From positions 8,052,001 to 8,116,000 of the forward strand of contig NZ_CP066356.1 of NCBI RefSeq assembly GCF_023278185.1: DNA of 64,000 bases, written 5' to 3'. A model generated the notes under the pieces. That model searched no databases. It was not told where the DNA came from and saw only the letters and a program-made list of their open reading frames with translations. Each line of letters starts with the position of its first letter. The first letter of the stretch is position 1. A program made the translations under genes and the position numbers. Origin of the DNA: Bradyrhizobium elkanii USDA 76. Lineage in GTDB: Bacteria; Pseudomonadota; Alphaproteobacteria; Rhizobiales; Xanthobacteraceae. Below are positions 1 to 64,000 of this stretch, in pieces.

Positions 1-200
1 ACCATTTCAGCGTCGCCGACGCCTATCTCGTCACGGTGATCAACTGGACCATGGCGACGCCGCCGATCGAGCTCGCGAAATGGCCGGCGCTGAAGGCCTA
101 TTACGAGCGCCTGCGCACCCGGCCCTCGGTTGCAAAGGCGCTCGCGGAGGAGTTCGAGCTCTACAAGGCCGAGATCGCGCGGCACAAGGCGGCGGCGTAA
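1..200 (+). CDS. Glutathione S-transferase, C-terminal fragment (5' end outside window)
   Basis: The frame opened by the codon at base 3 runs to TAA at 198-200 and reads HFSVADAYLVTVINW followed by WPALKAYYERLRTRPSVAKAL. This is the typical C-terminal helical domain of bacterial glutathione S-transferases (F-S-x-A-D-x-Y motif, then the R-x-R-P-S-V segment). The start and the thioredoxin-like N-domain, which binds glutathione, lie upstream of the window. Family membership is clear; the substrate cannot be told from this piece. Confidence 0.88.
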   Translation, partial: HFSVADAYLVTVINWTMATPPIELAKWPALKAYYERLRTRPSVAKALAEEFELYKAEIARHKAAA

Positions 201-246
201 GGCGGTCTCTCACCATGCGTCGTCCCGGCGAAGGCCGGGACGACAA

Positions 247-714
247 CTAGAACGGACTATCCCCCAGGCCCGGCACGTCGGCCGGGCGCGGGCCCGGGGC
301 AGGCCAATGGAAGCGGCGGTCCTTCTCTGCGATCGCGATGTCGTTGATCGAGGCCTCGCGGCGGCGCATCAGGCCGTGCTCGTCGAACTCCCACTGTTCG
401 TTGCCGTAGGAGCGAAACCAGTTGCCGGCGGCGTCGTGCCATTCGTACTGGAAGCGGACCGCGATGCGGTTCTCGTCGAATGCCCAGAGATCCTTGATCA
501 GGCGATACTCCTGCTCCTTTTCCCATTTACGGGTCAGGAAGGCCACGATCGCCTCGCGGCCCTGAAAAACCTCCGAGCGGTTGCGCCAGCGGCTGTCCTC
601 GGTATAGGCGCCGGCAACCCGAACGGGGTCGCGCGAATTCCAGGCGTCCTCCGCCATGCGCGCTTTCTGCGCGGCGGTCTCGCGGGTGAAGGGTGGCAGC
701 GGCGGGCGTGACAT
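247..714 (-). CDS. DUF1348 / NTF2-like (SnoaL-fold) protein
   Basis: A 155-residue protein without signal peptide or membrane segment. The pattern AWNSRDP then [29 protein letters not shown] and the Trp-rich strands near [12 protein letters not shown] match the DUF1348 branch of the NTF2-like fold. These are small cone-shaped alpha+beta domains often found as stand-alone proteins of unknown function. It follows ybgC on the same strand but is separated from it by a palindromic repeat, so it is probably its own unit. The reaction, if any, is unknown. Confidence 0.85.
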
Positions 715-734
715 CGGCGATCCCTCGCGGTTGA

Positions 735-783
735 AGCATGATCCGGAAAAGTGTGAAGCGGTTTTCCGAAAAGATCATGCTCG
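735..783. repeat. Dispersed palindromic repeat, family A (copy 1)
   Basis: An inverted repeat with GCATGATCCGGAAAA at one end and a degenerate complement ending AAGATCATGC at the other. Related copies occur near 1408, 2617, 39866, 43852 and 56104. It sits between convergent or tandem gene ends, as such elements usually do. Confidence 0.8.
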
Positions 784-883
784 AAATGGAAGACAAACGC
801 GATCAACCTGATCGCGCTTTGTCACGCGCAAATCTATCGCCGCGCCGCGCAGAGTCGATGGGGCGTTTCCTATCGCCCCATAA

Positions 884-1333
884 CTAAGCCAGATCGGCCT
901 TCATCAGGGCACGGATGGACTTCGGAATCGGCTGTGCCCTGCCCTGACTGACGAAGGCAACGCGCACCTGCGCCTTCACAAGCACGTCATCGCCGCGCCT
1001 GACCTCCTGCGCGAGCATGATGGAGGCGCCCTTCACCGCGATCGGCCAGGTCACGACATCGAGCATGTCGTCCATCCGCGCCGGCTTGAGGAAGTCGAGC
1101 GTCATCGAGCGCACCACAAAGGTGAAGCCGCCGGTCTCCTCCTGCGCCTCCTCGAACAGCGCGTTCTGTTCGGCGCCCATCAATCGGAGATGATTGGTGC
1201 GCCCGCGCTCCATAAAGCGCAGGTAATTGGCGTGGTAAACGATGCCGGAAAAATCGGTGTCTTCGTAATAAACACGGACCTGCATATGGTGTCGGCCATC
1301 GCGGATCGCGCCGTCGATATGGGGTAGAGTCAA
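884..1333 (-). CDS. ybgC: YbgC-type acyl-CoA thioesterase (hotdog fold)
   Basis: A 149-residue 4HBT hotdog thioesterase. The segment YYEDTDFSGIVYHANYLRF carries the catalytic Asp and the HANYL helix that define the YbgC family. YbgC proteins hydrolyse acyl-CoA and are usually linked to the Tol-Pal envelope system. Here the gene keeps its usual place downstream of ruvB on the same strand, but a metallophosphoesterase gene lies between them. No tolQRAB or pal follows within the window. Start: the upstream ATG gives MTLPHIDG, with an in-frame ATG 16 codons later (MQVRVYYED) as the alternative. Confidence 0.9.
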   Translation of the reverse strand: MTLPHIDGAIRDGRHHMQVRVYYEDTDFSGIVYHANYLRFMERGRTNHLRLMGAEQNALFEEAQEETGGFTFVVRSMTLDFLKPARMDDMLDVVTWPIAVKGASIMLAQEVRRGDDVLVKAQVRVAFVSQGRAQPIPKSIRALMKADLA

Positions 1334-1407
1334 TTGCGGCCCCTCGATTGCGCTGGAGCGCGATGCATTCAGGTTGAAGCGTCATCGCGCTCCAGGCTGT
1401 CGTTTGT

Positions 1408-1449
1408 GCATGATCCGGAAAACCGCTTCGCACTTTTCCGGATCATGCT
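1408..1449. repeat. Palindromic repeat, family A (copy 2)
   Basis: A near-perfect hairpin: GCATGATCCGGAAAA, a short loop containing CGCTTCGCA, then TTTTCCGGATCATGC. It lies between ybgC and the convergent end of the metallophosphoesterase transcription region. Confidence 0.85.
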
Positions 1450-1497
1450 CTGGAACACCAATCGTGTTGCGCAAATCGCGCGATCACGCAAGCGCGA

Positions 1498-2415
1498 TCA
1501 GGACACCATTGGCCCCTTTGCGCCAAGCGTGACCTGCACGATCTCGGGCGGCACGCCAAGGCGGATCGGCATGATGCTGCAGCCGAGGCCGCCGGAGACG
1601 ACGACGTCGCATTTCAGCTTGATATGGCCATAGGCGAGCCGCATGCCGTGCTTCACCGGCACCGCCGGCGACCAGCCGAGCAGCCGCACCTGTCCGCCAT
1701 GGGTGTGGCCGGACAGCTGCAACGCGACGCGCGAGGGCACCCGGAGCGCGACGTCGGGCTCATGCGCGAGCAGGATCACCGGCGCGTCGTCGGTGACCTT
1801 GGCAAGCGTCGCGTTGAGATCGTCGACGCCGATCCGCGTGACCTGGCGATAGGGCCGCGCCGCCATGAAGGCGAGCTGGTCGCCGAGACCGGCGAGCCAG
1901 AACGGACGGCCGTCCTTGGCGAGCCGCACCGCGTCGTTCTCGTAGACCGGAATCCCCGCCCCCTCCAGCGCGCGGCGCGCGAGCGGGATGCCGCGCCCCA
2001 AGCGCTGTACCGCCTTGTCTTCCCAGTAGTCGTGGTTGCCGAGCACGGCGTGCACGCCGAGCGGAGCCTTCAGGCCCTTCAGCACCGCGGCCCAGTCGGA
2101 GGCCGGAATGAAGCGGGTGACGTGGCGCAGCCCGGCGACATAGTCGCCGAGCAGCACGATGATGTCGGGGTTCAGGGCGTTCGTCCGCTCGACGAGCTCA
2201 GCGATGCGATCGAGCGACATCCAGGGATCGCAGGCGTGGATGTCGGCGAGTGCGGCGATCTTCAGCGGAAAGTCCGTCGGCCATTGCCGCGGCGACAGGT
2301 CGTAGCGCGTGAGCGCGAGGCGGACGACCGGCTCGCTCAAGCCATACGCCGCGGTCGAAGCGGTGGCGGCGGTCAACCCGCCGAACCCGCGCAGAAAATG
2401 ACGACGTGAAATCAT
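1498..2415 (-). CDS. Tat-exported metallophosphoesterase (YaeI-like)
   Basis: A 305-residue calcineurin-like phosphoesterase. Metal-ligand motifs appear in order: DIHACD, LGDYVAG, VLGNHDYW, and LSGHTHGGQVRLL near the C-terminus. The chosen ATG gives MISRRHFLRGFGGLTAATAS, a twin-arginine signal peptide, so the enzyme should act in the periplasm or at the membrane. An upstream in-frame GTG at 2499 would add 28 residues ahead of the signal and is unlikely. The family includes lipid-A-related and general phosphodiesterases; the substrate here is unknown. It interrupts the otherwise standard ruvB-ybgC adjacency. Confidence 0.87.
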   Translation of the reverse strand: MISRRHFLRGFGGLTAATASTAAYGLSEPVVRLALTRYDLSPRQWPTDFPLKIAALADIHACDPWMSLDRIAELVERTNALNPDIIVLLGDYVAGLRHVTRFIPASDWAAVLKGLKAPLGVHAVLGNHDYWEDKAVQRLGRGIPLARRALEGAGIPVYENDAVRLAKDGRPFWLAGLGDQLAFMAARPYRQVTRIGVDDLNATLAKVTDDAPVILLAHEPDVALRVPSRVALQLSGHTHGGQVRLLGWSPAVPVKHGMRLAYGHIKLKCDVVVSGGLGCSIMPIRLGVPPEIVQVTLGAKGPMVS

Positions 2416-2616
2416 GGGTGTGTGATCGGTGATGCCTGGCGCTTGTCGAAAACACTCGGGGCTATCATAGGCCCCTTGATTGGAGCGAAATTGGGCCACG
2501 TTTGTGCAGACGGCCTGCAGAGATGCCGCAATGGTTAGTAGGCAAGGTTACCGGCAAGCGCGACGCGCTGCATCAACACGTCATTCACGTCTTTGGGAGC
2601 GGAGGGCTTTCGCTCG

Positions 2617-2652
2617 AGCATGAAAACCGCTTCGCGCTCTTCCGGATCATGC
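2617..2652. repeat. Palindromic repeat, family A (copy 3, short)
   Basis: A degenerate family A copy: GAGCATGAAAACCGCTTCGC followed by CTCTTCCGGATCATGC. It abuts the ruvB stop codon at 2654. Confidence 0.7.
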
Positions 2653-2653
2653 G

Positions 2654-3703
2654 TCAGTCCTCGTCGCCGTTGCCGCCGAACAGGCCGAACTGCGAGGGGT
2701 CGCGGTTTGGCTCGGCGAGGCCGAGATGGCGGAAGGCATGCGAGGTCAGGAGCCGGCCACGCGGGGTGCGCTGCAGATAGCCGCACTGGATCAGATAGGG
2801 CTCGATGATGTCCTCGATCGCATCGCGCGGCTCCGACAGCGCCGCCGCCATGGTCTCGACGCCGACGGGTCCACCGCCATAGTTCAAGGCGATGGTGGTG
2901 AGATAGCGCCGGTCCATCGCATCGAGCCCGGCGCTGTCGACCTCGAGCGCGCTCAGCGCCCGGTCGGCGATGCCGCGGTCGACGGAATCGGCGTCCGCCG
3001 CGGAGGCAAAGTCGCGCACCCGGCGCAGCAGGCGGCCGGCGATGCGCGGCGTGCCGCGAGCGCGGCGCGCGATCTCGTTGGCGCCATCCGGGCTCATGCC
3101 GATGTTCAGCACGCGGGCGCCGCGGGTGACGATCTTCTCGAGCTCTTCCTCGGTGTAGAAGTTGAGCCGGATCGGAATGCCGAAGCGGTCGCGCAACGGA
3201 TTGGTGAGCAGGCCTGCGCGCGTCGTCGCGCCGACCAGCGTGAACTTCGACAGCTCGATCTTGACCGAGCGCGCCGCCGGACCTTCGCCGATGATCAGGT
3301 CGAGCTGGAAATCCTCCATCGCGGGATAGAGCACTTCCTCGACCGCCGGGCTGAGGCGATGGATCTCGTCGATGAACAGCACATCGCGCTCTTCGAGATT
3401 GGTCAGCAGCGCCGCGAGATCGCCGGCCTTGGCGATGACAGGGCCGGAGGTGGCACGAAAGCCGACGCCGAGCTCGCGCGCGACGATCTGCGCCAGTGTG
3501 GTCTTGCCGAGGCCGGGCGGACCGACGAACAGCACGTGATCGAGCGCCTCGCCGCGCTTCTTCGCAGCCTCGATGAAGATCGAGAGATTCTTGCGCGCCT
3601 GGGCTTGGCCGACGAACTCCGTCAGCGACTGCGGCCGCAGCGCGGTGTCGCCGACATCATCGGAGCGGCGTTCGGGCGAGACCATGCGCGAGGGCGTGTT
3701 CAC
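2654..3703 (-). CDS. ruvB: Holliday junction branch-migration helicase RuvB
   Basis: A 349-residue AAA+ ATPase. Visible motifs are [14 protein letters not shown] (Walker A), LFIDEIHRL (Walker B), the sensor-1 segment [10 protein letters not shown], and the C-terminal winged helix with [14 protein letters not shown]. RuvB forms hexameric rings that drive branch migration on junctions held by RuvA. The start ATG overlaps the ruvA stop by four bases (ATGA type), so ruvC-ruvA-ruvB are translationally coupled. The length is normal for alphaproteobacteria. Confidence 0.98.
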
Positions 3704-4317
3704 TTCGACAATTCCTTCAGGCCCAGCCGGATCAGCTGCGCAGTCTCGGCCTTCTCACCCGCGCTGCGCGAGGCGGCGGCGATGGCAGCGGCGGCCTGCG
3801 GCTGGCCGTAGCCGAGATTGACCAGCGCCGAGATCGCGTCGGTGACCGGGCGCGGCGCGCGATTGTTGTCGATCGCGCCCGAGAGGTGCACCACCGCGGG
3901 ATCGACATCGGCAAAGCCCGGCGCCTTGTCCTTCAATTCGCTGACGATGCGCTCGGCGACCTTCGGCCCGACCCCCGGCGTGCGCGCCACCGCCGCCTTG
4001 TCGCGCAGCGCGATGGCGTTGGCGAGATCGGTCGGCGGCAGCGTGCCGAGCACCGCGAGCGCGACCTTGGCGCCAACCCCCTGCACGGTCTGCAGCAGGC
4101 GAAACCATTCTCGCTCATGATCCGAGCGGAAGCCGAACAGTTTGATCTGATCCTCGCGGACATAGGTCTCGATCGAGAGCACGGCGGCCCCGCCCGGCGA
4201 CGGCAGCGCCTGCAACGTGCGACCAGCGCAATGCACCTGGTAACCGACGCCGCCGACGTCGAGGATCACGTAATCCTCGCCATAGGAATCGATCAGGCCC
4301 TTCAGCTTGCCGATCAT
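3700..4317 (-). CDS. ruvA: Holliday junction DNA-binding protein RuvA
   Basis: A 205-residue RuvA starting [20 protein letters not shown]. It has the N-terminal OB fold, two helix-hairpin-helix motifs ([17 protein letters not shown] and [14 protein letters not shown]), and the C-terminal domain III ([15 protein letters not shown]) that contacts RuvB. RuvA tetramers bind four-way junctions. It overlaps ruvC upstream and ruvB downstream by four bases each. Confidence 0.98.
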
Positions 4318-4841
4318 AGGCTCGCCACCCTGAGGCGCAGCGCGGTGCTCTGGCGGTGATGCGCGTGGGTGATCGCGACCGCGAGCGCGTCCGCGGCGTC
4401 GGCGGACGGCGGCTCGGCTTTCGGCAGCAGGATCTTCAGCATCACCTGGATCTGGTTCTTCTCGGCATGGCCGGCGCCGACCACGGTCTTCTTGACCTGG
4501 TTCGGCGCGTATTCGGCGACCGAGATACCGAACATTGCGGGCGCCAGCATGGCGACGCCGCGCGCCTGGCCGAGCTTCAGGGTGGCCACGCCGTCCTTGT
4601 TGACGAAGGTCTGCTCGACCGCCGCCTCCGCAGGCTTGTAGTCGCCGAGCACAGCAGCCAGCCCCTCATGGATCGCGAGCAGCCGGCTCGCCAGCGGCAG
4701 GTTGTCCGGCGGCTCGACCGAACCGCAGGCGACGTAGACCAGACGGTTGCCTTCAGTCTCGATCACGCCCCAGCCGGTGCGGCGGAGACCCGGATCGATA
4801 CCGATGATACGGACGGGAGAGCGAATCGGCTGGGATGTCAT
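4314..4841 (-). CDS. ruvC: Crossover junction endodeoxyribonuclease RuvC
   Basis: A 175-residue RNase H-fold resolvase. The acidic active-site residues are visible in [14 protein letters not shown] (Asp), AAVEQTFV (Glu) and [16 protein letters not shown] (Asp pair). RuvC cuts Holliday junctions symmetrically after RuvAB migration. It is the first gene of the ruvCAB group and overlaps the ruvA start. The gap to yebC upstream (about 210 bases) holds a repeat-like stretch with a perfect 16-base palindrome at 4940-4955. Confidence 0.97.
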
Positions 4842-4921
4842 GGGCTAGTGATACCGCCTGCGCCGGGAGAACGAAACACAAACAGAGCCTCATCCCCTGC
4901 CGCGGTCGTTGTACTGGGCCC

Positions 4922-5040
4922 ACTCGTCATCCCTGCCTAGTGCGCAATTGCGCACGGGAGCGGGGATCCAGCACGCCGCGGCTTCTCGGATCGAATGCAG
5001 GTCTCCGGAATACTGGCTCGCCCGGTCCAGCCGGACACGA
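4922..5040. repeat. Repeat-like intergenic segment with palindromes
   Basis: Between yebC and ruvC. It contains the perfect palindrome GTGCGCAATTGCGCAC at 4940-4955, preceded by CGTCATCCCTGCCTA and followed by a GGGGATCCAGCACGCCGCGG segment. The style matches dispersed Bradyrhizobium intergenic repeats, but I see no second copy in this window. Confidence 0.45.
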
Positions 5041-5055
5041 CAGCAGTGCAAGCGA

Positions 5056-5802
5056 CTAGCCGCCCATCTTCGCGATCAGAGCGTCGGACACCTCGAAATT
5101 GGCGAACACGTTCTGCACGTCGTCGTGCTCGTTGAGCAGGTCCATCAGCTTCAGCAGCTTTTCGCCGGTCTCGTCGTCGACCGCGACGGTGTTCTGCGGC
5201 TTCCAGGTCAGCGCCGCCTTGCGCGGCTCGCCGAACTTCGCTTCCAGCGCTTTTGCCACTTCGCGGAAAGTGTCCTGCGAGGCGTAGACCTCGTGGCCGC
5301 CTTCGCTGGAGACCACGTCGTCGGCGCCGGCCTCGATCGCGGCGTCCAGCATCGCGTCGTCGGAGGCGACCTTGGCGTCGTATTCGATGATGCCGGTGCG
5401 GTCGAACATGAAGGCGACCGAGCCGGTTTCGCCGAGATTGCCGCCGGACTTGGTGAAGAAGGAGCGGATGTCGGAGGCGGCGCGGTTGCGGTTGTCGGTC
5501 AGCGCCTCGACGATCACGGCGACGCCGCCGGGGCCATAACCCTCGTAGCGGATCTCGTCGTAGTTCTCGCCCTCATTGCCCGCCGCCTTCTTGATGGCGC
5601 GGTCGATATTGTCCTTGGGCATGTTCTCGGCGCGGGCCGCGACCACGGCGGCGCGCAGCCGCGGATTCATCGCCGGGTCCGGGGTGCCGAGCTTGGCCGC
5701 CACGGTGATTTCGCGGGCTAGCTTGCCGAAAAGCTTCGACTTCTGGGCATCCTGCCGGCCCTTGCGGTGCATGATGTTCTTGAATTGGGAATGGCCGGCC
5801 AT
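5056..5802 (-). CDS. yebC: YebC/PmpR family protein (translation factor or regulator)
   Basis: A 248-residue protein starting [20 protein letters not shown], the hallmark N-terminus of the YebC/TACO1 family. [19 protein letters not shown] and the acidic C-terminal stretch [22 protein letters not shown] are also standard. Members have been described as transcriptional regulators and, more recently, as factors relieving ribosome stalling. It heads the yebC-ruvC-ruvA-ruvB run on the minus strand, the usual arrangement. Confidence 0.95.
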
Positions 5803-6013
5803 GCGACGTCTCTTCGGAGCTTAGGGTCTGAACAGGGATGGAAAACGCGGCCTTATAGGCCCCTCACGGTCAAAATCAAAGGATCGGCGAGGCCCTCCGG
5901 CGGAGGAATACTACCGCAAGCCGGAATATGAGGCACTTGTTAACCATGACTTCATGCCCGGGTGCGAGGATCGCCCGTCCCGCCGCAACTTTCCAGAGCC
6001 CCAAAGAGCCCAC

Positions 6014-7780
6014 ATGGCGTTCGGTCTGTTTCGAAAGCAAGTGCCGGAGCCGGCTGCGCCGGCCGTCGCCCCGCAGGTTCCAACCGCGGCCGCCGCCCCT
6101 GACGTCTCGACCGAGACTGATTCGGCCGAGGATTCGTCCAAGGAGATCCTGGAATTGCTGGAACTCGAGCTCGGCGCGATGATCCGCCAGCTCGAACGCG
6201 CCGCCAGCTCGGTCGCCGACGGCGCCGAGGCGACGGCAGCCAAGCTCGCGACCATCCGCGCCCGCACCAACGCGCTGACCGGCCGCAGCAGCGATGCGCA
6301 GGGCACTGCGACGACGTTCTCGCAAGCCGCCGACCGCTTCACCCACTCCGCCGAGGGCATCGGGGCGCAGGTGCGCAGCGCGAGCCAGCTCGCCGACGAC
6401 GCCGCGGCCGCGGCGCGCGAGGCCACCGCCAATGTCGATCGCCTGCGCGAGTCTTCAGCCGCGATCGGCAACGTCGTCAATCTGATCGCGCAGATCGCGC
6501 GGCAGACCACGCTGCTCGCACTGAACTCGACGATCGAGGCGGCGCGCGCCGGAGCCGCCGGCAAGGGCTTTGCGGTGGTCGCAACCGAGGTCAAGGCGCT
6601 GGCGGTGCAGACTCAGAGCGCGACCGAGGAGATCACCCGCAAGATCGAGGCGTTGCAGAAGGACGCCACCGGATCCGCGGACGCGGTGCACCGCATCTCG
6701 CAGGCGATCGAAAAGATCCGCCCGGTGTTCGAGAACGTCAACGGCGCGGTCGCCGAGCAGAACGAAATCACCGGCGAGATGGGCCGGAACGCCGCCTCCG
6801 CATCGCACTTCATCGTCTCGGTCGGCACCAGCGCCGGCGAGATCGATTCGGCAACGCGCGAAGCCGCCGCGCATGGCGACAATGTCGCCAAGGCTGGCAA
6901 GGCGGTGACCGCCTTCGCCCAGAAGCTGAAAGCGCGTTGCGCGGTGCTGCTGCGCCAGGACGAGCGCGGCGATCCGCGCAAGAACGAGCGCCTGCCCTGC
7001 AGCCTAAAGATCGAGATCACGACCGCGCGCGGCATCGTCACGGCGCCGGTCTACGAGATCGCGATGGACGGCATCCTGATCGGCGGACCCGATGCCGAGA
7101 AGCTGCCGGCGCAGGAGACCCTGAACGCGACATTGCAGGAGATCGGCGCGTGCCGGATCCGGATCGGCGAGCGCTCCAAGGCGGGCAGCCAGGCCCGCTT
7201 CGAGGCGGCAACCGCCGAGCTGCGCGAAAAAATCGAAGACCGGATGTGGGCGATCCACGAGGAGAACGCCGAGCTCGTCACCCGCGCGATCGAAGCCGGC
7301 AGCGCGCTGAGCAAGATGTTCGAGAACGGACTGGCGAGCGGCGCGATCGCGATCGCCGACATGTTCGACACCGACTATGTCGAGATCGCAGGCACCAACC
7401 CGGTGCAGTACCGCACCAAAATGCTGGACTGGGCGGAGCGTACGTTGCCCGCGTTCCAGGAGGCGTTCCTCGCCAGGGACAAGCGAATGGCGTTCTGCGT
7501 GATGATCGACCAGAACGGCTATCTGCCGGTCCATAACAAGCTCTACTCGCAGCCGCAGCGGCCGGGCGATGAGGCATACAACACCGCCAACAGCCGCAAC
7601 CGTCGCATCTTCAACGACGCCGCGGGTCTTGCCGCCGGCCGCAACCAGCGCGCCTATCTGATCCAGACCTATGCGCGCGACATGGGAGGCGGCAACACGG
7701 TGATGATGCGCGAGATCGACGTACCGGTCCGCGTGCGCGGCCGGCATTGGGGCGGGTTCCGCACCGCCTACAAGCTTTGA
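6014..7780 (+). CDS. Soluble methyl-accepting chemoreceptor with PilZ-like segment and C-terminal sensor domain
   Basis: A 588-residue protein with no transmembrane segment or HAMP. The conserved MCP hairpin tip lies at about residues 159-196 ([17 protein letters not shown], then GKGFAVVATEVKALA), which binds CheA and CheW. At about 317-372 is a PilZ-like stretch (RKNERLPC, YEIAMDGILIGG) with a degenerate c-di-GMP motif. Residues 432-588 form a domain shared with the next gene, including EIAGTNPVQY, NSRNRRIFND, ARDMGGGNTV and GRHWGGFRTAY, resembling Cache-type endings. The ATG at 6014 is preferred because AAAGAG lies just upstream; an ATG 60 bases earlier gives a charged extension. Ligand unknown. 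Confidence 0.9.
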   Translation: MAFGLFRKQVPEPAAPAVAPQVPTAAAAPDVSTETDSAEDSSKEILELLELELGAMIRQLERAASSVADGAEATAAKLATIRARTNALTGRSSDAQGTATTFSQAADRFTHSAEGIGAQVRSASQLADDAAAAAREATANVDRLRESSAAIGNVVNLIAQIARQTTLLALNSTIEAARAGAAGKGFAVVATEVKALAVQTQSATEEITRKIEALQKDATGSADAVHRISQAIEKIRPVFENVNGAVAEQNEITGEMGRNAASASHFIVSVGTSAGEIDSATREAAAHGDNVAKAGKAVTAFAQKLKARCAVLLRQDERGDPRKNERLPCSLKIEITTARGIVTAPVYEIAMDGILIGGPDAEKLPAQETLNATLQEIGACRIRIGERSKAGSQARFEAATAELREKIEDRMWAIHEENAELVTRAIEAGSALSKMFENGLASGAIAIADMFDTDYVEIAGTNPVQYRTKMLDWAERTLPAFQEAFLARDKRMAFCVMIDQNGYLPVHNKLYSQPQRPGDEAYNTANSRNRRIFNDAAGLAAGRNQRAYLIQTYARDMGGGNTVMMREIDVPVRVRGRHWGGFRTAYKL

Positions 7781-7787
7781 TCGCTTC

Positions 7788-7872
7788 GTAGCCGGATGAA
7801 GCGAAGCGTAATCCGGGACACGTGTTTCCACGGGCAGGAGCCCCGGATTTCGCTGCGCTGCATCCGGGCTGC
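7788..7872. repeat. Dispersed palindromic repeat, family B (copy 1)
   Basis: An inverted repeat with CCGGATGAAGCGAAGCGTAA on one arm and a TTCGCTGCGCTGCATCCGG-type arm on the other, between the two chemoreceptor genes. The sister copy is at 9550-9636, immediately after the second receptor. Confidence 0.8.
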
Positions 7873-7976
7873 GCAGTGCACGCTCAGGCAAGACTGCCAG
7901 CGCGAATCACGCTTTGGTTTTGAAATGGGAATGCATTGGCAGGCCAGCGGGCCGCTGTGACAGAGGAAGTGCTGAT

Positions 7977-9401
7977 ATGTCGGCCGCGCAGCTTGCAGTT
8001 CTGGATACGTCATCGGACCGAACGCTGGCCGAGCGGCTGGTGGACCAGCTCGCCGACCGCATCGGCGGCCTCGGGGTGGAACTCGCCGACATCGCCGGCA
8101 ACGTCCAGGAGGTCGCGAACCGCGTCAGCAGCCAGTCCGAGCGCTTCCATCATTTGCAGACGACGGCCGAGACCATGGTCGCCGCCAATCACGACATCGC
8201 CAACGCATCGCAGGCGGTGCAAACGACCGCATCCGCCGCGGTCGGCCAGATCGCGGAGTCCCGCCATGTGGTCGAGACGGCGGTCAGCCATATTGCCGAG
8301 CTCGTCGCAGCGGTCGGACGGATCGAGGCGCGGCTCGCCGCGGTCGGCTCCGCGCTGAGCCAGGTCGCCAAGGTCTCCGGTTCGATCGAGGCGATCGCCA
8401 AGCAGACCAATCTGCTGGCGCTCAACGCCACCATCGAGGCGGCGCGCGCCGGCAACGCCGGCCGCGGCTTTGCCGTGGTCGCGAGCGAGGTCAAGAACCT
8501 TGCGGAAGCGACCCGCCAGGCGACGCATCAGATTTCCGACACCGTGCGCGATCTCGACGGCCAGATCGGCAGCCTGATCGGCGAGAGCAGCGATGCCTCG
8601 TTGCGCGCCAAGAGCGCCGGCGAAGGCGCGCAGCAGATTTCGGGCATCATCATGCGCGTGCAGGAAGGCTTCTCATCGGTCGGCGCCGAGATCGGCAGCG
8701 TGGCGCGCGCCGCGACCTCCAATCTCGGCCATTGCGACAGCGTGATCGCCGAGCTGAACGAGCTGGCCAAGGGCGTCGATCTCTCCTCGCGCGACCTCAA
8801 GCACGCCGACAGCCGGGTCGCGAAACTGCTCGAGCTCTCCGAGAGCCTGATCGTGACCATCGCCGACAGCGGCGTCGAGACCAGTGACACGCCGCTGATC
8901 CGCATCGTGATCGACACCGCAAGGCAGATCTCGGAGCTGTTCGGGACTGCCGTCGCGCGCGGCGAGATCACGCTCGCGCAATTGATGGACGAGAATTATC
9001 GCGAGATCGCCGGCACCAATCCGAAGCAGTATCTGACCGACTACGTCGCCTTCACCGACCGGGTGCTGCCCGCGATCCAGGATCCGATCCAGAAGAGCGA
9101 CCCGCGCATCGTGTTCTGCGTCGCCTGGGCGCGCAGCGGCTATCTGCCGACCCACAATCCGAACTACCGGCAGCCGCAGGGGCCGGACCCGGTCTGGAAC
9201 AACGCCAATTGCCGCAACCGCCGCCTGTTCAACGACCGCGCGGTGAGCAAGGTCGCGGCCAACACGAAGCCGTTCCTGCTGCAGACCTATCGCCGCGACA
9301 TGGGCGGCGGCAATTTCGTGCTGATGAAGGACCTGTCGTCGCCGATCGTGGTGAACGGCCGCCACTGGGGCGCATTCCGGATGGGTTTTCGGCAGAGCTA
9401 G
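7977..9401 (+). CDS. Soluble methyl-accepting chemoreceptor, paralogue with C-terminal sensor domain
   Basis: A 474-residue cytoplasmic MCP. The signalling tip is at about residues 140-177 ([32 protein letters not shown]). The C-terminal 150 residues (320-474) match the preceding receptor: [49 protein letters not shown]. It lacks the PilZ-like insert, so the pair probably arose by duplication followed by gain or loss of that segment. The start is set by AGAGGAAG eight bases upstream of the ATG. Both genes are flanked by family B repeats. The shared domain is probably the sensory part, placed after rather than before the signalling coil. Confidence 0.92.
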
Positions 9402-9549
9402 GCCAGCCCCTTGGCCGGGACGGGGGATGCAATACCAAAATATGGAAAACAACCCCATGCAAAGTAAGCCGGCGACTGTCGGCCCTCGACACTGCACTTG
9501 ACACGTCGGGCAACTCAGAAGTACTCTTCTATTATTCCGAAATGACTTG

Positions 9550-9636
9550 TCGCCCGGATGAAGCGAAGCGCAATCCGGGAATCTCGCAAAGCTCAAAGAC
9601 AGACCCGGATTACGCTTCGCTGCATCCGGGCTACGG
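9550..9636. repeat. Palindromic repeat, family B (copy 2)
   Basis: Arms CCCGGATGAAGCGAAGCGCA and TTACGCTTCGCTGCATCCGG form a long hairpin between the chemoreceptor and the convergent YmdB-like gene. It may act as a bidirectional transcription end. Confidence 0.8.
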
Positions 9637-9644
9637 TAACTTCA

Positions 9645-10469
9645 CTAAGTCCAGAATCCCGGCACCGCAGGCTCGAGCCGCCCGCCGGCGCGCACCGGCG
9701 CGACCTTCACCGCGAGCCCGGTGGCATCGTCGGTCTCGACCGCGACGCCGCTCAGCGTGGCCACACCGCCCGCCGGCTCGAAACGGCCGGAGGGAATGCC
9801 GGTGAGGAAGCGCTGCAGCGGCTCCTCCTTCTGCATGCCGATCACCGAGTCATAGTCGCCGGTCATGCCGGCATCGCTCATGTAGGCGGTGCCGCCGGGC
9901 AGCACCTGATGATCTGATGTCGGCACATGGGTATGCGTACCGACCACGAGGCTGACGCGGCCGTCGCAGAAGAAGCCGACGCCCTGCTTCTCGCTGGTCG
10001 CCTCGGCATGGAAATCGAGCACGATGGCGTCACAGCCTTCGCGCAGCGGGCAGGCCTCGAGCTCGCGCTCGATGGCGCTGAACGGATCGTTCGAGGACGG
10101 CTCCATGAAGACGCGGCCGATCGCGTTGATGACCAGCGCGCGCTTGCCGCTCTTGGTATCGACCAGCGTGGCGCCGCGGCCGGGCGAATGGCGCGGGAAA
10201 TTCAGCGGGCGGATCAGGCGCGGCGCGCGCTCGATGAAGACCAGCGCCTCCTTCTGATTCCAGGCGTGGTTGCCGAGCGTGATCGCATCGGCGCCGGCGT
10301 CGAGCAGCTCCTGATAGATCGCCTCGGTGATGCCGAAGCCGCCGGCGGAATTCTCGCCATTGACGACCACGAGATCGAGCGACCAGTCCCTGATCATGCC
10401 GGGAAGGTGGTCTGCGATGGCGGTGCGGCCGGTCCTGCCGACGACGTCACCAACAAAGAGAATTCGCAA
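9645..10469 (-). CDS. YmdB-like metallophosphoesterase (TIGR00282 family)
   Basis: A 274-residue phosphodiesterase starting MRILFVGDVVGRTGR. Metal-binding motifs are GDVVGR, VVNGENSAGGFG, TLGNHAWN, DFHAEATSEK and GTHTHVPTSD, in the order typical of TIGR00282/YmdB proteins. Bacillus YmdB hydrolyses 2',3'-cyclic nucleotides; whether this one does is inference. It lies two bases downstream of the 5-formyl-THF cyclo-ligase stop, so the two form an operon, and transcription may continue from the 6S RNA region. Confidence 0.93.
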   Translation of the reverse strand: MRILFVGDVVGRTGRTAIADHLPGMIRDWSLDLVVVNGENSAGGFGITEAIYQELLDAGADAITLGNHAWNQKEALVFIERAPRLIRPLNFPRHSPGRGATLVDTKSGKRALVINAIGRVFMEPSSNDPFSAIERELEACPLREGCDAIVLDFHAEATSEKQGVGFFCDGRVSLVVGTHTHVPTSDHQVLPGGTAYMSDAGMTGDYDSVIGMQKEEPLQRFLTGIPSGRFEPAGGVATLSGVAVETDDATGLAVKVAPVRAGGRLEPAVPGFWT

Positions 10470-10471
10470 GG

Positions 10472-11050
10472 CTAGCTACTCCGGAAATCGAACGTCTTGC
10501 GCTCCGTTAGCACAAAATCGAGCGGGACGTCGTGCGACAGCGCCGGAATCGCCTTGGTTTCCTGTGCAGCAAAGGCAAGTCCGACCCCGATCACATGCTT
10601 GGCCTTGCGCAGATGCGCGAAGGTATAGTCGTAATAGCCGGCGCCATAGCCGATGCGGTGACCGAGCTTGTCGAATGCCGCGAGCGGCACCAGCATCACG
10701 TCCGGATGCACCTCGGCGGCGGCCGGCGACGGCTCGGGAATGCCGAGCGGACCGAGCATCAGCCGGTCCTTCGGCGACCAGTTGCGGAAGATCAGCGACT
10801 GGCCGCGCGCGTTGATGCAGGGCAGCGCGAGCCGCGCGCCCTTGTCGGCAAGCTTCTTCATCAACGGCGCCGGATCGAGCTCGCTGCGGATCGGCGCATA
10901 GCCCGAGACGATCATGCCCTGCGCGATCTCGAACGGCGCACCGCGCTTGGCGAGCGCTTCGGCAGCCGTCGCGCGCTGCTCGTCGCTCAGCGCATCGCGC
11001 TTGGCGAGAGCAAGTGCCCGGAGCTCGGCCTTCGATGGAGATGCGTGCAT
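10472..11050 (-). CDS. ygfA: 5-formyltetrahydrofolate cyclo-ligase
   Basis: A 192-residue protein of the 5-FTHF cyclo-ligase (MTHFS) family, which converts 5-formyl-THF to 5,10-methenyl-THF using ATP. Typical segments are ALPCINARG, GPLGIPEP, LVPLAAFDKLGHRIGYGAGYYD and the C-terminal DVPLDFVLTE. It lies downstream of the 6S RNA gene and zapA on the same strand, reproducing the zapA-ssrS-ygfA order of many proteobacteria. In E. coli ygfA is co-transcribed with 6S RNA, and the same is likely here. Confidence 0.94.
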   Translation of the reverse strand: MHASPSKAELRALALAKRDALSDEQRATAAEALAKRGAPFEIAQGMIVSGYAPIRSELDPAPLMKKLADKGARLALPCINARGQSLIFRNWSPKDRLMLGPLGIPEPSPAAAEVHPDVMLVPLAAFDKLGHRIGYGAGYYDYTFAHLRKAKHVIGVGLAFAAQETKAIPALSHDVPLDFVLTERKTFDFRSS

Positions 11051-11237
11051 GATCCATCTTCCGCTGTCGTCGTCCGCGACAACGGACGATCCATCATTCC
11101 AGAGACGCTAGCTTTCGTTAAGGCCAGAGCTTTCGTAAGACCGCCGCGGCGCGCTGGACGCCCCGAATCGCAGGGCACAACACTGCTAGACAATTCAACC
11201 GCCGCAGCGCGACGACAAGGCAACAGCAAAAATCAGT

Positions 11238-11397
11238 GCGAAGCCGCAGAGGCCGTTGGAGCGCTCGATCCCGGAGTTCCCTACGAAAGTAGGTGGGCAC
11301 CATATGTCCGGGTCCACGGACCCGGCCAGGGACAGTTCCCTAAAGGATCGATAAGGCCCCGGGGATATATGGCTCCTGACGCACGACGCAGCTTCGC
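11238..11397 (-). ncRNA. ssrS: 6S RNA
   Basis: The stretch between zapA and ygfA on the minus strand folds as 6S RNA would. The first ten bases of the RNA (GCGAAGCTGC, 11397-11388) pair without a break, including one G-U, with the last ten (GCGGCTTCGC, 11247-11238). This gives a 160-nt rod with further inner complementary blocks such as CCGGGTCC/GGACCCGG. A T-rich stretch follows the 3' arm (about 11235-11231), consistent with termination or processing. 6S RNA binds sigma-70 RNA polymerase by mimicking an open promoter. Ends are inferred from the closing stem and could shift by a few bases. Confidence 0.85.
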
Positions 11398-11474
11398 GGG
11401 GGCTAATCTAGCCATCGTTGCCGCAATCCGCCAGCGGTAAGGAAGACGCAGCCTTGGCTCCTGGAAGAAACTGT

Positions 11475-11559
11475 CATGCCCGGGCTTGTCCCGGCCATCC
11501 ACGGCTTTCTTTTCAAGGAGACAAATACGTGGATGCCCGGGCCAAGCCCGGGCATGACG
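11475..11559. repeat. Inverted repeat with GTCATGCCCGGGC ends
   Basis: Two arms reading GTCATGCCCGGGCTTG and its complement CAAGCCCGGGCATGAC flank a loop, with inner complementary CCACG/CGTGG blocks. It lies between zapA and the 6S RNA gene. A shorter GATGCCCGG/CCGGGCATC hairpin sits after gap at 15797-15821. Confidence 0.8.
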
Positions 11560-11599
11560 AATGTGTGGAAACACCGAGACCAACAGGGACGAACGAAGA

Positions 11600-11983
11600 T
11601 CACCCGATCGCGATGCCGCCGCCGATGGTGCGGTTGAGCACCTGCGTGGTGCGCTCGATCCGCTCGGCGGCGGCATTGAGCGCGTTGGAGACCGCGGTCT
11701 GGGTCGCGCGGGCGCGGTCGATCGCGGCAACGCGCGCATTGCGCAGCTGCTCGAGCTCTTCCTCGAGGCTGCGGATGCGTGCGCTGGCGTCGACCAGTTC
11801 GTCGCAGGCGGTGAGCGCCGCCATCACCGTCAGCCGCGCATCGCCGATCTCGCCGAACTTGCCGCGCAGCGATTCGACGCGCTGCTGGAGATTTTCCGCG
11901 AGCTTCAGCAGCCGCACCTCCTGGCCCTCCTCGCAGGCCATCCGGTATTGCCGGCCATTGATGGTGACGTTGATGTGGCTCAT
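11600..11983 (-). CDS. zapA: Cell division protein ZapA
   Basis: A 127-residue ZapA. The N-terminal segment MSHINVTINGRQYRMACEEG followed by LAENLQQRVESLR matches the FtsZ-binding domain, and the C-terminal half (ARIRSLEEELEQLRNAR onward) is a coiled coil. ZapA stabilises FtsZ filaments at the division ring. Its start overlaps the stop of the upstream DUF4164 coiled-coil gene by four bases, so the two are coupled. The 6S RNA gene lies downstream. Confidence 0.93.
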   Translation of the reverse strand: MSHINVTINGRQYRMACEEGQEVRLLKLAENLQQRVESLRGKFGEIGDARLTVMAALTACDELVDASARIRSLEEELEQLRNARVAAIDRARATQTAVSNALNAAAERIERTTQVLNRTIGGGIAIG

Positions 11984-12300
11984 CTGCTGTCTCCGCCGTC
12001 GAGCACGGCGCGAATGCTGCCGATTGCCGCGTCGAGTTTTTCCGCAATCTCGCGATTGGCGCGCTCGAGCTTGCGCGTCTTCACCAGCGATCCGTCGAGC
12101 TCGTCGGCAAGCCGCGAGCGATCGGCGCCGAGCGCCTGGATCCGGCTCGCCAATTCGTTCTCGTCGCGGTCGGCCTCGCGGCGCCGCTCCACCGAACTCT
12201 CCAGCGCATCAAGCGCTGCCATCAGCCGCTTTGTCGCAGCATCGATATCGGCAAGCGGTGCCTCGGTATTGCCAGACCCGTTGGCGAGACGATCACTCAT
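11980..12300 (-). CDS. DUF4164 coiled-coil protein upstream of zapA
   Basis: A 106-residue protein starting MSDRLANGSGNTEAPLADID. Residues 20-100 form one continuous heptad-rich coiled coil (ATKRLMAALDALESSVERRR through ELDGSLVKTRKLERANREIA). This matches the DUF4164 family found next to zapA in rhizobia. An open frame extends upstream to 12561, but its sequence is uncharacteristic and this ATG gives the family N-terminus. A role with ZapA in division is inferred from the four-base overlap and conserved pairing. Confidence 0.82.
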   Translation of the reverse strand: MSDRLANGSGNTEAPLADIDAATKRLMAALDALESSVERRREADRDENELASRIQALGADRSRLADELDGSLVKTRKLERANREIAEKLDAAIGSIRAVLDGGDSR

Positions 12301-12630
12301 GACACGCGGCGTGGACCTTTCGGTTGGCTTGGTAGCCTGCTGCAGATAAGCCTCCCGCACGGCAAAACTGGCGGTTCGGCAAGCGTTTACGGGACGAAAT
12401 TTACGTGGCAAGCGAGCCCAGCGCAACGGCGGCGCAGAACTATGCACCGTTGAATGAAATAGGGCGATTTCGGGCAACTTTTCCCCGTTTTGAGGGGTTT
12501 CATCGCCTTGGACTTGCGGAATTGAGGTGCTAATCCACCCCCAACCCGTAAGGCCATCCACGCGCGTATCGCGGCTGCCCGCCCCGATCCGTCCAGCAAT
12601 CAGCTCCTCATTTTAGGCGGACTCTTCATC
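12301..12630. other. Divergent intergenic region (DUF4164/zapA and tkt)
   Basis: About 330 bases between the divergent DUF4164 and tkt genes. I see no convincing gene here, although a minus-strand frame stays open through it. It must hold promoters for both directions; I could not assign -35/-10 boxes with confidence. AGGCGG about ten bases before the tkt ATG is a plausible ribosome site. Confidence 0.4.
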
Positions 12631-14613
12631 ATGACGCAGGTCGATCACACCCGTATGGCCAATGCGATCCGTGGCCTTGCCATGGACGCCGTCGAGAAGG
12701 CGAATTCCGGCCATCCCGGCCTGCCGATGGGCGCCGCCGACATCGCGACCGTCCTGTTCACAAAATTCCTGAAATTCGATGCGGCCGACACGGCGTGGCC
12801 CGATCGCGACCGCTTCGTGCTCTCGGCCGGCCATGGCTCGATGCTGCTCTATTCGTTGTTGTACCTCACCGGCAACAAGGACATGACGCTCGACCAGCTC
12901 AAGCATTTCCGCCAGCTCGGATCGCTGACCCCGGGCCACCCCGAGAACTTCCACACCAAGGGCATCGAGACCACCACCGGTCCGCTCGGCCAGGGCATTG
13001 CGACCGCGGTCGGCATGGCGGTCGCCGAGAAGATGCTGGCCGCCGAGTTCGGCAAGAAGATCGTCAACCACCACACCTATGTGCTCGCCTCCGACGGCGA
13101 CCTGATGGAAGGCATCTCGCAGGAAGCGATCGCGCTCGCCGGTGTCTGGCGGCTCAACAAGATGATCGTGCTGTACGACGACAATGGCATCTCGATCGAC
13201 GGCCCGACTTCGATCTCCGATTCCGTCGACCAGGTGAAGCGCTTCAAGTCCGCAGGCTGGGCCGCCGAATTGATCGACGGCCACGATCCGCAGGCGATTG
13301 CCGCTGCAATCACCCGCGCGCAGAAATCCAACAAGCCCTCGATGATCGCCTGCAAGACCACGATCGGGTACGGCGCGCCGCACAAGGCCGGCACCGCCAA
13401 GGTGCATGGCGAGGCGCTCGGCGCCGACGAGCTCAAGGCGGCCAAGGAGAAGCTCGGCATCTCGCTCGAACCGTTCTCGGTGCCCGACGATGTGCTGAAC
13501 GCCTGGCGCGAGGCAGGCGCCCGCGGCGCCGCCGAGCACAAGGCGTGGGACGAGCAGTTCGCGCAGCTCGGCAGCCGCAAGCGCGCCGAGTTCGAACGCC
13601 GCATTCGCCACGAGCGGCCGCAGTCGCTGGCCAAGGGGCTGCGCGCCTTCAAGAAGGGGCTGCTGGAAAATCCGCTCAACGTCGCGACCCGCAAATCGTC
13701 GGAAGCCGCGATCGAGGTGATTGCGGCTGCGATGCCGATGGAATTCGTGGCCGGCTCGGCCGACCTCACCGGCTCCAACAACAACAAGGCGAAGTCGGCG
13801 ACGGCGTTCGGCGCCAAGACGCCGAAGGGCCGCTTCATCCATTATGGCGTCCGCGAGCACGGCATGGCGGCGTGCCTCAACGGCATCTTCCTGCACGGCG
13901 GCTTCGCGCCGAACGGCGCCACCTTCCTGGTGTTCACCGACTACGCGCGCGGCGCGATGCGGCTGTCGGCGCTGATGGGCACCGGCGTCGTCTATGTCAT
14001 GACCCATGACTCGATCGGCCTCGGCGAGGACGGCCCGACGCACCAGCCGGTCGAGCATCTGTCCGCGCTGCGCGCGATGCCCAACATGCGCGTGTTCCGT
14101 CCCTGCGACGCGGTCGAGACCGCCGAGTGCTGGGAACTGGCGCTCAACCGCGTCGACGGACCGACGGTGCTGGCGCTGACCCGCCAGAACCTGCCGCAGC
14201 TCCGCACCACGGCGCCGAACGACAATCCGTGCAGCCACGGCGCCTATGAGCTGGTCGCGGCGCAGGGTGACGCAAAAGTGTCATTGTTCGCGTCGGGTTC
14301 CGAGGTCCAGATCGCGGTCGAGGCGCAGAAGCAGCTCGCCGGACGCGGCATCGCGACGCGGGTGGTCTCGGTCCCGTCGCTGGAATTGCTGCTGGCACAG
14401 CCCGCCGAGCGGCAAAATGCCATTATCGGCAACGCTCCGGTCAAGATCGCGATCGAGGCCGCGGTGCGCTGGGGCTGGGATGCCGTGATCGGCCATGACG
14501 GCGAATTCATCGGCATGCACGGATTTGGCGCCAGCGCCCCGGCGAAGGACCTTTTCCGGCATTTCGGCATTACTGCTGAAGCCGTCGTTAACGCTGCCAC
14601 GAAGCGCGTCTGA
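12631..14613 (+). CDS. tkt: Transketolase
   Basis: A 660-residue thiamine-diphosphate enzyme that moves two-carbon ketol units in the pentose-phosphate or Calvin cycle. Clear segments are [36 protein letters not shown], the ThDP/Mg site [13 protein letters not shown], and the pyrimidine-domain motif [20 protein letters not shown]. Length is normal. It opens a same-strand run tkt-gap-pgk-fba-fba, the layout of chromosomal carbon-metabolism clusters in Bradyrhizobium and Rhodopseudomonas. The 160-base gap to gap contains a CGCCCGG/CCGGGCG hairpin. Confidence 0.97.
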
Positions 14614-14774
14614 CGCTGGCCTGACACCCGCGGGCCAAGGTTGAGCTTGTCGCAAAAAAGGATTACCTAAGCTCCATCTTTTCCGTATGCGCCCGGCCGA
14701 ACCGGGCGTTCCGCCGTAAAAACCTCGTGGGAGCCCCTCCCGCGGGGCTGACAACAGCATTAGAGGAGACGAGC

Positions 14775-15782
14775 ATGGCAATCCGCGTCGCGATCAACGG
14801 GTTTGGACGTATCGGCCGCAACATTCTGCGCGCCATCGCCGAGTCCGGCCGCAAGGACATCGAGGTGGTCGGCATCAACGACCTCGGCCCGGTCGAGACC
14901 AACGCGCACCTGCTGCGCTTCGATTCCGTGCATGGCCGCTTCCCCGGCACCGTCACCGTCGACGGCGATACGATCAGCCTCGGCGACAACAAGATCAAGG
15001 TTTCGGCCGAGCGCGATCCCTCGAAGCTGCCGTGGAAGGCGCTCGGCGTCGACGTCGCGCTGGAATGCACCGGCATCTTCACCGCGAAGGACAAGGCCTC
15101 CGCGCACCTCACAGCCGGCGCCAAGCGCGTGCTGGTCTCGGCGCCCGCCGATGGCGCTGATGCCACCATCGTCTACGGCGTCAACCACGACACGCTGACC
15201 AAGGATCACCTGGTGATCTCGAACGGCTCCTGCACCACCAACTGCCTCGCGCCGGTCGCCAAGGTCCTGAACGACACCGTCGGCATCGAGACCGGCTTCA
15301 TGACCACGATCCACGCCTATACCGGCGACCAGCCGACGCTCGACACCCTGCACAAGGATCTCTATCGCGGCCGCGCCGCGGCGATGTCGATGATCCCGAC
15401 CTCGACCGGTGCCGCGAAGGCGATCGGCCTCGTGCTGCCCGAGCTGAAGGGCAAGCTCGACGGCGTCTCGGTCCGCGTTCCGACCCCGAACGTTTCCGTG
15501 ATCGACCTCAAGATCGTCGCCAAGCGCGCAACCGACGTCAAGGAGATCAACGAGGCGATGAAGCGTGCGTCCGAGCAGCAGCTCAAGGGCATCCTGGGCT
15601 ACACCAACGCGCCGAACGTCTCGATCGACTTCAACCACGATCCGCACTCGTCGACCTTCCACATGGACCAGACCAAGGTGCAGAACGGCAACTTCGTGCG
15701 CGTGATGTCCTGGTACGACAATGAGTGGGGCTTCTCGAACCGTATGGCGGACACCGCCGTCGCGATCGGCAAGCTGGTTTAA
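14775..15782 (+). CDS. gap: Glyceraldehyde-3-phosphate dehydrogenase, type I
   Basis: A 335-residue GAPDH. The NAD-binding start [16 protein letters not shown] is followed by the catalytic-cysteine motif [12 protein letters not shown] near residue 154 and the C-terminal [12 protein letters not shown]. The chosen ATG is preceded by AGAGGAGAC at ideal spacing; the frame is open 48 bases further upstream without family sequence. It interconverts glyceraldehyde-3-phosphate and 1,3-bisphosphoglycerate and pairs functionally with pgk immediately downstream. Confidence 0.97.
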
Positions 15783-15796
15783 GTTCGACTGTTCGT

Positions 15797-15821
15797 GATG
15801 CCCGGCCCAGCGCCGGGCATC
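15797..15821. repeat. GATGCCCGG hairpin after gap
   Basis: GATGCCCGG, a seven-base loop, then CCGGGCATC, located 15 bases after the gap stop codon. It could attenuate or stabilise the transcript between gap and pgk. There is no T tract that would make it a full terminator. Confidence 0.5.
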
Positions 15822-15925
15822 TGCGTGTTTGCCCCCCGCGTTCGCGACCTCAACGGCCGCGACATCGGCAAGCGAAAGCGACGCCGTCCGTCGGACGGTG
15901 GTGTCCGGCTGCACAGGAAACGCTC

Positions 15926-17122
15926 ATGACAAAATCGTTCCGCACCCTCGACGACGTCAACGTGAAGGGCAAGCGCGTGCTGCTGCGCGTCGACCTCAAC
16001 GTCCCCATGGAAGGCGGCCGCGTCACCGACGCCACACGGCTCGAGCGCGTTGCCCCCACCATCACCGAAATTTCCGACAAGGGCGGCAAGGTGATCCTGC
16101 TCGCCCATTTCGGCCGCCCCAAGGGACGCGACCCCAAGGAATCGCTGAAGCCGGTCGCTGACGCGCTGTCGAAGGTGATCAATCGCCCGGTGGCCTTCGC
16201 CGAGGATTGCATCGGCGATGCCGCAGCCAAGGCGGTGGCCGCCCTCAAGGACGGCGACATCCTCTGCCTGGAAAACACACGTTTCCATAAGGAGGAAGAG
16301 AAGAACGACGCCGGCTTCGTTACGGAGCTCGCCAAGCTCGGCGACATCTGGGTCAACGACGCCTTCTCCGCCGCGCATCGCGCCCACGCCTCGACCGAAG
16401 GCCTCGGCCACAAGCTTCCGGCCTATGCCGGCCGCACCATGCAGGCCGAGCTCGACGCGCTCGGCAAGGCGCTGGAAGCGCCGACCAAGCCGGTGATCGC
16501 GATCATCGGCGGCGCCAAGGTCTCGACCAAGATCGACCTCTTGGAAAACCTCGTGAACAAGGTCGACGCGCTGGTGATCGGCGGCGGCATGGCCAACACC
16601 TTCCTGCACGCGCAGGGCGTCGCCGTCGGCAAGTCGCTCGCCGAAAAGGATCTCGCCCCGACCGCGCTGCGGATCATGGAGAAGGCCAACGCCGCCAACT
16701 GCGCCATCATCCTCCCCGTCGACGCCGTCGTCGCCAACCAGTTTGCCGCCAACGCGCCGTCGCATGCCTACGGCCTTGATGCGATCCCGGCCGACGGCAT
16801 GATCCTCGACGTCGGTCCGCAATCGATCGCGCGCATCCATGCCGCAATCGACGACGCGGCGACGCTGGTCTGGAACGGCCCGCTCGGCGCCTTCGAGCTG
16901 ACGCCGTTCGACCGCGGCACCGTGGTGTCGGCCAAGCATGCCGCCGAACGCACCAAGGCCAGGAAGCTGATCTCGGTCGCCGGCGGCGGCGACACCGTCG
17001 CGGCGCTGAACCAGGCGGGCGTCGGCGGTGATTTTTCCTACGTCTCGACCGCGGGCGGCGCGTTTCTTGAATGGATGGAAGGCAAGCCGCTGCCGGGCGT
17101 CGAAGTTCTGAAAAAAGGTTGA
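15926..17122 (+). CDS. pgk: Phosphoglycerate kinase
   Basis: A 398-residue PGK that transfers phosphate between 1,3-bisphosphoglycerate and ADP. Motifs include [11 protein letters not shown] near the N-terminus, [11 protein letters not shown], the nucleotide-site segment [26 protein letters not shown] and the C-terminal [11 protein letters not shown]. The ATG at 15926 with CAGGAAA upstream gives the family start [11 protein letters not shown]; the frame is open 201 bases further upstream without homology. It follows gap and precedes the class II aldolase by about 40 bases. Confidence 0.97.
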
Positions 17123-17164
17123 TTTAGGTCACATCCGCGAACTTGCACTACAGGGAGAAATGGA

Positions 17165-18232
17165 ATGGCTCGCATTACGTTGCGGCAACTGCTCGACCAC
17201 GCGGCCGAGCATGATTACGGCGTACCTGCCTTCAACATCAACAACATGGAACAGGCGCTGTCGATCATGGCGGCCGCCTCCGAAGTCGATGCGCCCGTCA
17301 TCATCCAGGCCTCGCGCGGCGCGCGGTCCTACGCCAACGACGTCATGCTCAAGCACATGATGGACGCCGTCACCGAGATCTACCCGCAGATCCCGGTCTG
17401 CGTGCATCTCGACCACGGCAACGAGCCCGCCACCTGCATGACCGCGATCCAGGCCGGCTTCACCTCGGTCATGATGGACGGCTCGCTGAAGGCCGACGGC
17501 AAGACACCCGGCGACTGGGACTACAATGTCGGCGTCACCAGGACCGTGACCGGCATGGCGCATCTCGGAGGCATCTCGGTGGAAGGCGAGCTCGGCGTGC
17601 TCGGCTCGCTCGAGACCGGCATGGGCGACAAGGAAGACGGCCATGGCGCCGAGGGCAAGCTGTCGCACGACCAGCTGCTGACCAATCCGGACGAGGCCGT
17701 GAAGTTCGTCCAGGAAACCAAGGTCGACGCGCTGGCGATCGCGATGGGCACCTCGCACGGCGCCTACAAGTTCACCCGCAAGCCCGACGGCGACATCCTC
17801 GCCATGAACGTGATCGAGGAAATCCATCGCAAGCTGCCGAATACGCATCTGGTCATGCACGGCTCCTCGTCGGTGCCGCAGGAGCTGCAGGAGATCATCA
17901 ACGCCAATGGCGGCAAGATGAAGCCGACCTGGGGCGTGCCGGTCGCCGAGATCCAGCGCGGCATCAAGAACGGCGTGCGCAAGATCAACATCGACACCGA
18001 CAACCGGATGGCGATGACCGGCCAGATCCGCAAGGTGCTGAAGGACAATCCGGAAGAGTTCGATCCGCGCAAGTACCTGAAGCCCGCGATGGAGGCGATG
18101 ACCAAGCTGTGCAAGCAGCGCCTGCAGGAGTTCAACACCGCGGGCCAGGCCAGCAAGATCAAGAAGGTGCTGACCACGGCGGAAATGGCCAAGCGCTACG
18201 CCGCGGGCCAACTCGACCCCAAGGTCGCCTGA
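17165..18232 (+). CDS. fba: Class II fructose-bisphosphate aldolase (zinc-dependent)
   Basis: A 355-residue class II aldolase of the Calvin-cycle (CbbA) subtype, starting [20 protein letters not shown]. Metal and substrate motifs are VHLDHGN (zinc His and catalytic Asp), [31 protein letters not shown] and KINIDTDNR. It cleaves fructose-1,6-bisphosphate or condenses the trioses, and may also act on sedoheptulose-1,7-bisphosphate. GGGAGAAATGGA supplies the ribosome site. A class I aldolase gene, unrelated in fold chemistry, lies 250 bases downstream on the same strand. Confidence 0.96.
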
Positions 18233-18260
18233 GCGCTCTTCACTCGCCGCGGACTGCGAT

Positions 18261-18383
18261 CACCTCTCCCCATCGGGGAGAGGTCGGATCGCGCCAGCGA
18301 TCCGGGTGAGGGGTTCAGGTCCCTCGATAGAGCGTACCCCCTCACCCGCGCCTTCGGCGCGACCTCTCCCAATGGGAGAGGTG
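18261..18383. repeat. Palindromic repeat, CACCTCTCCC type (family E)
   Basis: A compound inverted repeat: CACCTCTCCCCATCGGGGAG at one end and CCTCTCCCAATGGGAGAGGT at the other, with inner GGGTGAGGGG/CCCCTCACCC arms. It lies between the two aldolase genes and is typical of Bradyrhizobium intergenic repeats. Confidence 0.8.
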
Positions 18384-18481
18384 GAACGTCCAAACACCGG
18401 CCGCGACGAACGTTTTCTAGGCATTTGCCCGAGAACCGCCTATTTTGGTTTGCAAAGGCAATGGCTCTGGAGGACGCCCCG

Positions 18482-19507
18482 ATGAACCTCTCCGACCTCA
18501 ACAAAATCGCGCTTGCCATGGTCACCCCGGGCAAGGGCATCCTCGCCGCCGACGAATCCTCCGGCACGATCAAGAAGCGCTTCGACGCCATCAAGGTCGA
18601 TTCGACCGAGGACAATCGCCGCGACTATCGCGAGATGCTGTTCCGCTCGCAGGAGGCGATGAGCAAGTACATCTCCGGCGTCATCCTTTACGACGAGACG
18701 ATCTGGCAGAATGCCAAGGACGGCACGCCGCTGGTCAAGCTGATCGAGCAGGCCGGCGCGATCCCCGGCATCAAGGTCGACGAAGGCACGCAACCTTTGC
18801 CGAACTGCCCGGGCGAACTCGTCACCGTCGGCCTCGACAAGCTCGCCGAGCGGCTGAAGAAATATTACGAGCGCGGTGCGCGCTTTGCGAAGTGGCGCGC
18901 GGTGATCGATATCGGGCCGCGAATCCCGACCCAGACCGCGGTCCGCGTCAACGCGCATGCGCTGGCGCGCTACGCCGCGTTGTGCCAGGCCGCGCAGATC
19001 GTGCCGATCGTCGAACCGGAAGTGCTGATGGACGGCGATCACGACATCGACCGCTGCTATGAGGTGACGCAGCGCGTGCTGAACCGAACCTTCCAGGAAT
19101 TGCGAGTGCAGCGCGTCGCGCTGGAAGGCATGATCCTGAAGCCGAACATGGCGATCTCGGGCAAGAAGTGCCCGAAGCAGGCGCCGGTGCAGGAAGTCGC
19201 CGAGAAGACCATCCGCCTGCTCAGGAGCTGCGTGCCGGCCGCGGTGCCCGGCATCGCCTTCCTCTCCGGCGGCCAGAGCGACGAGGAAGCCACCGCGCAT
19301 CTCGACGCCATGAACAAGATCGGCAATTTGCCCTGGCGGCTGACCTTCTCCTATGGCCGCGCGCTGCAGGCGGCGCCGCAGAAGGCGTGGTCCGGCAAGC
19401 CCGACAACGTCCCCGCCGGCCAGCGCGCCTTCTCGCATCGCGCCCGGATGAACGGACTCGCGAGCACCGGCAATTGGGAAGCCGGCCTCGAGAAACAGGC
19501 GGCATAG
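18482..19507 (+). CDS. Class I fructose-bisphosphate aldolase
   Basis: A 341-residue Schiff-base aldolase of the eukaryote-like type. The start MNLSDLNKIALAMVTPGKGI, the ADESSGTIKKRF motif, LEGMILKPNMAI with the active-site lysine, and FLSGGQSDEEATAHLDAMN are diagnostic. It needs no metal, unlike the class II enzyme encoded just upstream, so the organism carries both chemistries side by side. CTGGAGGACG upstream sets the start. The thiE-like gene begins at the base after its stop codon. Confidence 0.95.
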   Translation: MNLSDLNKIALAMVTPGKGILAADESSGTIKKRFDAIKVDSTEDNRRDYREMLFRSQEAMSKYISGVILYDETIWQNAKDGTPLVKLIEQAGAIPGIKVDEGTQPLPNCPGELVTVGLDKLAERLKKYYERGARFAKWRAVIDIGPRIPTQTAVRVNAHALARYAALCQAAQIVPIVEPEVLMDGDHDIDRCYEVTQRVLNRTFQELRVQRVALEGMILKPNMAISGKKCPKQAPVQEVAEKTIRLLRSCVPAAVPGIAFLSGGQSDEEATAHLDAMNKIGNLPWRLTFSYGRALQAAPQKAWSGKPDNVPAGQRAFSHRARMNGLASTGNWEAGLEKQAA

Positions 19508-20197
19508 TTGGCGACCAAGCCCGTTCCGCCGCGGCCGGCGCCGCGCCTCTATCTGGCAACGCCGCCGGTCGATGAGCCCGCGCGGCTTGTGGCCGAGCTC
19601 ACCGAGCTGCTTGGCGCGGCCGATGTCGCCGCCGTGCTGGTGCGGCTGCGCGAGAGCGATCCGCGCAGCATGATCTCCACCATCAAGGCGCTGACGCCTG
19701 CGATCCAGAACGCCGGCGCGGCGCTGCTGATCGACGGCCATCCCGATATCGTGGCGCGCGCCGGCGCCGACGGCGCGCATCTGACCGGCATCGCCGCGAT
19801 GGAAGAGGCGGTGCCGTCGCTGAAACCCGACCGAATTGTCGGCGTCGGCGGGCTCGCGACCCGCCACGATTCCATGGCCGCGGGCGAAGCCGGCGCCGAC
19901 TATGTGCTGTTCGGCGAGCCCGACGCCAACGGACAGCGGCCCTCGCGCGAGGCCATCGCCGAGCGGCTGGAATGGTGGGACGAATTGTTCGAGCCGCCCT
20001 GCGTCGGCTTTGCGACCTCGCGCGAGGAGGCCGAGGCGTTCGCGGCGGCAGGCGCGGATTTCGTGCTGGTCGGAGACTTCATCTGGTCCGATCCGCGCGG
20101 CGCCAAGGCGGCGCTTGTCGAGATCGGCGACGCGATTGCGCGGGCGCATGCCGGCACATTCGGCAAGGCCAAGGCCGACGGAAAGGCCGAGGGATGA
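19508..20197 (+). CDS. thiE: Thiamine phosphate synthase family protein
   Basis: A 229-residue TIM-barrel protein beginning with a TTG directly after the aldolase stop codon, so it is translationally coupled. PRLYLATPP, ADVAAVLVRL, GAALLIDGHPDIVARAGADG and HLTGIAAM follow the ThiE order, with GADYVLFGEP and GADFVLVGDFIW in the phosphate-binding half. ThiE joins the thiazole and pyrimidine halves of thiamine. Transketolase in the same cluster needs thiamine diphosphate. Sequence is divergent from classical ThiE, so the catalytic assignment is less certain than the fold. Confidence 0.78.
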   Translation: MATKPVPPRPAPRLYLATPPVDEPARLVAELTELLGAADVAAVLVRLRESDPRSMISTIKALTPAIQNAGAALLIDGHPDIVARAGADGAHLTGIAAMEEAVPSLKPDRIVGVGGLATRHDSMAAGEAGADYVLFGEPDANGQRPSREAIAERLEWWDELFEPPCVGFATSREEAEAFAAAGADFVLVGDFIWSDPRGAKAALVEIGDAIARAHAGTFGKAKADGKAEG

Positions 20198-20204
20198 CGC
20201 CGGA

Positions 20205-21290
20205 ATGAAATGCCTGCGTCCGATAGGTATTGCGCTCGGCTGCACGATGCTGGCGAGCGGCGCGATGGCGCAGCTCTCGATCACGCCGCCGGCCCAGACG
20301 CCGCCGCGTGCGAAGAAGGAGGCTCCGAAGCCGAAGGTGCATTCGCCGGTCGCGAAGAAGCCGACGCCCAAGCCCGCCGCCTCGGCGACGCCGAAGCCTG
20401 CCGCATCCCCGACGCCCTCGCCGACCCCGACCCAGACCGTCGACGATCCCAATGTCGACCTCGTCTACGGCGCCTATCAGCGCGGCATGTACAAGACCGC
20501 GTTCGACCTCGCGACCGCGCGCGCGCAGAACAGCAACGATGCCAAGGCCATGACGATGCTGGGCGAGCTCTATGCCAACGGGCTCGGCGTCAAGCGCGAC
20601 TACGTCAAGGCCGACGAGTGGTACAAGCGCGCCTCCGATGCCGGCGACCGCGAGGCGATGTTCGCGCTCGCCATGATGAAGATCGCGGGCCGCGGCGGCG
20701 CGGTCGACAAGGATGCCGCGGTCAAGCTGCTGGCGTCGTCGGCCAAGCTCGGCGAGCCCAAGGCGGCCTATAATCTCGCGCTGCTCTATCTCGACGGCCA
20801 GACCCTGCCGCAGGACCTCCGCCGCTCCGCCGAGCTGTTGCGCATGGCCGCCGACGCCGGCAGCCCCGAGGCACAATACGCGCTCGCGACCTTCTACAAG
20901 GAGGGCACCGGCGTGCCGAAGGACCTCGAGAAGGCGGCGCGGCTGCTGCAGGCCGCCTCGCTGGCCGACAATGTCGATGCCGAGGTCGAATATGCCATCG
21001 CGCTCTACAACGGCTCGGGCACGCCGCGGAACGTGCCGGCGGCGGTGGCGCTGCTGCGCAAGGCGGCCCGGCAGAACAGCGCGATCGCGCAAAATCGCCT
21101 CGCCCATGTGCTGGCGACCGGCGCCGGCGCCCCGGTGGACAAGGTCGAGGCGCTGAAATGGCACACGGTCGCCAAGACCGCCGGCAAGGGCGACCCCGAT
21201 CTCGACGACATCCTCGCCGATATGAGCCCGGAAGACCGCGCCAAGGGCGAGGCAGCCGCGCGAAAATGGATCGGAAACAACGTCAAATGA
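20205..21290 (+). CDS. Exported Sel1-repeat (SLR/TPR-like) protein
   Basis: A 361-residue protein. Residues 1-23 (MKCLRPIGIALGCTMLASGA) form a signal peptide. Residues 25-80 are a Pro/Lys/Ala-rich linker, and the rest is a series of Sel1 repeats (LGELYANGLGVKRDYVKADE, LALLYLDGQTLPQDLRRSAE, LATFYKEGTGVPKDLEKAAR and others). Such proteins are periplasmic scaffolds. It starts eight bases after thiE and probably shares its transcript. The specific partner is unknown. Confidence 0.88.
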   Translation: MKCLRPIGIALGCTMLASGAMAQLSITPPAQTPPRAKKEAPKPKVHSPVAKKPTPKPAASATPKPAASPTPSPTPTQTVDDPNVDLVYGAYQRGMYKTAFDLATARAQNSNDAKAMTMLGELYANGLGVKRDYVKADEWYKRASDAGDREAMFALAMMKIAGRGGAVDKDAAVKLLASSAKLGEPKAAYNLALLYLDGQTLPQDLRRSAELLRMAADAGSPEAQYALATFYKEGTGVPKDLEKAARLLQAASLADNVDAEVEYAIALYNGSGTPRNVPAAVALLRKAARQNSAIAQNRLAHVLATGAGAPVDKVEALKWHTVAKTAGKGDPDLDDILADMSPEDRAKGEAAARKWIGNNVK

Positions 21291-21355
21291 CGCCTTGACG
21301 GCGCCACTTCCAGAGGGCACCCAGTCCGAAACCCAGAGCGCCACAGGCCGTTTCC

Positions 21356-21459
21356 CGTCATCCTGAGGTGCGAGCGGAGCGAGCCTCGAAGGATGCACGG
21401 GCCCCGGAGCGGGCTGTCGATCCTTCGAGACGCGCGTTCCGCGCTCCTCAGGATGACGG
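21356..21459. repeat. Palindromic repeat, CGTCATCCTGAGG type (family C, copy 1)
   Basis: Outer arms CGTCATCCTGAGG and CCTCAGGATGACG, with inner CTCGAAGGAT/ATCCTTCGAG arms. It is located just before the inositol-phosphatase-family gene. Related copies are at 35801 and 48196. Confidence 0.85.
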
Positions 21460-21520
21460 GCAGGGTCTTGCCCACGCTGCCCGATCGATTTCCAACGCTC
21501 GAAAGCCACCAGCTTCCATC

Positions 21521-22315
21521 ATGCTCTATTCCGCTCTCATCAATGTCATGGTCAAGGCCGCGCGCCGCGCCGGCCGCAGCCTCAAGCGCGACCTCGGCGA
21601 GATCGAACATCTCCAGGTGTCGCTGAAGGGGCCGGCGAACTTCGTCTCGCTTGCCGACAAGCGCGCCGAGGAGATGCTCTACACCGACCTCGAGAAGGCC
21701 CGGCCCGGCTACGGGTTCCTCGGCGAGGAAGGCGGCAAGCGCGAAGGCAGCGACAAGAGCCACACCTGGATCGTCGATCCCTTGGACGGCACCACCAACT
21801 TCCTGCACGGCATCCCGCAATTCGCGATCTCGATCGGGCTCAAGCGCGAGGACACCGTGATCGCCGGCGTGATCTACAATCCCGCCAATGACGAGCTCTA
21901 TATCGCCGAGCGCGGCAAGGGCGCGTTCCTCAACGACCAGCGGCTGCGCGTCGCCGGCCGCCGCCAGCTCAACGAATGCGTGGTGGCCTGCGGCCTGCCG
22001 CATATCGGCCGCGGCAATCACCAGCTGGCGCTGCAGGAGATGGCCGCGCTGCAGAGCAAGGTCGCGGGCTTCCGCCGCTTCGGCGCCGCCTCGCTCGACC
22101 TCGCCTTCGTCGCCGCCGGCCGCCTCGACGGCTATTGGGAGCGCAATCTGCAGGCCTGGGATGTCGCGGCCGGCCTGCTGATGGTGCGCGAGGCCGGCGG
22201 CACCGTCTCCGGCATCCAGGGCAATGACGATCCGCTGCAGACCGGCCATATCGTCTGTGGCAACGAGTTCGTGCACGGCGAACTGATCAGGATCCTGAAG
22301 CCGCTCGGACAATAG
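21521..22315 (+). CDS. suhB: Inositol-1-monophosphatase family protein
   Basis: A 264-residue Mg-dependent phosphatase. Metal-binding motifs are LGEEGG (Glu), WIVDPLDGTTNF (Asp-Pro-Leu-Asp) and NLQAWDVAAGLLMVREAGG. The ATG at 21521 gives the family N-terminus MLYSALINVMVKAARRAG; the frame is open upstream through the repeat without homology. Enzymes of this family act on inositol phosphates, fructose-1,6-bisphosphate or related sugar phosphates. The nearby sugar-phosphate cluster makes such a substrate plausible, but it is not shown. Confidence 0.9.
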   Translation: MLYSALINVMVKAARRAGRSLKRDLGEIEHLQVSLKGPANFVSLADKRAEEMLYTDLEKARPGYGFLGEEGGKREGSDKSHTWIVDPLDGTTNFLHGIPQFAISIGLKREDTVIAGVIYNPANDELYIAERGKGAFLNDQRLRVAGRRQLNECVVACGLPHIGRGNHQLALQEMAALQSKVAGFRRFGAASLDLAFVAAGRLDGYWERNLQAWDVAAGLLMVREAGGTVSGIQGNDDPLQTGHIVCGNEFVHGELIRILKPLGQ

Positions 22316-22329
22316 GGCGGCGGCGCGAT

Positions 22330-23460
22330 CTAATCGTCGTCGTCCTCGTCGTCTTCCCCGTCACGAAATTCACCGCCGAGGGACAGGCCCTCGATGGTCG
22401 TGGCGCCCTTTGCCTTGATCACCCGGCGCAGCGGGACCGAGCTCTCGCTGCGCAACGCCTCCATCAGATGTTCCGAATGGGTGACGATCCAGATGTCGGC
22501 GCGGCGCGACGCCTTGGCGATCAGCCTCGCCAATGGCGCCAGCAGCGACGGATGCAGGCTGGACTCGGGCTCGTTCAGCGCGATGAACGGCGGCAGCCGA
22601 TAGCCCATGAACACCGCGAGCAGGCAGATATATTTCAGCGTCCCATCGGATAGCTCGTGCGCCTTGAACGGACGCGGCATGTCAGCCTGTTGCAGCTCGA
22701 ATTCGCACCGTCCGTTTTCCGCCCATGCCCGCAGTTCGGCACCCGGGAATGCGTCCTCGATCGCATCCTGCAGATCGCCGGCATCCTGCCTGATCGTGAA
22801 CAGGGTTGCCAACACGGCAGCCAGATCGTGGCCATCGGCGCTCAGCGAAGGTGTCGTGATCGCGAGACACGGCTTTCGTATCGGCGACGCCGGATCGGTC
22901 CGGAAGTCGTGATAGAATCGCCAACTCAGCATTGCATTTCGGATCAGGTCGATCTCGGGACTTCCCTTACCATCCGAAAATCCGGCCAGCGCGGTTTCCG
23001 ACGGCAGCACCGCTTCCTTGTGCTGGCTCCAGGTGCCGTTCTCATCGCGGACACTGACGAGTGAGTTGGTGCGCTCCATCATCAATATTGTTTTCTTGCC
23101 GTGGGTCGCCTCGATCGTTTCGGATTTGATCATCGGCTCACCGGGAAATGCCGCCACGACCGGGCTCGGGAATCCGAGCTCGATGGAATATCTGACGTGG
23201 TCGAATCTCACAGCCAACCGCAGACGCGCATCGTCTCCGCGTCTGCGATTGCCGGACCAGAAGACGGAATACAATCCACCCTCGTCGGCGATCGTGCGCG
23301 TGATCCGGCCGGTCGCTGCGTCGCGCAACAGCGACAGGGACTTGTAGAGATTGGATTTGCCGACACCGTTCTCGCCGACGAAGACGGACAGCGGCTGGAT
23401 GGGCATGAAGAGCCGCCGGATCGAGCGATAATTCGAGATCGCAATATCGCTCGGCCGCAT
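22330..23460 (-). CDS. RecF/OLD-like AAA family ATPase
   Basis: A 376-residue ABC-type ATPase. Walker A is FVGENGVGKSNLYKSL near residue 29, the signature-like segment is LSDGTLKYICLLAVF, Walker B is FIALNEPESSLHPSLL, and the switch histidine is in IVTHSEHLMEAL. The usual Walker B Asp before Glu is replaced by Asn (NEPE rather than DEPE). There is no TOPRIM nuclease domain, unlike OLD proteins. The acidic tail is DGEDDEDDDD. The gene is convergent with suhB. Cellular role unknown; relatives occur in both repair and defence settings. Confidence 0.8.
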   Translation of the reverse strand: MRPSDIAISNYRSIRRLFMPIQPLSVFVGENGVGKSNLYKSLSLLRDAATGRITRTIADEGGLYSVFWSGNRRRGDDARLRLAVRFDHVRYSIELGFPSPVVAAFPGEPMIKSETIEATHGKKTILMMERTNSLVSVRDENGTWSQHKEAVLPSETALAGFSDGKGSPEIDLIRNAMLSWRFYHDFRTDPASPIRKPCLAITTPSLSADGHDLAAVLATLFTIRQDAGDLQDAIEDAFPGAELRAWAENGRCEFELQQADMPRPFKAHELSDGTLKYICLLAVFMGYRLPPFIALNEPESSLHPSLLAPLARLIAKASRRADIWIVTHSEHLMEALRSESSVPLRRVIKAKGATTIEGLSLGGEFRDGEDDEDDDD

Positions 23461-23576
23461 CGCAGGCCCTCAATCCCCGGGTTGCCCAAGCGCATCCCGC
23501 TCAATCCAGAGCTGCAATCTGGATTGGTCGGCTTGCGAAAGCAAGCCGCTGATCTGACCAGCGTCGGTGCCTGATG

Positions 23577-26500
23577 TCAGTGACCGATCCTCGCCGGCGC
23601 GGGCGGGCCATATACCTCACCCTGCCCCGGCGCCGTCTCGCGATCGCCGGCCAGCACGCGCTGCACGCTGACGAAGAACACCGGCACCAGGAGCAGCGCG
23701 AGGATCACGACGGCGATCATGCCGCCCATCACCGACGTGCCGAGCGCCTGCTGGCTGGCGCCGCCGGCGCCGGTCGCGATCGCCATCGGCAGCACGCCGC
23801 AGACGAAGGCCAGACCGGTCATCAGGATCGGGCGGAATCTGAGGCTGCAGGCCTCGATGGTCGCCTCGACCAGCGGCTTGCCCTGCGCGCGCAGATCCTT
23901 GGCGAACTCGATGATCAGGATCGCGTCCTTGGCGGCAAGGCCGATGATGGTGATCAGGCCGACCGTAAAATAGACGTCGTTGGAGAGCCCGCGCACCGTC
24001 GCCGCCACCACCGCGCCGAGAATGCCGAGCGGAATGGTGAGCAGCACCGCGAGCGGAATGGTCCAGCTCTCATAGAGCGCGGCCAGCAAGAGGAACACCA
24101 CCAGCACCGACAGCGCAAGCAGGAACGGCGCCTGCGAGCCCGACAGCTTCTCCTGCAGCGACTGGCCGGTCCATTCATAGCCGAAGCCGCGCGGCAGCTT
24201 GTCGGCGAGCCGCTCCATTTCGGCGATCGCATCGCCCGAGGTGAAGCCGGGTCGCGCCTCGCCGGAGATGCGCACCGCCGGATAGTAGTTGAAGCCCGCG
24301 ATCTGCGTCGGCCCCTTCGTCCACTCGATGGTGGCGAAGGCCGAGAACGGCACCAGCTGGCCGCGGCTGTTCTTGACGTTGTAGTTGAGGATGTCGTCCG
24401 CGTTCATGCGGCTGGTCTTGTCGGCCTGCACGATGACGCGCTGCATGCGCCCGCGGTTCGGGAAGTCGTTGATGTAGTTCGAGCCGAGATTGGTCGAGAT
24501 CGTGTTGTTGATGTCCTCGAAGGTGACGCCGAACGCGCCCGCCTTCTCGCGGTCGATCATCAGGTTGACCTGCGGCGCCGGCGGTAGGCCTTCGACATAG
24601 ACCTTCTGCAGAATCGGGCTGGCATTGGCCTCCGCGATCAGGCGATCGGACGCGGCGATCAGCGCCGAATAACCCTTCTGGCCGCGGTCCTGCAGGCGGA
24701 ACGAGAAGCCCGAGGAGTTGCCGAGGTTGTCGATCGGCGGCGGCTGCAACGCCGAGATCCTGGCGTCGCGGATCGACGACAAATCGCGGTTGATGTCGGC
24801 GACGATGGCGGCGGCGGAATCCTTCGGGCCGCGCTCCGACCAGTCCTTCAGCGTGATGAAGGCCTGCGCGGTGTTCATGCCCTGGCCGAGGAAGCTGAAG
24901 CCGGTGAGGAACGTGACATTCTCGATGCCGGCGCGGTCCTTGAGGTACTTCTCGACCTGCTCGACCGCAGCTTCGGTCCGGGCATAGGACGACTCCGACG
25001 GCGTCTGCACGTCGGTCGTGATGAAGCCCTGGTCGTCGACCGGCAGGAAGCCGCCGGGCAGGCGCACGAAGCCGTAGGCGACGCCGAGGAACAGCACGAG
25101 GTAGATCAGCATCAGGCGGCCGGTTCGCTTCAGCGAACCCTGCACGGTGCGGGTATAGCCGGCGCGGCTGGTGTCGAGCACGCGGTTGAACCAGCCGAAC
25201 ACGCCCTTACTGGCATGGCCGTGGCCCTTCTTGACCGGCTTGAGCAAGGTCGCGCACAGCGCCGGCGTCAGCGACAGCGCGAGCAGCGCCGAGAACGCGA
25301 TCGCCGCCACCATGGTGACCGAGAACTGCCGGTAGATGATGCCGACCGAGCCGGGGAAGAACGCCATCGGCACGAACACCGCCATCAGCACCAGCGTGAT
25401 GCCGATGATGGCGCCGGTGATCTGCGACATCGCCTTCTTGGTGGCTTCCTTCGGCGGCAGGCCTTCCTCCGCCATGATGCGTTCGACGTTCTCGACCACG
25501 ACGATGGCGTCGTCGACGAGGATGCCGACCGCCAGCACCATGCCGAACATGGTCAGCATGTTGATCGAGAAGCCCGCGATCATCAGCGTGGCGCAGGCGC
25601 CCAACAGCGCCACCGGAACCACGATGGTCGGGATGATGGTGTAGCGGATGTTCTGCAGAAACAGGAACATCACGACGAACACCAGCACCACGGCCTCGAC
25701 CAGCGTCGTCAGGACCTTCTTGATCGAAGCCTCGACCACCGGCGTGATGTTATAGGGGATTTCGTAGGAGATGTTGGCCGGGAAGAAGCGCGACAGCTCC
25801 TTCATCTTGGCTTCGACCGCGCTCGCGGTCGCCAGCGCATTGCCCTTCGGCGACAGCAGCACCGAGAGGCCGGCGGTCGGCTTGCCGTCCAGGCGCGTGT
25901 TGAATTGGTAGCTGAGGCCGCCGACCTCGATCCGCGCGACGTCGCGCAGGCGGACCGTCGAACCGTCATTGTTGGCGCGCAGGATGATGGCGCCGAACTC
26001 GTCGGGCGAGGACAGCTGGCCCTTCACCAGCACCTGCGCGGAAATCTTCTGGGTATCGGTGCTCGGCTCGGCGCCGATGCTGCCGGAGGCGACCTGGGCG
26101 TTCTGCGCCGTGATCGCCTTGTTGACGTCGTCGGCGGACAGGCCGTAGCCGACCAGCTTGGCCGGATCGATCCAGATCCGCAAGGACCGCTCGGTCGAGT
26201 ACAGCGTGGCGCGGCCGACGCCGGGGATGCGTCGCACCTCGCCCAGCACGTTGCGGATCATGAAGTCGCCGAGGCCGACCTCGTCGAGGCTGCCGTCGGT
26301 CGAGTTCAGCGTGATGATCTGCAGCACGGCGGACGAGGCTTCCTCGACCAGGATGCCCTGCTGGATCACGGCGCGCGGCAGCCGCGCCTCGACGCGCTTG
26401 AGGCGGTTCTGCACCTCGACCGAGGCCTGGCTGGTGTCGGTGCCCGGCTTGAAGTTGGCGATGATCTCGACCTGGCCGAGCGAGTCGGAGGTCGATTCGA

Positions 26501-26732
26501 AGTTCAGGATGTTGGCGGCGCCGTTGAGCTCCTCCTCGATCAGCCGCGTCACGCTGTTGTAGAGGTTCTCCGGCGACGCGCCGGGATAGCTGGTCGAGAT
26601 CGAGATCGAGGGCGGCGCGATGATCGGATACTGCGCGACCGCGAGCAGCGGAATCGAGATCGCGCCGATCAGACAGATGAACAGCGCGACGACCCAGGCG
26701 AAGATCGGCCTGTCGATGAAGAAGCTAGGCAT
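23577..26732 (-). CDS. RND efflux transporter, inner-membrane permease (AcrB/HAE1 type)
   Basis: A 1051-residue RND permease beginning MPSFFIDRPIFAWVVALFIC. The proton-relay residues are visible in GILVDDAIVVVENVER (Asp-Asp, TM4) and GLAAKDAILIIEFAKD (Lys, TM10). Two large periplasmic loops and the FLPVDDQGF segment between TM7 and the second loop fit the HAE1 family. It exports hydrophobic or amphiphilic compounds by proton antiport. The adaptor gene lies six bases upstream on the same strand. No TolC-type outer-membrane gene accompanies them here, so a chromosomal TolC elsewhere is implied. Confidence 0.96.
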   Translation of the reverse strand: MPSFFIDRPIFAWVVALFICLIGAISIPLLAVAQYPIIAPPSISISTSYPGASPENLYNSVTRLIEEELNGAANILNFESTSDSLGQVEIIANFKPGTDTSQASVEVQNRLKRVEARLPRAVIQQGILVEEASSAVLQIITLNSTDGSLDEVGLGDFMIRNVLGEVRRIPGVGRATLYSTERSLRIWIDPAKLVGYGLSADDVNKAITAQNAQVASGSIGAEPSTDTQKISAQVLVKGQLSSPDEFGAIILRANNDGSTVRLRDVARIEVGGLSYQFNTRLDGKPTAGLSVLLSPKGNALATASAVEAKMKELSRFFPANISYEIPYNITPVVEASIKKVLTTLVEAVVLVFVVMFLFLQNIRYTIIPTIVVPVALLGACATLMIAGFSINMLTMFGMVLAVGILVDDAIVVVENVERIMAEEGLPPKEATKKAMSQITGAIIGITLVLMAVFVPMAFFPGSVGIIYRQFSVTMVAAIAFSALLALSLTPALCATLLKPVKKGHGHASKGVFGWFNRVLDTSRAGYTRTVQGSLKRTGRLMLIYLVLFLGVAYGFVRLPGGFLPVDDQGFITTDVQTPSESSYARTEAAVEQVEKYLKDRAGIENVTFLTGFSFLGQGMNTAQAFITLKDWSERGPKDSAAAIVADINRDLSSIRDARISALQPPPIDNLGNSSGFSFRLQDRGQKGYSALIAASDRLIAEANASPILQKVYVEGLPPAPQVNLMIDREKAGAFGVTFEDINNTISTNLGSNYINDFPNRGRMQRVIVQADKTSRMNADDILNYNVKNSRGQLVPFSAFATIEWTKGPTQIAGFNYYPAVRISGEARPGFTSGDAIAEMERLADKLPRGFGYEWTGQSLQEKLSGSQAPFLLALSVLVVFLLLAALYESWTIPLAVLLTIPLGILGAVVAATVRGLSNDVYFTVGLITIIGLAAKDAILIIEFAKDLRAQGKPLVEATIEACSLRFRPILMTGLAFVCGVLPMAIATGAGGASQQALGTSVMGGMIAVVILALLLVPVFFVSVQRVLAGDRETAPGQGEVYGPPAPARIGH

Positions 26733-26738
26733 GTCGGA

Positions 26739-27944
26739 TCACCGCACGGCGTGCGCGGTCTGGTGCGGATCCGTCGGTGCTGCAGCTGCGTCGACCTCGC
26801 GCCAGGCTTGCGGCCGGACCTTGTCGCCGGCGGCGAATTTCTGGAACCCCTCGACGACGACCTTGTCGCCGGCCTTCAGGCCGTCGGTCACGAACCAGGA
26901 ACCACCCTGCAGCGAGCCGGTGCGCACCGGCTGCACCGCGACGTGATTGTCGGCCTTGACGACGAACACCTCGCTGCCACCACCGCCATTGCGCTGGATC
27001 GCCTGCTGCGGCACGGCAATCGCATCGCTGTCGATGCCCTGCTCGATCAGCACGCGCACATACATGCCCGGCAGCAGGATGCGATGCGGGTTCGGGAACT
27101 CGCCGCGCAGGGTCACCTGCCCGGTATAGGCGTCGACCTTGGCGTCGGAGAACAGCAGCTTGCCCGGCAGCGGGTAGATCGAGCCGTCGTCGAGCACGAG
27201 GCGCACCTTCATCGCGTCGGGTGCGATGCGATCGAGGTCGCCGCTCTCGAAGGCGCGGCGGAGCTGGTTCATCTCTGTCACCGACTGCTGGAAGTCGGCG
27301 TAGATCGGATCGAGCTGCTGGATGGTCGCAAGGCTCGCGGCGTCGTTCTGCACCACGAGCGCGCCCTCGCTGACCAGCGCCGCACCGATGGTGCCGTCGA
27401 TCGGCGCGCGGATCGTGGCGTAATCCAGATTGAGCTTGGCGCGCGCGACTTCGGCCTCGCGGCCCTGCACGTCGGCTTCGGCCTGCTTCAGCGTCGCGAT
27501 CGCCTTTTCGTTCTCGGCTTCCGGCGCCGCGCGCTGGCTGGTCAAGGTGGCGATACGGCGGGCCTGCAGCGCGGCCTGCTCGAGCACGGCCTTGGCGCGC
27601 GCCAGCGCCGCCTCGGTCGACTGCAATTCGACTTCGAACGGGCGCGGATCGATCTGGTACAGGGGATCGCCGACCTTCACCTCGCTGCCCTGATGGAACA
27701 TGCGGTTGACGACGATGCCCGAGACGCGCGGGCGAACCTCGGAAACACGGGTCGGCGCGATGCGGCCCGGCAGCTCGCGCAGCATCGCGCGCGCCTGCGG
27801 TTTCACGGTGACGACACTGACGTCCGGCTCGGGTGCTTGCACGGCGGCGGTTGCGGTGTTCGGCTCGTCGCAGCTAGCAAGCAGTGGCGCCGTCACGGCC
27901 AGCATCAGAGCAATGCATGCCGATTGCGCGCGAAGTCCAGACAT
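26739..27944 (-). CDS. RND efflux periplasmic adaptor (membrane fusion lipoprotein)
   Basis: A 401-residue HlyD/AcrA-like adaptor. The chosen ATG gives MSGLRAQSACIALMLAVTAP followed by LLASC, a lipoprotein signal with the lipid-bearing Cys. Then come the barrel-sandwich (VRPRVSGIVVNRMFHQGSEV), the alpha-hairpin (ALARAKAVLEQAALQARR), DYATIRAPIDGTIG and the beta-barrel region. AGGGG lies about 12 bases before the ATG. A frame open to 28073 adds 43 residues that do not look like a signal. It bridges the permease to TolC. Confidence 0.94.
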   Translation of the reverse strand: MSGLRAQSACIALMLAVTAPLLASCDEPNTATAAVQAPEPDVSVVTVKPQARAMLRELPGRIAPTRVSEVRPRVSGIVVNRMFHQGSEVKVGDPLYQIDPRPFEVELQSTEAALARAKAVLEQAALQARRIATLTSQRAAPEAENEKAIATLKQAEADVQGREAEVARAKLNLDYATIRAPIDGTIGAALVSEGALVVQNDAASLATIQQLDPIYADFQQSVTEMNQLRRAFESGDLDRIAPDAMKVRLVLDDGSIYPLPGKLLFSDAKVDAYTGQVTLRGEFPNPHRILLPGMYVRVLIEQGIDSDAIAVPQQAIQRNGGGGSEVFVVKADNHVAVQPVRTGSLQGGSWFVTDGLKAGDKVVVEGFQKFAAGDKVRPQAWREVDAAAAPTDPHQTAHAVR

Positions 27945-28484
27945 TGAGATAATCGCCCCTGAAAGGTTTGAACAAACGAACGGCGGTGTCACGACGACAC
28001 CGCTCGTGTTGCTGCGATGAAAATAAAATCTGCTTGCTGCGACGCAATGCGTTTTTCGGCGGCTCAATGTCACAGAACGCTATCACCCTGATTTTGCGGC
28101 ATCTTTTATCTTGTCACCGCATTGTGAGCGGGTTCCATCGCAGGCTGTGGGAATGCATTAAGGTCTGCGTGAGCGGGAACCCCGCCATTTTGCCTGCGCG
28201 GAATGCCGCACCTCGCAACACCGAGACGATCGGACCGAATCACCGCGGGCCGCGCGCCTCATCCGAGGGTGCGTGCAAACCGAGCTCATCTCGCGATCTG
28301 CGGGTGGGACGCGCAGCCCGGTGGATGGCGATGCGCCGACCGGTCGGAAAGCCGTGCAAAGCGGCAACGGCCCGCGAGATTCCAACCCAACGTGCTGTTT
28401 GCTGCCCTTGGAATCGGCTTTCCTCACTCTGCCGCTGTGCCATATTGCTTGCAGATGCGGCCTTCGCGAACGGATGACCCGGCA
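27945..28484. other. Divergent intergenic region upstream of efflux and MotA/ExbB-like genes
   Basis: About 540 bases between divergent genes. Open frames cross it on both strands but none has recognisable protein sequence, a ribosome site or codon usage like the neighbours. The part near 27960-28110 is relatively A/T-rich and is the likely promoter region for the efflux operon. I found no clear operator palindrome or regulator gene next to it. Confidence 0.35.
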
Positions 28485-29471
28485 ATGCCCCCTTCCCGCT
28501 CCGACATGGAGATCGAATTGAGCAAGCTGTCCTCGCCCCGGATCTTCCTGGTGCGGATGCTGGTGTTCCTGGTGCTCTGCGGCCTGGTCGGGGTCGTGCT
28601 GTACAAGCAGATCGTCACCGCCTTCTTTGCCAATCCGGGGCTGAACGCCCTGATCGGGGCAGTGCTGCTGATCGGCATCATCCTGGCGTTCCGCCAGGTG
28701 ATCCGGCTCTATCCCGAGGTCGCCTGGGTCAACAATTTCCGCATCGCCGACCCCGGCCTTGCGATCGAGCGCCGCCCGACGCTGCTTGCCCCGATGGCCG
28801 CGATCCTCGGCGGCGAACGCTCGGGGCGGATGTCGATCTCGCAGCAGACCATGCGGCATCTGCTCGATTCGATCGCAACCCGCCTGGATGAAGCCCGCGA
28901 CATCTCGCGCTACATGACCGGCCTGTTGGTGTTCCTCGGCCTGCTCGGCACGTTCTGGGGTCTGATCGAGACGGTGGGCTCGGTCGGCAAGGTGATCGAC
29001 GGGCTCAAGGTCGGCGGCGACGCCGGCGCGCTGTTCGATACGCTGAAGGAGGGCCTCGCCGCGCCGCTCGGCGGCATGGGCATCTCGTTCTCGTCCTCGC
29101 TGTTCGGCCTTGCCGGCTCGCTGATCCTCGGCTTCCTCGACCTGCAGTCGAGCCAGGCCCAGAACCGCTTCTACACCGACCTCGAGGACTGGCTCGCCGG
29201 CACCGTGCGCGGCATTTCCGGCGATGAAGCCGGCGTTTCCGGTAATATGCAGGGCGCGATCGACCGGCTCCGCACCGCGCTCGAGGAAGGCGGCGGCGGC
29301 CGCAGCACCACGGCCGCGATGGCCAATCTTGCCGAGGCGATCCAGGGGCTGGTTGCGCATATGCGCACCGAGCAGCAGATGATCCGGGAATGGGCCGACG
29401 GCCAGGGCGAGCAGAACCGCGAGATCAAGCGGCTGCTCGAACGCCTCGCCCGCCAACCCGAGAAGAGCTAG
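28485..29471 (+). CDS. MotA/TolQ/ExbB-like proton-channel membrane protein
   Basis: About 328 residues. Two N-terminal membrane segments (FLVRMLVFLVLCGLVGVVL and LNALIGAVLLIGIILAF) are followed by a cytoplasmic stretch. Two further membrane helices (YMTGLLVFLGLLGTFWGLIE and GMGISFSSSLFGLAGSLIL) carry the Gly-rich TolQ/ExbB/MotA signature. The C-terminus is a coiled coil. It pairs with the OmpA-domain gene 27 bases downstream, so the two likely form a stator-like complex linking proton flow to the cell wall. Start uncertain: ATGs at 28455, 28485 and 28506 are all in frame. Confidence 0.82.
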   Translation: MPPSRSDMEIELSKLSSPRIFLVRMLVFLVLCGLVGVVLYKQIVTAFFANPGLNALIGAVLLIGIILAFRQVIRLYPEVAWVNNFRIADPGLAIERRPTLLAPMAAILGGERSGRMSISQQTMRHLLDSIATRLDEARDISRYMTGLLVFLGLLGTFWGLIETVGSVGKVIDGLKVGGDAGALFDTLKEGLAAPLGGMGISFSSSLFGLAGSLILGFLDLQSSQAQNRFYTDLEDWLAGTVRGISGDEAGVSGNMQGAIDRLRTALEEGGGGRSTTAAMANLAEAIQGLVAHMRTEQQMIREWADGQGEQNREIKRLLERLARQPEKS

Positions 29472-29498
29472 CCGGAGAGCAAGCCCAAGGAGAGACCC

Positions 29499-30527
29499 AT
29501 GGCCCTCGCCCGCTCGCGCCGCAGCGAATCCGGCTTCAACTACTGGCCCGGCTTTGTCGATGCATTGTCGACGCTGGTGCTGTCGATCGTGTTCCTGCTG
29601 TCGGTGTTCCTCGTCGTGCAATTCTTCCTGTCGCAGGAGGTCACCGGCAAGGACAAGGCGCTGGAACAGCTCACCGCCAAGATCGCCCAGCTCAACGACC
29701 TGTTGTCGCTGGAGAAGCTCTCCAAGCTGACGCTCGACGACCAGGTGGCGCAGCTGCGCGCCGGCCTCGCTTCCGCGGAAGGCGAGCGCGACCGCATGAA
29801 GGGACTCTATGAGGGGCTCGCGAGTTCCGGCAGCGACGCGCAGGGCCGCGCCAACGAGCTCAACAAGGCGCTGGAGTCCGAGAAGGCCGTATCGTCGCGC
29901 GCACTGGCGCAGATCGAGCTGCTGAACCAGCAGATCAGCGCGCTGCGCCGCCAGCTCGCCGCGCTCGAAGAGGCGCTCGACGCCTCCGAGAAACGCGACA
30001 AGGAATCGCAGAACCGCATCGCCGATCTCGGCCAGCGCCTCAACGTCGCGCTGGCGCAGCGAGTGCAGGAACTATCGAAGTACCGCTCGGAATTCTTCGG
30101 CCGGCTGCGTGCGATCCTCGGCAACCGTCCCGATATCCGCGTCGTCGGCGACCGCTTCGTGTTCCAGTCCGAAGTGTTCTTCGACACCGGCCAGGCGACG
30201 CTGCTGCCCGAGGGCAAGACCGAGCTCGACACGGTCGCGAGCGCGCTGATCGATCTCGACAAGCAGATCCCACCCGAGATCGCCTGGGTGCTGCGCGTCG
30301 ACGGCCACACCGACGTGCGGCCCATCAACAGCCCGCTGTTCAAGTCGAACTGGGAACTGTCCTCGGCGCGCGCGATCTCGGTGGTGCAGTACCTGGTTTC
30401 GCTCGGCGTGCCGGCGCAGCGCCTGGTCGCCGCCGGCTTCGCCGAATTCCAGCCGCTCGACGCCGCGCAGACCGAAGAGGCCTACAAGCGCAACCGCCGC
30501 ATCGAGCTGAAGCTGACGGAACGCTAG
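29499..30527 (+). CDS. MotB/OmpA-family peptidoglycan-binding membrane protein
   Basis: A 342-residue partner of the preceding gene. A single N-terminal membrane helix (DALSTLVLSIVFLLSVFLVV) is followed by a long periplasmic coiled coil (residues about 50-190). A C-terminal OmpA domain has FDTGQATLLPEG, LRVDGHTDVRPI and YKRNRRIELKL, which binds peptidoglycan. The layout resembles MotB and rhizobial homologues annotated as peptidoglycan-binding proteins. It need not be flagellar; there are no flagellar genes nearby. AAGGAGAGACCC before the ATG is a good ribosome site. Confidence 0.88.
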   Translation: MALARSRRSESGFNYWPGFVDALSTLVLSIVFLLSVFLVVQFFLSQEVTGKDKALEQLTAKIAQLNDLLSLEKLSKLTLDDQVAQLRAGLASAEGERDRMKGLYEGLASSGSDAQGRANELNKALESEKAVSSRALAQIELLNQQISALRRQLAALEEALDASEKRDKESQNRIADLGQRLNVALAQRVQELSKYRSEFFGRLRAILGNRPDIRVVGDRFVFQSEVFFDTGQATLLPEGKTELDTVASALIDLDKQIPPEIAWVLRVDGHTDVRPINSPLFKSNWELSSARAISVVQYLVSLGVPAQRLVAAGFAEFQPLDAAQTEEAYKRNRRIELKLTER

Positions 30528-30615
30528 GACGACGGCGTCCGGCCCACCAATCGTCATTGCCGGGCTCGACTGTGTTTGCGTGAACCTGTGGGACGGGCAC
30601 ACGGCACTATCCGTT

Positions 30616-30757
30616 CGTCGTCCTGGCGAAAGCCAGGACTCATAGCCACCGCACTTGATCCTGGACGGGATCGTGACCCCAGCATCGCGCAACAATTGGG
30701 ATTTGGGGTAATGGGTCCTGGCTTTCGCCAGGACGACATTGAGTGTGTGGCGCGGTC
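30616..30757. repeat. Palindromic repeat, GTCCTGGCGAAAGCCAGGAC type (family D, copy 1)
   Basis: Outer arms each contain GTCCTGGCGAAAGCCAGGAC-like palindromes, with a conserved inner part (CATAGCCACCGCA, GGGATCGTGACCCCAGC, GCAACAATTGGGATT). A second copy at 42710-42840 is the target of the IS4-type insertion. Confidence 0.85.
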
Positions 30758-31022
30758 CGTGAGTCACACATCCGCATTCTCGCGACATGAATGTCCAAAC
30801 TTCATGTCGAAGGATCTGCAACGACCGGCGAGGCGTCGCCGCGATCGGTCGAGACCTTCCATTACACGGATATGTGCTTCCTCGCTGGCGAGGCGTCCGG
30901 GAACGCATCAAATGCGGCTGACGTTATGCTGGTATCGTAATCTCGCGGGCTTGGCGGATATCTCGTCTCCGTCGCGGCTGTGCCCATCGCTCCAGCCTCA
31001 CCGCGCCATCTCGGACCAGCGC

Positions 31023-31298
31023 ATGCTCAAGACCAAATTCGCCATCGTCGTCGCCGCCGGCCTCGTCCTCGCACCGGCCCAGCTTCTCGCGCAAAACACC
31101 GGCGGCACGCCGCTGCCGCCCAGGCCGGGCGACCGCGCCGCGCCGTCGAACGGCGTCGGCGGCACAGCGCTCCCGACCCAGTCCGGCCAGCGCGTCGCAC
31201 CGTCTTCCGGCACCGGCGGCGGCAGCGCCGCACCGGCGCTTCCGGGAGGCCCGACGGGCACCACCACCGGCAATGCCGACAACCCGCAGCGGCGATGA
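31023..31298 (+). CDS. Small secreted Gly/Pro-rich protein, unknown function
   Basis: A 91-residue protein. MLKTKFAIVVAAGLVLAPAQ then LLAQ is a signal peptide with likely cleavage after LLA-Q. The mature part is low-complexity, rich in Gly, Pro, Thr and Ala (GGTPLPPRPGDRAAP, GGTALPTQSGQRVAP), with two related 25-residue units. Longer frames start upstream but pass through the family D repeat. I do not recognise a family; it resembles small exported rhizobial proteins of unknown role. Confidence 0.6.
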   Translation: MLKTKFAIVVAAGLVLAPAQLLAQNTGGTPLPPRPGDRAAPSNGVGGTALPTQSGQRVAPSSGTGGGSAAPALPGGPTGTTTGNADNPQRR

Positions 31299-31413
31299 CG
31301 CGAGCCACGCTTGCGCGGGACGTCCTCGCGTGAGCCATTGAACGCGCGCCCGATCCGATCGGCGATGGTCTGCGCCGAACGTCCATTCGAACATTGATTG
31401 ATGAAACGCCGCG

Positions 31414-31755
31414 CTAGACCGCGCCGGCCGGCTCCGCGGCCGGCTCAACCGGCTCGACTTCGGCCGTCACGAATTTGAGCCCGTAGGTCTTGCCGCGACG
31501 CCAGACCACCTTGCAAGGGTAGCGCTTGGCGTGATCGGCGAGCAGCGTCAGCGCGAGGCGGTCATTCACCTCGAACTCGACCTCGGTGGTGATCTTGGCG
31601 CCGCCCGGCGAGATGTCGACCACGGCGCATTGGCTCTCGGTCGCGCCGTCGTCGACCGTGATCCAGGCCGCACGATTGTTGAGCTGGCGCCGCGGCTCGC
31701 GACTGACCTTGATCCGTGCTCCATTGCTCGCCATCGTCGCCGTCCTTGAAGCCAT
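31414..31755 (-). CDS. PilZ-domain protein
   Basis: A 113-residue single-domain protein. The c-di-GMP motif is intact: Arg-x-x-x-Arg in REPRRQ and VDISPGGAKI (Asp-x-Ser-x-x-Gly), followed by VNDRLALTLL and YPCKVVWRRGKTYGLKF. Single PilZ domains act as c-di-GMP receptors that alter motility, polysaccharide synthesis or transcription through a partner. Alternative start MASNGARIK seven codons in. No obvious partner gene is adjacent. Confidence 0.87.
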   Translation of the reverse strand: MASRTATMASNGARIKVSREPRRQLNNRAAWITVDDGATESQCAVVDISPGGAKITTEVEFEVNDRLALTLLADHAKRYPCKVVWRRGKTYGLKFVTAEVEPVEPAAEPAGAV

Positions 31756-32050
31756 TGGTCATTGAAAGACATTGCACACCGCGCACGTCGATCGACGCGC
31801 CCGGCACAGAACCGCAGCGGTCACAATGCCGGCCCCCCGTAAAGTCCGGCTTAGCGCGATCGCTTGAACTTTACCGGAATCTTGACCCGGCTTTTAGCGA
31901 ACAGGGATTCTGCAATTCCATCAGCGGGATACCGGCCACATGCGCCGGCTTGACACGGGGACTGCACTCTTGGTGAAGTGGCGGCCGTGGCGTTGACCAC
32001 ATCCCTGCAACAAGAGCGCTTCAAGCCGCCTTTTCCGACGGAAACGACCC

Positions 32051-33565
32051 ATGCTGATCCCCCTCGCCGACGTGCCGCGCTGGTATGCCGAACGCAAGCC
32101 TGCGGATGCGATCGCCATCAGTCATGGCGCGGATGCGCTGACCTGGCTCGAGCTCGAGCGCCGCGCCAACGCACGGGCGCGCGTCTTCGCCGCCAAGGGC
32201 GTCAAGCCCGGCGACTTCGTCGCGATCGGGCTGCCCAACAGCAACGCGTTCTTCGAGACGACCTTCGCGGTGTGGAAGTGCGGCGCGACGCCGACCTCGC
32301 TGTCATGGCGGCTGCCACGCGGCGAGGCCGCCGCGGTGCTCGAGATTCTAAAACCGTCGCTGGTGGTCGGCGGCGAGGCCGACTGGAATGCGCCGAATTC
32401 GCTGCCGGTGAATTTCGTGCCGGATGGATTCTCCGAGGAGCCGCTCGATGCGCCGGTCGCGCGCTATTGGAAGGCGATGACGAGCGGCGGCTCGACGGGA
32501 CGGCCGAAGGTGATCCTCGATCACAACCCCGCGGTGATCGAGACCACGGCCGAGGCGACGCTTGGCATTGCGCGCGACACCTCGCTGCTCAATCCAGGGC
32601 CGCTCTATCACAATGCGCCGTTCATCCTCTCGCACTTTGCGCTGTTCGGGGGCGGAAGGGTCACCGGCATGGTGAAGTTCGACGCCGAGGAGACGCTGCG
32701 GCTGATCGAGCGCGAGCGCGTGCAGTGGGTGAATTTCGTGCCGACCATGATGCACCGGATCTGGGCGCTGCCCGAGGAGGTGCGCAGCCGCTACGACGTC
32801 TCCAGTCTGAAGATCGTGTTTCACATGGCGGCTCCGATGCCGCCCTGGCTGAAGGAGAAGTGGATCGAATGGCTCGGCCCCGAGCGGATCTGGGAGCTCT
32901 ATGGCGGCACCGAGCGGCAGGGCGCCTGCGTGATCTCGGGCGTCGAATGGATGGCGCACAAGGGCTCGGTCGGCAAGATCGGCGAGACGGCAAAGCTGCG
33001 CATCATCGGCGAGGACGGCAACGACGTCGCGCCCGGCGAGACCGGCGAAATCTATTTCCTGCCCAACGACGGCGCCGGCTCGACCTATCACTACCTCGGC
33101 GCAACGCCGAAGCGGCGGCCGGATGGCTGGGAGTCGCTCGGCGATATCGGCCGGCTCGACGAAGAGGGTTATCTCTATCTCGGCGACCGGCTCGCCGACA
33201 TGGTGCTGCGCGGCGGCGCCAACATCTATCCGGCCGAGGTCGAGGCCGCTGTCAGCGAGCATCCCGAGGTGCGCTCCTGCGTCGTGGTCGGACTGCCCGA
33301 TCCGGAATTCGGCCAGCGCGTGCACGCGATCCTCGAGCTCGCCGACAGCGCCGATGCACAAGCGATCGCCGACGGCATGGGCGATTTCCTGAAGGACCGG
33401 CTCAGCCGCTACAAGCATCCGGAAAGTTTCGAGCGCGTCGGCACCGCGCCGCGCGACGATTCCGGAAAGGTTCGCCGCACCATGCTGCGCGACGAGCGCG
33501 CCGCGTGGATCAAGGACAACCGCGCCTTCCGCATCATGCCGGCGCGTGCGGCAAAAACCGAATAG
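32051..33565 (+). CDS. AMP-forming acyl-CoA ligase (ANL superfamily)
   Basis: A 504-residue ANL enzyme. The P-loop-like A3 motif is KAMTSGGSTGRPKVI, A5 is WELYGGTERQG, A7 is GDIGRLDEEGYLYLGDR, A8 begins MVLRGGANIYPAEVE, and the C-terminal A10-like region contains SGKVRRTML with its lysine. It activates a carboxylic acid as acyl-AMP and transfers it to CoA. The overall pattern is close to bile-acid/cyclohexane-carboxylate-type ligases; the acid is unknown. It stands alone, with the pseudoprotease gene following on the same strand. Confidence 0.88.
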   Translation: MLIPLADVPRWYAERKPADAIAISHGADALTWLELERRANARARVFAAKGVKPGDFVAIGLPNSNAFFETTFAVWKCGATPTSLSWRLPRGEAAAVLEILKPSLVVGGEADWNAPNSLPVNFVPDGFSEEPLDAPVARYWKAMTSGGSTGRPKVILDHNPAVIETTAEATLGIARDTSLLNPGPLYHNAPFILSHFALFGGGRVTGMVKFDAEETLRLIERERVQWVNFVPTMMHRIWALPEEVRSRYDVSSLKIVFHMAAPMPPWLKEKWIEWLGPERIWELYGGTERQGACVISGVEWMAHKGSVGKIGETAKLRIIGEDGNDVAPGETGEIYFLPNDGAGSTYHYLGATPKRRPDGWESLGDIGRLDEEGYLYLGDRLADMVLRGGANIYPAEVEAAVSEHPEVRSCVVVGLPDPEFGQRVHAILELADSADAQAIADGMGDFLKDRLSRYKHPESFERVGTAPRDDSGKVRRTMLRDERAAWIKDNRAFRIMPARAAKTE

Positions 33566-33706
33566 GTTCAATCATCTTGCGAGGAGCAGGTCTGCACGCC
33601 ACATGAGCTGTGCAGGCGGCCCTGCAAGGTATATCATTCCATCTTCCCTGCCGGCAGAACCTCGGTCTACCTTGAGGTTCCAGCGCCCTGCACGCCAGGA
33701 GATCCC

Positions 33707-34681
33707 TTGATGCCCTCCGCGACCGAATGGAAAGTGCCCGCGGCCTTTCAGCCTCGCCCCGAGGATTACCGTTACGATCTCGATCGCGCGCTGATGAGTG
33801 TGGTCGGGTTGCATTCGATCATTCCGCCGGATGCTTTCAGCGCCGAGACGCTCGGCACCGAGCGCGCCGGCAATGGCGTCCTGATCGACGACGGGCTGGT
33901 GCTGACGATCGGCTATCTGATCACCGAAGCCGCCACGGTGTGGCTGCATCTCGGCGACGGCCGCGCGGTCGAGGGCCACGCGCTCGGCTTCGATTTCGAA
34001 TCCGGCTTCGGCCTGGTGCAGGCGCTCGGCCGGCTCGATCTCGAGCCGCTGCGGATCGGCTCGTCGGCGGCGACCCAGGTCGGCGACAATGTAGTGCTCG
34101 GCGGCGCCGGCGGCCGCACGCGCTCGGTCGCAAGCCAGATCGCGGCGAAGCAGGAATTCGCCGGCTACTGGGAGTATCTGCTCGACGAGGCGATCTTCAC
34201 CTCTCCGTCGCATCCGAACTGGGGCGGCACCGGGCTGATCAACAATGCCGGCGAGCTGATCGGCATCGGCTCGCTGCAGCTCGAACGCGAGCGCTCGGGC
34301 CACGCCGAGCACGTCAACATGATCGTGCCGATCGATCTGCTCAATCCGGTGCTGGACGATTTGCGCAAGTACGGCCGGGTCGACAAGCCGGCACGGCCGT
34401 GGCTCGGCATGTACACGACCGAGATCGACAATCGCCTCGTGGTGGTCGGCGTCGCCAGCAAGGGACCCGCGGCGCGCGCCGAACTGAAGACCGGCGACGT
34501 GATCCTCGCGGTCGACGGCGACAAGGTGACGAGCCAGGCCGGCTTCTACCGCAAGCTCTGGTCGCTCGGCGCGGCCGGCGTCGACGTGCCGCTGACCATC
34601 TATCACGAGGGCGTCACCTTCGACGTCACGCTGACCTCGATCGACCGCATGAAGCTGTTGAAGGCGCCGCGGCTACACTAA
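33707..34681 (+). CDS. HtrA-like trypsin-fold pseudoprotease with PDZ domain
   Basis: A 324-residue protein laid out as HtrA/DegP: a trypsin-like barrel (about 35-215) then a PDZ domain (about 225-320; VVVGVASKGPAARAELKTGD). By alignment to the HtrA pattern all three catalytic residues appear lost. LTNNHVV becomes LTIGYLI (His to Tyr). The D..TDLAL region reads DFESGFGL (Asp to Gly). NPGNSGGPLVN becomes HPNWGGTGLIN (Ser to Gly). There is no signal peptide, so it is cytoplasmic, unlike DegP. It is probably a peptide-binding scaffold. An esterase gene follows after 24 bases, suggesting co-transcription. Confidence 0.82.
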   Translation: MMPSATEWKVPAAFQPRPEDYRYDLDRALMSVVGLHSIIPPDAFSAETLGTERAGNGVLIDDGLVLTIGYLITEAATVWLHLGDGRAVEGHALGFDFESGFGLVQALGRLDLEPLRIGSSAATQVGDNVVLGGAGGRTRSVASQIAAKQEFAGYWEYLLDEAIFTSPSHPNWGGTGLINNAGELIGIGSLQLERERSGHAEHVNMIVPIDLLNPVLDDLRKYGRVDKPARPWLGMYTTEIDNRLVVVGVASKGPAARAELKTGDVILAVDGDKVTSQAGFYRKLWSLGAAGVDVPLTIYHEGVTFDVTLTSIDRMKLLKAPRLH

Positions 34682-34705
34682 TACAAAACAGAAGAGGCAG
34701 CAGCG

Positions 34706-35788
34706 ATGAGCGAGGCCGTGGTTGACGACATCGTGGCCGTGCTGCAGACGCTGCTGCAGACGCTGGAGTCGCTGTCCTTTGTCGCGCGCAACCTCAATCC
34801 GCCGGACTTCGATCGGGTGATGCAGATCGCGGGCGAGCCGGAGGAGGCCTTGCAGGCGGTGCGGCCGCGGCTTGCCGCATGGCCGGAGAAATTCGCGCAC
34901 ATCAAGACCGCGCTGGAAGCTGCGATCGAACCGGCGCTGTCCGGCTATGCGGGCCTGCGCGCAGTGCAGAACGGCGAAGGCGACCTGGTCAGCGTGTTCC
35001 GCGCGCTGCGCTATCTGCCGCGGGCGCAGGAGGCGCTCTATCCCTTGACCGAGCTGCCGCCGGTCAGCGGTTTCTTCATCGCGCCCGATCTGCGCGAGAA
35101 TACCGAGTTGCAGGCGAAGCTCGCGGCCAAGCCCAACGCCGACACCGGCATCTTCCATGAGCGCAACGAGCCGGGCAGCCGCGGCGGCTTCTCGATGTAC
35201 GTGCCGGAATACTACACGCCCGATCGCGCCTGGCCGCTGGTGATGGCGCTGCATGGCGGCAGCGGCAACGGCCGCGGCTTCCTGTGGAGCTGGCTGCGCG
35301 ATGCGCGCAGCCGCGGCGCCATCCTGGTGGCGCCGACCGCGACCGGCCAGACCTGGGCACTGATGGGCGAGGACACCGACACGCCAAACCTCAACCGCAT
35401 CCTCGACCAGGTGCGGGCGCGCTGGACGATCGACGAGACGCGCCTGCTGCTGACCGGCATGAGCGACGGCGGCACCTTCAGCTATGTGAGCGGGCTCGAC
35501 GGCGCCTCGCGCTTCACGCATCTGGCGCCGGTTGCGGCGACCTTCCATCCGCTGATGGCGGAGATGGCCGACGCGGAGCGGCTGCGCGGCTTGCCGATCT
35601 TCATCACCCATGGCCGGCTCGACTGGATGTTTCCGGTGCAGACCGCGCGGCAGACCCAAGGCCTGCTGTCGGCCGCCGGCGCCAGGGTGACCTATCGCGA
35701 GATCGACGATCTCAGCCACACCTACCCGCGCGAGATCAATGCGGAGATCATGCAGTGGCTGAATGGAGCAGCTACTGGCGACACCTGA
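34706..35788 (+). CDS. Alpha/beta-hydrolase (phospholipase/carboxylesterase type)
   Basis: A 360-residue protein. An N-terminal helical region (1-160) precedes the hydrolase core with MALHGGSGNGRGFLWSWL (oxyanion region), the nucleophile elbow LTGMSDGGTF (Ser near 252), the acid in HGRLDWMFPV and the His in IDDLSHTYPRE. It therefore has a complete Ser-Asp-His triad, in contrast to the pseudoprotease upstream in the same putative operon. The substrate is unknown. A family C repeat begins 13 bases after its stop. Confidence 0.85.
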   Translation: MSEAVVDDIVAVLQTLLQTLESLSFVARNLNPPDFDRVMQIAGEPEEALQAVRPRLAAWPEKFAHIKTALEAAIEPALSGYAGLRAVQNGEGDLVSVFRALRYLPRAQEALYPLTELPPVSGFFIAPDLRENTELQAKLAAKPNADTGIFHERNEPGSRGGFSMYVPEYYTPDRAWPLVMALHGGSGNGRGFLWSWLRDARSRGAILVAPTATGQTWALMGEDTDTPNLNRILDQVRARWTIDETRLLLTGMSDGGTFSYVSGLDGASRFTHLAPVAATFHPLMAEMADAERLRGLPIFITHGRLDWMFPVQTARQTQGLLSAAGARVTYREIDDLSHTYPREINAEIMQWLNGAATGDT

Positions 35789-35800
35789 GGAAATCTCTTC

Positions 35801-35890
35801 CGTCACCCTGAGGAGCGCGAAGCGCGTCTCGAAGGGTCGACGGCCCGGCTGCGGCCGCGCGGCTGCATCGGGGCCGAGACGCGCTTCTGC
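35801..35890. repeat. Palindromic repeat, family C (copy 2)
   Basis: CGTCACCCTGAGGAGCGCGA with CTCGAAGGGT and GGCCCGGCTGCGGCCG. It lies exactly at the point where the truncated SDR gene loses homology, so it probably marks the deletion or insertion junction. Confidence 0.75.
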
Positions 35891-36117
35891 GCAATCGCCG
35901 CATCGACCGACGCCTGCGATCCGACATCGAACTCGAGCGCGCGCAGGTCGACCGTGTTGTCGCGCGCGAACTCCTCGATATCGGCGACCGCGGCGGCGTT
36001 GCGGCCGGTGGTGTGACGCATCGAGGCGTAGACGGTGTGGCCGGCCCTGGCGAGCGCGTTGGCGGTGAGGCGGCCGAAGCCGCTCGAAGCGCCGGTGATG
36101 ACGATGACCTGTTTCAT
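35803..36117 (-). pseudogene. Truncated short-chain dehydrogenase (SDR) N-terminal fragment
   Basis: The ATG at 36117 opens MKQVIVITGASSGFGRLTAN with the SDR cofactor motif TGASSGFG, and SDR sequence continues to about DVGSQASVDAAIAQ (roughly 77 residues). It then runs into repeat family C sequence and stops at 35803. The catalytic Ser-Tyr-Lys half is missing, so it cannot be an active SDR. It is preceded by an intact SDR gene on the same strand. Confidence 0.8.
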
Positions 36118-36173
36118 GACAAATATCCCTGTGAAATCGGTTGAATGCGCGTTGGGTTGGAGATGTGCGGGCG

Positions 36174-36914
36174 TCAGACCAGGCCGCCATTGGCGCGCAG
36201 CGTCTGGCCGTTGATCCAGGACCCGTCGGGCCCGGCGAGGAACGACACGACAGAGGCGATGTCGTCGGGCGTGCCGAGCCGCTCCAGCGGCACCATCTTG
36301 GCGAAGCGGTCGATCAGCTCGTCCGACTTGCCGTGCAGGAACAGATCGGTCGCGGTCGGCCCGGGCGCGACCGCATTCACCGTGATGCCGCGGCCGCGCA
36401 ACTCCTTGGACAGGATCGCGGTCAACGACTCGATCGCGGCCTTGGTCGCGACATAGATGCCGTAGGTCTCGAGCCTGGTGCCGACCACGCTGGTCGAGAA
36501 GTTGACGATGCGTCCGCCGTTGCGCAGCCGGCGCGCCGCCTCGCGCATGGTGTTGAAGCTGCCCTTCAAATTGACCGCGACCTGCTGGTCGAACGCGGCA
36601 TCGTCGCTGTCGGCGATCTTGCCGAGCTTCATGATGCCGGCATTGTTGACCAGCACGTCGACGCCGCCGAAGGCGGCTTCCGCCGCGTCGAACATGCCGC
36701 GCACCGCGCTGGCATCGCTGACATCGGCCTTCGCGGTCAGTGCCCGGCCGCCGGCGGCCTCGATCCTGTCGGCCACCGCCTGCGCGGACTTGGCGTCGCC
36801 GGAGTAGTTGATGACGACGGTGAAGCCGTCCCTGGCAAGGCGTTCGGCAACCGCCGCGCCGATCCCGCGCGAGGCGCCCGTCACCAGGGCCACCTTGTTG
36901 GTTTGGTTGGTCAT
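36174..36914 (-). CDS. Short-chain dehydrogenase/reductase (3-oxoacyl-ACP reductase-like)
   Basis: A 246-residue classical SDR. The NAD(P) motif is TGASRGIGAAVAERL, followed by NNAGIMKLG, the catalytic Ser region NFSTSVVGT, and YVATKAAIESLT with the Tyr-x-x-x-Lys pair. The C-terminus ends LRANGGLV. It is divergent from a LysR-type regulator whose start lies 120 bases away, the usual layout for a regulator controlling its neighbour. Substrate unknown. Confidence 0.92.
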   Translation of the reverse strand: MTNQTNKVALVTGASRGIGAAVAERLARDGFTVVINYSGDAKSAQAVADRIEAAGGRALTAKADVSDASAVRGMFDAAEAAFGGVDVLVNNAGIMKLGKIADSDDAAFDQQVAVNLKGSFNTMREAARRLRNGGRIVNFSTSVVGTRLETYGIYVATKAAIESLTAILSKELRGRGITVNAVAPGPTATDLFLHGKSDELIDRFAKMVPLERLGTPDDIASVVSFLAGPDGSWINGQTLRANGGLV

Positions 36915-37034
36915 TTTCAGTCTCCCATCTGGTGGTGCGGCCGCGCCGCGTTCGATGGCAGGACACTATGCCTTGGCGTATGCCGGATAATCATGCATCT
37001 TCTGGCATCACTATTCGTTACATCCGGATAATAG

Positions 37035-37922
37035 ATGGACCGTTTCGACGCGATGCGCGTGTTCACCCGGGTGGTCGAGCGGCGCAGCTTTTCGCTGGCC
37101 GCCGAGGATCTGGGGCTGCCGCGCTCGACGGTGACGGACGCGGTGAAGGGGCTGGAGGCGCGGCTCGGCGTGCGGCTGCTCGAGCGCACCACGCGCACGG
37201 TGCGCGCGACGCTCGACGGCGAGGCGCACTACCGCCGCTGCCTGTCGCTGATCGCGGACCTCGAGGACGCCGAGGGCGCGTTCGGCGGCGCGCGGCCGAA
37301 GGGACTGCTGCGGCTCGAGGTGCAGGGCACGCTGGCGCGGCACTTCCTGCTGCCGAACCTGCCGGGCTTCCTCGCCGAATATCCCGACATCGAGATCAAC
37401 ATGAGCGAGAGCGACCGCTGGGTCGATCTGATCCGCGAAGGCGTCGACTGCGTGCTGCGTTTTGGCAAGCTGCCCGACAGCGACATGATCGCGCGGCAGG
37501 TCACGATGCTGGAGCGGTTGACCTGCGCGACGCCGGATTATCTTGCGCGCTTCGGCACGCCGGTCGACCCGTTCGCACTCGACGGCCATCGCATGATCGG
37601 CATCCGCTCGCTGACCACGGGACGCCTGCGGCCGATGGAATTCGTGATCGACGGCGCGCTGAAGCAGTTTCCGCTGCCGGCGCCGATGTCGGTGACCGGC
37701 CCCGAGAGTTATCTGGCGAGCGCCAAACTCGGTCTCGGCCTCGTGCAGGTGCCGCGCTTCCATGCCGAAACCGATCTTGCCAATGGAACGCTGGTCGCGG
37801 TGCTGCAGCAATGTCCGCCGCCATCGGTGCCGGTAAACCTGCTCTATCCGCGCAACCGCCAGCTCTCGCCGCGCGTGCGCGTGTTCATCGATTACGTGAT
37901 GCGGGCGTTCGCGCGAAGCTGA
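37035..37922 (+). CDS. LysR-type transcriptional regulator
   Basis: A 295-residue LTTR. The N-terminal winged helix reads MDRFDAMRVFTRVVERRSFS, LGLPRSTVTDAVKGLEARLG and LLERTTRTVRAT. The effector domain follows (LLRLEVQGTLARHFLLPNLP, SDRWVDLIREGVDCVLRFG). It belongs to the group that commonly regulates divergent SDR or oxidoreductase genes, and the intergenic region with the SDR (36915-37034) should hold its binding site. Confidence 0.93.
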   Translation: MDRFDAMRVFTRVVERRSFSLAAEDLGLPRSTVTDAVKGLEARLGVRLLERTTRTVRATLDGEAHYRRCLSLIADLEDAEGAFGGARPKGLLRLEVQGTLARHFLLPNLPGFLAEYPDIEINMSESDRWVDLIREGVDCVLRFGKLPDSDMIARQVTMLERLTCATPDYLARFGTPVDPFALDGHRMIGIRSLTTGRLRPMEFVIDGALKQFPLPAPMSVTGPESYLASAKLGLGLVQVPRFHAETDLANGTLVAVLQQCPPPSVPVNLLYPRNRQLSPRVRVFIDYVMRAFARS

Positions 37923-37985
37923 TCGATCGCCGGAACCACAGCGAGCCCCACAACGTTATGCTTCCGACACCGGAGGGATTAGGCG

Positions 37986-38192
37986 ATGCGGACCTTTTTC
38001 GGCATGATTTTGGGCGCGCTGCTGCTGATATGCGGCGTTTATGTCTATGACTCGATGCGGACGTCGAGCGTCGCCAATGGCGAGGTGGCGCAGGACACGC
38101 GCACCATCGTCAATTGGGACGTCGCGGCGCATGACTGGAACCTGCTGAAGACGCGCACCCGCGAGCAGTGGGACAAGATCGCGGCGAAGTAA
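37986..38192 (+). CDS. Small single-pass membrane protein, unknown function
   Basis: A 68-residue protein, MRTFFGMILGALLLICGVYV, then a short polar tail with TRTIVNWDVAAHDWNLLKTR and REQWDKIAAK. One N-terminal helix anchors it; the tail should be periplasmic. GGAGGGATTAGGCG before the ATG is a good ribosome site and a strong terminator follows, so it is very likely a real gene. I do not recognise a named family. Confidence 0.75.
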   Translation: MRTFFGMILGALLLICGVYVYDSMRTSSVANGEVAQDTRTIVNWDVAAHDWNLLKTRTREQWDKIAAK

Positions 38193-38218
38193 CGATTGTT
38201 TTCAAGCCGACACAAAAC

Positions 38219-38251
38219 AAATGGCCTCTCCGGCGCCGGAGGGGCCATTTT
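38219..38251. terminator. Bidirectional rho-independent terminator
   Basis: ATGGCC-CTCCGGC pairs with GCCGGAG-GGCCAT (38221-38247) around no real loop spacer, followed by TTTT on the plus strand. The opposite strand reads into TTGTTTTG. It lies between the convergent small membrane gene and the DsbA-like gene and can serve both. Confidence 0.85.
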
Positions 38252-38268
38252 CGTCGCAGGACGCGCGA

Positions 38269-38946
38269 TCAATTCTGCTCGGTCTTGCGGCCCATATTGG
38301 CCTTGCGGGCGTCGGCGATCACCTGCTCGAACTGATCCATGCTGAGCACGCCCGGCACGCGGTACTTGCCGACGATGAATGACGGCGTGCCGTTGAAGCC
38401 GAATGCCAGCGCCTGCTCGTTGTTGCGCGAAAGGATCGCGTCGATCGCCTTGGCGTTGGCGTCGTGATCCTTCTTCAGGCGGTCCATGTCAAGGCCGGCG
38501 CCCGAGAGCAGCTCGGCGATGCGCGGCTCGGTGATGCGCGAATTGACCGAGATCATCGCCTCATGCGCGACGTCGAACTTGTTCTGGTACTTCGCCGCCA
38601 GCGCCATCCGCGCCGCGACCTTGGAGACCGGCCCGAGGATCGGCCAATCCTTCAGCACGAGGCGGACCTTGCCGTCGTCCTGCACCACCTGGCGCAGCTC
38701 CGGCGCGAGCTTGCGGCAATACGGGCAGTTGTAGTCGAACCATTCGACGATGGTGATGTCGCCCTTCGGGTTGCCGATCACCGGAATGTCCGGATCGCGC
38801 AGCACCTGTTCCTCGGTCAGGACATTGTCATCCTCGGCGCGCGCGGCGCCCGCAGCCATGAGCGCGATGCCGGCACCGATCAGGCCGAGCGCGCCGCGGC
38901 GGGTGGCACCGGCGTTGATCCGAGGCGATTTCGTCAGTTGGGTCAT
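38269..38946 (-). CDS. DsbA-family thiol:disulfide interchange protein
   Basis: About 225 residues. An N-terminal signal with RRGALGLIGAGIALMAAGAA and a likely cut after ARA precedes a DsbA/thioredoxin domain. The redox motif is FDYNCPYCRKLAPE (Cys-Pro-Tyr-Cys), and the cis-Pro loop is FNGTPSFIVG. It should catalyse or isomerise disulfides in the periplasm. GAGGAG lies close to an in-frame TTG at 38961, which is the alternative start. A DsbB-like gene is 10 kb away at 48.4 kb. Confidence 0.9.
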   Translation of the reverse strand: MTQLTKSPRINAGATRRGALGLIGAGIALMAAGAARAEDDNVLTEEQVLRDPDIPVIGNPKGDITIVEWFDYNCPYCRKLAPELRQVVQDDGKVRLVLKDWPILGPVSKVAARMALAAKYQNKFDVAHEAMISVNSRITEPRIAELLSGAGLDMDRLKKDHDANAKAIDAILSRNNEQALAFGFNGTPSFIVGKYRVPGVLSMDQFEQVIADARKANMGRKTEQN

Positions 38947-38982
38947 GGCTGGCTTTCGCAAGGGCTCCTCGCCCTCCTACGT

Positions 38983-39765
38983 TCAGGACACATCGATGTT
39001 ACGCAGCAGCATATAGATCGCCACCACGATAATCACAGTCGCAAACACGATATTAAGGGCGCCGCGCCGTTCCGACAGGTGGCGGGCGCTGCGTGTGCCG
39101 AGCAGACCGCCCGCGATGCCGCCGGCGACGAATAGCCCCGCCAGGCCCCACGACACCAGCCCGGACCACGCATAGCTCAGGGCCGTGGTCATGCCGAAGG
39201 CGGTGACGGCCACCAGCGAGGAACTGACCGCGTTCATGATCGGCATCCCGGTCGCCAGCATCAGGGCCGGCACGATCAGGAAGCCGCCGCCGATGCCGAA
39301 GAAGCCGGACATGGTTCCGGTGGCAAGCCCGAGGCCGATGATCGCGGGCATGTTGGACATCGAGATCTTGACGTCGGTCAGCCCGACCCGCGCGCGGCTC
39401 TTCAGCATCAGGCCCGCGATGACCAGCATCACCAGCGAGAACAGCGCGAGCAGCTTCTGCCCCTCCAGCATCTTGCCGAGGATCGAGCCGCCGAATGCGC
39501 CCAGCATGCCTGACAGCGCGAACACCAGCGCGCAGGACCAGATCACGGTGCCGCCACGGGCGTGGTTGGAGAGATTGACTGCGGCGTTGGCAGCGACCGC
39601 GATCGCCGAGGTGCCGATCGCGACATGCGGCTCCGGCACGCCGACCACATAGACCATCAGCGGCACGGCAAGGATCGAGCCGCCGCCGCCGACCAGGCCC
39701 AGCGAAAAACCGACCAGCATGCCCGATGCCAGCCCAAGCATGCTTTGAGTTGCGGTGAAGACCAA
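38983..39765 (-). CDS. TauE/SafE-family membrane transporter
   Basis: A 260-residue protein with about eight hydrophobic helices. The family motif GFSLGLVGGGGSILAVPLMVY near the N-terminus and its inverted partner SGFFGIGGGFLIVPALML after the midpoint mark the two-fold TauE/SafE (DUF81) repeat. Members export sulfite, sulfoacetate or related anions. It ends 20 bases before the DsbA-like gene's upstream region and may be co-transcribed with it. Confidence 0.9.
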   Translation of the reverse strand: MVFTATQSMLGLASGMLVGFSLGLVGGGGSILAVPLMVYVVGVPEPHVAIGTSAIAVAANAAVNLSNHARGGTVIWSCALVFALSGMLGAFGGSILGKMLEGQKLLALFSLVMLVIAGLMLKSRARVGLTDVKISMSNMPAIIGLGLATGTMSGFFGIGGGFLIVPALMLATGMPIMNAVSSSLVAVTAFGMTTALSYAWSGLVSWGLAGLFVAGGIAGGLLGTRSARHLSERRGALNIVFATVIIVVAIYMLLRNIDVS

Positions 39766-39865
39766 GGGGAACAGACTCGCGTTTGAGGCGGCGACCCTAG
39801 AAGGATTTGCTGCTCAACGCCATACCAATAGCACAAAACTGCCCTGCAGCCGGACTCTCTATATC

Positions 39866-39958
39866 AGCATGATCTCCGCGCAAACGCGTTGCGTTTGTCG
39901 CGAGGGAAAACCGGTTCCCACTTTGCGCTAACGCGGCCCTCCGGGTCCGGATCATGCT
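39866..39958. repeat. Palindromic repeat, family A (long copy 4)
   Basis: AGCATGATCTCCGCGCAAAC at one end and GGTCCGGATCATGCT at the other, with inner AACGCG/CGCGTT and GGGAAAACCGG blocks. Its right edge supplies the TGA stop codon of lrgB at 39958-39960. Confidence 0.8.
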
Positions 39959-40680
39959 CAGCGCAGCAGATAAGTCACAGCCAGCGGCACCAGCAGCGAG
40001 GTGACCAGCGCATTCAGGCTCATCGCGATCCCGGCAAACACGCCAGCGACCTCATCGACCTGGAAGGCGCGCGCGGTGCCGATGCCATGGGCGGCGATGC
40101 CCGCCGCAAAGCCGCGGGCGCGAAAGTCGGTGATGCCGGTGAAGTTCATCAGGGGCGTGACGATGATCGCTCCCATGATGCCGGTGAGGATCACCGACAC
40201 CGCGGTCAGCGAGGGATCGGCATGCAGGGATTCGCTGATGCCCATCGCAACGCCGGCCGTGACCGATTTCGGCGCCAACGACAGGATGACGTGGCGCGGC
40301 AGCCCGAACGCCTGCGCCAGCAGCACCACCGAGACGATCGCCGTCAGCGAGCCGATCGCGAGCGCAACCAGCATCGGCAGGATCGCCGCCGCGACCCGCC
40401 TGCGGTTCTCGTAGAGCGGCACCGCGAGCGCCACCGTCGCCGGCCCGAGCAGGAAGTGCACGAACTGCGCGCCGGCAAAATAGGTGGTGTAGGTGGTCCC
40501 GGTCAGCAGCAGGAACACGCCGATGATCCATACCGAATGCAGCACGGGATTGGCGAGCGGGTGCCGCCTTGTCTTCAGCGACACCGCGTCGGCCACCGCA
40601 TAGGTCAACAGCGTCACCGTCAGCCAGAGCAGCGGCGACTGCGAGAGGTAGACCCAGAGCGAGAACGGATTGTCGCTCAC
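39958..40680 (-). CDS. lrgB: LrgB-family membrane protein
   Basis: A 240-residue protein with multiple hydrophobic helices. LAPKSVTAGVAMGISE is the LrgB hallmark, with ILTGIMGAIIVTPLMNF and ARGFAAGIAAHGIGTARA following. LrgB/CidB proteins act with LrgA/CidA as a holin/antiholin-like pair or as pyruvate/metabolite transporters. The start overlaps the lrgA stop by four bases. Its stop codon falls inside a dispersed palindromic repeat, so the original C-terminus may have been slightly altered. Confidence 0.93.
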   Translation of the reverse strand: MSDNPFSLWVYLSQSPLLWLTVTLLTYAVADAVSLKTRRHPLANPVLHSVWIIGVFLLLTGTTYTTYFAGAQFVHFLLGPATVALAVPLYENRRRVAAAILPMLVALAIGSLTAIVSVVLLAQAFGLPRHVILSLAPKSVTAGVAMGISESLHADPSLTAVSVILTGIMGAIIVTPLMNFTGITDFRARGFAAGIAAHGIGTARAFQVDEVAGVFAGIAMSLNALVTSLLVPLAVTYLLR

Positions 40681-41084
40681 GGCCGCTCCTCCTCGCGCGA
40701 AAGCAGGCTGCTCGCCGCAACGAAGGTCGCAACCGTCGCCAGCAGGGTGACGATGACCGACACCGCGAGGATCACCAGGACGGCGATGCCGTGCTCGGCG
40801 AGCAGATCGAGCTTCTGCACCACGCCGACGCCGGCCGGGATGAACAGCAGCGAGAGATTGGCGAGCATGCCGCGACTCGCGCTCTCGACGCCGTCATCGC
40901 CGAGCGGCCCGCGCGCCAGCGCCGGAAAGCGGTCGCGCGCCAACAGCAGCAACAGCAGCAGCACGAGGCCGACCACCGGACCCGGCACCGGCACCGCCAG
41001 CGCGCGCACGGCGACCTCGCCGACCAGCTGGCAGAGCAGGATCAGGCTGAGGCTGGCGATCATGGCAGGAAGCTCACGCGACAC
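40677..41084 (-). CDS. lrgA: LrgA/CidA-family membrane protein
   Basis: A 135-residue protein with four hydrophobic helices. ALAVPVPGPVVGLVLLLLL and ANLSLLFIPAGVGVVQ are characteristic of the CidA/LrgA family. It is first in the lrgA-lrgB pair (ATGA overlap). The IS4-type element begins about 125-145 bases upstream of its start and may affect its promoter. Confidence 0.93.
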   Translation of the reverse strand: MSRELPAMIASLSLILLCQLVGEVAVRALAVPVPGPVVGLVLLLLLLLARDRFPALARGPLGDDGVESASRGMLANLSLLFIPAGVGVVQKLDLLAEHGIAVLVILAVSVIVTLLATVATFVAASSLLSREEERP

Positions 41085-41227
41085 ATCCGCCTATCAGGTC
41101 GGTGTGGCGATGGCTTGTCAATGCGCCGGTCTTGGATGCGTGCGCAGATCTTGGGCGCCGCTGCTTTCAAATCCGTCACACCTTCTCAGACCATCATCCC
41201 CGCTTGTCGTCCCTGCTTTCGCACTAG

Positions 41228-42705
41228 GGCATGCACATATTTGGTGCGGCGGATTGACTCGGGATGGAGACAGGGGATTCCAGAATCGGCGATCCGTGTG
41301 ATTTCTATTGCGACGCTCCAGGTTGGACGGGGGTGTCGGGTGTTGTTACGAATTGACTGGACGTTAGGACGGTTCGGGGATCGTCGTCTCGATAAAGGGG
41401 GGCGGCGCTCGTCGAACGCATGGTTGCGGGCAAGACGGTCTGCCTGCGGCGGCTTTCCAGGGGTGATCGTGCGCTGGAGGTGCGGTTCAACCGCTTTCTC
41501 GGCCACGACAAGGTGACGGCGGAGCGGATCATCGAAAGCTGGGGCGACAGCACGGTTGCCGCGGTAGAGGGCCGCCATGTGCTGGCGATCCAGGACACCA
41601 GCGAGATCCACTTCAACACCACGCCGCAACGCCGGCGCGGGCTCGGCGAAATCGGCAAGGGCAATAACCACGGCGTGCTGCTGCATCCGCTGCTGGCCGT
41701 GGATGCCGACGATGGCAGCTGTCTTGGACTTTTGAGTGGGCAGGTATGGACGCGCCAGGGGCGTCGCACCACGACGCATGACGCACGTGACTTGTCTGAC
41801 AAGGAATCGCAACGCTGGATATCCACCGCCATTGCGGCCAAGCCGCTGCTCACCGCTGCCGGAACGGTGACGGTCCTCGGTGATCGCGAGAGCGATATCT
41901 TTGCCCTTTATGCCAGCTCGGCCGAGCAGCACTTCCATGTCATCGCGCGCAGCATGCATGATCGCAAGCTTGCCGACCGCACCGGCCTGTATGAGGCCAC
42001 CGACGCCATGCCTGTGGTGGATCGGAGGGCGATCCAACTGCCTGCGCGCGCGGCGCGACCGGCACGTCAGGCCCATCTCGAACTCCGCTTTGGCGCAATC
42101 GAGCTTGCCCGCCCGCAGAGCAAGTTCCTGCGCCATTTGCCGAAAAGCTTGCCGCTGGCGGTGGTCGACGTGTGCGAGATCAATGCCGGGCCCGGCGCAG
42201 AGCCGCTGCACTGGCGTCTGATCACCTCTCACGAGATCGCCACCGTCGACGACGCCTGGCGTATCGTCGAATGGTACAAGCAGCGCTGGATCATCGAGCA
42301 GTTCTTCCGCGTCCTGAAGACGCAGGGCCTCAAGCTCGAAGACAGCCAGATCGGAACCGCCGATCGTCTCCTCAAACTGGTCGCTATCGCCGCCAAGGCA
42401 GCCGTCATCACCATCCAGCTTCTGCAAGCGCGCGATGGCGGTCAGCAGCCCATTCGCGTTGCCTTCAACGACAACGAGATCAACGCGCTTGCCGCCCTCA
42501 ACCGGCAACTCGAGGCCAGGAGCAAGCGACTGAAAAACCCACATCCGCCCGACAGCCTCACCTGGGCAGCCTGGATCATCGGCCGCCTTGGCGGTTGGGA
42601 CGGCTACCCGTCGTCTAAACCTCCAGGCCCCATCACCTTCAAAAATGGCCTCGAATACTTCCTGGCCGTCGCAGCAGGATGGAGCCTCAGAGATATGTGC
42701 ATGCC
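41228..42705 (+). mobile_element. IS4-type insertion sequence in the centre of a palindromic repeat
   Basis: The ends GGGCATGCACATAT (41228-41241 region) and ATATGTGCATGCCC are perfect inverted repeats. CTAG stands directly outside each end (41224-41227 and 42706-42709), consistent with a 4-base target duplication. Outside CTAG the flanks continue as inverted copies, so a 32-base perfect inverted repeat spans 41209-41240 and 42693-42724. Removing the element and one CTAG restores a perfect 34-base palindrome that belongs to repeat family D. The exact tip could be a few bases different. Confidence 0.85.
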
Positions 42706-42709
42706 CTAG
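41420..42709 (+). CDS. IS4-family DDE transposase
   Basis: A 429-residue transposase. The DDE residues lie in HVLAIQDTSEI, VLGDRESDIFALYA, and the C-terminal signature WYKQRWIIEQFFRVLKTQG (Tyr-2-Arg-3-Glu-6-Lys, diagnostic of the IS4 group). The codons just before the ATG also read as family sequence (RGAALVER). The preceding family residues (DWTLGRFGDRRLDK) lie in another frame across AAAGGGGGG at 41394-41402, so the N-terminus may need a frameshift or be mutated. The TAG stop (42707-42709) is formed by the CTAG at the insertion edge rather than by the element itself. Confidence 0.9.
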   Translation: MVAGKTVCLRRLSRGDRALEVRFNRFLGHDKVTAERIIESWGDSTVAAVEGRHVLAIQDTSEIHFNTTPQRRRGLGEIGKGNNHGVLLHPLLAVDADDGSCLGLLSGQVWTRQGRRTTTHDARDLSDKESQRWISTAIAAKPLLTAAGTVTVLGDRESDIFALYASSAEQHFHVIARSMHDRKLADRTGLYEATDAMPVVDRRAIQLPARAARPARQAHLELRFGAIELARPQSKFLRHLPKSLPLAVVDVCEINAGPGAEPLHWRLITSHEIATVDDAWRIVEWYKQRWIIEQFFRVLKTQGLKLEDSQIGTADRLLKLVAIAAKAAVITIQLLQARDGGQQPIRVAFNDNEINALAALNRQLEARSKRLKNPHPPDSLTWAAWIIGRLGGWDGYPSSKPPGPITFKNGLEYFLAVAAGWSLRDMCMP

Positions 42710-42840
42710 TGCGAAAGCAGGGACCCATAACCACCGCATTCGGTGATGACCGGGATCGTGGCCCCAGCAAGCGCAACAATTGAGATTCGGGGTAATGGGT
42801 CCGGCCTTCGCCAGGACGACACGGGGTGTGTGGCGCGACC
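42710..42840. repeat. Palindromic repeat, family D (copy 2, split by the IS4-type element)
   Basis: TGCGAAAGCAGGGAC, then CATAACCACCGCA, GGGATCGTGGCCCCAGC, GCAACAATTGAGATT and CTTCGCCAGGACGAC follow the order of the copy at 30616. The other arm (GTCGTCCCTGCTTTCGCA) is stranded at 41206-41223, on the far side of the insertion. Confidence 0.8.
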
Positions 42841-42891
42841 TGCATTCACAATCGTCGTCCCTGCGAAAGCAACGCGCGCAGAGTTAGGCTT

Positions 42892-43347
42892 CTACCCTTC
42901 CCGCCGTGCCAGCGCCATCAGCGTGCCGCTCATGGTCGCGACCAGCGTCTCGACGCCGTCCTGGATCGCATAGGCTCGGCCGTCGCAGACCGTCAGCGTG
43001 CGGCCGGGCTTGACCACGACGCCGCGGAACACGAACCGCTCGCCGCGGGCCGGCGCCAAGAGGTTGGTCTTGAACTCCACGGTGAGGATGTCGGAGCCTT
43101 CGGGCATCAGCGTGAAGGCGGCGATGCCGCAGGCATTGTCGAGGCCCGCGGTGATGATCCCGGCATGCACGAAGCCGTTCTGCTGGCAGAACTCCGGTGC
43201 ATAGGGCATCGCGAGATCGACTTCACCGGGCTCCATGCGCGCGATCGAGATACCAAGCGTCTGCATCGCGCGCTGGCGCGCGAACGTATCGGTCGCGACC
43301 GCGTGATAATCGGGATTCTTCGGCTCGAAGCGGGGCATCGCGGTCAC
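42892..43347 (-). CDS. PaaI-type hotdog thioesterase
   Basis: A 151-residue hotdog protein. CQQNGFVHAGIITAGLDNAC contains the PaaI-like active-site segment (Gly/His region and Asp), followed by VEFKTNLLAPARGE. It probably hydrolyses acyl- or aryl-CoA thioesters. Its start overlaps the stop of the second hotdog gene upstream by four bases, so two thioesterases are translated from one message, under the operator pair at 43.8 kb. Confidence 0.88.
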   Translation of the reverse strand: MTAMPRFEPKNPDYHAVATDTFARQRAMQTLGISIARMEPGEVDLAMPYAPEFCQQNGFVHAGIITAGLDNACGIAAFTLMPEGSDILTVEFKTNLLAPARGERFVFRGVVVKPGRTLTVCDGRAYAIQDGVETLVATMSGTLMALARREG

Positions 43348-43778
43348 GCACTCACGGGTTCTGACGGGACGAGATGCGGCATCGCGGCGTAGCGGATCGC
43401 CGGCGCAAACGGCGCCGCCTTGCGCGCGGCGCGATCGATATGCACGGCCGCGATCTCGCAGGTCGCGGCAATTTCGCCGGTCTCCGCATTGCGCATCTCG
43501 TGCAGGATGCGGATCGACTTGTCGCGGAACTCGACCAGCCGGCTCTTGACCTCGACGAGGTCGCCGGCGAGCAGTTCGCGCTTGTAGGAGATGTTCTGCT
43601 GCACGGCGGCCATGCCGCGGCCGGACTCGCGCAGATAGCTCGGCGTCAGGCCGAGCCGCGCGAACATGTTCCAGCTCGCCTCATCGAACTTGCCGACATA
43701 CCACATGACGTTCATGTGGCCGATGTGGTCGCAGTGCCAGGGATAGACCGTGCCGCGATAGGTCGCCTCGCCTTCCAT
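43344..43778 (-). CDS. 4HBT-type acyl-CoA thioesterase
   Basis: A 144-residue hotdog thioesterase starting MEGEATYRGTVYPWHCDHIG. HMNVMWYVGKFDEASWNMF is the 4-hydroxybenzoyl-CoA thioesterase-like active-site region. GAGGAGCGGCAGG before this ATG fixes the start; an upstream in-frame ATG lies beyond the operator. First gene of a two-thioesterase operon, divergent from a TetR-type regulator. Confidence 0.88.
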   Translation of the reverse strand: MEGEATYRGTVYPWHCDHIGHMNVMWYVGKFDEASWNMFARLGLTPSYLRESGRGMAAVQQNISYKRELLAGDLVEVKSRLVEFRDKSIRILHEMRNAETGEIAATCEIAAVHIDRAARKAAPFAPAIRYAAMPHLVPSEPVSA

Positions 43779-43798
43779 CCTGCCGCTCCTCGATTGCT

Positions 43799-43848
43799 GA
43801 TACGGTAGCGTATCAAGATCGAGGCAGGCTAGCAATACGGTACCGTAT
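43799..43848. promoter_or_regulatory. Paired palindromic operator for the TetR-type regulator
   Basis: Two related palindromes lie between the divergent thioesterase and tetR genes. They are GATACGGTAGCGTATC at 43799-43814 and the perfect ATACGGTACCGTAT at 43835-43848, with centres about 35 bases apart. They share the half-site ATACGGTA. Their position 20-70 bases before the thioesterase ATG fits repression of that operon by the divergent TetR protein. This is inferred from position and symmetry. Confidence 0.8.
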
Positions 43849-43851
43849 CAA

Positions 43852-43924
43852 AGCATGATCCGGAAAGGTGCGAAGCGGTTTTCCCTCGCGACAAGCGCAA
43901 CGCGTTTGCGCGGAGATCATGCTC
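43852..43924. repeat. Palindromic repeat, family A (copy 5)
   Basis: AGCATGATCCGGAAAGGTGC, TTTTCCCTCGCGACAAGCGC, and GCGGAGATCATGCTCA. It lies between the operator pair and the tetR gene. Confidence 0.8.
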
Positions 43925-43982
43925 AAACAAGCGACTAGTGCGCGATAACGATCCGATCGCGCACCAGGTACGCGGAGATCAC

Positions 43983-44540
43983 ATGACTGAAAGCAAGGGC
44001 GACGTCTGGGTCGCGGCGGGCTTTGCCGAACTCGCGCATAGCGGGGTCGACGGCGTACGGGTCGAGGTGCTGGCGAAGAATCTCGGCGTCACCAAGGGCG
44101 GCTTCTACCGCCGCTTCAGGGATCGCGCCGCGCTGCTCGAGGCCATGCTGACGCGCTGGCGCGACGGCCGCATCGCATCGATCGAGAAGCAGACCGCACT
44201 CGACGGCGCCAGCGCGCGCGAGCGGCTGAAGGCGATCATCACACTGTATTCGGAGCGCATGAACACCGAGGCGATGGCGGTCGAGCTCGCGATCCGGCAA
44301 TGGGCGCGCACCGATGGGGCCGCTGCCGCCGCCGCCGCGAGCGTCGATGCCGCGCGGCTGAAGAATGTCGCCCAGCTCTATCGCGCCACCGGGCTGCCGA
44401 CTGAAGAGGCCGATGCGCAAGCCTTCCTGTTCTACTGCTTCATCTTCGGCCAGAGCCTGCTGTTCCTCGAGCGCGGCCCGCGCAAGCGCGCGCAATTGCT
44501 GGCGCAGTCGGCGGACAAGCTGCTGGCGGAAAAGCAGTAA
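43983..44540 (+). CDS. TetR-family transcriptional regulator
   Basis: A 185-residue regulator. The N-terminal helix-turn-helix reads FAELAHSGVDGVRVEVLAKN followed by LGVTKGGFYRRFRDRAALLEA; the remainder is an all-helical ligand domain. GCGGAGATCAC before the ATG at 43983 supports this start over one 45 bases upstream. It is divergent from two thioesterase genes and probably represses them, and itself, through the operator pair. An acyl-CoA or aromatic-CoA ligand is a reasonable guess. Confidence 0.9.
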   Translation: MTESKGDVWVAAGFAELAHSGVDGVRVEVLAKNLGVTKGGFYRRFRDRAALLEAMLTRWRDGRIASIEKQTALDGASARERLKAIITLYSERMNTEAMAVELAIRQWARTDGAAAAAAASVDAARLKNVAQLYRATGLPTEEADAQAFLFYCFIFGQSLLFLERGPRKRAQLLAQSADKLLAEKQ

Positions 44541-44618
44541 AGGGCTGCAGCCGATAGAGCCGGTGCAAACGGAAAGCGGCCGGCTAACGCCGGCCGCTCG
44601 CCGAACCCGGAGGCCGAC

Positions 44619-45104
44619 TCAGGCGCCCTTCAGGCGCTTGTTGCATTCGCTGTAATAGCCGCCGCCCTTCTGGATCCACTTCAGGCCGCCATTGCCGCCG
44701 GTGGCCTTGTTGGCATTGTACTGGTCGACGCAGGTGTGCATGCGTCCCTTGCCTTCGGACTCCTTGGCGTATTTGGGATCGATAGCATTCGGAAACACGG
44801 CGGGTCCTGACGGCGCCGCCGGTGCCGCGGCGGGCGCCTGCTTGGCTTCCTTCGGCGCGGCCGGAGCGGGCGCGGCGGCTGCCGGCGGCGGAGCAGCGGG
44901 CGCTGCGGCCGGGGTCGCGTCGGCGCCGCACTGCGCCTTGCGGAAATCATTCCACTTCTGGCCGCCGAGGGTGCCGGCCGACTTGGCCGCCTGGTACTTG
45001 GCGCTGCATTCCTGCGCGGTCAGGGCCTGCGCCGGCGCGCTCGCCGCAAAGGCTGCAAAGCCCGACACCGCAATCACGCACAACAATCTGGTCTGAATGG
45101 TCAT
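44619..45104 (-). CDS. Exported Ala/Pro-rich protein with two Cys-bounded repeats
   Basis: A 161-residue protein. The signal peptide is MTIQTRLLCVIAVSGFAAFA with a cut near AQA. Two similar 27-31-residue modules flank an Ala/Pro linker. The first is CSAKYQAAKSAGTLGGQKW to FRKAQC. The second is CVDQYNANKATGGNGGLKW to YYSEC. Each is bounded by cysteines that could form a disulfide. I do not recognise a named domain, though the Cys-x-x-x-Tyr opening is seen in small rhizobial exported proteins. Confidence 0.75.
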   Translation of the reverse strand: MTIQTRLLCVIAVSGFAAFAASAPAQALTAQECSAKYQAAKSAGTLGGQKWNDFRKAQCGADATPAAAPAAPPPAAAAPAPAAPKEAKQAPAAAPAAPSGPAVFPNAIDPKYAKESEGKGRMHTCVDQYNANKATGGNGGLKWIQKGGGYYSECNKRLKGA

Positions 45105-45326
45105 CCCTGGTCTCCCGTCATCCCTGGTTTCCCCTTGGTTTCCCTTGGTTGGTTTCCCTTGGGGGGCATTGGCGTAAGACCATTATCCTAGCGCAACCCC
45201 GACTTGCGACAACGCACCAGCGCGCCTGCGCGTTAAAATATTGTGGCGGCGGGACCGCTGCATGTTCATCCACGGTTCAGCATCGTCGCGCGACGTTTCG
45301 GCCCTCTTTCCCTCACGAGGTGCCCC

Positions 45327-45611
45327 ATGAAGACGATTTCCACGCTCGCGTCCGCAACCGCCCTTGCCTCCCTGCTGCTGATGGGCGGCGCTTTCGCGCA
45401 AACGGCCGCGCCCGCCGCCAAGGACGCCGCTCCGAAGGCCGAGACCAAGGCGCCGGCCGAGAAGAAGCCGCGCACCGCCGAATCGCTGGAATGCTCGAAG
45501 GAAGCGGACGCCAAGGGGCTGCACGGCAAGGAGCGCAAAAAATTCCGCGCCGAGTGCAAGAAGGAGAAGTCGGGCGGCGGCGGCGCCGCTGCGCCCGCGG
45601 CGACGAAGTAA
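45327..45611 (+). CDS. PsiF-repeat exported small protein
   Basis: A 94-residue protein. MKTISTLASATALASLLLMG and GGAFAQ form a signal peptide. After a Lys/Ala-rich stretch comes one PsiF repeat: TAESLECSKEADAKGLHGKE, then RKKFRAECKK with its paired cysteines. In E. coli psiF is phosphate-starvation induced; the function is unknown. The stop lies 32 bases before the ISAs1-type element. Confidence 0.82.
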   Translation: MKTISTLASATALASLLLMGGAFAQTAAPAAKDAAPKAETKAPAEKKPRTAESLECSKEADAKGLHGKERKKFRAECKKEKSGGGGAAAPAATK

Positions 45612-45643
45612 TACGCACGCTCTGGCCACCCTCCCCTGGAGGG

Positions 45644-46837
45644 CAGGGGAATCGCATGTGGTGCGCATGCAAGTAGTTGCCAAATCGAAGGAAAGGGATT
45701 CTGAAGGCAGCTCCTGATCTGAAGGGAGCGGCCGATGCAACGATTTGCCGAGTGCTTTGAGGATTTGCCGGACCCGCGGGCCGACAACGCGCTGCATGAC
45801 CTGACCGAGATCTTGTTCATCGCGCTGATGGCGACGCTGTGTGGGGCGACGAGTTGCACGGATATGGCGCTGTTTGCCCGGATGAAGGCCTACCTTTGGC
45901 AGGATGTTCTGGTGCTCAGGAACGGCCTGCCGAGCCACGACACGTTCAGTCGGGTGTTCCGGATGCTCGACCCGAAGGCGTTTGAGGTCGCGTTCCGGCG
46001 TTTTATGAAGGATTTTGCGCAAGGCGCGAAGATCAAGCGGCCGCGCGGTGTGATCGCGCTCGACGGCAAAGCGTTGCGACGCGGCTACGAACGCGGCAGG
46101 AGCCACATGCCGCCGGTGATGGTGACCGCCTGGGCGGCGCAGACGCGCATGGCGCTTGCCAATGTGCTGGCGCCGAACAACAACGAAGTCGATGGCGCCC
46201 TGCAGTTGCTTGAGCTCCTGCAGCTCAAGGGCTGCGTAGTCACGGCCGATGCCCTGCATTGCCACCGCGCGATGGCCAAAGCGATCGTGGCACGGGGCGG
46301 TGACTACGTGCTGGCGGTGAAGGCGAACCAGCCCGCTCTGTTGGAGGATGCCAAAGCCGCAATCTGCGCCGTCAAACGCAAGGGCAAGACTTCGCTCACT
46401 ACCACCGATGCGGACCATGGACGCACCGACAAGCGTGTTGCTCTCGTTGCGCCGGCTCCCGGCATGGCCAAGAAGCACGACTTCCCGGGCCTCAAAGCCG
46501 TCGCCCGCATCACCAGCAAGCGTGGACAGGACGACACGGTCGAGCGCTACTTCCTGATGAGCCGCCCCTACAGCCGCAAAGACGTCCTGCGTATCGTCCG
46601 CGCTCATTGGGGCATCGAAAATAACCTGCACTGGCCGCTCGACGTCACCCTCGACGAGGACCTCGCCCGCAACCGCAAGGACAACGGGCCGGCCAACCTG
46701 GCCGTGCTCAGGCGCCTGGCCCTCAACGTCGCCCAAGCCCACCCGGACACGACAAGCTCCCTGCGCGGCAAGCTCAAACGCGCCGGATGGAACGATGCGT
46801 TCCTCTTCGAACTCCTCGGTCACATGCGATAGCCCTG
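45644..46837 (+). mobile_element. ISAs1-family insertion sequence with 10-base target duplication
   Basis: The 1194-base element has ends CAGGGGAATCGCATGTG (left) and, reverse-complemented at the right, CAGGGCTATCGCATGTG, matching at 15 of 17 bases. The 10-base direct repeat CCCTGGAGGG occurs at 45634-45643 and 46838-46847, as ISAs1 elements make. The duplication is perfect and the transposase intact, so the insertion is recent. The target is a CCCTCCCCTGGAGGG-type intergenic repeat. Confidence 0.95.
45735..46832 (+). CDS. ISAs1-family transposase
   Basis: A 365-residue intact DDE transposase. The N-terminal DUF4338/DDE_Tnp_1-associated part (FAECFEDLPDPRADNALHDL) precedes VIALDGKALRRGYERG with the first Asp, VVTADALHCHRAMAKAI with the second, and WGIENNLHWPLDVTLDED with the C-terminal Glu. 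Length matches the family. The stop lies inside the right inverted repeat. GAAGGGAGCGGCCG supplies the ribosome site. Confidence 0.95.
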   Translation: MQRFAECFEDLPDPRADNALHDLTEILFIALMATLCGATSCTDMALFARMKAYLWQDVLVLRNGLPSHDTFSRVFRMLDPKAFEVAFRRFMKDFAQGAKIKRPRGVIALDGKALRRGYERGRSHMPPVMVTAWAAQTRMALANVLAPNNNEVDGALQLLELLQLKGCVVTADALHCHRAMAKAIVARGGDYVLAVKANQPALLEDAKAAICAVKRKGKTSLTTTDADHGRTDKRVALVAPAPGMAKKHDFPGLKAVARITSKRGQDDTVERYFLMSRPYSRKDVLRIVRAHWGIENNLHWPLDVTLDEDLARNRKDNGPANLAVLRRLALNVAQAHPDTTSSLRGKLKRAGWNDAFLFELLGHMR

Positions 46838-47003
46838 CCCTGGAGGGGGAGGGTCGGCAAGCATCGCGCGAAGCAAGATGCTTGGCGGGGTGGGGTGACG
46901 GTCTCTCGCATCTGGTGCTGCCCGTGCTGAGAGATCACCCCACCCCGCCTCGCATTCGCTTCGCTTCATGCGAAGCGACCCTCCCCCTCCAGGGGAGGGT
47001 GAA
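46838..47003. repeat. CCCTCCCC/GGGGAGGG palindromic repeat (target of ISAs1-type element)
   Basis: An element bounded by GGAGGGGGAGGGTCGGCAAG and CGACCCTCCCCCTCCAGGGG, with inner GGTGGGGTGA/TCACCCCACC arms. Its left edge (CACCCTCCCCTGGAGGG, 45628-45643) is separated from it by the IS. Confidence 0.8.
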
Positions 47004-47107
47004 GCAGGATTCGTCGCGTTTTCCGGTGCAATGCTGCAATCGCGAGATGCATTTGTCGCGTTCACGCGAATTTGCCATAAGGCGGCGTGACCCTGATCCG
47101 CGCTTCG

Positions 47108-48172
47108 ATGGCAACGGCCATTCCCGACCGCAGCAAAGTCCTGAACGGGCTCGAGACCCTCGTCATCGGCACCGTCGGCGGCTTGCTGTTTCTGTGGGCA
47201 GAATTGCCGGGCGGCCTGATCTCGGGAGCGATGGTCGCGGTCGCGATCGCCGCATTGGCCGGACGGCCGCTCGCGGTGCCGGCGGTGCTGACGCAGTCGG
47301 TGCTGCTGCTGCTCGGCATCTCTCTGGGATCGCTGATGTCGCAGCAATTGCTGCAGCACATGAGCTCCTATCCGCTCACCATCGGCCTGCTGGCACTGGC
47401 GACGTTCTGCTCGACCTTCGGCTCGAGCCTCTATCTGCAACGCATCCATGGCTGGGACCAGACCTCGGCCTTCCTCGCCGGCAGCCCCGGCGCGCTGTCG
47501 CAGATCACGATCCTGGCCGCGGAAAAGGGCGCCGACGTCGCGGCGATCGCCGTGGTGCAGACCATGCGCGTCATCATCCTGACCGCGGCGCTGCCGCTGG
47601 TGCTGGCGCTGACCGGGGTGACGCATGCCGCACCGCCGCCATTGCCGACCTCGGTCGCCTCGCCGTTCGGCCTCGTCGCGCTGGTCGCCCTATCGATCGG
47701 CGTCTCGCTGCTGCTGCGCTGGATCAAATTCCCCGCCAGCTGGATGTTCGGCGCGATGCTCGCCTCCAGCCTGCTGCACGGCTCCGGGCTGGTCGATGGC
47801 GGCCTGCCGCCCTGGCTGCGCAATGTCGCGCTGGTCGGCATCGGCGCCATCATCGGCACCCGCTTCGCGCGGATGAAAACCTCGACCCTGCTCAGTCATG
47901 TCAATGCCGGGCTCGGCTCGTTTGCGATTGCCATCCTGATCTCGGCCGTGTTCGTCGCGGTGATCGGCTTCACCACCCATGTGCGGCTCGCCGACGTCGT
48001 GGTCGCCTTTGCCCCCGGCGCGATGGACGCGATGCTGGCGCTGGCGTTGACGCTGCACATCGACCCGATCTTCGTCGGCGCGCATCATCTGTCGCGCTTC
48101 CTATTCGTCACCATCTCGACGCCGGGCATCATCCATCTGTTCGGCCGCCCGCAGGACGACGTCGACGATTAA
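47108..48172 (+). CDS. AbrB-family integral membrane protein
   Basis: About 354 residues with eight or more hydrophobic helices arranged as two repeats. Each has an AELPGG/FKFPASWMFGAML-type motif (LFLWAELPGGLISGAMVAV; RWIKFPASWMFGAMLASSLL) and LAGSPGALSQITILAAEKG / FAPGAMDAMLALALTL. This is the AbrB duplication family (PF05145), sometimes labelled putative ammonia monooxygenase; the actual substrate is unknown. A GTG at 47087 is an alternative start seven codons upstream. Confidence 0.87.
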   Translation: MATAIPDRSKVLNGLETLVIGTVGGLLFLWAELPGGLISGAMVAVAIAALAGRPLAVPAVLTQSVLLLLGISLGSLMSQQLLQHMSSYPLTIGLLALATFCSTFGSSLYLQRIHGWDQTSAFLAGSPGALSQITILAAEKGADVAAIAVVQTMRVIILTAALPLVLALTGVTHAAPPPLPTSVASPFGLVALVALSIGVSLLLRWIKFPASWMFGAMLASSLLHGSGLVDGGLPPWLRNVALVGIGAIIGTRFARMKTSTLLSHVNAGLGSFAIAILISAVFVAVIGFTTHVRLADVVVAFAPGAMDAMLALALTLHIDPIFVGAHHLSRFLFVTISTPGIIHLFGRPQDDVDD

Positions 48173-48195
48173 CTCGATGGCGAATCTGTTGATCC

Positions 48196-48290
48196 CGTCA
48201 TCCTGAGGAGCGCGAAGCGCGTCTCGAAGGATCAACGGCCCCGCTGGTGGCCGTGCATGCTTCGAGACGGCCGCAAGGCGGCCTCCTCCA
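48196..48290. repeat. Palindromic repeat, family C (copy 3)
   Basis: CGTCATCCTGAGGAGCGCGA, CTCGAAGGAT and a second arm CTTCGAGACGGCCG. It lies between the convergent AbrB-type and DsbB-like genes and may end both transcripts. Confidence 0.8.
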
Positions 48291-48350
48291 GCGACAAAGG
48301 CGAAGCCTTTGCGCGGGCATGACGGATCACGGGAAGCGTGCCTTTCGACC

Positions 48351-48923
48351 TCAGGCCCTCACGGCCTTCATCACGCCCCAACCGGCGATCGCGGCCATCA
48401 CGAGCGAGATCAGCACGTTGTAGCCGGCCAGCGAAATGCCGAGGAAGCGCCACTGCACCTCGTCGCAGCGGACCACCTTGACCTTGTCGAGCTGGTCCAA
48501 CAGCGAGCCGGCCTTGCCGAAATCCACCATCGGGCCGGTGCAATCGGTCGGTCCCGGCCAGAACCCCCATTCGACACCGGCGTGATAGGTGCCGAGCCCG
48601 GCATTGGCGAACGCGGCGAGGCCGAGGATCACGAGGCCCGCGAGCAGCACCGGCCGCGGCGCGCCGCGGGCGGCCGCGAGCGCCACCACGGCGCCGAGCG
48701 GCACCGCAAGGTAATAGGCATAGCGCTGCTCGAGGCAGAGCGGACAGGGCATGATCTCCAGCACGAGCTGGAAGAACCAGGCGCCGGCCAGGGTCGCCGC
48801 CGCGATCACCGCAATCGCCAGCGCCGAGGTCAGCGCCGGATTGCCGGCGGCGGAAGCATGCGACGGATGGGCAGTGGCAATCGTCACGTCGGTCCTCCTG
48901 CGGGCATCGTTCGGGAGGGTCAT
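48351..48923 (-). CDS. dsbB: DsbB-like disulfide bond formation protein
   Basis: About 190 residues with four membrane helices. The first periplasmic redox pair is MPCPLCLEQRYAYY (Cys-Pro-Leu-Cys). The second pair is in GPTDCTGP and VVRCDEVQW, with the DsbB-type Trp-rich loop between. It would pass electrons from DsbA-type proteins to quinones. GGGAGGGTC-type sequence lies near the ATG. An open frame continues 69 bases further upstream without family sequence. The cysteine-rich peptide cluster begins 1 kb away but no functional link is implied. Confidence 0.88.
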   Translation of the reverse strand: MTLPNDARRRTDVTIATAHPSHASAAGNPALTSALAIAVIAAATLAGAWFFQLVLEIMPCPLCLEQRYAYYLAVPLGAVVALAAARGAPRPVLLAGLVILGLAAFANAGLGTYHAGVEWGFWPGPTDCTGPMVDFGKAGSLLDQLDKVKVVRCDEVQWRFLGISLAGYNVLISLVMAAIAGWGVMKAVRA

Positions 48924-49374
48924 GGGCCCTGCTCCAAGATCGTCGATTGCGGTCGTATCGCGTGAAAATACCGCTGTCGAGGCGCGGGACAATCACTTCC
49001 GCGCGGGTTGACCGTGACGGCCGCCGTCCGCCGCGGTCAGATCGCGTTCAGTCGATGATGCGTGGGAACGCGCAGGCCCCACTGGGTCATCGCCGCCTGC
49101 AACTCATCGGAAAAGAGAAGACTCGGATTGAGCAGCCTGCGTTCATGTGCGTCATCGAGATCGACGAACCGGACAATACCGTTACGCTCGCGCCTCCGCC
49201 CAGAAGTAGGTTGCCGCAGCCGTGGCTAGGCTTGGGGACGGTGGCAGCGGAGGCCGCCGCCGGGCAAACTCTTCCGTGACCGCCATGCGGACGGGCGACG
49301 GCGTTGCGTCGTCCCTGGGATCACACCCGCCGGAAATTCCGCTGCCGGGGCGCGGGACATCCGGTCCGCGCGGG
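48924..49374. other. Intergenic region with a degraded copy of the tRNA promoter block
   Basis: No gene is convincing here. The stretch 48963-49040 (CGCTGTCGAGGCGCGGGACA to GGGTTGACCGTGACGG) closely resembles 49330-49413, the promoter block of tRNA-Leu. It lacks the TATAGT -10 box, so it looks like a decayed duplication. Confidence 0.55.
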
Positions 49375-49402
49375 TTGACCGTGACGGGCCGCCCGCTATA
49401 GT
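49375..49402 (+). promoter_or_regulatory. Sigma-70-type promoter of tRNA-Leu
   Basis: TTGACC at 49375-49380, a 16-base spacer, then TATAGT at 49397-49402. The expected transcription start is about 40 bases before the tRNA. This is the only strong consensus-like promoter directly upstream of the tRNA gene. Confidence 0.75.
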
Positions 49403-49450
49403 CCGCCGCGCTTCGCGACCCCGGCCTTCCCGGCCGGGACCATTGCGAAT

Positions 49451-49535
49451 GCCCCTGTGGCGGAACTGGTAGACGCGCTCGACTCAAAATCGAGTTCCGC
49501 AAGGAGTGCTGGTTCGATTCCGGCCAGGGGCACCA
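49451..49535 (+). tRNA. tRNA-Leu (anticodon CAA)
   Basis: An 85-base class II tRNA. The acceptor stem GCCCCTG (49451-49457) pairs with CAGGGGC (49525-49531), followed by A and an encoded CCA (49533-49535). The anticodon stem CTCGA/TCGAG encloses loop CTCAAAA, giving anticodon CAA. The T arm contains GGTTCGATTCC, and the variable arm is long, as leucine tRNAs have. It sits just before the accessory TOMM region and could have been an integration site. Confidence 0.98.
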
Positions 49536-49607
49536 TTCAGCGCGGCCGTAGCCGACAAGCCATCCGCACGAAGGCTCGTCCCGGCGTAGCCCGAAGGGCG
49601 AAGCCCA

Positions 49608-49629
49608 ATTCCGCCCCTGGGCGCCATTC
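49608..49629. other. Imperfect copy of the tRNA-Leu 3' end (possible attachment-site relic)
   Basis: ATTCCGCCCCTGGGCGCCATTC matches the tRNA end plus flank at 49517-49538 in 18 of 22 positions. Short direct repeats of a tRNA 3' end are what island integration leaves behind, but no integrase gene is visible and the match is imperfect. Confidence 0.35.
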
Positions 49630-49669
49630 GCGTGCGATCCAGGCCGTAAACATTCGAAAGACCTCCGCT

Positions 49670-51127
49670 CTAGCTAGAGGAGGCCGGTTTCCTGCCGCGC
49701 CCGAGCGCGAATTGACCGACCGGGCTCTCCACGTGGAATTCAAGCCCCGTCATTTTTGCGAACAGATCGATGTTGCAGGTGCCGATTGCGCAGCCACCAA
49801 GGCCCATGTCGGTCGCCGTCAGATAGAACGTCTGCATCAGGTTGCCGACGTCCTTCAGGATCAGCGAATATGCGATTGAGCTGTATTTCCAGGAGATCCG
49901 CCCAAAGCGCGCGGCGATCGTGATCAAGACCTGCGGTGGACCGGATGCGTCCATGGCAAACTCGGCCGCCGTAGAAAGCGCTTGGAGTTGTTGGGCGGAG
50001 GTGTCGATCGCGACAAGCGCGTGGCTGCCCGCGTCATAGTGGTAAAGTCCACGTGCAAGCTCCCCGCAGTTCAAGACCGCCAAGTATAGTTCCAGCTCGT
50101 ACGCGCCGCCTGCCGACGGATAGGGTCTTGCGCTGTAGGTGGCCTCGGGAACGCCGTCAAAATCTGCGCCGATCTTCCATTCCGACAGCACGCGGGCTGT
50201 CGTGTCGAGAAACTGCGCGAGCTCGGCGAGCGTGACCGGATGCTGGTCGTCAAAATCTCGTATTGAATGGCGTTCGCGCAACAGCTTCGCGAAGTGCGAG
50301 ACGGACCCCGACGTGGAGAATTTGCCGAGGTCGATCTTCTTGCCGGGCCAAGGCGGACGCACCGCGGGTAGCGGTGGAACGACGCCCGCATGGGTGAACG
50401 CGCCGCCAACTGGATTGGTGTGCCGGCCCTCCGTGCTCCTCGTATGAAACACCAGATCGTGGAAGTCCCAGAGAACGAGATTGCCGTCGCCTTCATTCAC
50501 CCGAAGGCCGTCGCCGTCTTTCGCATTGAGCTTGATCAGCATCTTGCTGTCGATCAGCAATCCGAGCAGATCGAGGTTCGCGGAGGCCGCATGGCGGCGA
50601 AGGTTACTGATCTTCTGAGGCCGCGACAGGGCAGCGAGGGTGGCAGCGATGGCGGGATCGAAAATCCGAAACAGCGCGCCGGCGCGCGGCGATTCCAACA
50701 CCATCTCGCTGCCGCGCCGGCGCAGATAGGCGAAGCGCGACAACACAATGGTATCACCGTTCCCCAGCTTTGCGCGTTGTGGCCAGTATTCGGCGACCTG
50801 CGGCTCGATGACCACGAGGTCTTGCTCGTCACGCGGAGAGTATAAGCGGTATTCGAGAAATCCATGCCCTGCCAGTCGCCGCACGAGGGCATGAACCTGC
50901 CTCGCGAGGACGCCTTTGCCCGCAAAGGAGGCGAGCGGCAGGCCGCTGGTGAGATGTCCCGCACGGTCGACCGCTGCTGCACTGAATTGTCCCAGATTGA
51001 TCGAGTAGCCGCCCAAGCCTGCAGCGATGCTTCCGTCCGCCTGCATGTGAAGGGAGCAACGACCGTTCAATCGGGCGACGATGACGGGTGCGATCTTCCT
51101 GAGCTTCGTTTTCCGGAAGTTGCGCAA
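49670..51127 (-). CDS. SagB/ThcOx-type FMN dehydrogenase of a TOMM cluster
   Basis: A 485-residue protein. The C-terminal half is a nitroreductase-like SagB domain. Its visible parts are LLRERHSIRDF (FMN phosphate site), YSARPYPSAGGAYELELYLA (diagnostic of SagB/ThcOx), and SIAYSLILKDVGNLMQTFYL then GLGGCAIGTC. SagB enzymes oxidise thiazolines or oxazolines to aromatic azoles. Residues 1-230 form an extra N-terminal region of the type that precedes some TOMM dehydrogenases. It begins with TTG, 11 bases after the YcaO gene stop, so the two are co-transcribed. Base composition is visibly less GC-rich than the flanking chromosome. Confidence 0.9.
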   Translation of the reverse strand: MRNFRKTKLRKIAPVIVARLNGRCSLHMQADGSIAAGLGGYSINLGQFSAAAVDRAGHLTSGLPLASFAGKGVLARQVHALVRRLAGHGFLEYRLYSPRDEQDLVVIEPQVAEYWPQRAKLGNGDTIVLSRFAYLRRRGSEMVLESPRAGALFRIFDPAIAATLAALSRPQKISNLRRHAASANLDLLGLLIDSKMLIKLNAKDGDGLRVNEGDGNLVLWDFHDLVFHTRSTEGRHTNPVGGAFTHAGVVPPLPAVRPPWPGKKIDLGKFSTSGSVSHFAKLLRERHSIRDFDDQHPVTLAELAQFLDTTARVLSEWKIGADFDGVPEATYSARPYPSAGGAYELELYLAVLNCGELARGLYHYDAGSHALVAIDTSAQQLQALSTAAEFAMDASGPPQVLITIAARFGRISWKYSSIAYSLILKDVGNLMQTFYLTATDMGLGGCAIGTCNIDLFAKMTGLEFHVESPVGQFALGRGRKPASSS

Positions 51128-51138
51128 CGAGCCAGCCT

Positions 51139-53385
51139 TCAGGTGTGCGGAAGGAATGGCGTGAGCTCGCTTTCCAGTCGCGGACGATTCAGCAATCCGA
51201 GCTTCATCGGAACATCGTAAAGTCGGCCGGGCGCGAAGCGGCGATAGAAATGTCGCAACCCCGGAACGAGCACTCTGACGACGGGCACCTGGACATCGGG
51301 CCGCGTCTGGTCGAGCACGAGGAAATCAAATCCCGCGCCGGTGGCAATCTCGATGCAGGCATTGACTTGGTCGCGCGCGTTGTCGTGAACCTTGAGGCTC
51401 GGCGCCGACGGCACGATCGGATTCTCGCTGGGGATCAGGAACGGATAATCGTCCAGTCGCAGCGGCGTGACACCGTCCAGCGTCGGCTTCTCGCCACTTC
51501 CGCCGCCCATCATGCCAATCGACATGAACTGGGTCAGCTCGGTGAGGGAACGCAGCAGGGCTATGCGGCGATCGAAATGCGAGCCGGAACCGAATTCGAT
51601 ATTTTCGTGCCCGTTCTGCGTCCAATGGATGATCGCCACGTAAGAGGGAATGCCGAGATCGCTGGTGATGTCGAGCACCCAAAGCCTGCGCCCCGCATCG
51701 GCAAGCTGGGCTTGCAGATCCCGCACATAGGGATCTTCGAATTGCGCGAGGTCGACTTCTGCACGTTGCAGCCGGTTGTACCACCAGATCGCGTAGGCGT
51801 CGCGTTCGACCAGTTCGAGGAAGCCTTGAACGATGGCTTCCTCCCGGGTGTTGCCGGCCGCGCATCCGTTGGAATCCGTGTGGAAGCCGCCATAGAAGAA
51901 GTACAAGAGGCCCGTTGGAAGATGTTTGAAACGCTTGTCCCGTAACGACCAGACCGGCGACCACTCCGTCTTGGTCGAGGGATCGAGCGGCTCAGGCACC
52001 AGATGTGAATCGTCCGGCTGCGAGGTATGTCTGTTTTGAAACTGCGCGTCGCTGAAAAGCTGTACTTCGTTGGGAAGAAGAGCGTCGCCGGGAGCGAAAT
52101 CGACAAAGCGGCGCTTCGTCCTGATCTCGTCGCCCTGGAAAATGCCCGAATAGCGCTCGATCGCCTCCATCAACGCGCTGGCCTCGCCCTGCTCGGCTGT
52201 GGAGCCCTTGCCGAAGCTGCCGCCGCTCAATCCGGATCTGAGCTGGTCGACGTTCCAGGCCGGCGCCGAGAAATTGTGGTAGGCGAAAAAATTCGTGTTC
52301 ATCGGCAGATCGGCCTCGATCCGCTCGAGCCGCGAGACGACGCCGGTCAGCGGACTGACGTGCTTGCGGAACCGTGCTACGGTGGCTCGCGACGTCACGG
52401 CGCGGTAACCGCCGCTGGTCATGACGAGCTTTCCGCCCTCTGCGATCTCGATCGGCGCTGCCGCCCGGCGCGGACTCTGCAGCTTCCTGCTGCCGCAGGT
52501 AGGACACTGCGGGCGTCGCGCGACGTAATGCTTGGCAATGACGGCACCGGTCAGGTCGAAGCTTGCGATGTGATCGCGCAGATCGGTACGAAATCCCGAG
52601 GCAATCGCTTTTGCAATTTCAACAGCAGCGAAGTGGATGCCGATCTGTCCGACGGCGTCGCCGACCAGGGGCGATACGGCGACCACCTGCGCCGCTCTGC
52701 GATCGAGAAATCCCTTGATCTCCCGATTGCGTATCATGCGATCGAACAGGCAAGTCCAGCAGGCGCTCTCGCCCGGCTTGAACACGGGTCCCACCAGCGG
52801 AAACACGCCGGACGGCTGCGCCAGCAGCCAGGGCGTCCCATCGCCAAAGCGCTTTCCGTTCAATTCGACGAGCCGCCGGTCAAGATAGTCGTTCGCCAGT
52901 GTGATCGTGAGCTTGGGCGACCGCTTGGTGATCCGAACACCGAGCTTGCTCAAGGCCGCGGCAAGTTCGTTGGCGCCTTTGACATCGATGGCTTCGACCC
53001 GCACGGGGCAATCGCGGAGATTCTGTTCTGCGACCTCGGGGGGGAGGCCGAGACTCGCCCAATATCCATCGACGGCGCTTGCGAACGCGTGCGGCGCGCC
53101 GCTTACGACATATCGGCGCTCTAGCAGCCGCCTGATCGCTTCCTCGATCTTGTCGGCGGGAAAATTCTTTGAGAGCTGCCGAACGATCTCTCGTGCAGCC
53201 TTACCATTTTTGCCGATCGCCGCGGCCACCGCACAATAGAGATCACCATGCAGGAAGAATTTGCGGTTCTCGGAGTAGAGGCAGACCACATCGGGAGGAA
53301 TCACATAAGCGGTAAAGTTCGGCGCGAATCGCAAAATGCCCTTGCGGCTCTGCCTCGCGGTGCGGCTCTTGCCATTGACTGTCAT
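51139..53385 (-). CDS. Fused E1-like/YcaO cyclodehydratase of a TOMM cluster
   Basis: A 748-residue fusion. Residues 1-330 are the E1/ThiF-like partner (TOMM leader-binding type) with two zinc-type Cys pairs, CWTCLF and CPTCGS. Residues about 360-748 are YcaO: SGGSFGKGSTAEQGEASALM then EAIERYSG (ATP/Mg binding), and GCAAGNTREEAIVQGFLELV with ERDAYAIWWYN. YcaO uses ATP to cyclise Cys or Ser/Thr side chains onto the backbone. The C-terminus, TPFLPHT, is only a partial match to the Pro-x-Pro-x-Pro tail usual in azoline-forming YcaO proteins. It lies between the precursor and the dehydrogenase on one strand. Confidence 0.93.
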   Translation of the reverse strand: MTVNGKSRTARQSRKGILRFAPNFTAYVIPPDVVCLYSENRKFFLHGDLYCAVAAAIGKNGKAAREIVRQLSKNFPADKIEEAIRRLLERRYVVSGAPHAFASAVDGYWASLGLPPEVAEQNLRDCPVRVEAIDVKGANELAAALSKLGVRITKRSPKLTITLANDYLDRRLVELNGKRFGDGTPWLLAQPSGVFPLVGPVFKPGESACWTCLFDRMIRNREIKGFLDRRAAQVVAVSPLVGDAVGQIGIHFAAVEIAKAIASGFRTDLRDHIASFDLTGAVIAKHYVARRPQCPTCGSRKLQSPRRAAAPIEIAEGGKLVMTSGGYRAVTSRATVARFRKHVSPLTGVVSRLERIEADLPMNTNFFAYHNFSAPAWNVDQLRSGLSGGSFGKGSTAEQGEASALMEAIERYSGIFQGDEIRTKRRFVDFAPGDALLPNEVQLFSDAQFQNRHTSQPDDSHLVPEPLDPSTKTEWSPVWSLRDKRFKHLPTGLLYFFYGGFHTDSNGCAAGNTREEAIVQGFLELVERDAYAIWWYNRLQRAEVDLAQFEDPYVRDLQAQLADAGRRLWVLDITSDLGIPSYVAIIHWTQNGHENIEFGSGSHFDRRIALLRSLTELTQFMSIGMMGGGSGEKPTLDGVTPLRLDDYPFLIPSENPIVPSAPSLKVHDNARDQVNACIEIATGAGFDFLVLDQTRPDVQVPVVRVLVPGLRHFYRRFAPGRLYDVPMKLGLLNRPRLESELTPFLPHT

Positions 53386-53560
53386 CGGGGCGGCACGCTG
53401 ATCCTGTTGCAGTCACTTCCGATCGCCGGAGCGCGGCAAACCATGGCATTGCGCGACTTGTGCGCCGCGTTCGGCCACCGGCATTCTGCGAGCAATTTGG
53501 ATCACACTCGCCCACCGTCGGCAAGCTGATCAGCCAGGCGCGGCGAATGTATAACGAAAG

Positions 53561-53597
53561 CAAAAAATTGGCCGGGTCGTTCGGGCGCCCGGCCAAT
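53561..53597 (-). terminator. Strong terminator/attenuator between TOMM precursor and enzymes
   Basis: On the minus strand ATTGGCCGGG pairs with CCCGGCCAAT (ten perfect pairs, 53597-53588 with 53576-53567), then runs into TTTTTTG. It lies 36 bases after the precursor stop and 175 bases before the cyclodehydratase ATG. Partial read-through would give much more precursor than enzyme. Confidence 0.88.
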
Positions 53598-53632
53598 GAA
53601 ATCGCGACGTGTCGACGCCCAGTCAGTGAGCA

Positions 53633-54106
53633 CTAGCACCAGCGGCAGCGGCCCCAGGATGCACAGCAGCCTGCGCATGAGACCAATGGCACGCCTACGC
53701 CGATCCAACCAACGCCGCAGCCGCCACATCCACCGCAACCGACACCGCAGCGGCAGCCTCTGCAGGCCCTGCATCCTCCGCAACCCCTGCAGCCTCCGCA
53801 AGCTCTGGCGCCTCCGCAGCCACGGCAACCACCGCATCCCCGCGCGAGCAGCACGCGGCCTCCGACGCTTTCATCGTCGATGAGATTGAGGTGGAAGGTG
53901 GCGAGACTGACGTCGGCGAGTTCTTCCTCACTGAGCGTCGTCATATGGCCCGGCGCGAAGCTCGGCTTGTGTTGAACGTCGCCGGTGGGCACGGCGGAGG
54001 CATATGCGCTGCCCGCCAGCGAAAAAGTCAGACCGGCTAATCCCAGCGCCGGTACCGCGGCATTGGTCGTTCGCTTCTTTCTCGAAGCTTGCTTCGCTCG
54101 CTGCAT
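53633..54106 (-). CDS. TOMM precursor peptide, Cys/Gly/Arg-rich core
   Basis: A 157-residue candidate substrate of the adjacent YcaO and SagB enzymes. Residues 1-12 are basic (QRAKQASRKKR), and 15-38 form a hydrophobic, signal-like stretch (AVPALGLAGLTFSLAGSAYA). The conserved-looking leader part TLSEEELADVSLATFHL follows. The core starts near LLARGCGGC and holds 18 Cys in CGGC, CRGC and CRAC units, then a GVGWIGVGVPLVSC linker and the end CCASWGRCRWC. GGGAGGAT before the ATG is an excellent ribosome site. The family is not one I recognise; a metal-binding Cys-rich protein is the main alternative, but the neighbours argue for a modified peptide. Confidence 0.88.
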   Translation of the reverse strand: MQRAKQASRKKRTTNAAVPALGLAGLTFSLAGSAYASAVPTGDVQHKPSFAPGHMTTLSEEELADVSLATFHLNLIDDESVGGRVLLARGCGGCRGCGGARACGGCRGCGGCRACRGCRCGVGCGGCGGCGVGWIGVGVPLVSCAGCCASWGRCRWC

Positions 54107-54351
54107 GGCCGCATCCTCCCAGTTTGGAAGAGGGACTTCCGAAGCACGATCTTACGCCGAGCGAACGAGGCAGACAAGAATTACGGTATACACAAAATGT
54201 AATAGAGCTCGTTCAGATTGCATTCATCTTCGTGAACGATATCGCGCGATTTGGTCGATTAAATCGAGAATCCGCGCCCGTGGAGCGGATTGCAACGGGT
54301 GCAACATGATGCAGTGCGCAATCGTCGGCCCGCTTGAACGGGGAAATTAGC
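54107..54351. other. A/T-rich divergent promoter region (TOMM operon and VOC gene)
   Basis: About 245 bases. The part near 54180-54270 (ACGGTATACACAAAATGTAA, GATTAAATCGAG) is clearly A/T-rich against the surrounding GC and should carry the precursor promoter on the minus strand. I could not assign boxes or an operator with confidence. Confidence 0.5.
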
Positions 54352-55221
54352 TTGGTCGATCAACTCGGACGCTTCGCTTGGTATGAGTTGCTGACGACGA
54401 ACATGTCGGCAGCAGCCGCATTTTATGGCAAGGTCATCGGCTGGGCGGTGGAAGATGCGTCCACTCCGGAATTCGCCTACACGCTGCTTACTGCAGGCGA
54501 CGCCCCGGCAGTTGGACTCATGCATCTCCCGGAAGAAGGGCTGCGATTGGGAGCGAGGCCGAGATGGGTCGGCTACATCGCCGTCGATGACGTGGATGCG
54601 AAAGCCGTGCAGATCCGCCGTCGTGGGGGCGCCATTCTGGTAACACCAACCGCCAGCAATATTGGCCGAATTTCGGTGGTCGCCGATCCGCAAGGAGCGA
54701 CGTTTGCACTGGTTTCCGGGCTGACATATGGCCAACGGCAGTCCAGCGGATTGGACGAGCCTGGACGCGTGGGCTGGCACGAGTTGCTGGCTGAAGACCG
54801 GAACAAGATTTTCCCGTTTTACGGCGAGCTTCTTGGCTGGCAGAAGGCTCACGCTGAAACCGGGCCGGCCGACCTGTACGAATTGTTTTCGGCGGCCGGC
54901 CAGACGATCGGCGGAATGCTCACCAAACTTCCGAGCGTATCGCAACCCTGCTGGCTCTATTACTTCAATGTCGACGACATCGGTGCGGCTGCCAAGCGCG
55001 TTGATGCTGGCGGGGGCCGGGTCCTCCAAGGTCCAATCGAGTTGCCCGACGGTTGCTGGATCTTGCGATGTGCCGATCCCCAAGGGGCTCTATTTGCGCT
55101 ACAGGGAGCCTGGGATCAGAAAGGCACTGAGCGACCCTCCGCCTCGGAACTCAATTGGTCCGCGAGGTGGGGTGATGTCGCTTCACAGGGCAAATTGATC
55201 CTTCGCAAGACGAAGCGATAG
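54352..55221 (+). CDS. Two-domain VOC (glyoxalase-fold) protein
   Basis: A 289-residue tandem VOC protein. The first unit is FAWYELLTTNMSAAAAFYGK to ADPQGATFALV; the second is VGWHELLAEDRNKIFPFYGE to CADPQGALFALQG. Each has the WHEL/WYEL opening with a possible metal His or Glu and the DPQGA ending. Relatives include glyoxalases, dioxygenases and drug-binding resistance proteins. The TTG at 54352 is favoured by GGGGAA six bases upstream; another TTG lies at 54334. It is divergent from the TOMM precursor, so a self-protection role is possible but unproven. Confidence 0.82.
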   Translation: MVDQLGRFAWYELLTTNMSAAAAFYGKVIGWAVEDASTPEFAYTLLTAGDAPAVGLMHLPEEGLRLGARPRWVGYIAVDDVDAKAVQIRRRGGAILVTPTASNIGRISVVADPQGATFALVSGLTYGQRQSSGLDEPGRVGWHELLAEDRNKIFPFYGELLGWQKAHAETGPADLYELFSAAGQTIGGMLTKLPSVSQPCWLYYFNVDDIGAAAKRVDAGGGRVLQGPIELPDGCWILRCADPQGALFALQGAWDQKGTERPSASELNWSARWGDVASQGKLILRKTKR

Positions 55222-55675
55222 GTCGGAAACGTTTCGACCTTGTCCGCAGCAGAATTATATAGGTGTTTAAATTAGGTAGTGGTGCGCAATTGTATTCTGA
55301 ATGGTGCACCACGCTTCGCCTTGCAGGCTTCGCATGGCGCGGCCGCGAAGCCTGCAAGGGCGAAGCGTGTCCGGCGAAGCTTGAGCAACGCGAAAGCGAA
55401 GACGGACGTTTACAATCACCACACAACCGCGGTGATCAAATTAGCAGCCATTGCGCGGACCACGCCTGAAGTCTTCGGCAGTGTCGCGGCCGCCGGACGG
55501 GACGTACCGGCCATATTTTGGCCATAGCCCGTTTCTTAAACGCCTGCGCGGGCCATGCCCCGCCTTCGTTTTGCGTCGCCTGACCGATGCGGTCGCTTCG
55601 CAAGCCAATCGCAGATCATCGCTGCGCTTCCTCCCACAACATGGATGGTCTGCCAACAGCAAGAAGGACTTTGTA
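55222..55675. other. Intergenic region holding a long hairpin repeat
   Basis: No gene is supported between the VOC gene and the secreted His-rich protein. The main structure is the inverted repeat at 55311-55368; the rest is ordinary noncoding sequence with AAGAAGGA just before the next ATG. Confidence 0.4.
55311..55368. repeat. Palindromic repeat, GCTTCGCCTTGCAGGCTTCGC type
   Basis: The left arm ACGCTTCGCC-TTGCAGGCTTCGC and its complement on the right (one extra G) form a 23-base stem around an 11-base GC-rich loop. Confidence 0.85.
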
Positions 55676-56056
55676 ATGCGTAAACTTCTCGCCGCTGTGG
55701 CGGTTCTTTTGGCGTTCGCTTCAACTGCCGAAGCCCGCGGCCGTCACCATCACCATCGGCACTATGCACATTCCGGTCGCCCAGCTGCGTGGTGCGGCTG
55801 GTTCATGCGCACCCAGGTCGGCAGCGATCCCGGTCCGCAATTCAATCTGGCCCGATCCTGGGCAAGCTACGGCAGCAATGCCGGCGGCCCCTCGGTCGGC
55901 ACCATCGTCGTTTGGCGTCACCACGTCGGCAAGATCGTGGGTCAAGAGAACGGCCAGTGGATCGTGCAGAGCGGCAACGACGGGCACGCCGTGCGCACGC
56001 GGCCGCGCTCGCTGGCTGGCGCCATCGCATTTCGAAATGCTTATGCTTCGTTCTAA
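55676..56056 (+). CDS. Secreted CHAP/NlpC-P60-like small protein with His-rich N-terminus
   Basis: A 126-residue protein. MRKLLAAVAVLLAFASTAEA is a signal peptide, followed by RGRHHHHRHYAHSGRP. The mature part has AAWCGWFMRTQVGSDPGPQF (candidate catalytic Cys), VGTIVVWRHHVGKIVGQ (candidate His) and QWIVQSGNDGHAVRTRPR, the order of CHAP/NlpC-P60 peptidoglycan amidases. Such proteins cut cell-wall peptides or have lost activity. AAGAAGGACT before the ATG supports this start. Confidence 0.75.
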   Translation: MRKLLAAVAVLLAFASTAEARGRHHHHRHYAHSGRPAAWCGWFMRTQVGSDPGPQFNLARSWASYGSNAGGPSVGTIVVWRHHVGKIVGQENGQWIVQSGNDGHAVRTRPRSLAGAIAFRNAYASF

Positions 56057-56103
56057 GCGCGATGAGATTGGGTCGAATCGTCATCGCGCTTTAGCTTCTT
56101 GTT

Positions 56104-56178
56104 TGAGCATGATCTCCGCGCAAACGCTGCGCGTTTGTCGCGAGGGAAAACCGCTGCGCACTTTTCCGGATGATGCTT
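56104..56178. repeat. Palindromic repeat, family A (copy 6)
   Basis: GAGCATGATCTCCGCGCAAA, GCGTTTGTCGCGAGGGAAAA and CGCACTTTTCCGGATGATGC, after the secreted CHAP-like gene. Confidence 0.8.
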
Positions 56179-56348
56179 TAGGGAACCTCGACGCTTCAGC
56201 TGACATGCGAGCTTGCGACACCCGGCGGTATACGAACCGTTCATGATCGCAGCTTACGCTGAAGCGGGGTTTCGCCCTGAAGCCCTCAGACGGGCGCCGT
56301 CATCTGTGTTGACCAGGTGGCGGCGCCTTTTTTCAGGAGCGAATTGGC

Positions 56349-56498
56349 TTGCCCCAGAAGTCGAAAAAAGTCGCGACGACCTCCCATACGGTTTCTTACT
56401 GGTCGGCCGCTTACGTGAGTTTCCGCAACGGCGTGACGGTTTTCGCCGTGACCGGCGGCGTGCTCGGGTTTCTGCTGGTCGCCAAGCACTATCTGTGA
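56349..56498 (+). CDS. Tiny single-pass membrane protein, 49 residues
   Basis: A TTG at 56349 opens MPQKSKKVATTSHTVSYWSA, and the frame ends AVTGGVLGFLLVAKHYL before TGA. A basic N-terminus, a central polar segment and one C-terminal hydrophobic helix are visible. CAGGAGCG lies about ten bases before the TTG, a good ribosome site. There is no recognisable family. It is convergent with the TetR-like gene, whose stop is four bases away. Moderate confidence because of size and start codon. Confidence 0.5.
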   Translation: MPQKSKKVATTSHTVSYWSAAYVSFRNGVTVFAVTGGVLGFLLVAKHYL

Positions 56499-56501
56499 AC
56501 C

Positions 56502-57023
56502 TCAGCGCTTTCCGAGACTCTTCAGATATGCGCCGAACATGTCGGCCATGGCGTCGGCGTAGGTCGCGATCTCGGCGGGCGCTCGCGGGCTCTCCGAAAA
56601 ATCCTTGCCCACCGTGCTCAGCGTCGTTGTGATCAGGTCGCCCGCCGTCGCGCGTACGGCGTCTGACGTCTTCGGCAATGCCTCGCGCATGAAGGCCTCG
56701 GCGATGCGCTCGCCGGATGCCCGCGCCTCGGGCGCATCGCGGCAGAGCGGCGCGGCGTCGCTGAGTGCGACGCGCACCGCGGCCTCCTCGCATTCGGAGC
56801 GGATGAAGGCGTACACCAACGAGCGCAGCCGGTCCAACGGCGGCCGCGTGGCGTCTTCAAGAATGCCACGCAGCAGGCGGGTGGTCTGCCGCCACTCGTC
56901 GCTCTGCAACCGGAACAGGATCGAGGCCTTGTTCGGGAAATACTGGTACAGCGAACCGACGCTGACGCCGGCCTTCTCGGCCACGCGCGCCGTGGTGAAG
57001 CGCTGCGCGCCCTCCTTCGTCAA
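56502..57023 (-). CDS. TetR-family regulator with short or damaged N-terminus
   Basis: About 173 residues from a TTG. RFTTARVAEKAGVSVGSLYQ then YFPNKASIL is the TetR helix-turn-helix; the rest is helical (AYADAMADMFGAYLKSLGK-type end). Normal family members have 20-25 more residues before this. In-frame codons upstream of the TTG do encode family-like residues (HAVQV) as far as a TAG near 57078, but contain no ATG, GTG or TTG. The gene therefore has either lost its start or carries a frameshift there. Target unknown. Confidence 0.7.
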   Translation of the reverse strand: MTKEGAQRFTTARVAEKAGVSVGSLYQYFPNKASILFRLQSDEWRQTTRLLRGILEDATRPPLDRLRSLVYAFIRSECEEAAVRVALSDAAPLCRDAPEARASGERIAEAFMREALPKTSDAVRATAGDLITTTLSTVGKDFSESPRAPAEIATYADAMADMFGAYLKSLGKR

Positions 57024-57143
57024 AACCTGAACAGCATGACGTCTGGACCGGAATGGAGCCGTGATGGCCGCGATCTAACTACGATACCCCTGGCTGCGGC
57101 TGAAGCTCGGCAACCCCCATGGATGGCGGAGACGGATCGCGCC

Positions 57144-59219
57144 TCAGGGACGACCGACGTGGAGCAACCGCCGGGCGTCGAGTTCCACGATCTTGAAGCC
57201 CTTGCTCGCCGCCACGCCGATCAGATGGGCCGTGCCTCCGGCGCCGTCGGGGTCGACGTCGCGGTTGTTGAGGGCAATGAGCGTGAGACTGCGCGCGCCT
57301 TCGGCAAGGGCGTTAAACAGCATCCATAGATTGTTGCGCTTCCAGATGTCGTAATCCTTCTTTTCGCGCAGCCAGCGCGGTAATTCGCTGGAATCGGCGA
57401 GGATACGCGGCGGGATGCTCTGGCAGAGCTGCTGATAACGCGTCACCCATTCCAGCCCGCCGCGATTGACCGATTCCTCCTGGAATTGTGCCTCCGGCAG
57501 GGCCAGGAAAAGCCGCGTCGGGACATTGAGCGTCTCGCAGACCTCGTGGAACAGGATATCGCCGCCGCAGGCGCCGCCTGCGATGCCGACCGCGACGCCG
57601 CCAGCCTCGCCGAGTTCGTTCTTCACCGCCTCCATGATCAACCGGCGCGCCTCCGCGACGGCCTCGGGCGTGGCAGGAAAGCGCGCTTCATTGCCGGGGC
57701 GACCAGGTGCGTCCAGCATGTGACCGGTGAACAGGATGACGCGCGCCGGCGTCGGCGGCGCTCCGTCCATCTGCGGCCCCATCTCGCGTAGCGCGGCGTC
57801 GGCGTTCGCCGACAGCACCGCCAGATCGCGACAGATCAGGACATTGCGCCGGACCGAATCCACTTCCAGCGGCCGCGCGTTGGCAAGCGCCTTCCGATAC
57901 GCGGCCCCGACCTGGGCCGGCCGGTCGGACGTCAGGAACAGCAGATCGGCGCGGCTGACATCCCTCCAGGTGTTGGGTTGCTCGCCGTCCCGAACCACCT
58001 TGTCGTCATTGCCGAGCGCAAGTTGCAGCGTGGCGGCGATGCGGCCGGCGCGGCGCTCGCTCGCCTTGAGATCGGCCAATGCCGCCTCGGTGTCGTCGAA
58101 GCTCTCGGCCCAGACATCCGGGAGCGCCTTGGCGAGGGTGATCTGGATCGTCAGCATCGCGAGCGCGTTGACCGCCGGATAGAAGCTGTCGAGATCCTCG
58201 GCGAAGCCGTCGAGATAGTGCTGAATGGAGTCCGCAAGCCTCGGCGAACGCAGCGCGGCGGTCCGCCGCGCGTCCGTCGCGGCGGCGGACCAGTCGTCGA
58301 TCCATCGTGTCTTGGCATTGCTTCCGAGCAGGGAATGGCCTTCCGCGCGATTGAATCGCCGCTCCGCCGCTTCCGCGGGCGTCTCGACGTGATCGGTCGG
58401 CGGCATGGTGCGGTCGAGGACGCGCTGGATCGCCTGCTCGGAACGGGTCAGGTAGTCGAGCTTTGCGCCGGGACCGACAGCCGATCCCGCCAGCTTCTGG
58501 TAGACCGTCCCGAGACGGTAATTGGCCTGAAGATCGACCGGATCGAGCTCGCGAAGTCCCTCAAAGGTCTCTCTCGCGCCGCCAAACGCCTTGATCTGGA
58601 ACTGCGCATCGCCGACAACCCGCAGCCCGCCGCTGCCCCATTCGAGGCCGCGCACTTCCTCCGCGAAGAGGCGCAGGTCGCCGGCACGCGCCGCCCGTCG
58701 TGCGACCGCGACGTCCTCCTGGAAATCAAATGGCACGACCATCAGGGCCGCGCGATCGTGCGGCACCAGGCGAGGCAACAATTGGAAGACCGGGCTATCC
58801 TTGATGGTGGAGGACAGCGTAGCCCTTAACGCCGCCGCAAAGCCCGGCAGCGCGGCGGCGGGATTCGCGGCATCATACGAGCCATAGCGATCGGTTTGCA
58901 GGTCGAAGGGATATTTGTCCTTCGTTCCCTCGGCCCGGATCAGCAGGGTGTGCTGATCCCGCAAGCCGTGGCGAATGCCAAGCTCGTAGAACACATTGGC
59001 GTTGTAGATCGAGACGTCGGCGATCACGAGATCCGAAAGCACCAGCAGCCGAAACATGTCTTCACGGATGTTGCCCTGCCGCGTGATCTCGCCGGTCGTG
59101 CGTCCCTCGATGCCTGCCTTCTGCAGCGCAGGAGCGATCAGCTCCCGTTCCACCCGATCAAAGTCGATGCCATCCTTCGTACCGAACGGTCGCACGATAA
59201 AGGCGCGCGTGGCTGCCAT
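57144..59219 (-). CDS. Three-part protein: deoxyribosyltransferase/TIR-like domain, TPR-like middle, SLOG-like C-terminus
   Basis: A 691-residue cytoplasmic protein. Residues 1-125 resemble nucleoside-deoxyribosyltransferase/TIR-like domains: FIVRPFGTKDGIDFDRVERE, SDLVIADVSIYNANVFYELG with a candidate catalytic Glu, and RHGLRDQHTLLIRAEG. Residues about 130-480 are helical repeats of the DUF4071/TPR kind. Residues about 500-691 contain FTGHMLDAPGRPG, GIAGGACGGDILFHEVCE and LALPEAQFQEESV, a SLOG-like nucleotide-binding Rossmann pattern. It lies 56 bases after the patatin gene on the same strand. Domain names are by pattern recognition; the combination suggests nucleotide-based immune signalling. 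Confidence 0.78.
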   Translation of the reverse strand: MAATRAFIVRPFGTKDGIDFDRVERELIAPALQKAGIEGRTTGEITRQGNIREDMFRLLVLSDLVIADVSIYNANVFYELGIRHGLRDQHTLLIRAEGTKDKYPFDLQTDRYGSYDAANPAAALPGFAAALRATLSSTIKDSPVFQLLPRLVPHDRAALMVVPFDFQEDVAVARRAARAGDLRLFAEEVRGLEWGSGGLRVVGDAQFQIKAFGGARETFEGLRELDPVDLQANYRLGTVYQKLAGSAVGPGAKLDYLTRSEQAIQRVLDRTMPPTDHVETPAEAAERRFNRAEGHSLLGSNAKTRWIDDWSAAATDARRTAALRSPRLADSIQHYLDGFAEDLDSFYPAVNALAMLTIQITLAKALPDVWAESFDDTEAALADLKASERRAGRIAATLQLALGNDDKVVRDGEQPNTWRDVSRADLLFLTSDRPAQVGAAYRKALANARPLEVDSVRRNVLICRDLAVLSANADAALREMGPQMDGAPPTPARVILFTGHMLDAPGRPGNEARFPATPEAVAEARRLIMEAVKNELGEAGGVAVGIAGGACGGDILFHEVCETLNVPTRLFLALPEAQFQEESVNRGGLEWVTRYQQLCQSIPPRILADSSELPRWLREKKDYDIWKRNNLWMLFNALAEGARSLTLIALNNRDVDPDGAGGTAHLIGVAASKGFKIVELDARRLLHVGRP

Positions 59220-59275
59220 GACTCATGTCCCCTGATGGGCGAAGCGTTGACGTGATGAGAAACCCTGTCCGCTCA

Positions 59276-60415
59276 TCACATGAGATCGAAGTCCGGCGGG
59301 AAGTGTTCCGACTTGACCTGCCGGGCCGCCGCCAGCTCCCCGATCCTGGCGAGCTCGTCCATGTTGTTCGGATCGTCCATCGCGGCGATCTTTGCGAGCA
59401 CCTCCGGCGTCCGCTCGATCGCGACCGTATCCTTCAACCAGGCAGATTCCAGCAACACGTTATAGCGCGCATAGGTCGCCAGTTGCGGTCCGCTCCGACC
59501 ATCGGTCGCCATGTCCTCTACCGCACGGTTGATCGTCCATGGCGTCAGGCAGTTGGTCAGCCATTGCAGCATGGCGTGATTGTGCTGCCCGCAATCGTCC
59601 ATCAGCGACTGCAGCGACCGCAGGCCCTGCTCGGCCGCAGGCATGCGGACGATCTCGTCGGTCGTGTAGGTCGACTTGAACACGCCGGTGCCGGCCGAGA
59701 TCAGCAGCAGATCGTCCTTGCCGGTTCGCCACTGGAAGCCGTGGCCCTGGAGCGCCGCGAGCATCAGCATTTGCAGCGCCGGATCGTTGAACGGGCTGAC
59801 CCCGCCGTCGACGAAAGCGCCGCTGACGGTGCTGCCGTCGCGCGCCGAGATCGTGATCTTCTGGGGACTGAAATAGGTCGGCGCCGCCGTGCTGGCGCGA
59901 ACCACCTCGGTCAGCCGCAACCCGCCGTCCTGACGGGCATATCGGCTGTCCGGATGGTTGTGCAGCGGCCACAGGCTGCCGGTATCGAGCCGCTTGGTCA
60001 TGATCATCAGGCCGGTGCGGATGCGATCGCTGCCGAGCGAGGTGTCGGCGCCGAGCTGTGCGTCGAGTGCGTGCTGCAAGGCATCCGACTTGAATTTCGG
60101 CGCCAGCAGCCCGCGCCGCCAGAACGAGCCCTGGAAGATGTCGGTGCCGATGCCGCGATAGAGCTGCTTCAACGCGTCGGCCGTCATTCCGCACGCCAGT
60201 CCGGCAGCGATGATCGATCCGGTCGAGGTGCCGCCGATCAGATCGAAATAATCGCAAAGCAGGAGATCGCTGTTGTCGAACCGCTTGCGCAACATCGCCT
60301 CGATGGCGCTGACATATTCGAGCGTCAGGATGCCGCGGATGCCGCCGCCATCGAGCGCCAGTATCCGCTTCGGCCCGAGTGCACGATCGAGATGCTGCTG
60401 CTTGGTCTTCGGCAT
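59276..60415 (-). CDS. Patatin-like phospholipase
   Basis: A 379-residue patatin. The oxyanion motif ILALDGGGIRGILTLEYV is followed by the nucleophile elbow IGGTSTGSIIAAGLA (Ser) and the catalytic Asp in GAFVDGGVSPFNDPAL. These three give a complete Ser-Asp dyad. The ATG at 60415 is preceded by GCGGGGGCAG; an upstream frame adds non-family residues. Bacterial patatins serve as membrane-destroying effectors in several defence systems (for example CapV in CBASS). It is first in an operon with the deoxyribosyltransferase/TPR/SLOG-like gene and divergent from a TIR gene. Confidence 0.9.
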   Translation of the reverse strand: MPKTKQQHLDRALGPKRILALDGGGIRGILTLEYVSAIEAMLRKRFDNSDLLLCDYFDLIGGTSTGSIIAAGLACGMTADALKQLYRGIGTDIFQGSFWRRGLLAPKFKSDALQHALDAQLGADTSLGSDRIRTGLMIMTKRLDTGSLWPLHNHPDSRYARQDGGLRLTEVVRASTAAPTYFSPQKITISARDGSTVSGAFVDGGVSPFNDPALQMLMLAALQGHGFQWRTGKDDLLLISAGTGVFKSTYTTDEIVRMPAAEQGLRSLQSLMDDCGQHNHAMLQWLTNCLTPWTINRAVEDMATDGRSGPQLATYARYNVLLESAWLKDTVAIERTPEVLAKIAAMDDPNNMDELARIGELAAARQVKSEHFPPDFDLM

Positions 60416-60800
60416 AACTGCCCCCGCGGAACGATGACTTTCGCTGATTTCGAGACGGCCGATCAATCCCGGCCGAGGCCTCAATTGGCCGCGCGTTCAA
60501 GCGCGAACGGCACCATCTTCAAAATGAACCGACGCGCCGGGGTCGGCACATCGGCTTGCTGACAATTCATTCGTTCAATGCCGGAGCACGCTCGCGCGCC
60601 GGTTCCGGCAAGCATCTTGCACGTCATACACCCTTAGGTATAGTGAGATATTTCACTGGCGAGCGGATTTTCTTTTTCGCGCCTGGCGATTGCAAGCTGC
60701 AAAGACGCGCTATCATTCACGCCGCGGCGAGAGATGCAGCTGCGCAATTCGGCCGACCCGGCCAACCGTCGCATAAAGTTCATGCAGATCGGGTTTTGCC
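60416..60800. other. Divergent promoter region between patatin and TIR genes
   Basis: About 385 bases. The stretch 60630-60690 (CACCCTTAGGTATAGTGAGA, TATTTCACTGG, TTTTCTTTTTCGCG) is A/T-rich and the best place for promoters. A plus-strand frame crosses the region without recognisable protein sequence. Confidence 0.5.
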
Positions 60801-62225
60801 ATGCCAAACGATTTCTCGGTCTTTATCAGCCATCGCGCCGAAGACAGATTTCTCGCGCGCCTGCTTAAGGCGCGGCTCGAATATCTCAGCAGCCTGGACG
60901 GCCAGCGTCCGGTGGAATGCTTCGTCTGCGAGGAAATTCCCGGCGGCTCGGAATGGCGGCAATGGATGATCGACAACACGGCGAAGGCCGATTGCCTGAT
61001 CTTCATCCACACCAATGCCGAGCACAATTGGACCTGGTGCGCATCCGAGATTGCCCAGTTCGACGGTTACAAGCGCGCGCTGAAGCTCATCTCCAAGGTG
61101 CTGTGGTTCTCGGTCGATTCTTCGCCTTCGTTTCCAATGCTGGCGGAGAACGAGTTCTACGGAATCGGCGAAGACGACGTCCGGCGATTCCTCGAAGACC
61201 TGTTCGTGAAGCCGACCTTCGGTCCCGCGCCGCTGCGGCCGCGACTGAACGCCAACTACGCGCCCAAGTTCAATGAGGCGGCGAAAGACATCCACGCGCA
61301 GTTCCTGCAGATCACCCGCCCGGAAGAGCTGTTCCGCCTGCGGCTTCGCATCGTGTTCAGCGACGAATTGTCGTTCCGGCAAAAGGCCGAAACGCTCAGG
61401 CCATTGCCCCCCGCCGATCGCGCGCGCGGCTTCCTGAAGGATGCCGTGCTGGAGGCGGATGCCGGCACCACCACGCTGTTGTCCGGTCCCGATACGGCGG
61501 AGCTCGACTGGGAGGATCTGCTCCGCGCGCAAAACCGCTACGACAGCGGGGCCTGGCTCGACGAGCTGACGAGCTATGTCGCGAACTCGTTCGCCGACGT
61601 GGATATCGCCAGCCGGCGCAGCCGCGAGCAGGTTCTCAGTCCGATCTTCCGCGATCTGAAGCTGTATCAACCGGTCATCGCCCGGCTCGAATATCTCGAC
61701 AGCACGCGGTTCTCGATCGTCATCATCTTCGTGCCGATGCCGCCATTCAGCGAGGATCCTCGCCTGATGGTCGCGCAGAACATGCCGAAGGACATCGTCT
61801 TCCTGTCGATCCTGCTGCGGCTGGCGCGGCGCTTCCGGTGGTCGTTTCTCGAGCCGCTATACAACGCCGTCGAGGGCCTGGACGATGACTTCAGCGCCAA
61901 GCGATGGGACGATCTGCTTGAGCGCTACCACGAATGCCTGGAAAACCTCGATTCGATCCTGCGACAGGGCAATATGCGCGAGCTCGAAACCGTCGGCGAC
62001 ATTAAGTCGGCGATCAACATCTCCGACGATGCGCTGCTGAAGGAGATGTTCAAGGATTGGGGGACGTTCCAGACCCGGCTGGCGCAGGCGATCGAGAAGA
62101 AGTCGCCAGGCGACGTCAGGCAGACGCTCGAGCCCTGGCTGAAGCGCAACAAGGACTTCATGAAACAGCTGCTCGTCGAAACCCAGGGCAAGGTGGACAA
62201 GCTGCGGCCGCTGGAGGCCCGCTAG
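60801..62225 (+). CDS. TIR-domain protein with long helical C-terminus
   Basis: A 474-residue protein. Residues 1-140 are a TIR domain: FSVFISHRAEDRFLARLLK (box 1), FVCEEIPGGSEWRQWM (BB-loop region), DCLIFIHTNAEHNWTWCASE with Trp-Cys-x-x-Glu, the place of the NAD-cleaving Glu in TIR enzymes. The remaining 330 residues are mostly helical with no membrane segment and no recognised sensor; they may sense or oligomerise. Divergent from the patatin operon. TIR enzymes in bacterial immunity deplete NAD+ or make signalling nucleotides. Confidence 0.88.
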   Translation: MPNDFSVFISHRAEDRFLARLLKARLEYLSSLDGQRPVECFVCEEIPGGSEWRQWMIDNTAKADCLIFIHTNAEHNWTWCASEIAQFDGYKRALKLISKVLWFSVDSSPSFPMLAENEFYGIGEDDVRRFLEDLFVKPTFGPAPLRPRLNANYAPKFNEAAKDIHAQFLQITRPEELFRLRLRIVFSDELSFRQKAETLRPLPPADRARGFLKDAVLEADAGTTTLLSGPDTAELDWEDLLRAQNRYDSGAWLDELTSYVANSFADVDIASRRSREQVLSPIFRDLKLYQPVIARLEYLDSTRFSIVIIFVPMPPFSEDPRLMVAQNMPKDIVFLSILLRLARRFRWSFLEPLYNAVEGLDDDFSAKRWDDLLERYHECLENLDSILRQGNMRELETVGDIKSAINISDDALLKEMFKDWGTFQTRLAQAIEKKSPGDVRQTLEPWLKRNKDFMKQLLVETQGKVDKLRPLEAR

Positions 62226-62266
62226 AGCACAAGGAGCGCAGAACCGGCTCGGCCGGACCCTGCCGC

Positions 62267-62998
62267 TCAGATCATCGCAGCGACGCGTTCCAGGCCGATC
62301 AGGCGCGCCAGCGAACGGACCTCGTTCTTCTGATCCTCGCGGAGCTGGAACAGCAGCGGCATCGCCGCCGACTTCAGCTGCTGGACCTCCTCGGAGTCCG
62401 GATCGATCGGTATGTTGCCCACGGCGGGATCGCCCTGGCGCTTGGCGTGGATCTTGCGGGCGACGGCGCGGAGTGCGGTCTCGACCGCCGGCCAGTAATA
62501 TTCCTGCGACGACGACAGCTTCAGCCGGTCCTTGATGCCGGCGATCTGGGCGTCGCTGAGCAGCGCGTAGCTCTTCTGCGGCGCCGGCTTGGCCGCAGCC
62601 TTGGGCTTCGGCGGCGCGGGGGCGACCGGCGCGGGTGCGGGCTCGGCGATCTTCGGCTGAGCCGCATCGACGGGGTCGGTGATCTTCGGCAGGCCGATGT
62701 CGGCGGGCTCGACCGAGGCATAGGCCTGGCGCACGGTGTCGGTGGCGCCCGGAATCGCGGCTTGCGCCCGCAACAGGAGAGGAGACGGATTGGCGGGAGG
62801 CTCGATCGGCTGGGGCGCCTCAAACGAGGCCGCGGCAAGCGTCGTGACGGCGAGCTTGTCCTGCTTGCTGGCACGGTTGGCGACCGGGCCAATGTCGGCC
62901 TGCGCCGCCGGCAGGCTGTCACGGCCCAAAATGGCTGTTATCGCGGCGCCGGCGAGGAGGAAGCATGTCAGCGCGGCGAGGGTGATGGCTCTGGTCAA
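62267..62998 (-). CDS. Exported/anchored protein with C-terminal helical domain, unknown function
   Basis: A 243-residue protein. MTRAITLAALTCFLLAGAAI is a signal or anchor, followed by an Ala/Pro/Lys-rich linker (AEPAPAPVAPAPPKPKAAAK). A compact C-terminal helical part follows: SDAQIAGIKDRLKLSSSQEY, YWPAVETALRAVARKIH and LREDQKNEVRSLARLIGLE. The pattern LKLSSSQEYYWP resembles Spy/LTXXQ-type periplasmic helical proteins common in Bradyrhizobium, but I cannot name a function. Confidence 0.75.
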   Translation of the reverse strand: MTRAITLAALTCFLLAGAAITAILGRDSLPAAQADIGPVANRASKQDKLAVTTLAAASFEAPQPIEPPANPSPLLLRAQAAIPGATDTVRQAYASVEPADIGLPKITDPVDAAQPKIAEPAPAPVAPAPPKPKAAAKPAPQKSYALLSDAQIAGIKDRLKLSSSQEYYWPAVETALRAVARKIHAKRQGDPAVGNIPIDPDSEEVQQLKSAAMPLLFQLREDQKNEVRSLARLIGLERVAAMI

Positions 62999-63106
62999 AA
63001 ACTACTCCATTGCCGGCCGGTGTCGCTGCAAACTGCGCGTGAAATGCGGCGGTACCGTGCCGTGACGACGCCAAATGGGTGAAATTGTCCCGAAACGGCC
63101 GGAAAA

Positions 63107-63349
63107 TCAGGCCGCGGCATCAAGCTCATAGGCCTCCTGGATGTCGGCCACGATCTCGTGCGCCGTCCAGAGCGCCCCGGGCTGGACCGCGTGCATGCTG
63201 ACCGTCCAGTTGGTGCGGCGGGTCCGCGGCGTGCTGACGATGTCGAATTCGACCTGACGGCACAGCGGATGCCGCTGCAGGGCGTAGAACACCCGGGTCC
63301 GGAGCTCGTCGAGCGTTGCCGGGGTCTTGGAGAGCGCCTCAAGGGCCAT
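63107..63349 (-). CDS. Small conserved-looking hypothetical protein
   Basis: An 80-residue soluble protein: MALEALSKTPATLDELRTRV, FYALQRHPLCRQVEFDIV, RRTNWTVSMHAVQPGALW and IVADIQEAYELDAAA. The predicted alternation of strand and helix suggests a small alpha/beta fold. GGGAATGCGAC before this ATG supports the start; another in-frame start lies five codons earlier. No family recognised. Confidence 0.65.
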   Translation of the reverse strand: MALEALSKTPATLDELRTRVFYALQRHPLCRQVEFDIVSTPRTRRTNWTVSMHAVQPGALWTAHEIVADIQEAYELDAAA

Positions 63350-63475
63350 GTCGCATTCCCACAAACTGCCGGGCGGCCAGCCGTGGCGGCCCGTGGCTCT
63401 ATTGTTGGGGCTGGCATGGTTAATGCCGCGTTAAGCGGGCGAGCGGGATTTGAGCGGCTGCTGTTTCGCGGCGGA

Positions 63476-64000
63476 TCAGGCGAGCCGCACCCGTCCGCTC
63501 GCCGCCTCATACTCCGCGATCGTCTGGGCCACGAGCTCATCGACGCCGAGCACCCCGGTGACCCCGGAGGTGGAGTGACCGCCGCTCCAGATATCGCGCC
63601 AGCGTTTGGGGCGGCTTTCGCGGGCGCCGATGTCGATGTCCTTGCCGATGTCGATCGCGCCGCGTGCCGGCAGGTCGTCGGGATCGAGACCGGCGGCCTC
63701 GATCGAGGGCCGCAGCATGTTGGTCTGCAAGCCGGTGAACGCCGTCGTGAGCAGGATGTCGTCGGCGGTGGAGTCGACCAGCATCTGCTTGTATCTGCCG
63801 TCCGCCATGCTCTCGCGCGTCGCGATGAACTTGGTGCCCATATAGGCGAGGTCGCAGCCGAGCGCCTCGGCGGCGCGGAGTGCGTGGCCGTCGCTGATGC
63901 CGCCGGCAAGCACGATCGGGCCGTCGAAGAAGCCGCGCACCGCGCGGACGAACACGAACGGATTGAGCCAGCCGGTCTGCCCGCCCGCACCCGCGGTGAG
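63476..64000 (-). CDS. Nitronate monooxygenase family protein (5' part outside window)
   Basis: The 3' part of a TIM-barrel FMN enzyme; the frame is open to the window edge. LTAGAGGQTGWLNPFVFVRA, IVLAGGISDGHALRAAEALG and YMGTKFIATRESMADGRYKQ match the FMN-phosphate half of nitronate monooxygenase / 2-nitropropane dioxygenase proteins. The C-terminal region is IWSGGHSTSGVTGVLGVDEL. These enzymes oxidise nitronates such as propionate 3-nitronate. The N-terminal half lies beyond base 64000. Confidence 0.9.
   Translation of the reverse strand, partial: LTAGAGGQTGWLNPFVFVRAVRGFFDGPIVLAGGISDGHALRAAEALGCDLAYMGTKFIATRESMADGRYKQMLVDSTADDILLTTAFTGLQTNMLRPSIEAAGLDPDDLPARGAIDIGKDIDIGARESRPKRWRDIWSGGHSTSGVTGVLGVDELVAQTIAEYEAASGRVRLA

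Follow-up and report, generated by a model that had tools for sequence, protein, structure and literature searches.

Klebsazolicin and phazolicin, two azole peptides with which the locus studied here can be compared, are made with separate C and D proteins. Phazolicin is the product of Rhizobium sp. Pop5 and carries an azole at every third residue, and the clusters of both peptides include an exporter gene, according to PMC7136475. The enzymes of heterocycloanthracin (HCA) clusters are shorter at the N-terminus by about 100 residues and require an F protein (PMC4603692). As regards export, PMC12452194 describes Sec signals as rare among bacterial RiPPs, with a demonstration in the natural host for bufferins only, and as typical of Cys-bearing MNIO substrates.

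The locus lies in a stretch of 64,000 nucleotides (the window) from Bradyrhizobium elkanii USDA 76, whose genome (G000) measures 9.5 Mb; the nearest named relatives of the window proteins are from Bradyrhizobium. We consider it likely, on the evidence of gene families and layout, that the locus is a four-gene cassette for a thiazole/oxazole-modified peptide (TOMM), LAP-like and forming a new family within a known class of systems (Table 1). To judge from the sequence, a Cys-packed small protein is very probably converted by the cassette enzymes into a thiazole-studded peptide; that azoles form and that the product is new is what we infer for the cassette. Within the titles and abstract starts that made up our literature survey, no description of the family was recognised, and the main text of PMC4603692 contains no word with 'rhizob' in it.

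Table 1. Coordinates of the cassette genes and their parts, numbered along the window
Feature	Position	Strand	Description
Precursor gene	53633-54106	-	157 aa, ATG, Cys-rich; ORF and homologues
Signal-peptide-like N-terminus of precursor, residues 1-38	53993..54106	-	basic start, hydrophobic stretch, AxA
Conserved leader stretch, residues 58-72, LSEEELADVSLATFH	53891..53935	-	proposed cyclodehydratase recognition motif
Precursor core, about residues 89-157	53636..53842	-	18 Cys, Gly-Cys repeats, C-terminal CCASWGRCRWC
Fused E1-like (C)/YcaO (D) cyclodehydratase	51139-53385	-	748 aa, ATG, two CxxC pairs
SagB/ThcOx-type dehydrogenase	49670-51127	-	485 aa, TTG as listed, start 11 bp past cyclodehydratase stop
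Two-domain VOC (glyoxalase/bleomycin-resistance fold) protein	54334-55221	+	295 aa, TTG as listed
227-bp gap separating the precursor gene from the divergent VOC gene	54107..54333	.	presumed shared promoter region, from layout

The first-pass annotation had read three minus-strand genes here as a Cys-rich peptide, a fused E1-like/YcaO protein and a SagB/ThcOx dehydrogenase, and all three were recovered where it had placed them, with families over curated cut-offs. The cyclodehydratase gave 305.3 bits against YcaO (PF02624), over the curated cut-off, and 146.9 bits against TIGR03882 (TOMM leader-peptide-binding, cut-off 36.9), and passed TIGR03604 by a margin of less than one bit (219.9 bits, cut-off 219.25). 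Its nearest solved structure was LynD (E 1.5e-141, with residues 17-743 of the query aligned to LynD 6-770), followed by TruD and MusD, and since the alignment to LynD starts at query residue 17, the protein retains its own leader-binding N-terminus. The two CxxC pairs that had been described as zinc pairs (C209/C212 and C294/C297) are invariant in 13/13 aligned sequences, the window protein and twelve relatives 62-72% identical to it, as is P746 near the C-terminus. The dehydrogenase matched ThcOx (PF22767) and Nitroreductase (PF00881) over cut-off and SagB (TIGR03605) with 182.4 bits (cut-off 78.4); its nearest solved structures were 8pz5 (E 3.2e-56) and CyaGox (E 3.3e-56). The locus presents three of the features that mark a TOMM/LAP cluster, namely a leader-binding E1-like C fusion, an azoline-type YcaO and an adjacent precursor with a leader and a Cys-rich core. 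A scan of 49400-54500 for the sigma-70 consensus returned no site; a promoter role for the gap between the divergent genes is suggested by the layout.

Up to an E value of 0.1 the window precursor had no match in Pfam or NCBIfam, and a structure search with its residues 1-109 against solved structures returned weak matches alone (best E 0.51). Its leader is free of Cys, and its core holds 18 Cys, 2 Ser and no Thr in 68 residues. This composition recurs in the 77 precursors that were taken from cassettes (one from the window and 76 from a survey of 80 loci described below), which have no Cys before the core and 12-23 within it, the cores together holding 1254 Cys as against 127 Ser plus Thr. 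The C-terminus follows SWGxC..C in 75 of the 77, and AxA falls inside residues 31-42 in 72. The leader stretch at residues 58-72, whose LSEEEL we take to resemble the sequence by which heterocyclases recognise cyanobactin precursors, occurred in a strict pattern at 70 of the 80 loci and in looser forms at 6 more; in the 70 strict-pattern precursors the Cys-Cys spacing is three residues in 630 of 1079 cases and 765 cysteines are preceded by Gly. Leader Cys was seen in five of a mixed set of 60 precursors that included detached copies, those of loci L064-L067 having one Cys each and that of L062 having a doubtful start.

The precursor core is under strong purifying selection. Against four close orthologues its dN/dS is 0.05-0.08, with 18/18 Cys kept, while that of the leader is 0.28-0.36; the VOC gene gave 0.17-0.20 and the cyclodehydratase (C-D) gene 0.13-0.15 with the same number of orthologues, and the SagB gene 0.23 with two orthologues only, so that all four cassette genes lie below 0.4. 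A nearly frozen core combined with a faster-changing leader is the pattern predicted by a functional product.

Of 100 genomes searched, 60 belonging to the genus and 40 outside it, 27 carried the precursor. C-D matches counted as strong, scoring at least 1183 bits, fell in the same 27, all of them among the 60 of the genus, which makes the cassette common in Bradyrhizobium (27/60 genus genomes sampled). C-D matches in 25 further genomes reached at most 107.5 bits and were taken as other YcaO proteins, and the 73 genomes without the enzyme gave no precursor match. A family sample of 296 genomes gave precursor matches in 25, belonging to 11 of 47 genera. Around the precursor matches 67 stretches were fetched (47 from the 100-genome search, and 20 of 30 places from the family sample); 43 of them hold the C-D gene, accompanied by SagB in 43/43 and by VOC in 42/43, the sole miss (L079) being at a contig end. 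In the opposite direction, a profile scan of named genomes yielded 141 C-D relatives, of which the best 80 were taken, all at least 63% identical to the window enzyme. A precursor lies upstream of C-D at 76 of these 80 loci (70 by the strict pattern, 6 more on inspection); at the other four (L094, L148, L163 and L167) the DNA upstream of C-D runs for only 135-471 bp before the contig stops, and where upstream DNA was present the upstream precursor was found in 76/76. The 80-locus result concerns one family, because its loci were enzyme-found, the best 80 of 141 and all at least 63% identical, and the 80-locus and 67-locus sets overlap in part and contain close relatives and repeated genomes, hence do not represent independent events. 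The cassette is real, selected and widespread. The earlier proposal that the peptide is the substrate of both enzymes thereby gains strong genomic support; enzyme homologues with no peptide gene beside them had been named as the observation that would speak against it, and the 80 enzyme-found loci held no exception.

Record titles of the 80 loci are mostly Bradyrhizobium, with metagenome-assembled genomes labelled, for example, Xanthobacteraceae, Beijerinckiaceae, Methylocapsa and Methylocystaceae. One record titled Frankia sp. RB7 (L113) carries a cassette C-D 85% identical to that of the window and is perhaps a mislabelled or contaminated assembly. At greater distances matches at E up to 1e-60 occurred in 7 of 289 class-sample and 6 of 299 phylum-sample genomes, the window's own genome being counted in both. 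Locus L179 has C-D at 56% and SagB at 49% identity, together with a precursor of the same type. Eight C-D relatives at 31-41% had no such peptide within 4 kb when ORFs were filtered by length and number of Cys; a SagB relative was not found at six of them (L174-L178 and L181), and L180 and L182 have SagB relatives at 30-32%. Near the LynD-like C-D of L175, at 40% identity, a small precursor ending in CCCW lies around position 6740; we assume it to be NHLP-like, and it perhaps belongs to another TOMM type.

The first-pass annotation was right about its three genes but had set the unit too small, since a fourth, the VOC gene, is conserved at 76 of the 80 loci; in stating that none of the adjacent genes is an immunity gene of known type it had likewise overlooked this divergent VOC-fold gene, which is a candidate protector only. 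The encoded protein has two glyoxalase-type domains. The four loci from which it is absent (L094, L144, L148 and L163) are all contigs of 3.1-5.9 kb, and at the 76 others it is divergent upstream in 68 and convergent downstream in 8. Among 36 same-genus genomes, VOC matches with E of 3.1e-94 or lower were present in exactly the 14 that bear the cassette, and six genes flanking the cassette in the window were found at 0 of 147 loci, where the cassette genes, used as positive control, did match. Because the VOC gene occurs on either side of the cassette and within different flanks across loci, the linkage is not mere synteny. Homologues 39 and 42% identical occur in G082 and G076 (same order, cassette absent), and the VOC match of G019 contains one in-frame stop. 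The gene is not universal at greater distance, because L179, which has precursor, C-D and SagB, showed no VOC within 18 kb, and six neighbour proteins scanned there matched no glyoxalase family. No fifth gene is conserved: other ORF clusters occur in at most 9 of 47 loci and are, by their look, generic ABC transporter parts at varying distance.

Not all precursors are encoded beside the enzymes. More than one precursor match was found in 10 of the 27 cassette-bearing genomes or fewer, for two of the three G019 matches belong to a single gene and a contig end truncates the second match of G001; a single match was found in the genome of the window. Among the fetched stretches, 24 lack C-D and contain a precursor hit or pattern, three of them (L032, L050 and L077) being cut by contig ends, and the precursor of the other 21 lies apart from C-D over the length fetched. 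Some detached precursors are near-identical units of about 0.6-1 kb. Those of L064-L067 and of L029/L030 lie in near-identical multi-copy units, the L064-L067 type having kept the leader with 4-5 core Cys and a Pro/Lys-rich tail; the core of L077 (G120:C6) differs from the Gly-Cys cores in closing with Cys-Ser repeats, CSCSCSCSCCCCWC. Two detached matches in G026 each carry one in-frame TGA. At L035 a detached precursor is accompanied by a VOC gene whose product is 63-64% identical to those of L132/L152 and 58% to that of its own genome, and because its VOC is nearer to L132/L152, L035 may be a cassette remnant.

By its residues the precursor leader begins like a signal peptide, which is unusual for RiPPs. 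The combination of a basic start, a hydrophobic stretch and AxA was seen in 67 of 70 precursors as against 5 of 239 other mechanically called ORFs, a count whose thresholds were chosen after the precursors had been inspected. The hydrophobic stretch is of moderate hydrophobicity only, and this, with the long basic start, would be compatible with another route, for example Tat. Six C39 matches, as would mark a C39-type exporter, were found genome-wide, none of them less than 500 kb from the cassette on the same contig, and both S8 peptidase matches of the genome lie more than 500 kb away or on another contig.

The absence of S8 and C39 peptidases within 500 kb on the same contig would also suit a mature product of the bufferin kind, that is an exported, Cys-rich, metal-binding mini-protein with most thiols free and few residues cyclised, as would the signal-like N-terminus and many Cys of the precursor and the association of Sec signals, otherwise rare in bacterial RiPPs, with Cys-bearing MNIO substrates in PMC12452194. 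We nevertheless regard such a product as improbable: the cassette enzymes belong to azole-forming families and not to MNIO or DUF2063, nothing beyond the four genes is conserved with the cassette, and the 77 precursors keep Cys out of the region before the core, as expected of cyclodehydratase substrates. Among ten window proteins scanned with Pfam, no MNIO enzyme or partner was found. It is very unlikely that the cassette is an HCA/sonorensin cluster, as the UniRef name of one relative (P0019) would have it. The Gly-rich Cxx repeats do resemble the HCA cores described in PMC7136475, and most B. cereus HCA precursors are likewise encoded away from the enzymes (PMC4603692), but a search of NCBIfam up to an E value of 1 gave no match for any of ten precursors (that of the window and nine relatives, P0019 included), the cyclodehydratase N-terminus is full, and a conserved fifth gene is lacking. 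Membership was rejected on the lack of a TIGR03601 match, a C domain that is not shortened and the lack of an F protein in the compared flanks. That the genes lie together by chance, with the peptide unrelated to the enzymes, is scarcely credible given that precursor and C-D share the same 27 of 100 genomes and that a precursor stands upstream at all 76 testable loci, in flanks differing from those of the window.

VOC-fold proteins have many functions, and this one could instead be a tailoring enzyme that modifies the azole peptide further, with self-protection given by export alone or unneeded, a possibility that we rate as doubtful. The structure search used a second predicted model, built from more diverse rows and good, the first having a pLDDT of 52.6; on this model AbxF, whose entry is titled a biosynthetic enzyme, was the second-best match. 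No chain with bleomycin resistance in its title was among the 50 matches listed in either VOC search, which is not evidence against kinship.

For the four-gene TOMM cassette as we read it, the enzyme families suggest that the N-terminal domain of the cyclodehydratase would grip the conserved leader stretch LSEEELADVSLATF, that the YcaO domain would use ATP in converting to thiazolines many of the 12-23 Cys of the core, most of them spaced by three residues and preceded by Gly, and that the FMN dehydrogenase would then oxidise these to thiazoles. The signal-peptide-like start of the leader would, as we are mildly inclined to think, send the modified peptide through the general export route. The VOC protein is a candidate self-protection protein that might bind the azole peptide in the cytoplasm and so protect the producer, a role that we put forward with some reserve. 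The same enzymes probably also serve extra precursors encoded elsewhere in up to 10 of the 27 cassette-bearing genomes. The whole combination, a poly-thiazole mini-protein made in the cytoplasm from a precursor with a cleavable export signal, secreted by the general route without a dedicated pump, neutralised within the producing cell by a VOC-fold binding protein devoted to it and varied through a dispersed, duplicating set of precursors with different cores on one enzyme pair, is offered as a speculative picture.

Around the cassette, a TPR-S/TIR-like protein (691 aa) lies beside a patatin phospholipase (402 aa) at 57144-60484 on the minus strand, a defence-type pair; the phospholipase scored below the cut-off of the CBASS-lipase model and matches PADLOC phospholipase effectors. 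A tRNA-Leu (CAA) gene at 49451-49535 lies 134 bp past the end of the SagB gene; tRNA genes occur in the fetched stretches of 11 of 67 other loci, none of them Leu. An ORF at 45735-46832 on the plus strand, about 3 kb from the cassette end, presumably encodes an IS transposase.

The databases name the cassette genes hypothetical proteins or VOC family proteins. If our reading is true, the cassette would allow a test of whether an azole RiPP can be exported by means of a signal peptide, and would offer a candidate for a new type of immunity against azole peptides and a natural substrate library for one LynD-like enzyme pair. A role of the product in competition is plausible by analogy, because a rhizobial azole peptide active on related rhizobia, phazolicin, is known (PMC7136475).

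Compared with the described systems, the cassette shares azole-forming enzymes with the phazolicin/klebsazolicin LAPs and differs from them in its fused C-D, the lack of a conserved exporter and the signal-peptide-like leader. With bufferins and other signal-peptide RiPPs it has in common a signal-like N-terminus on a Cys-rich precursor; bufferins, however, are modified by MNIO enzymes and partner proteins, in place of which the cassette has YcaO and SagB. HCA/sonorensin resembles it in the Gly-rich Cxx repeats and in precursors often placed away from the enzymes, whereas the truncated C domain and F protein of HCA stand against a full-length C domain here. For the VOC protein, Rv0577-like two-domain VOC proteins and AbxF offer a comparison, their entry titles carrying no pointer to a TOMM cluster. 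With the cyanobactins the cassette shares a fused full-length heterocyclase of LynD/TruD type and an oxidase of ThcOx/CyaGox type. It differs from them in its alphaproteobacterial hosts, in the added VOC gene and in a precursor whose Cys-rich core is single and long where cyanobactin cores are short; in the precursors inspected by eye, no short cores between protease recognition sequences were seen. A PatA/PatG-type S8 protease is not near (the two genome matches lie more than 500 kb away). Strict cyanobactin membership was rejected on this last point, while the kinship of the enzymes stands.
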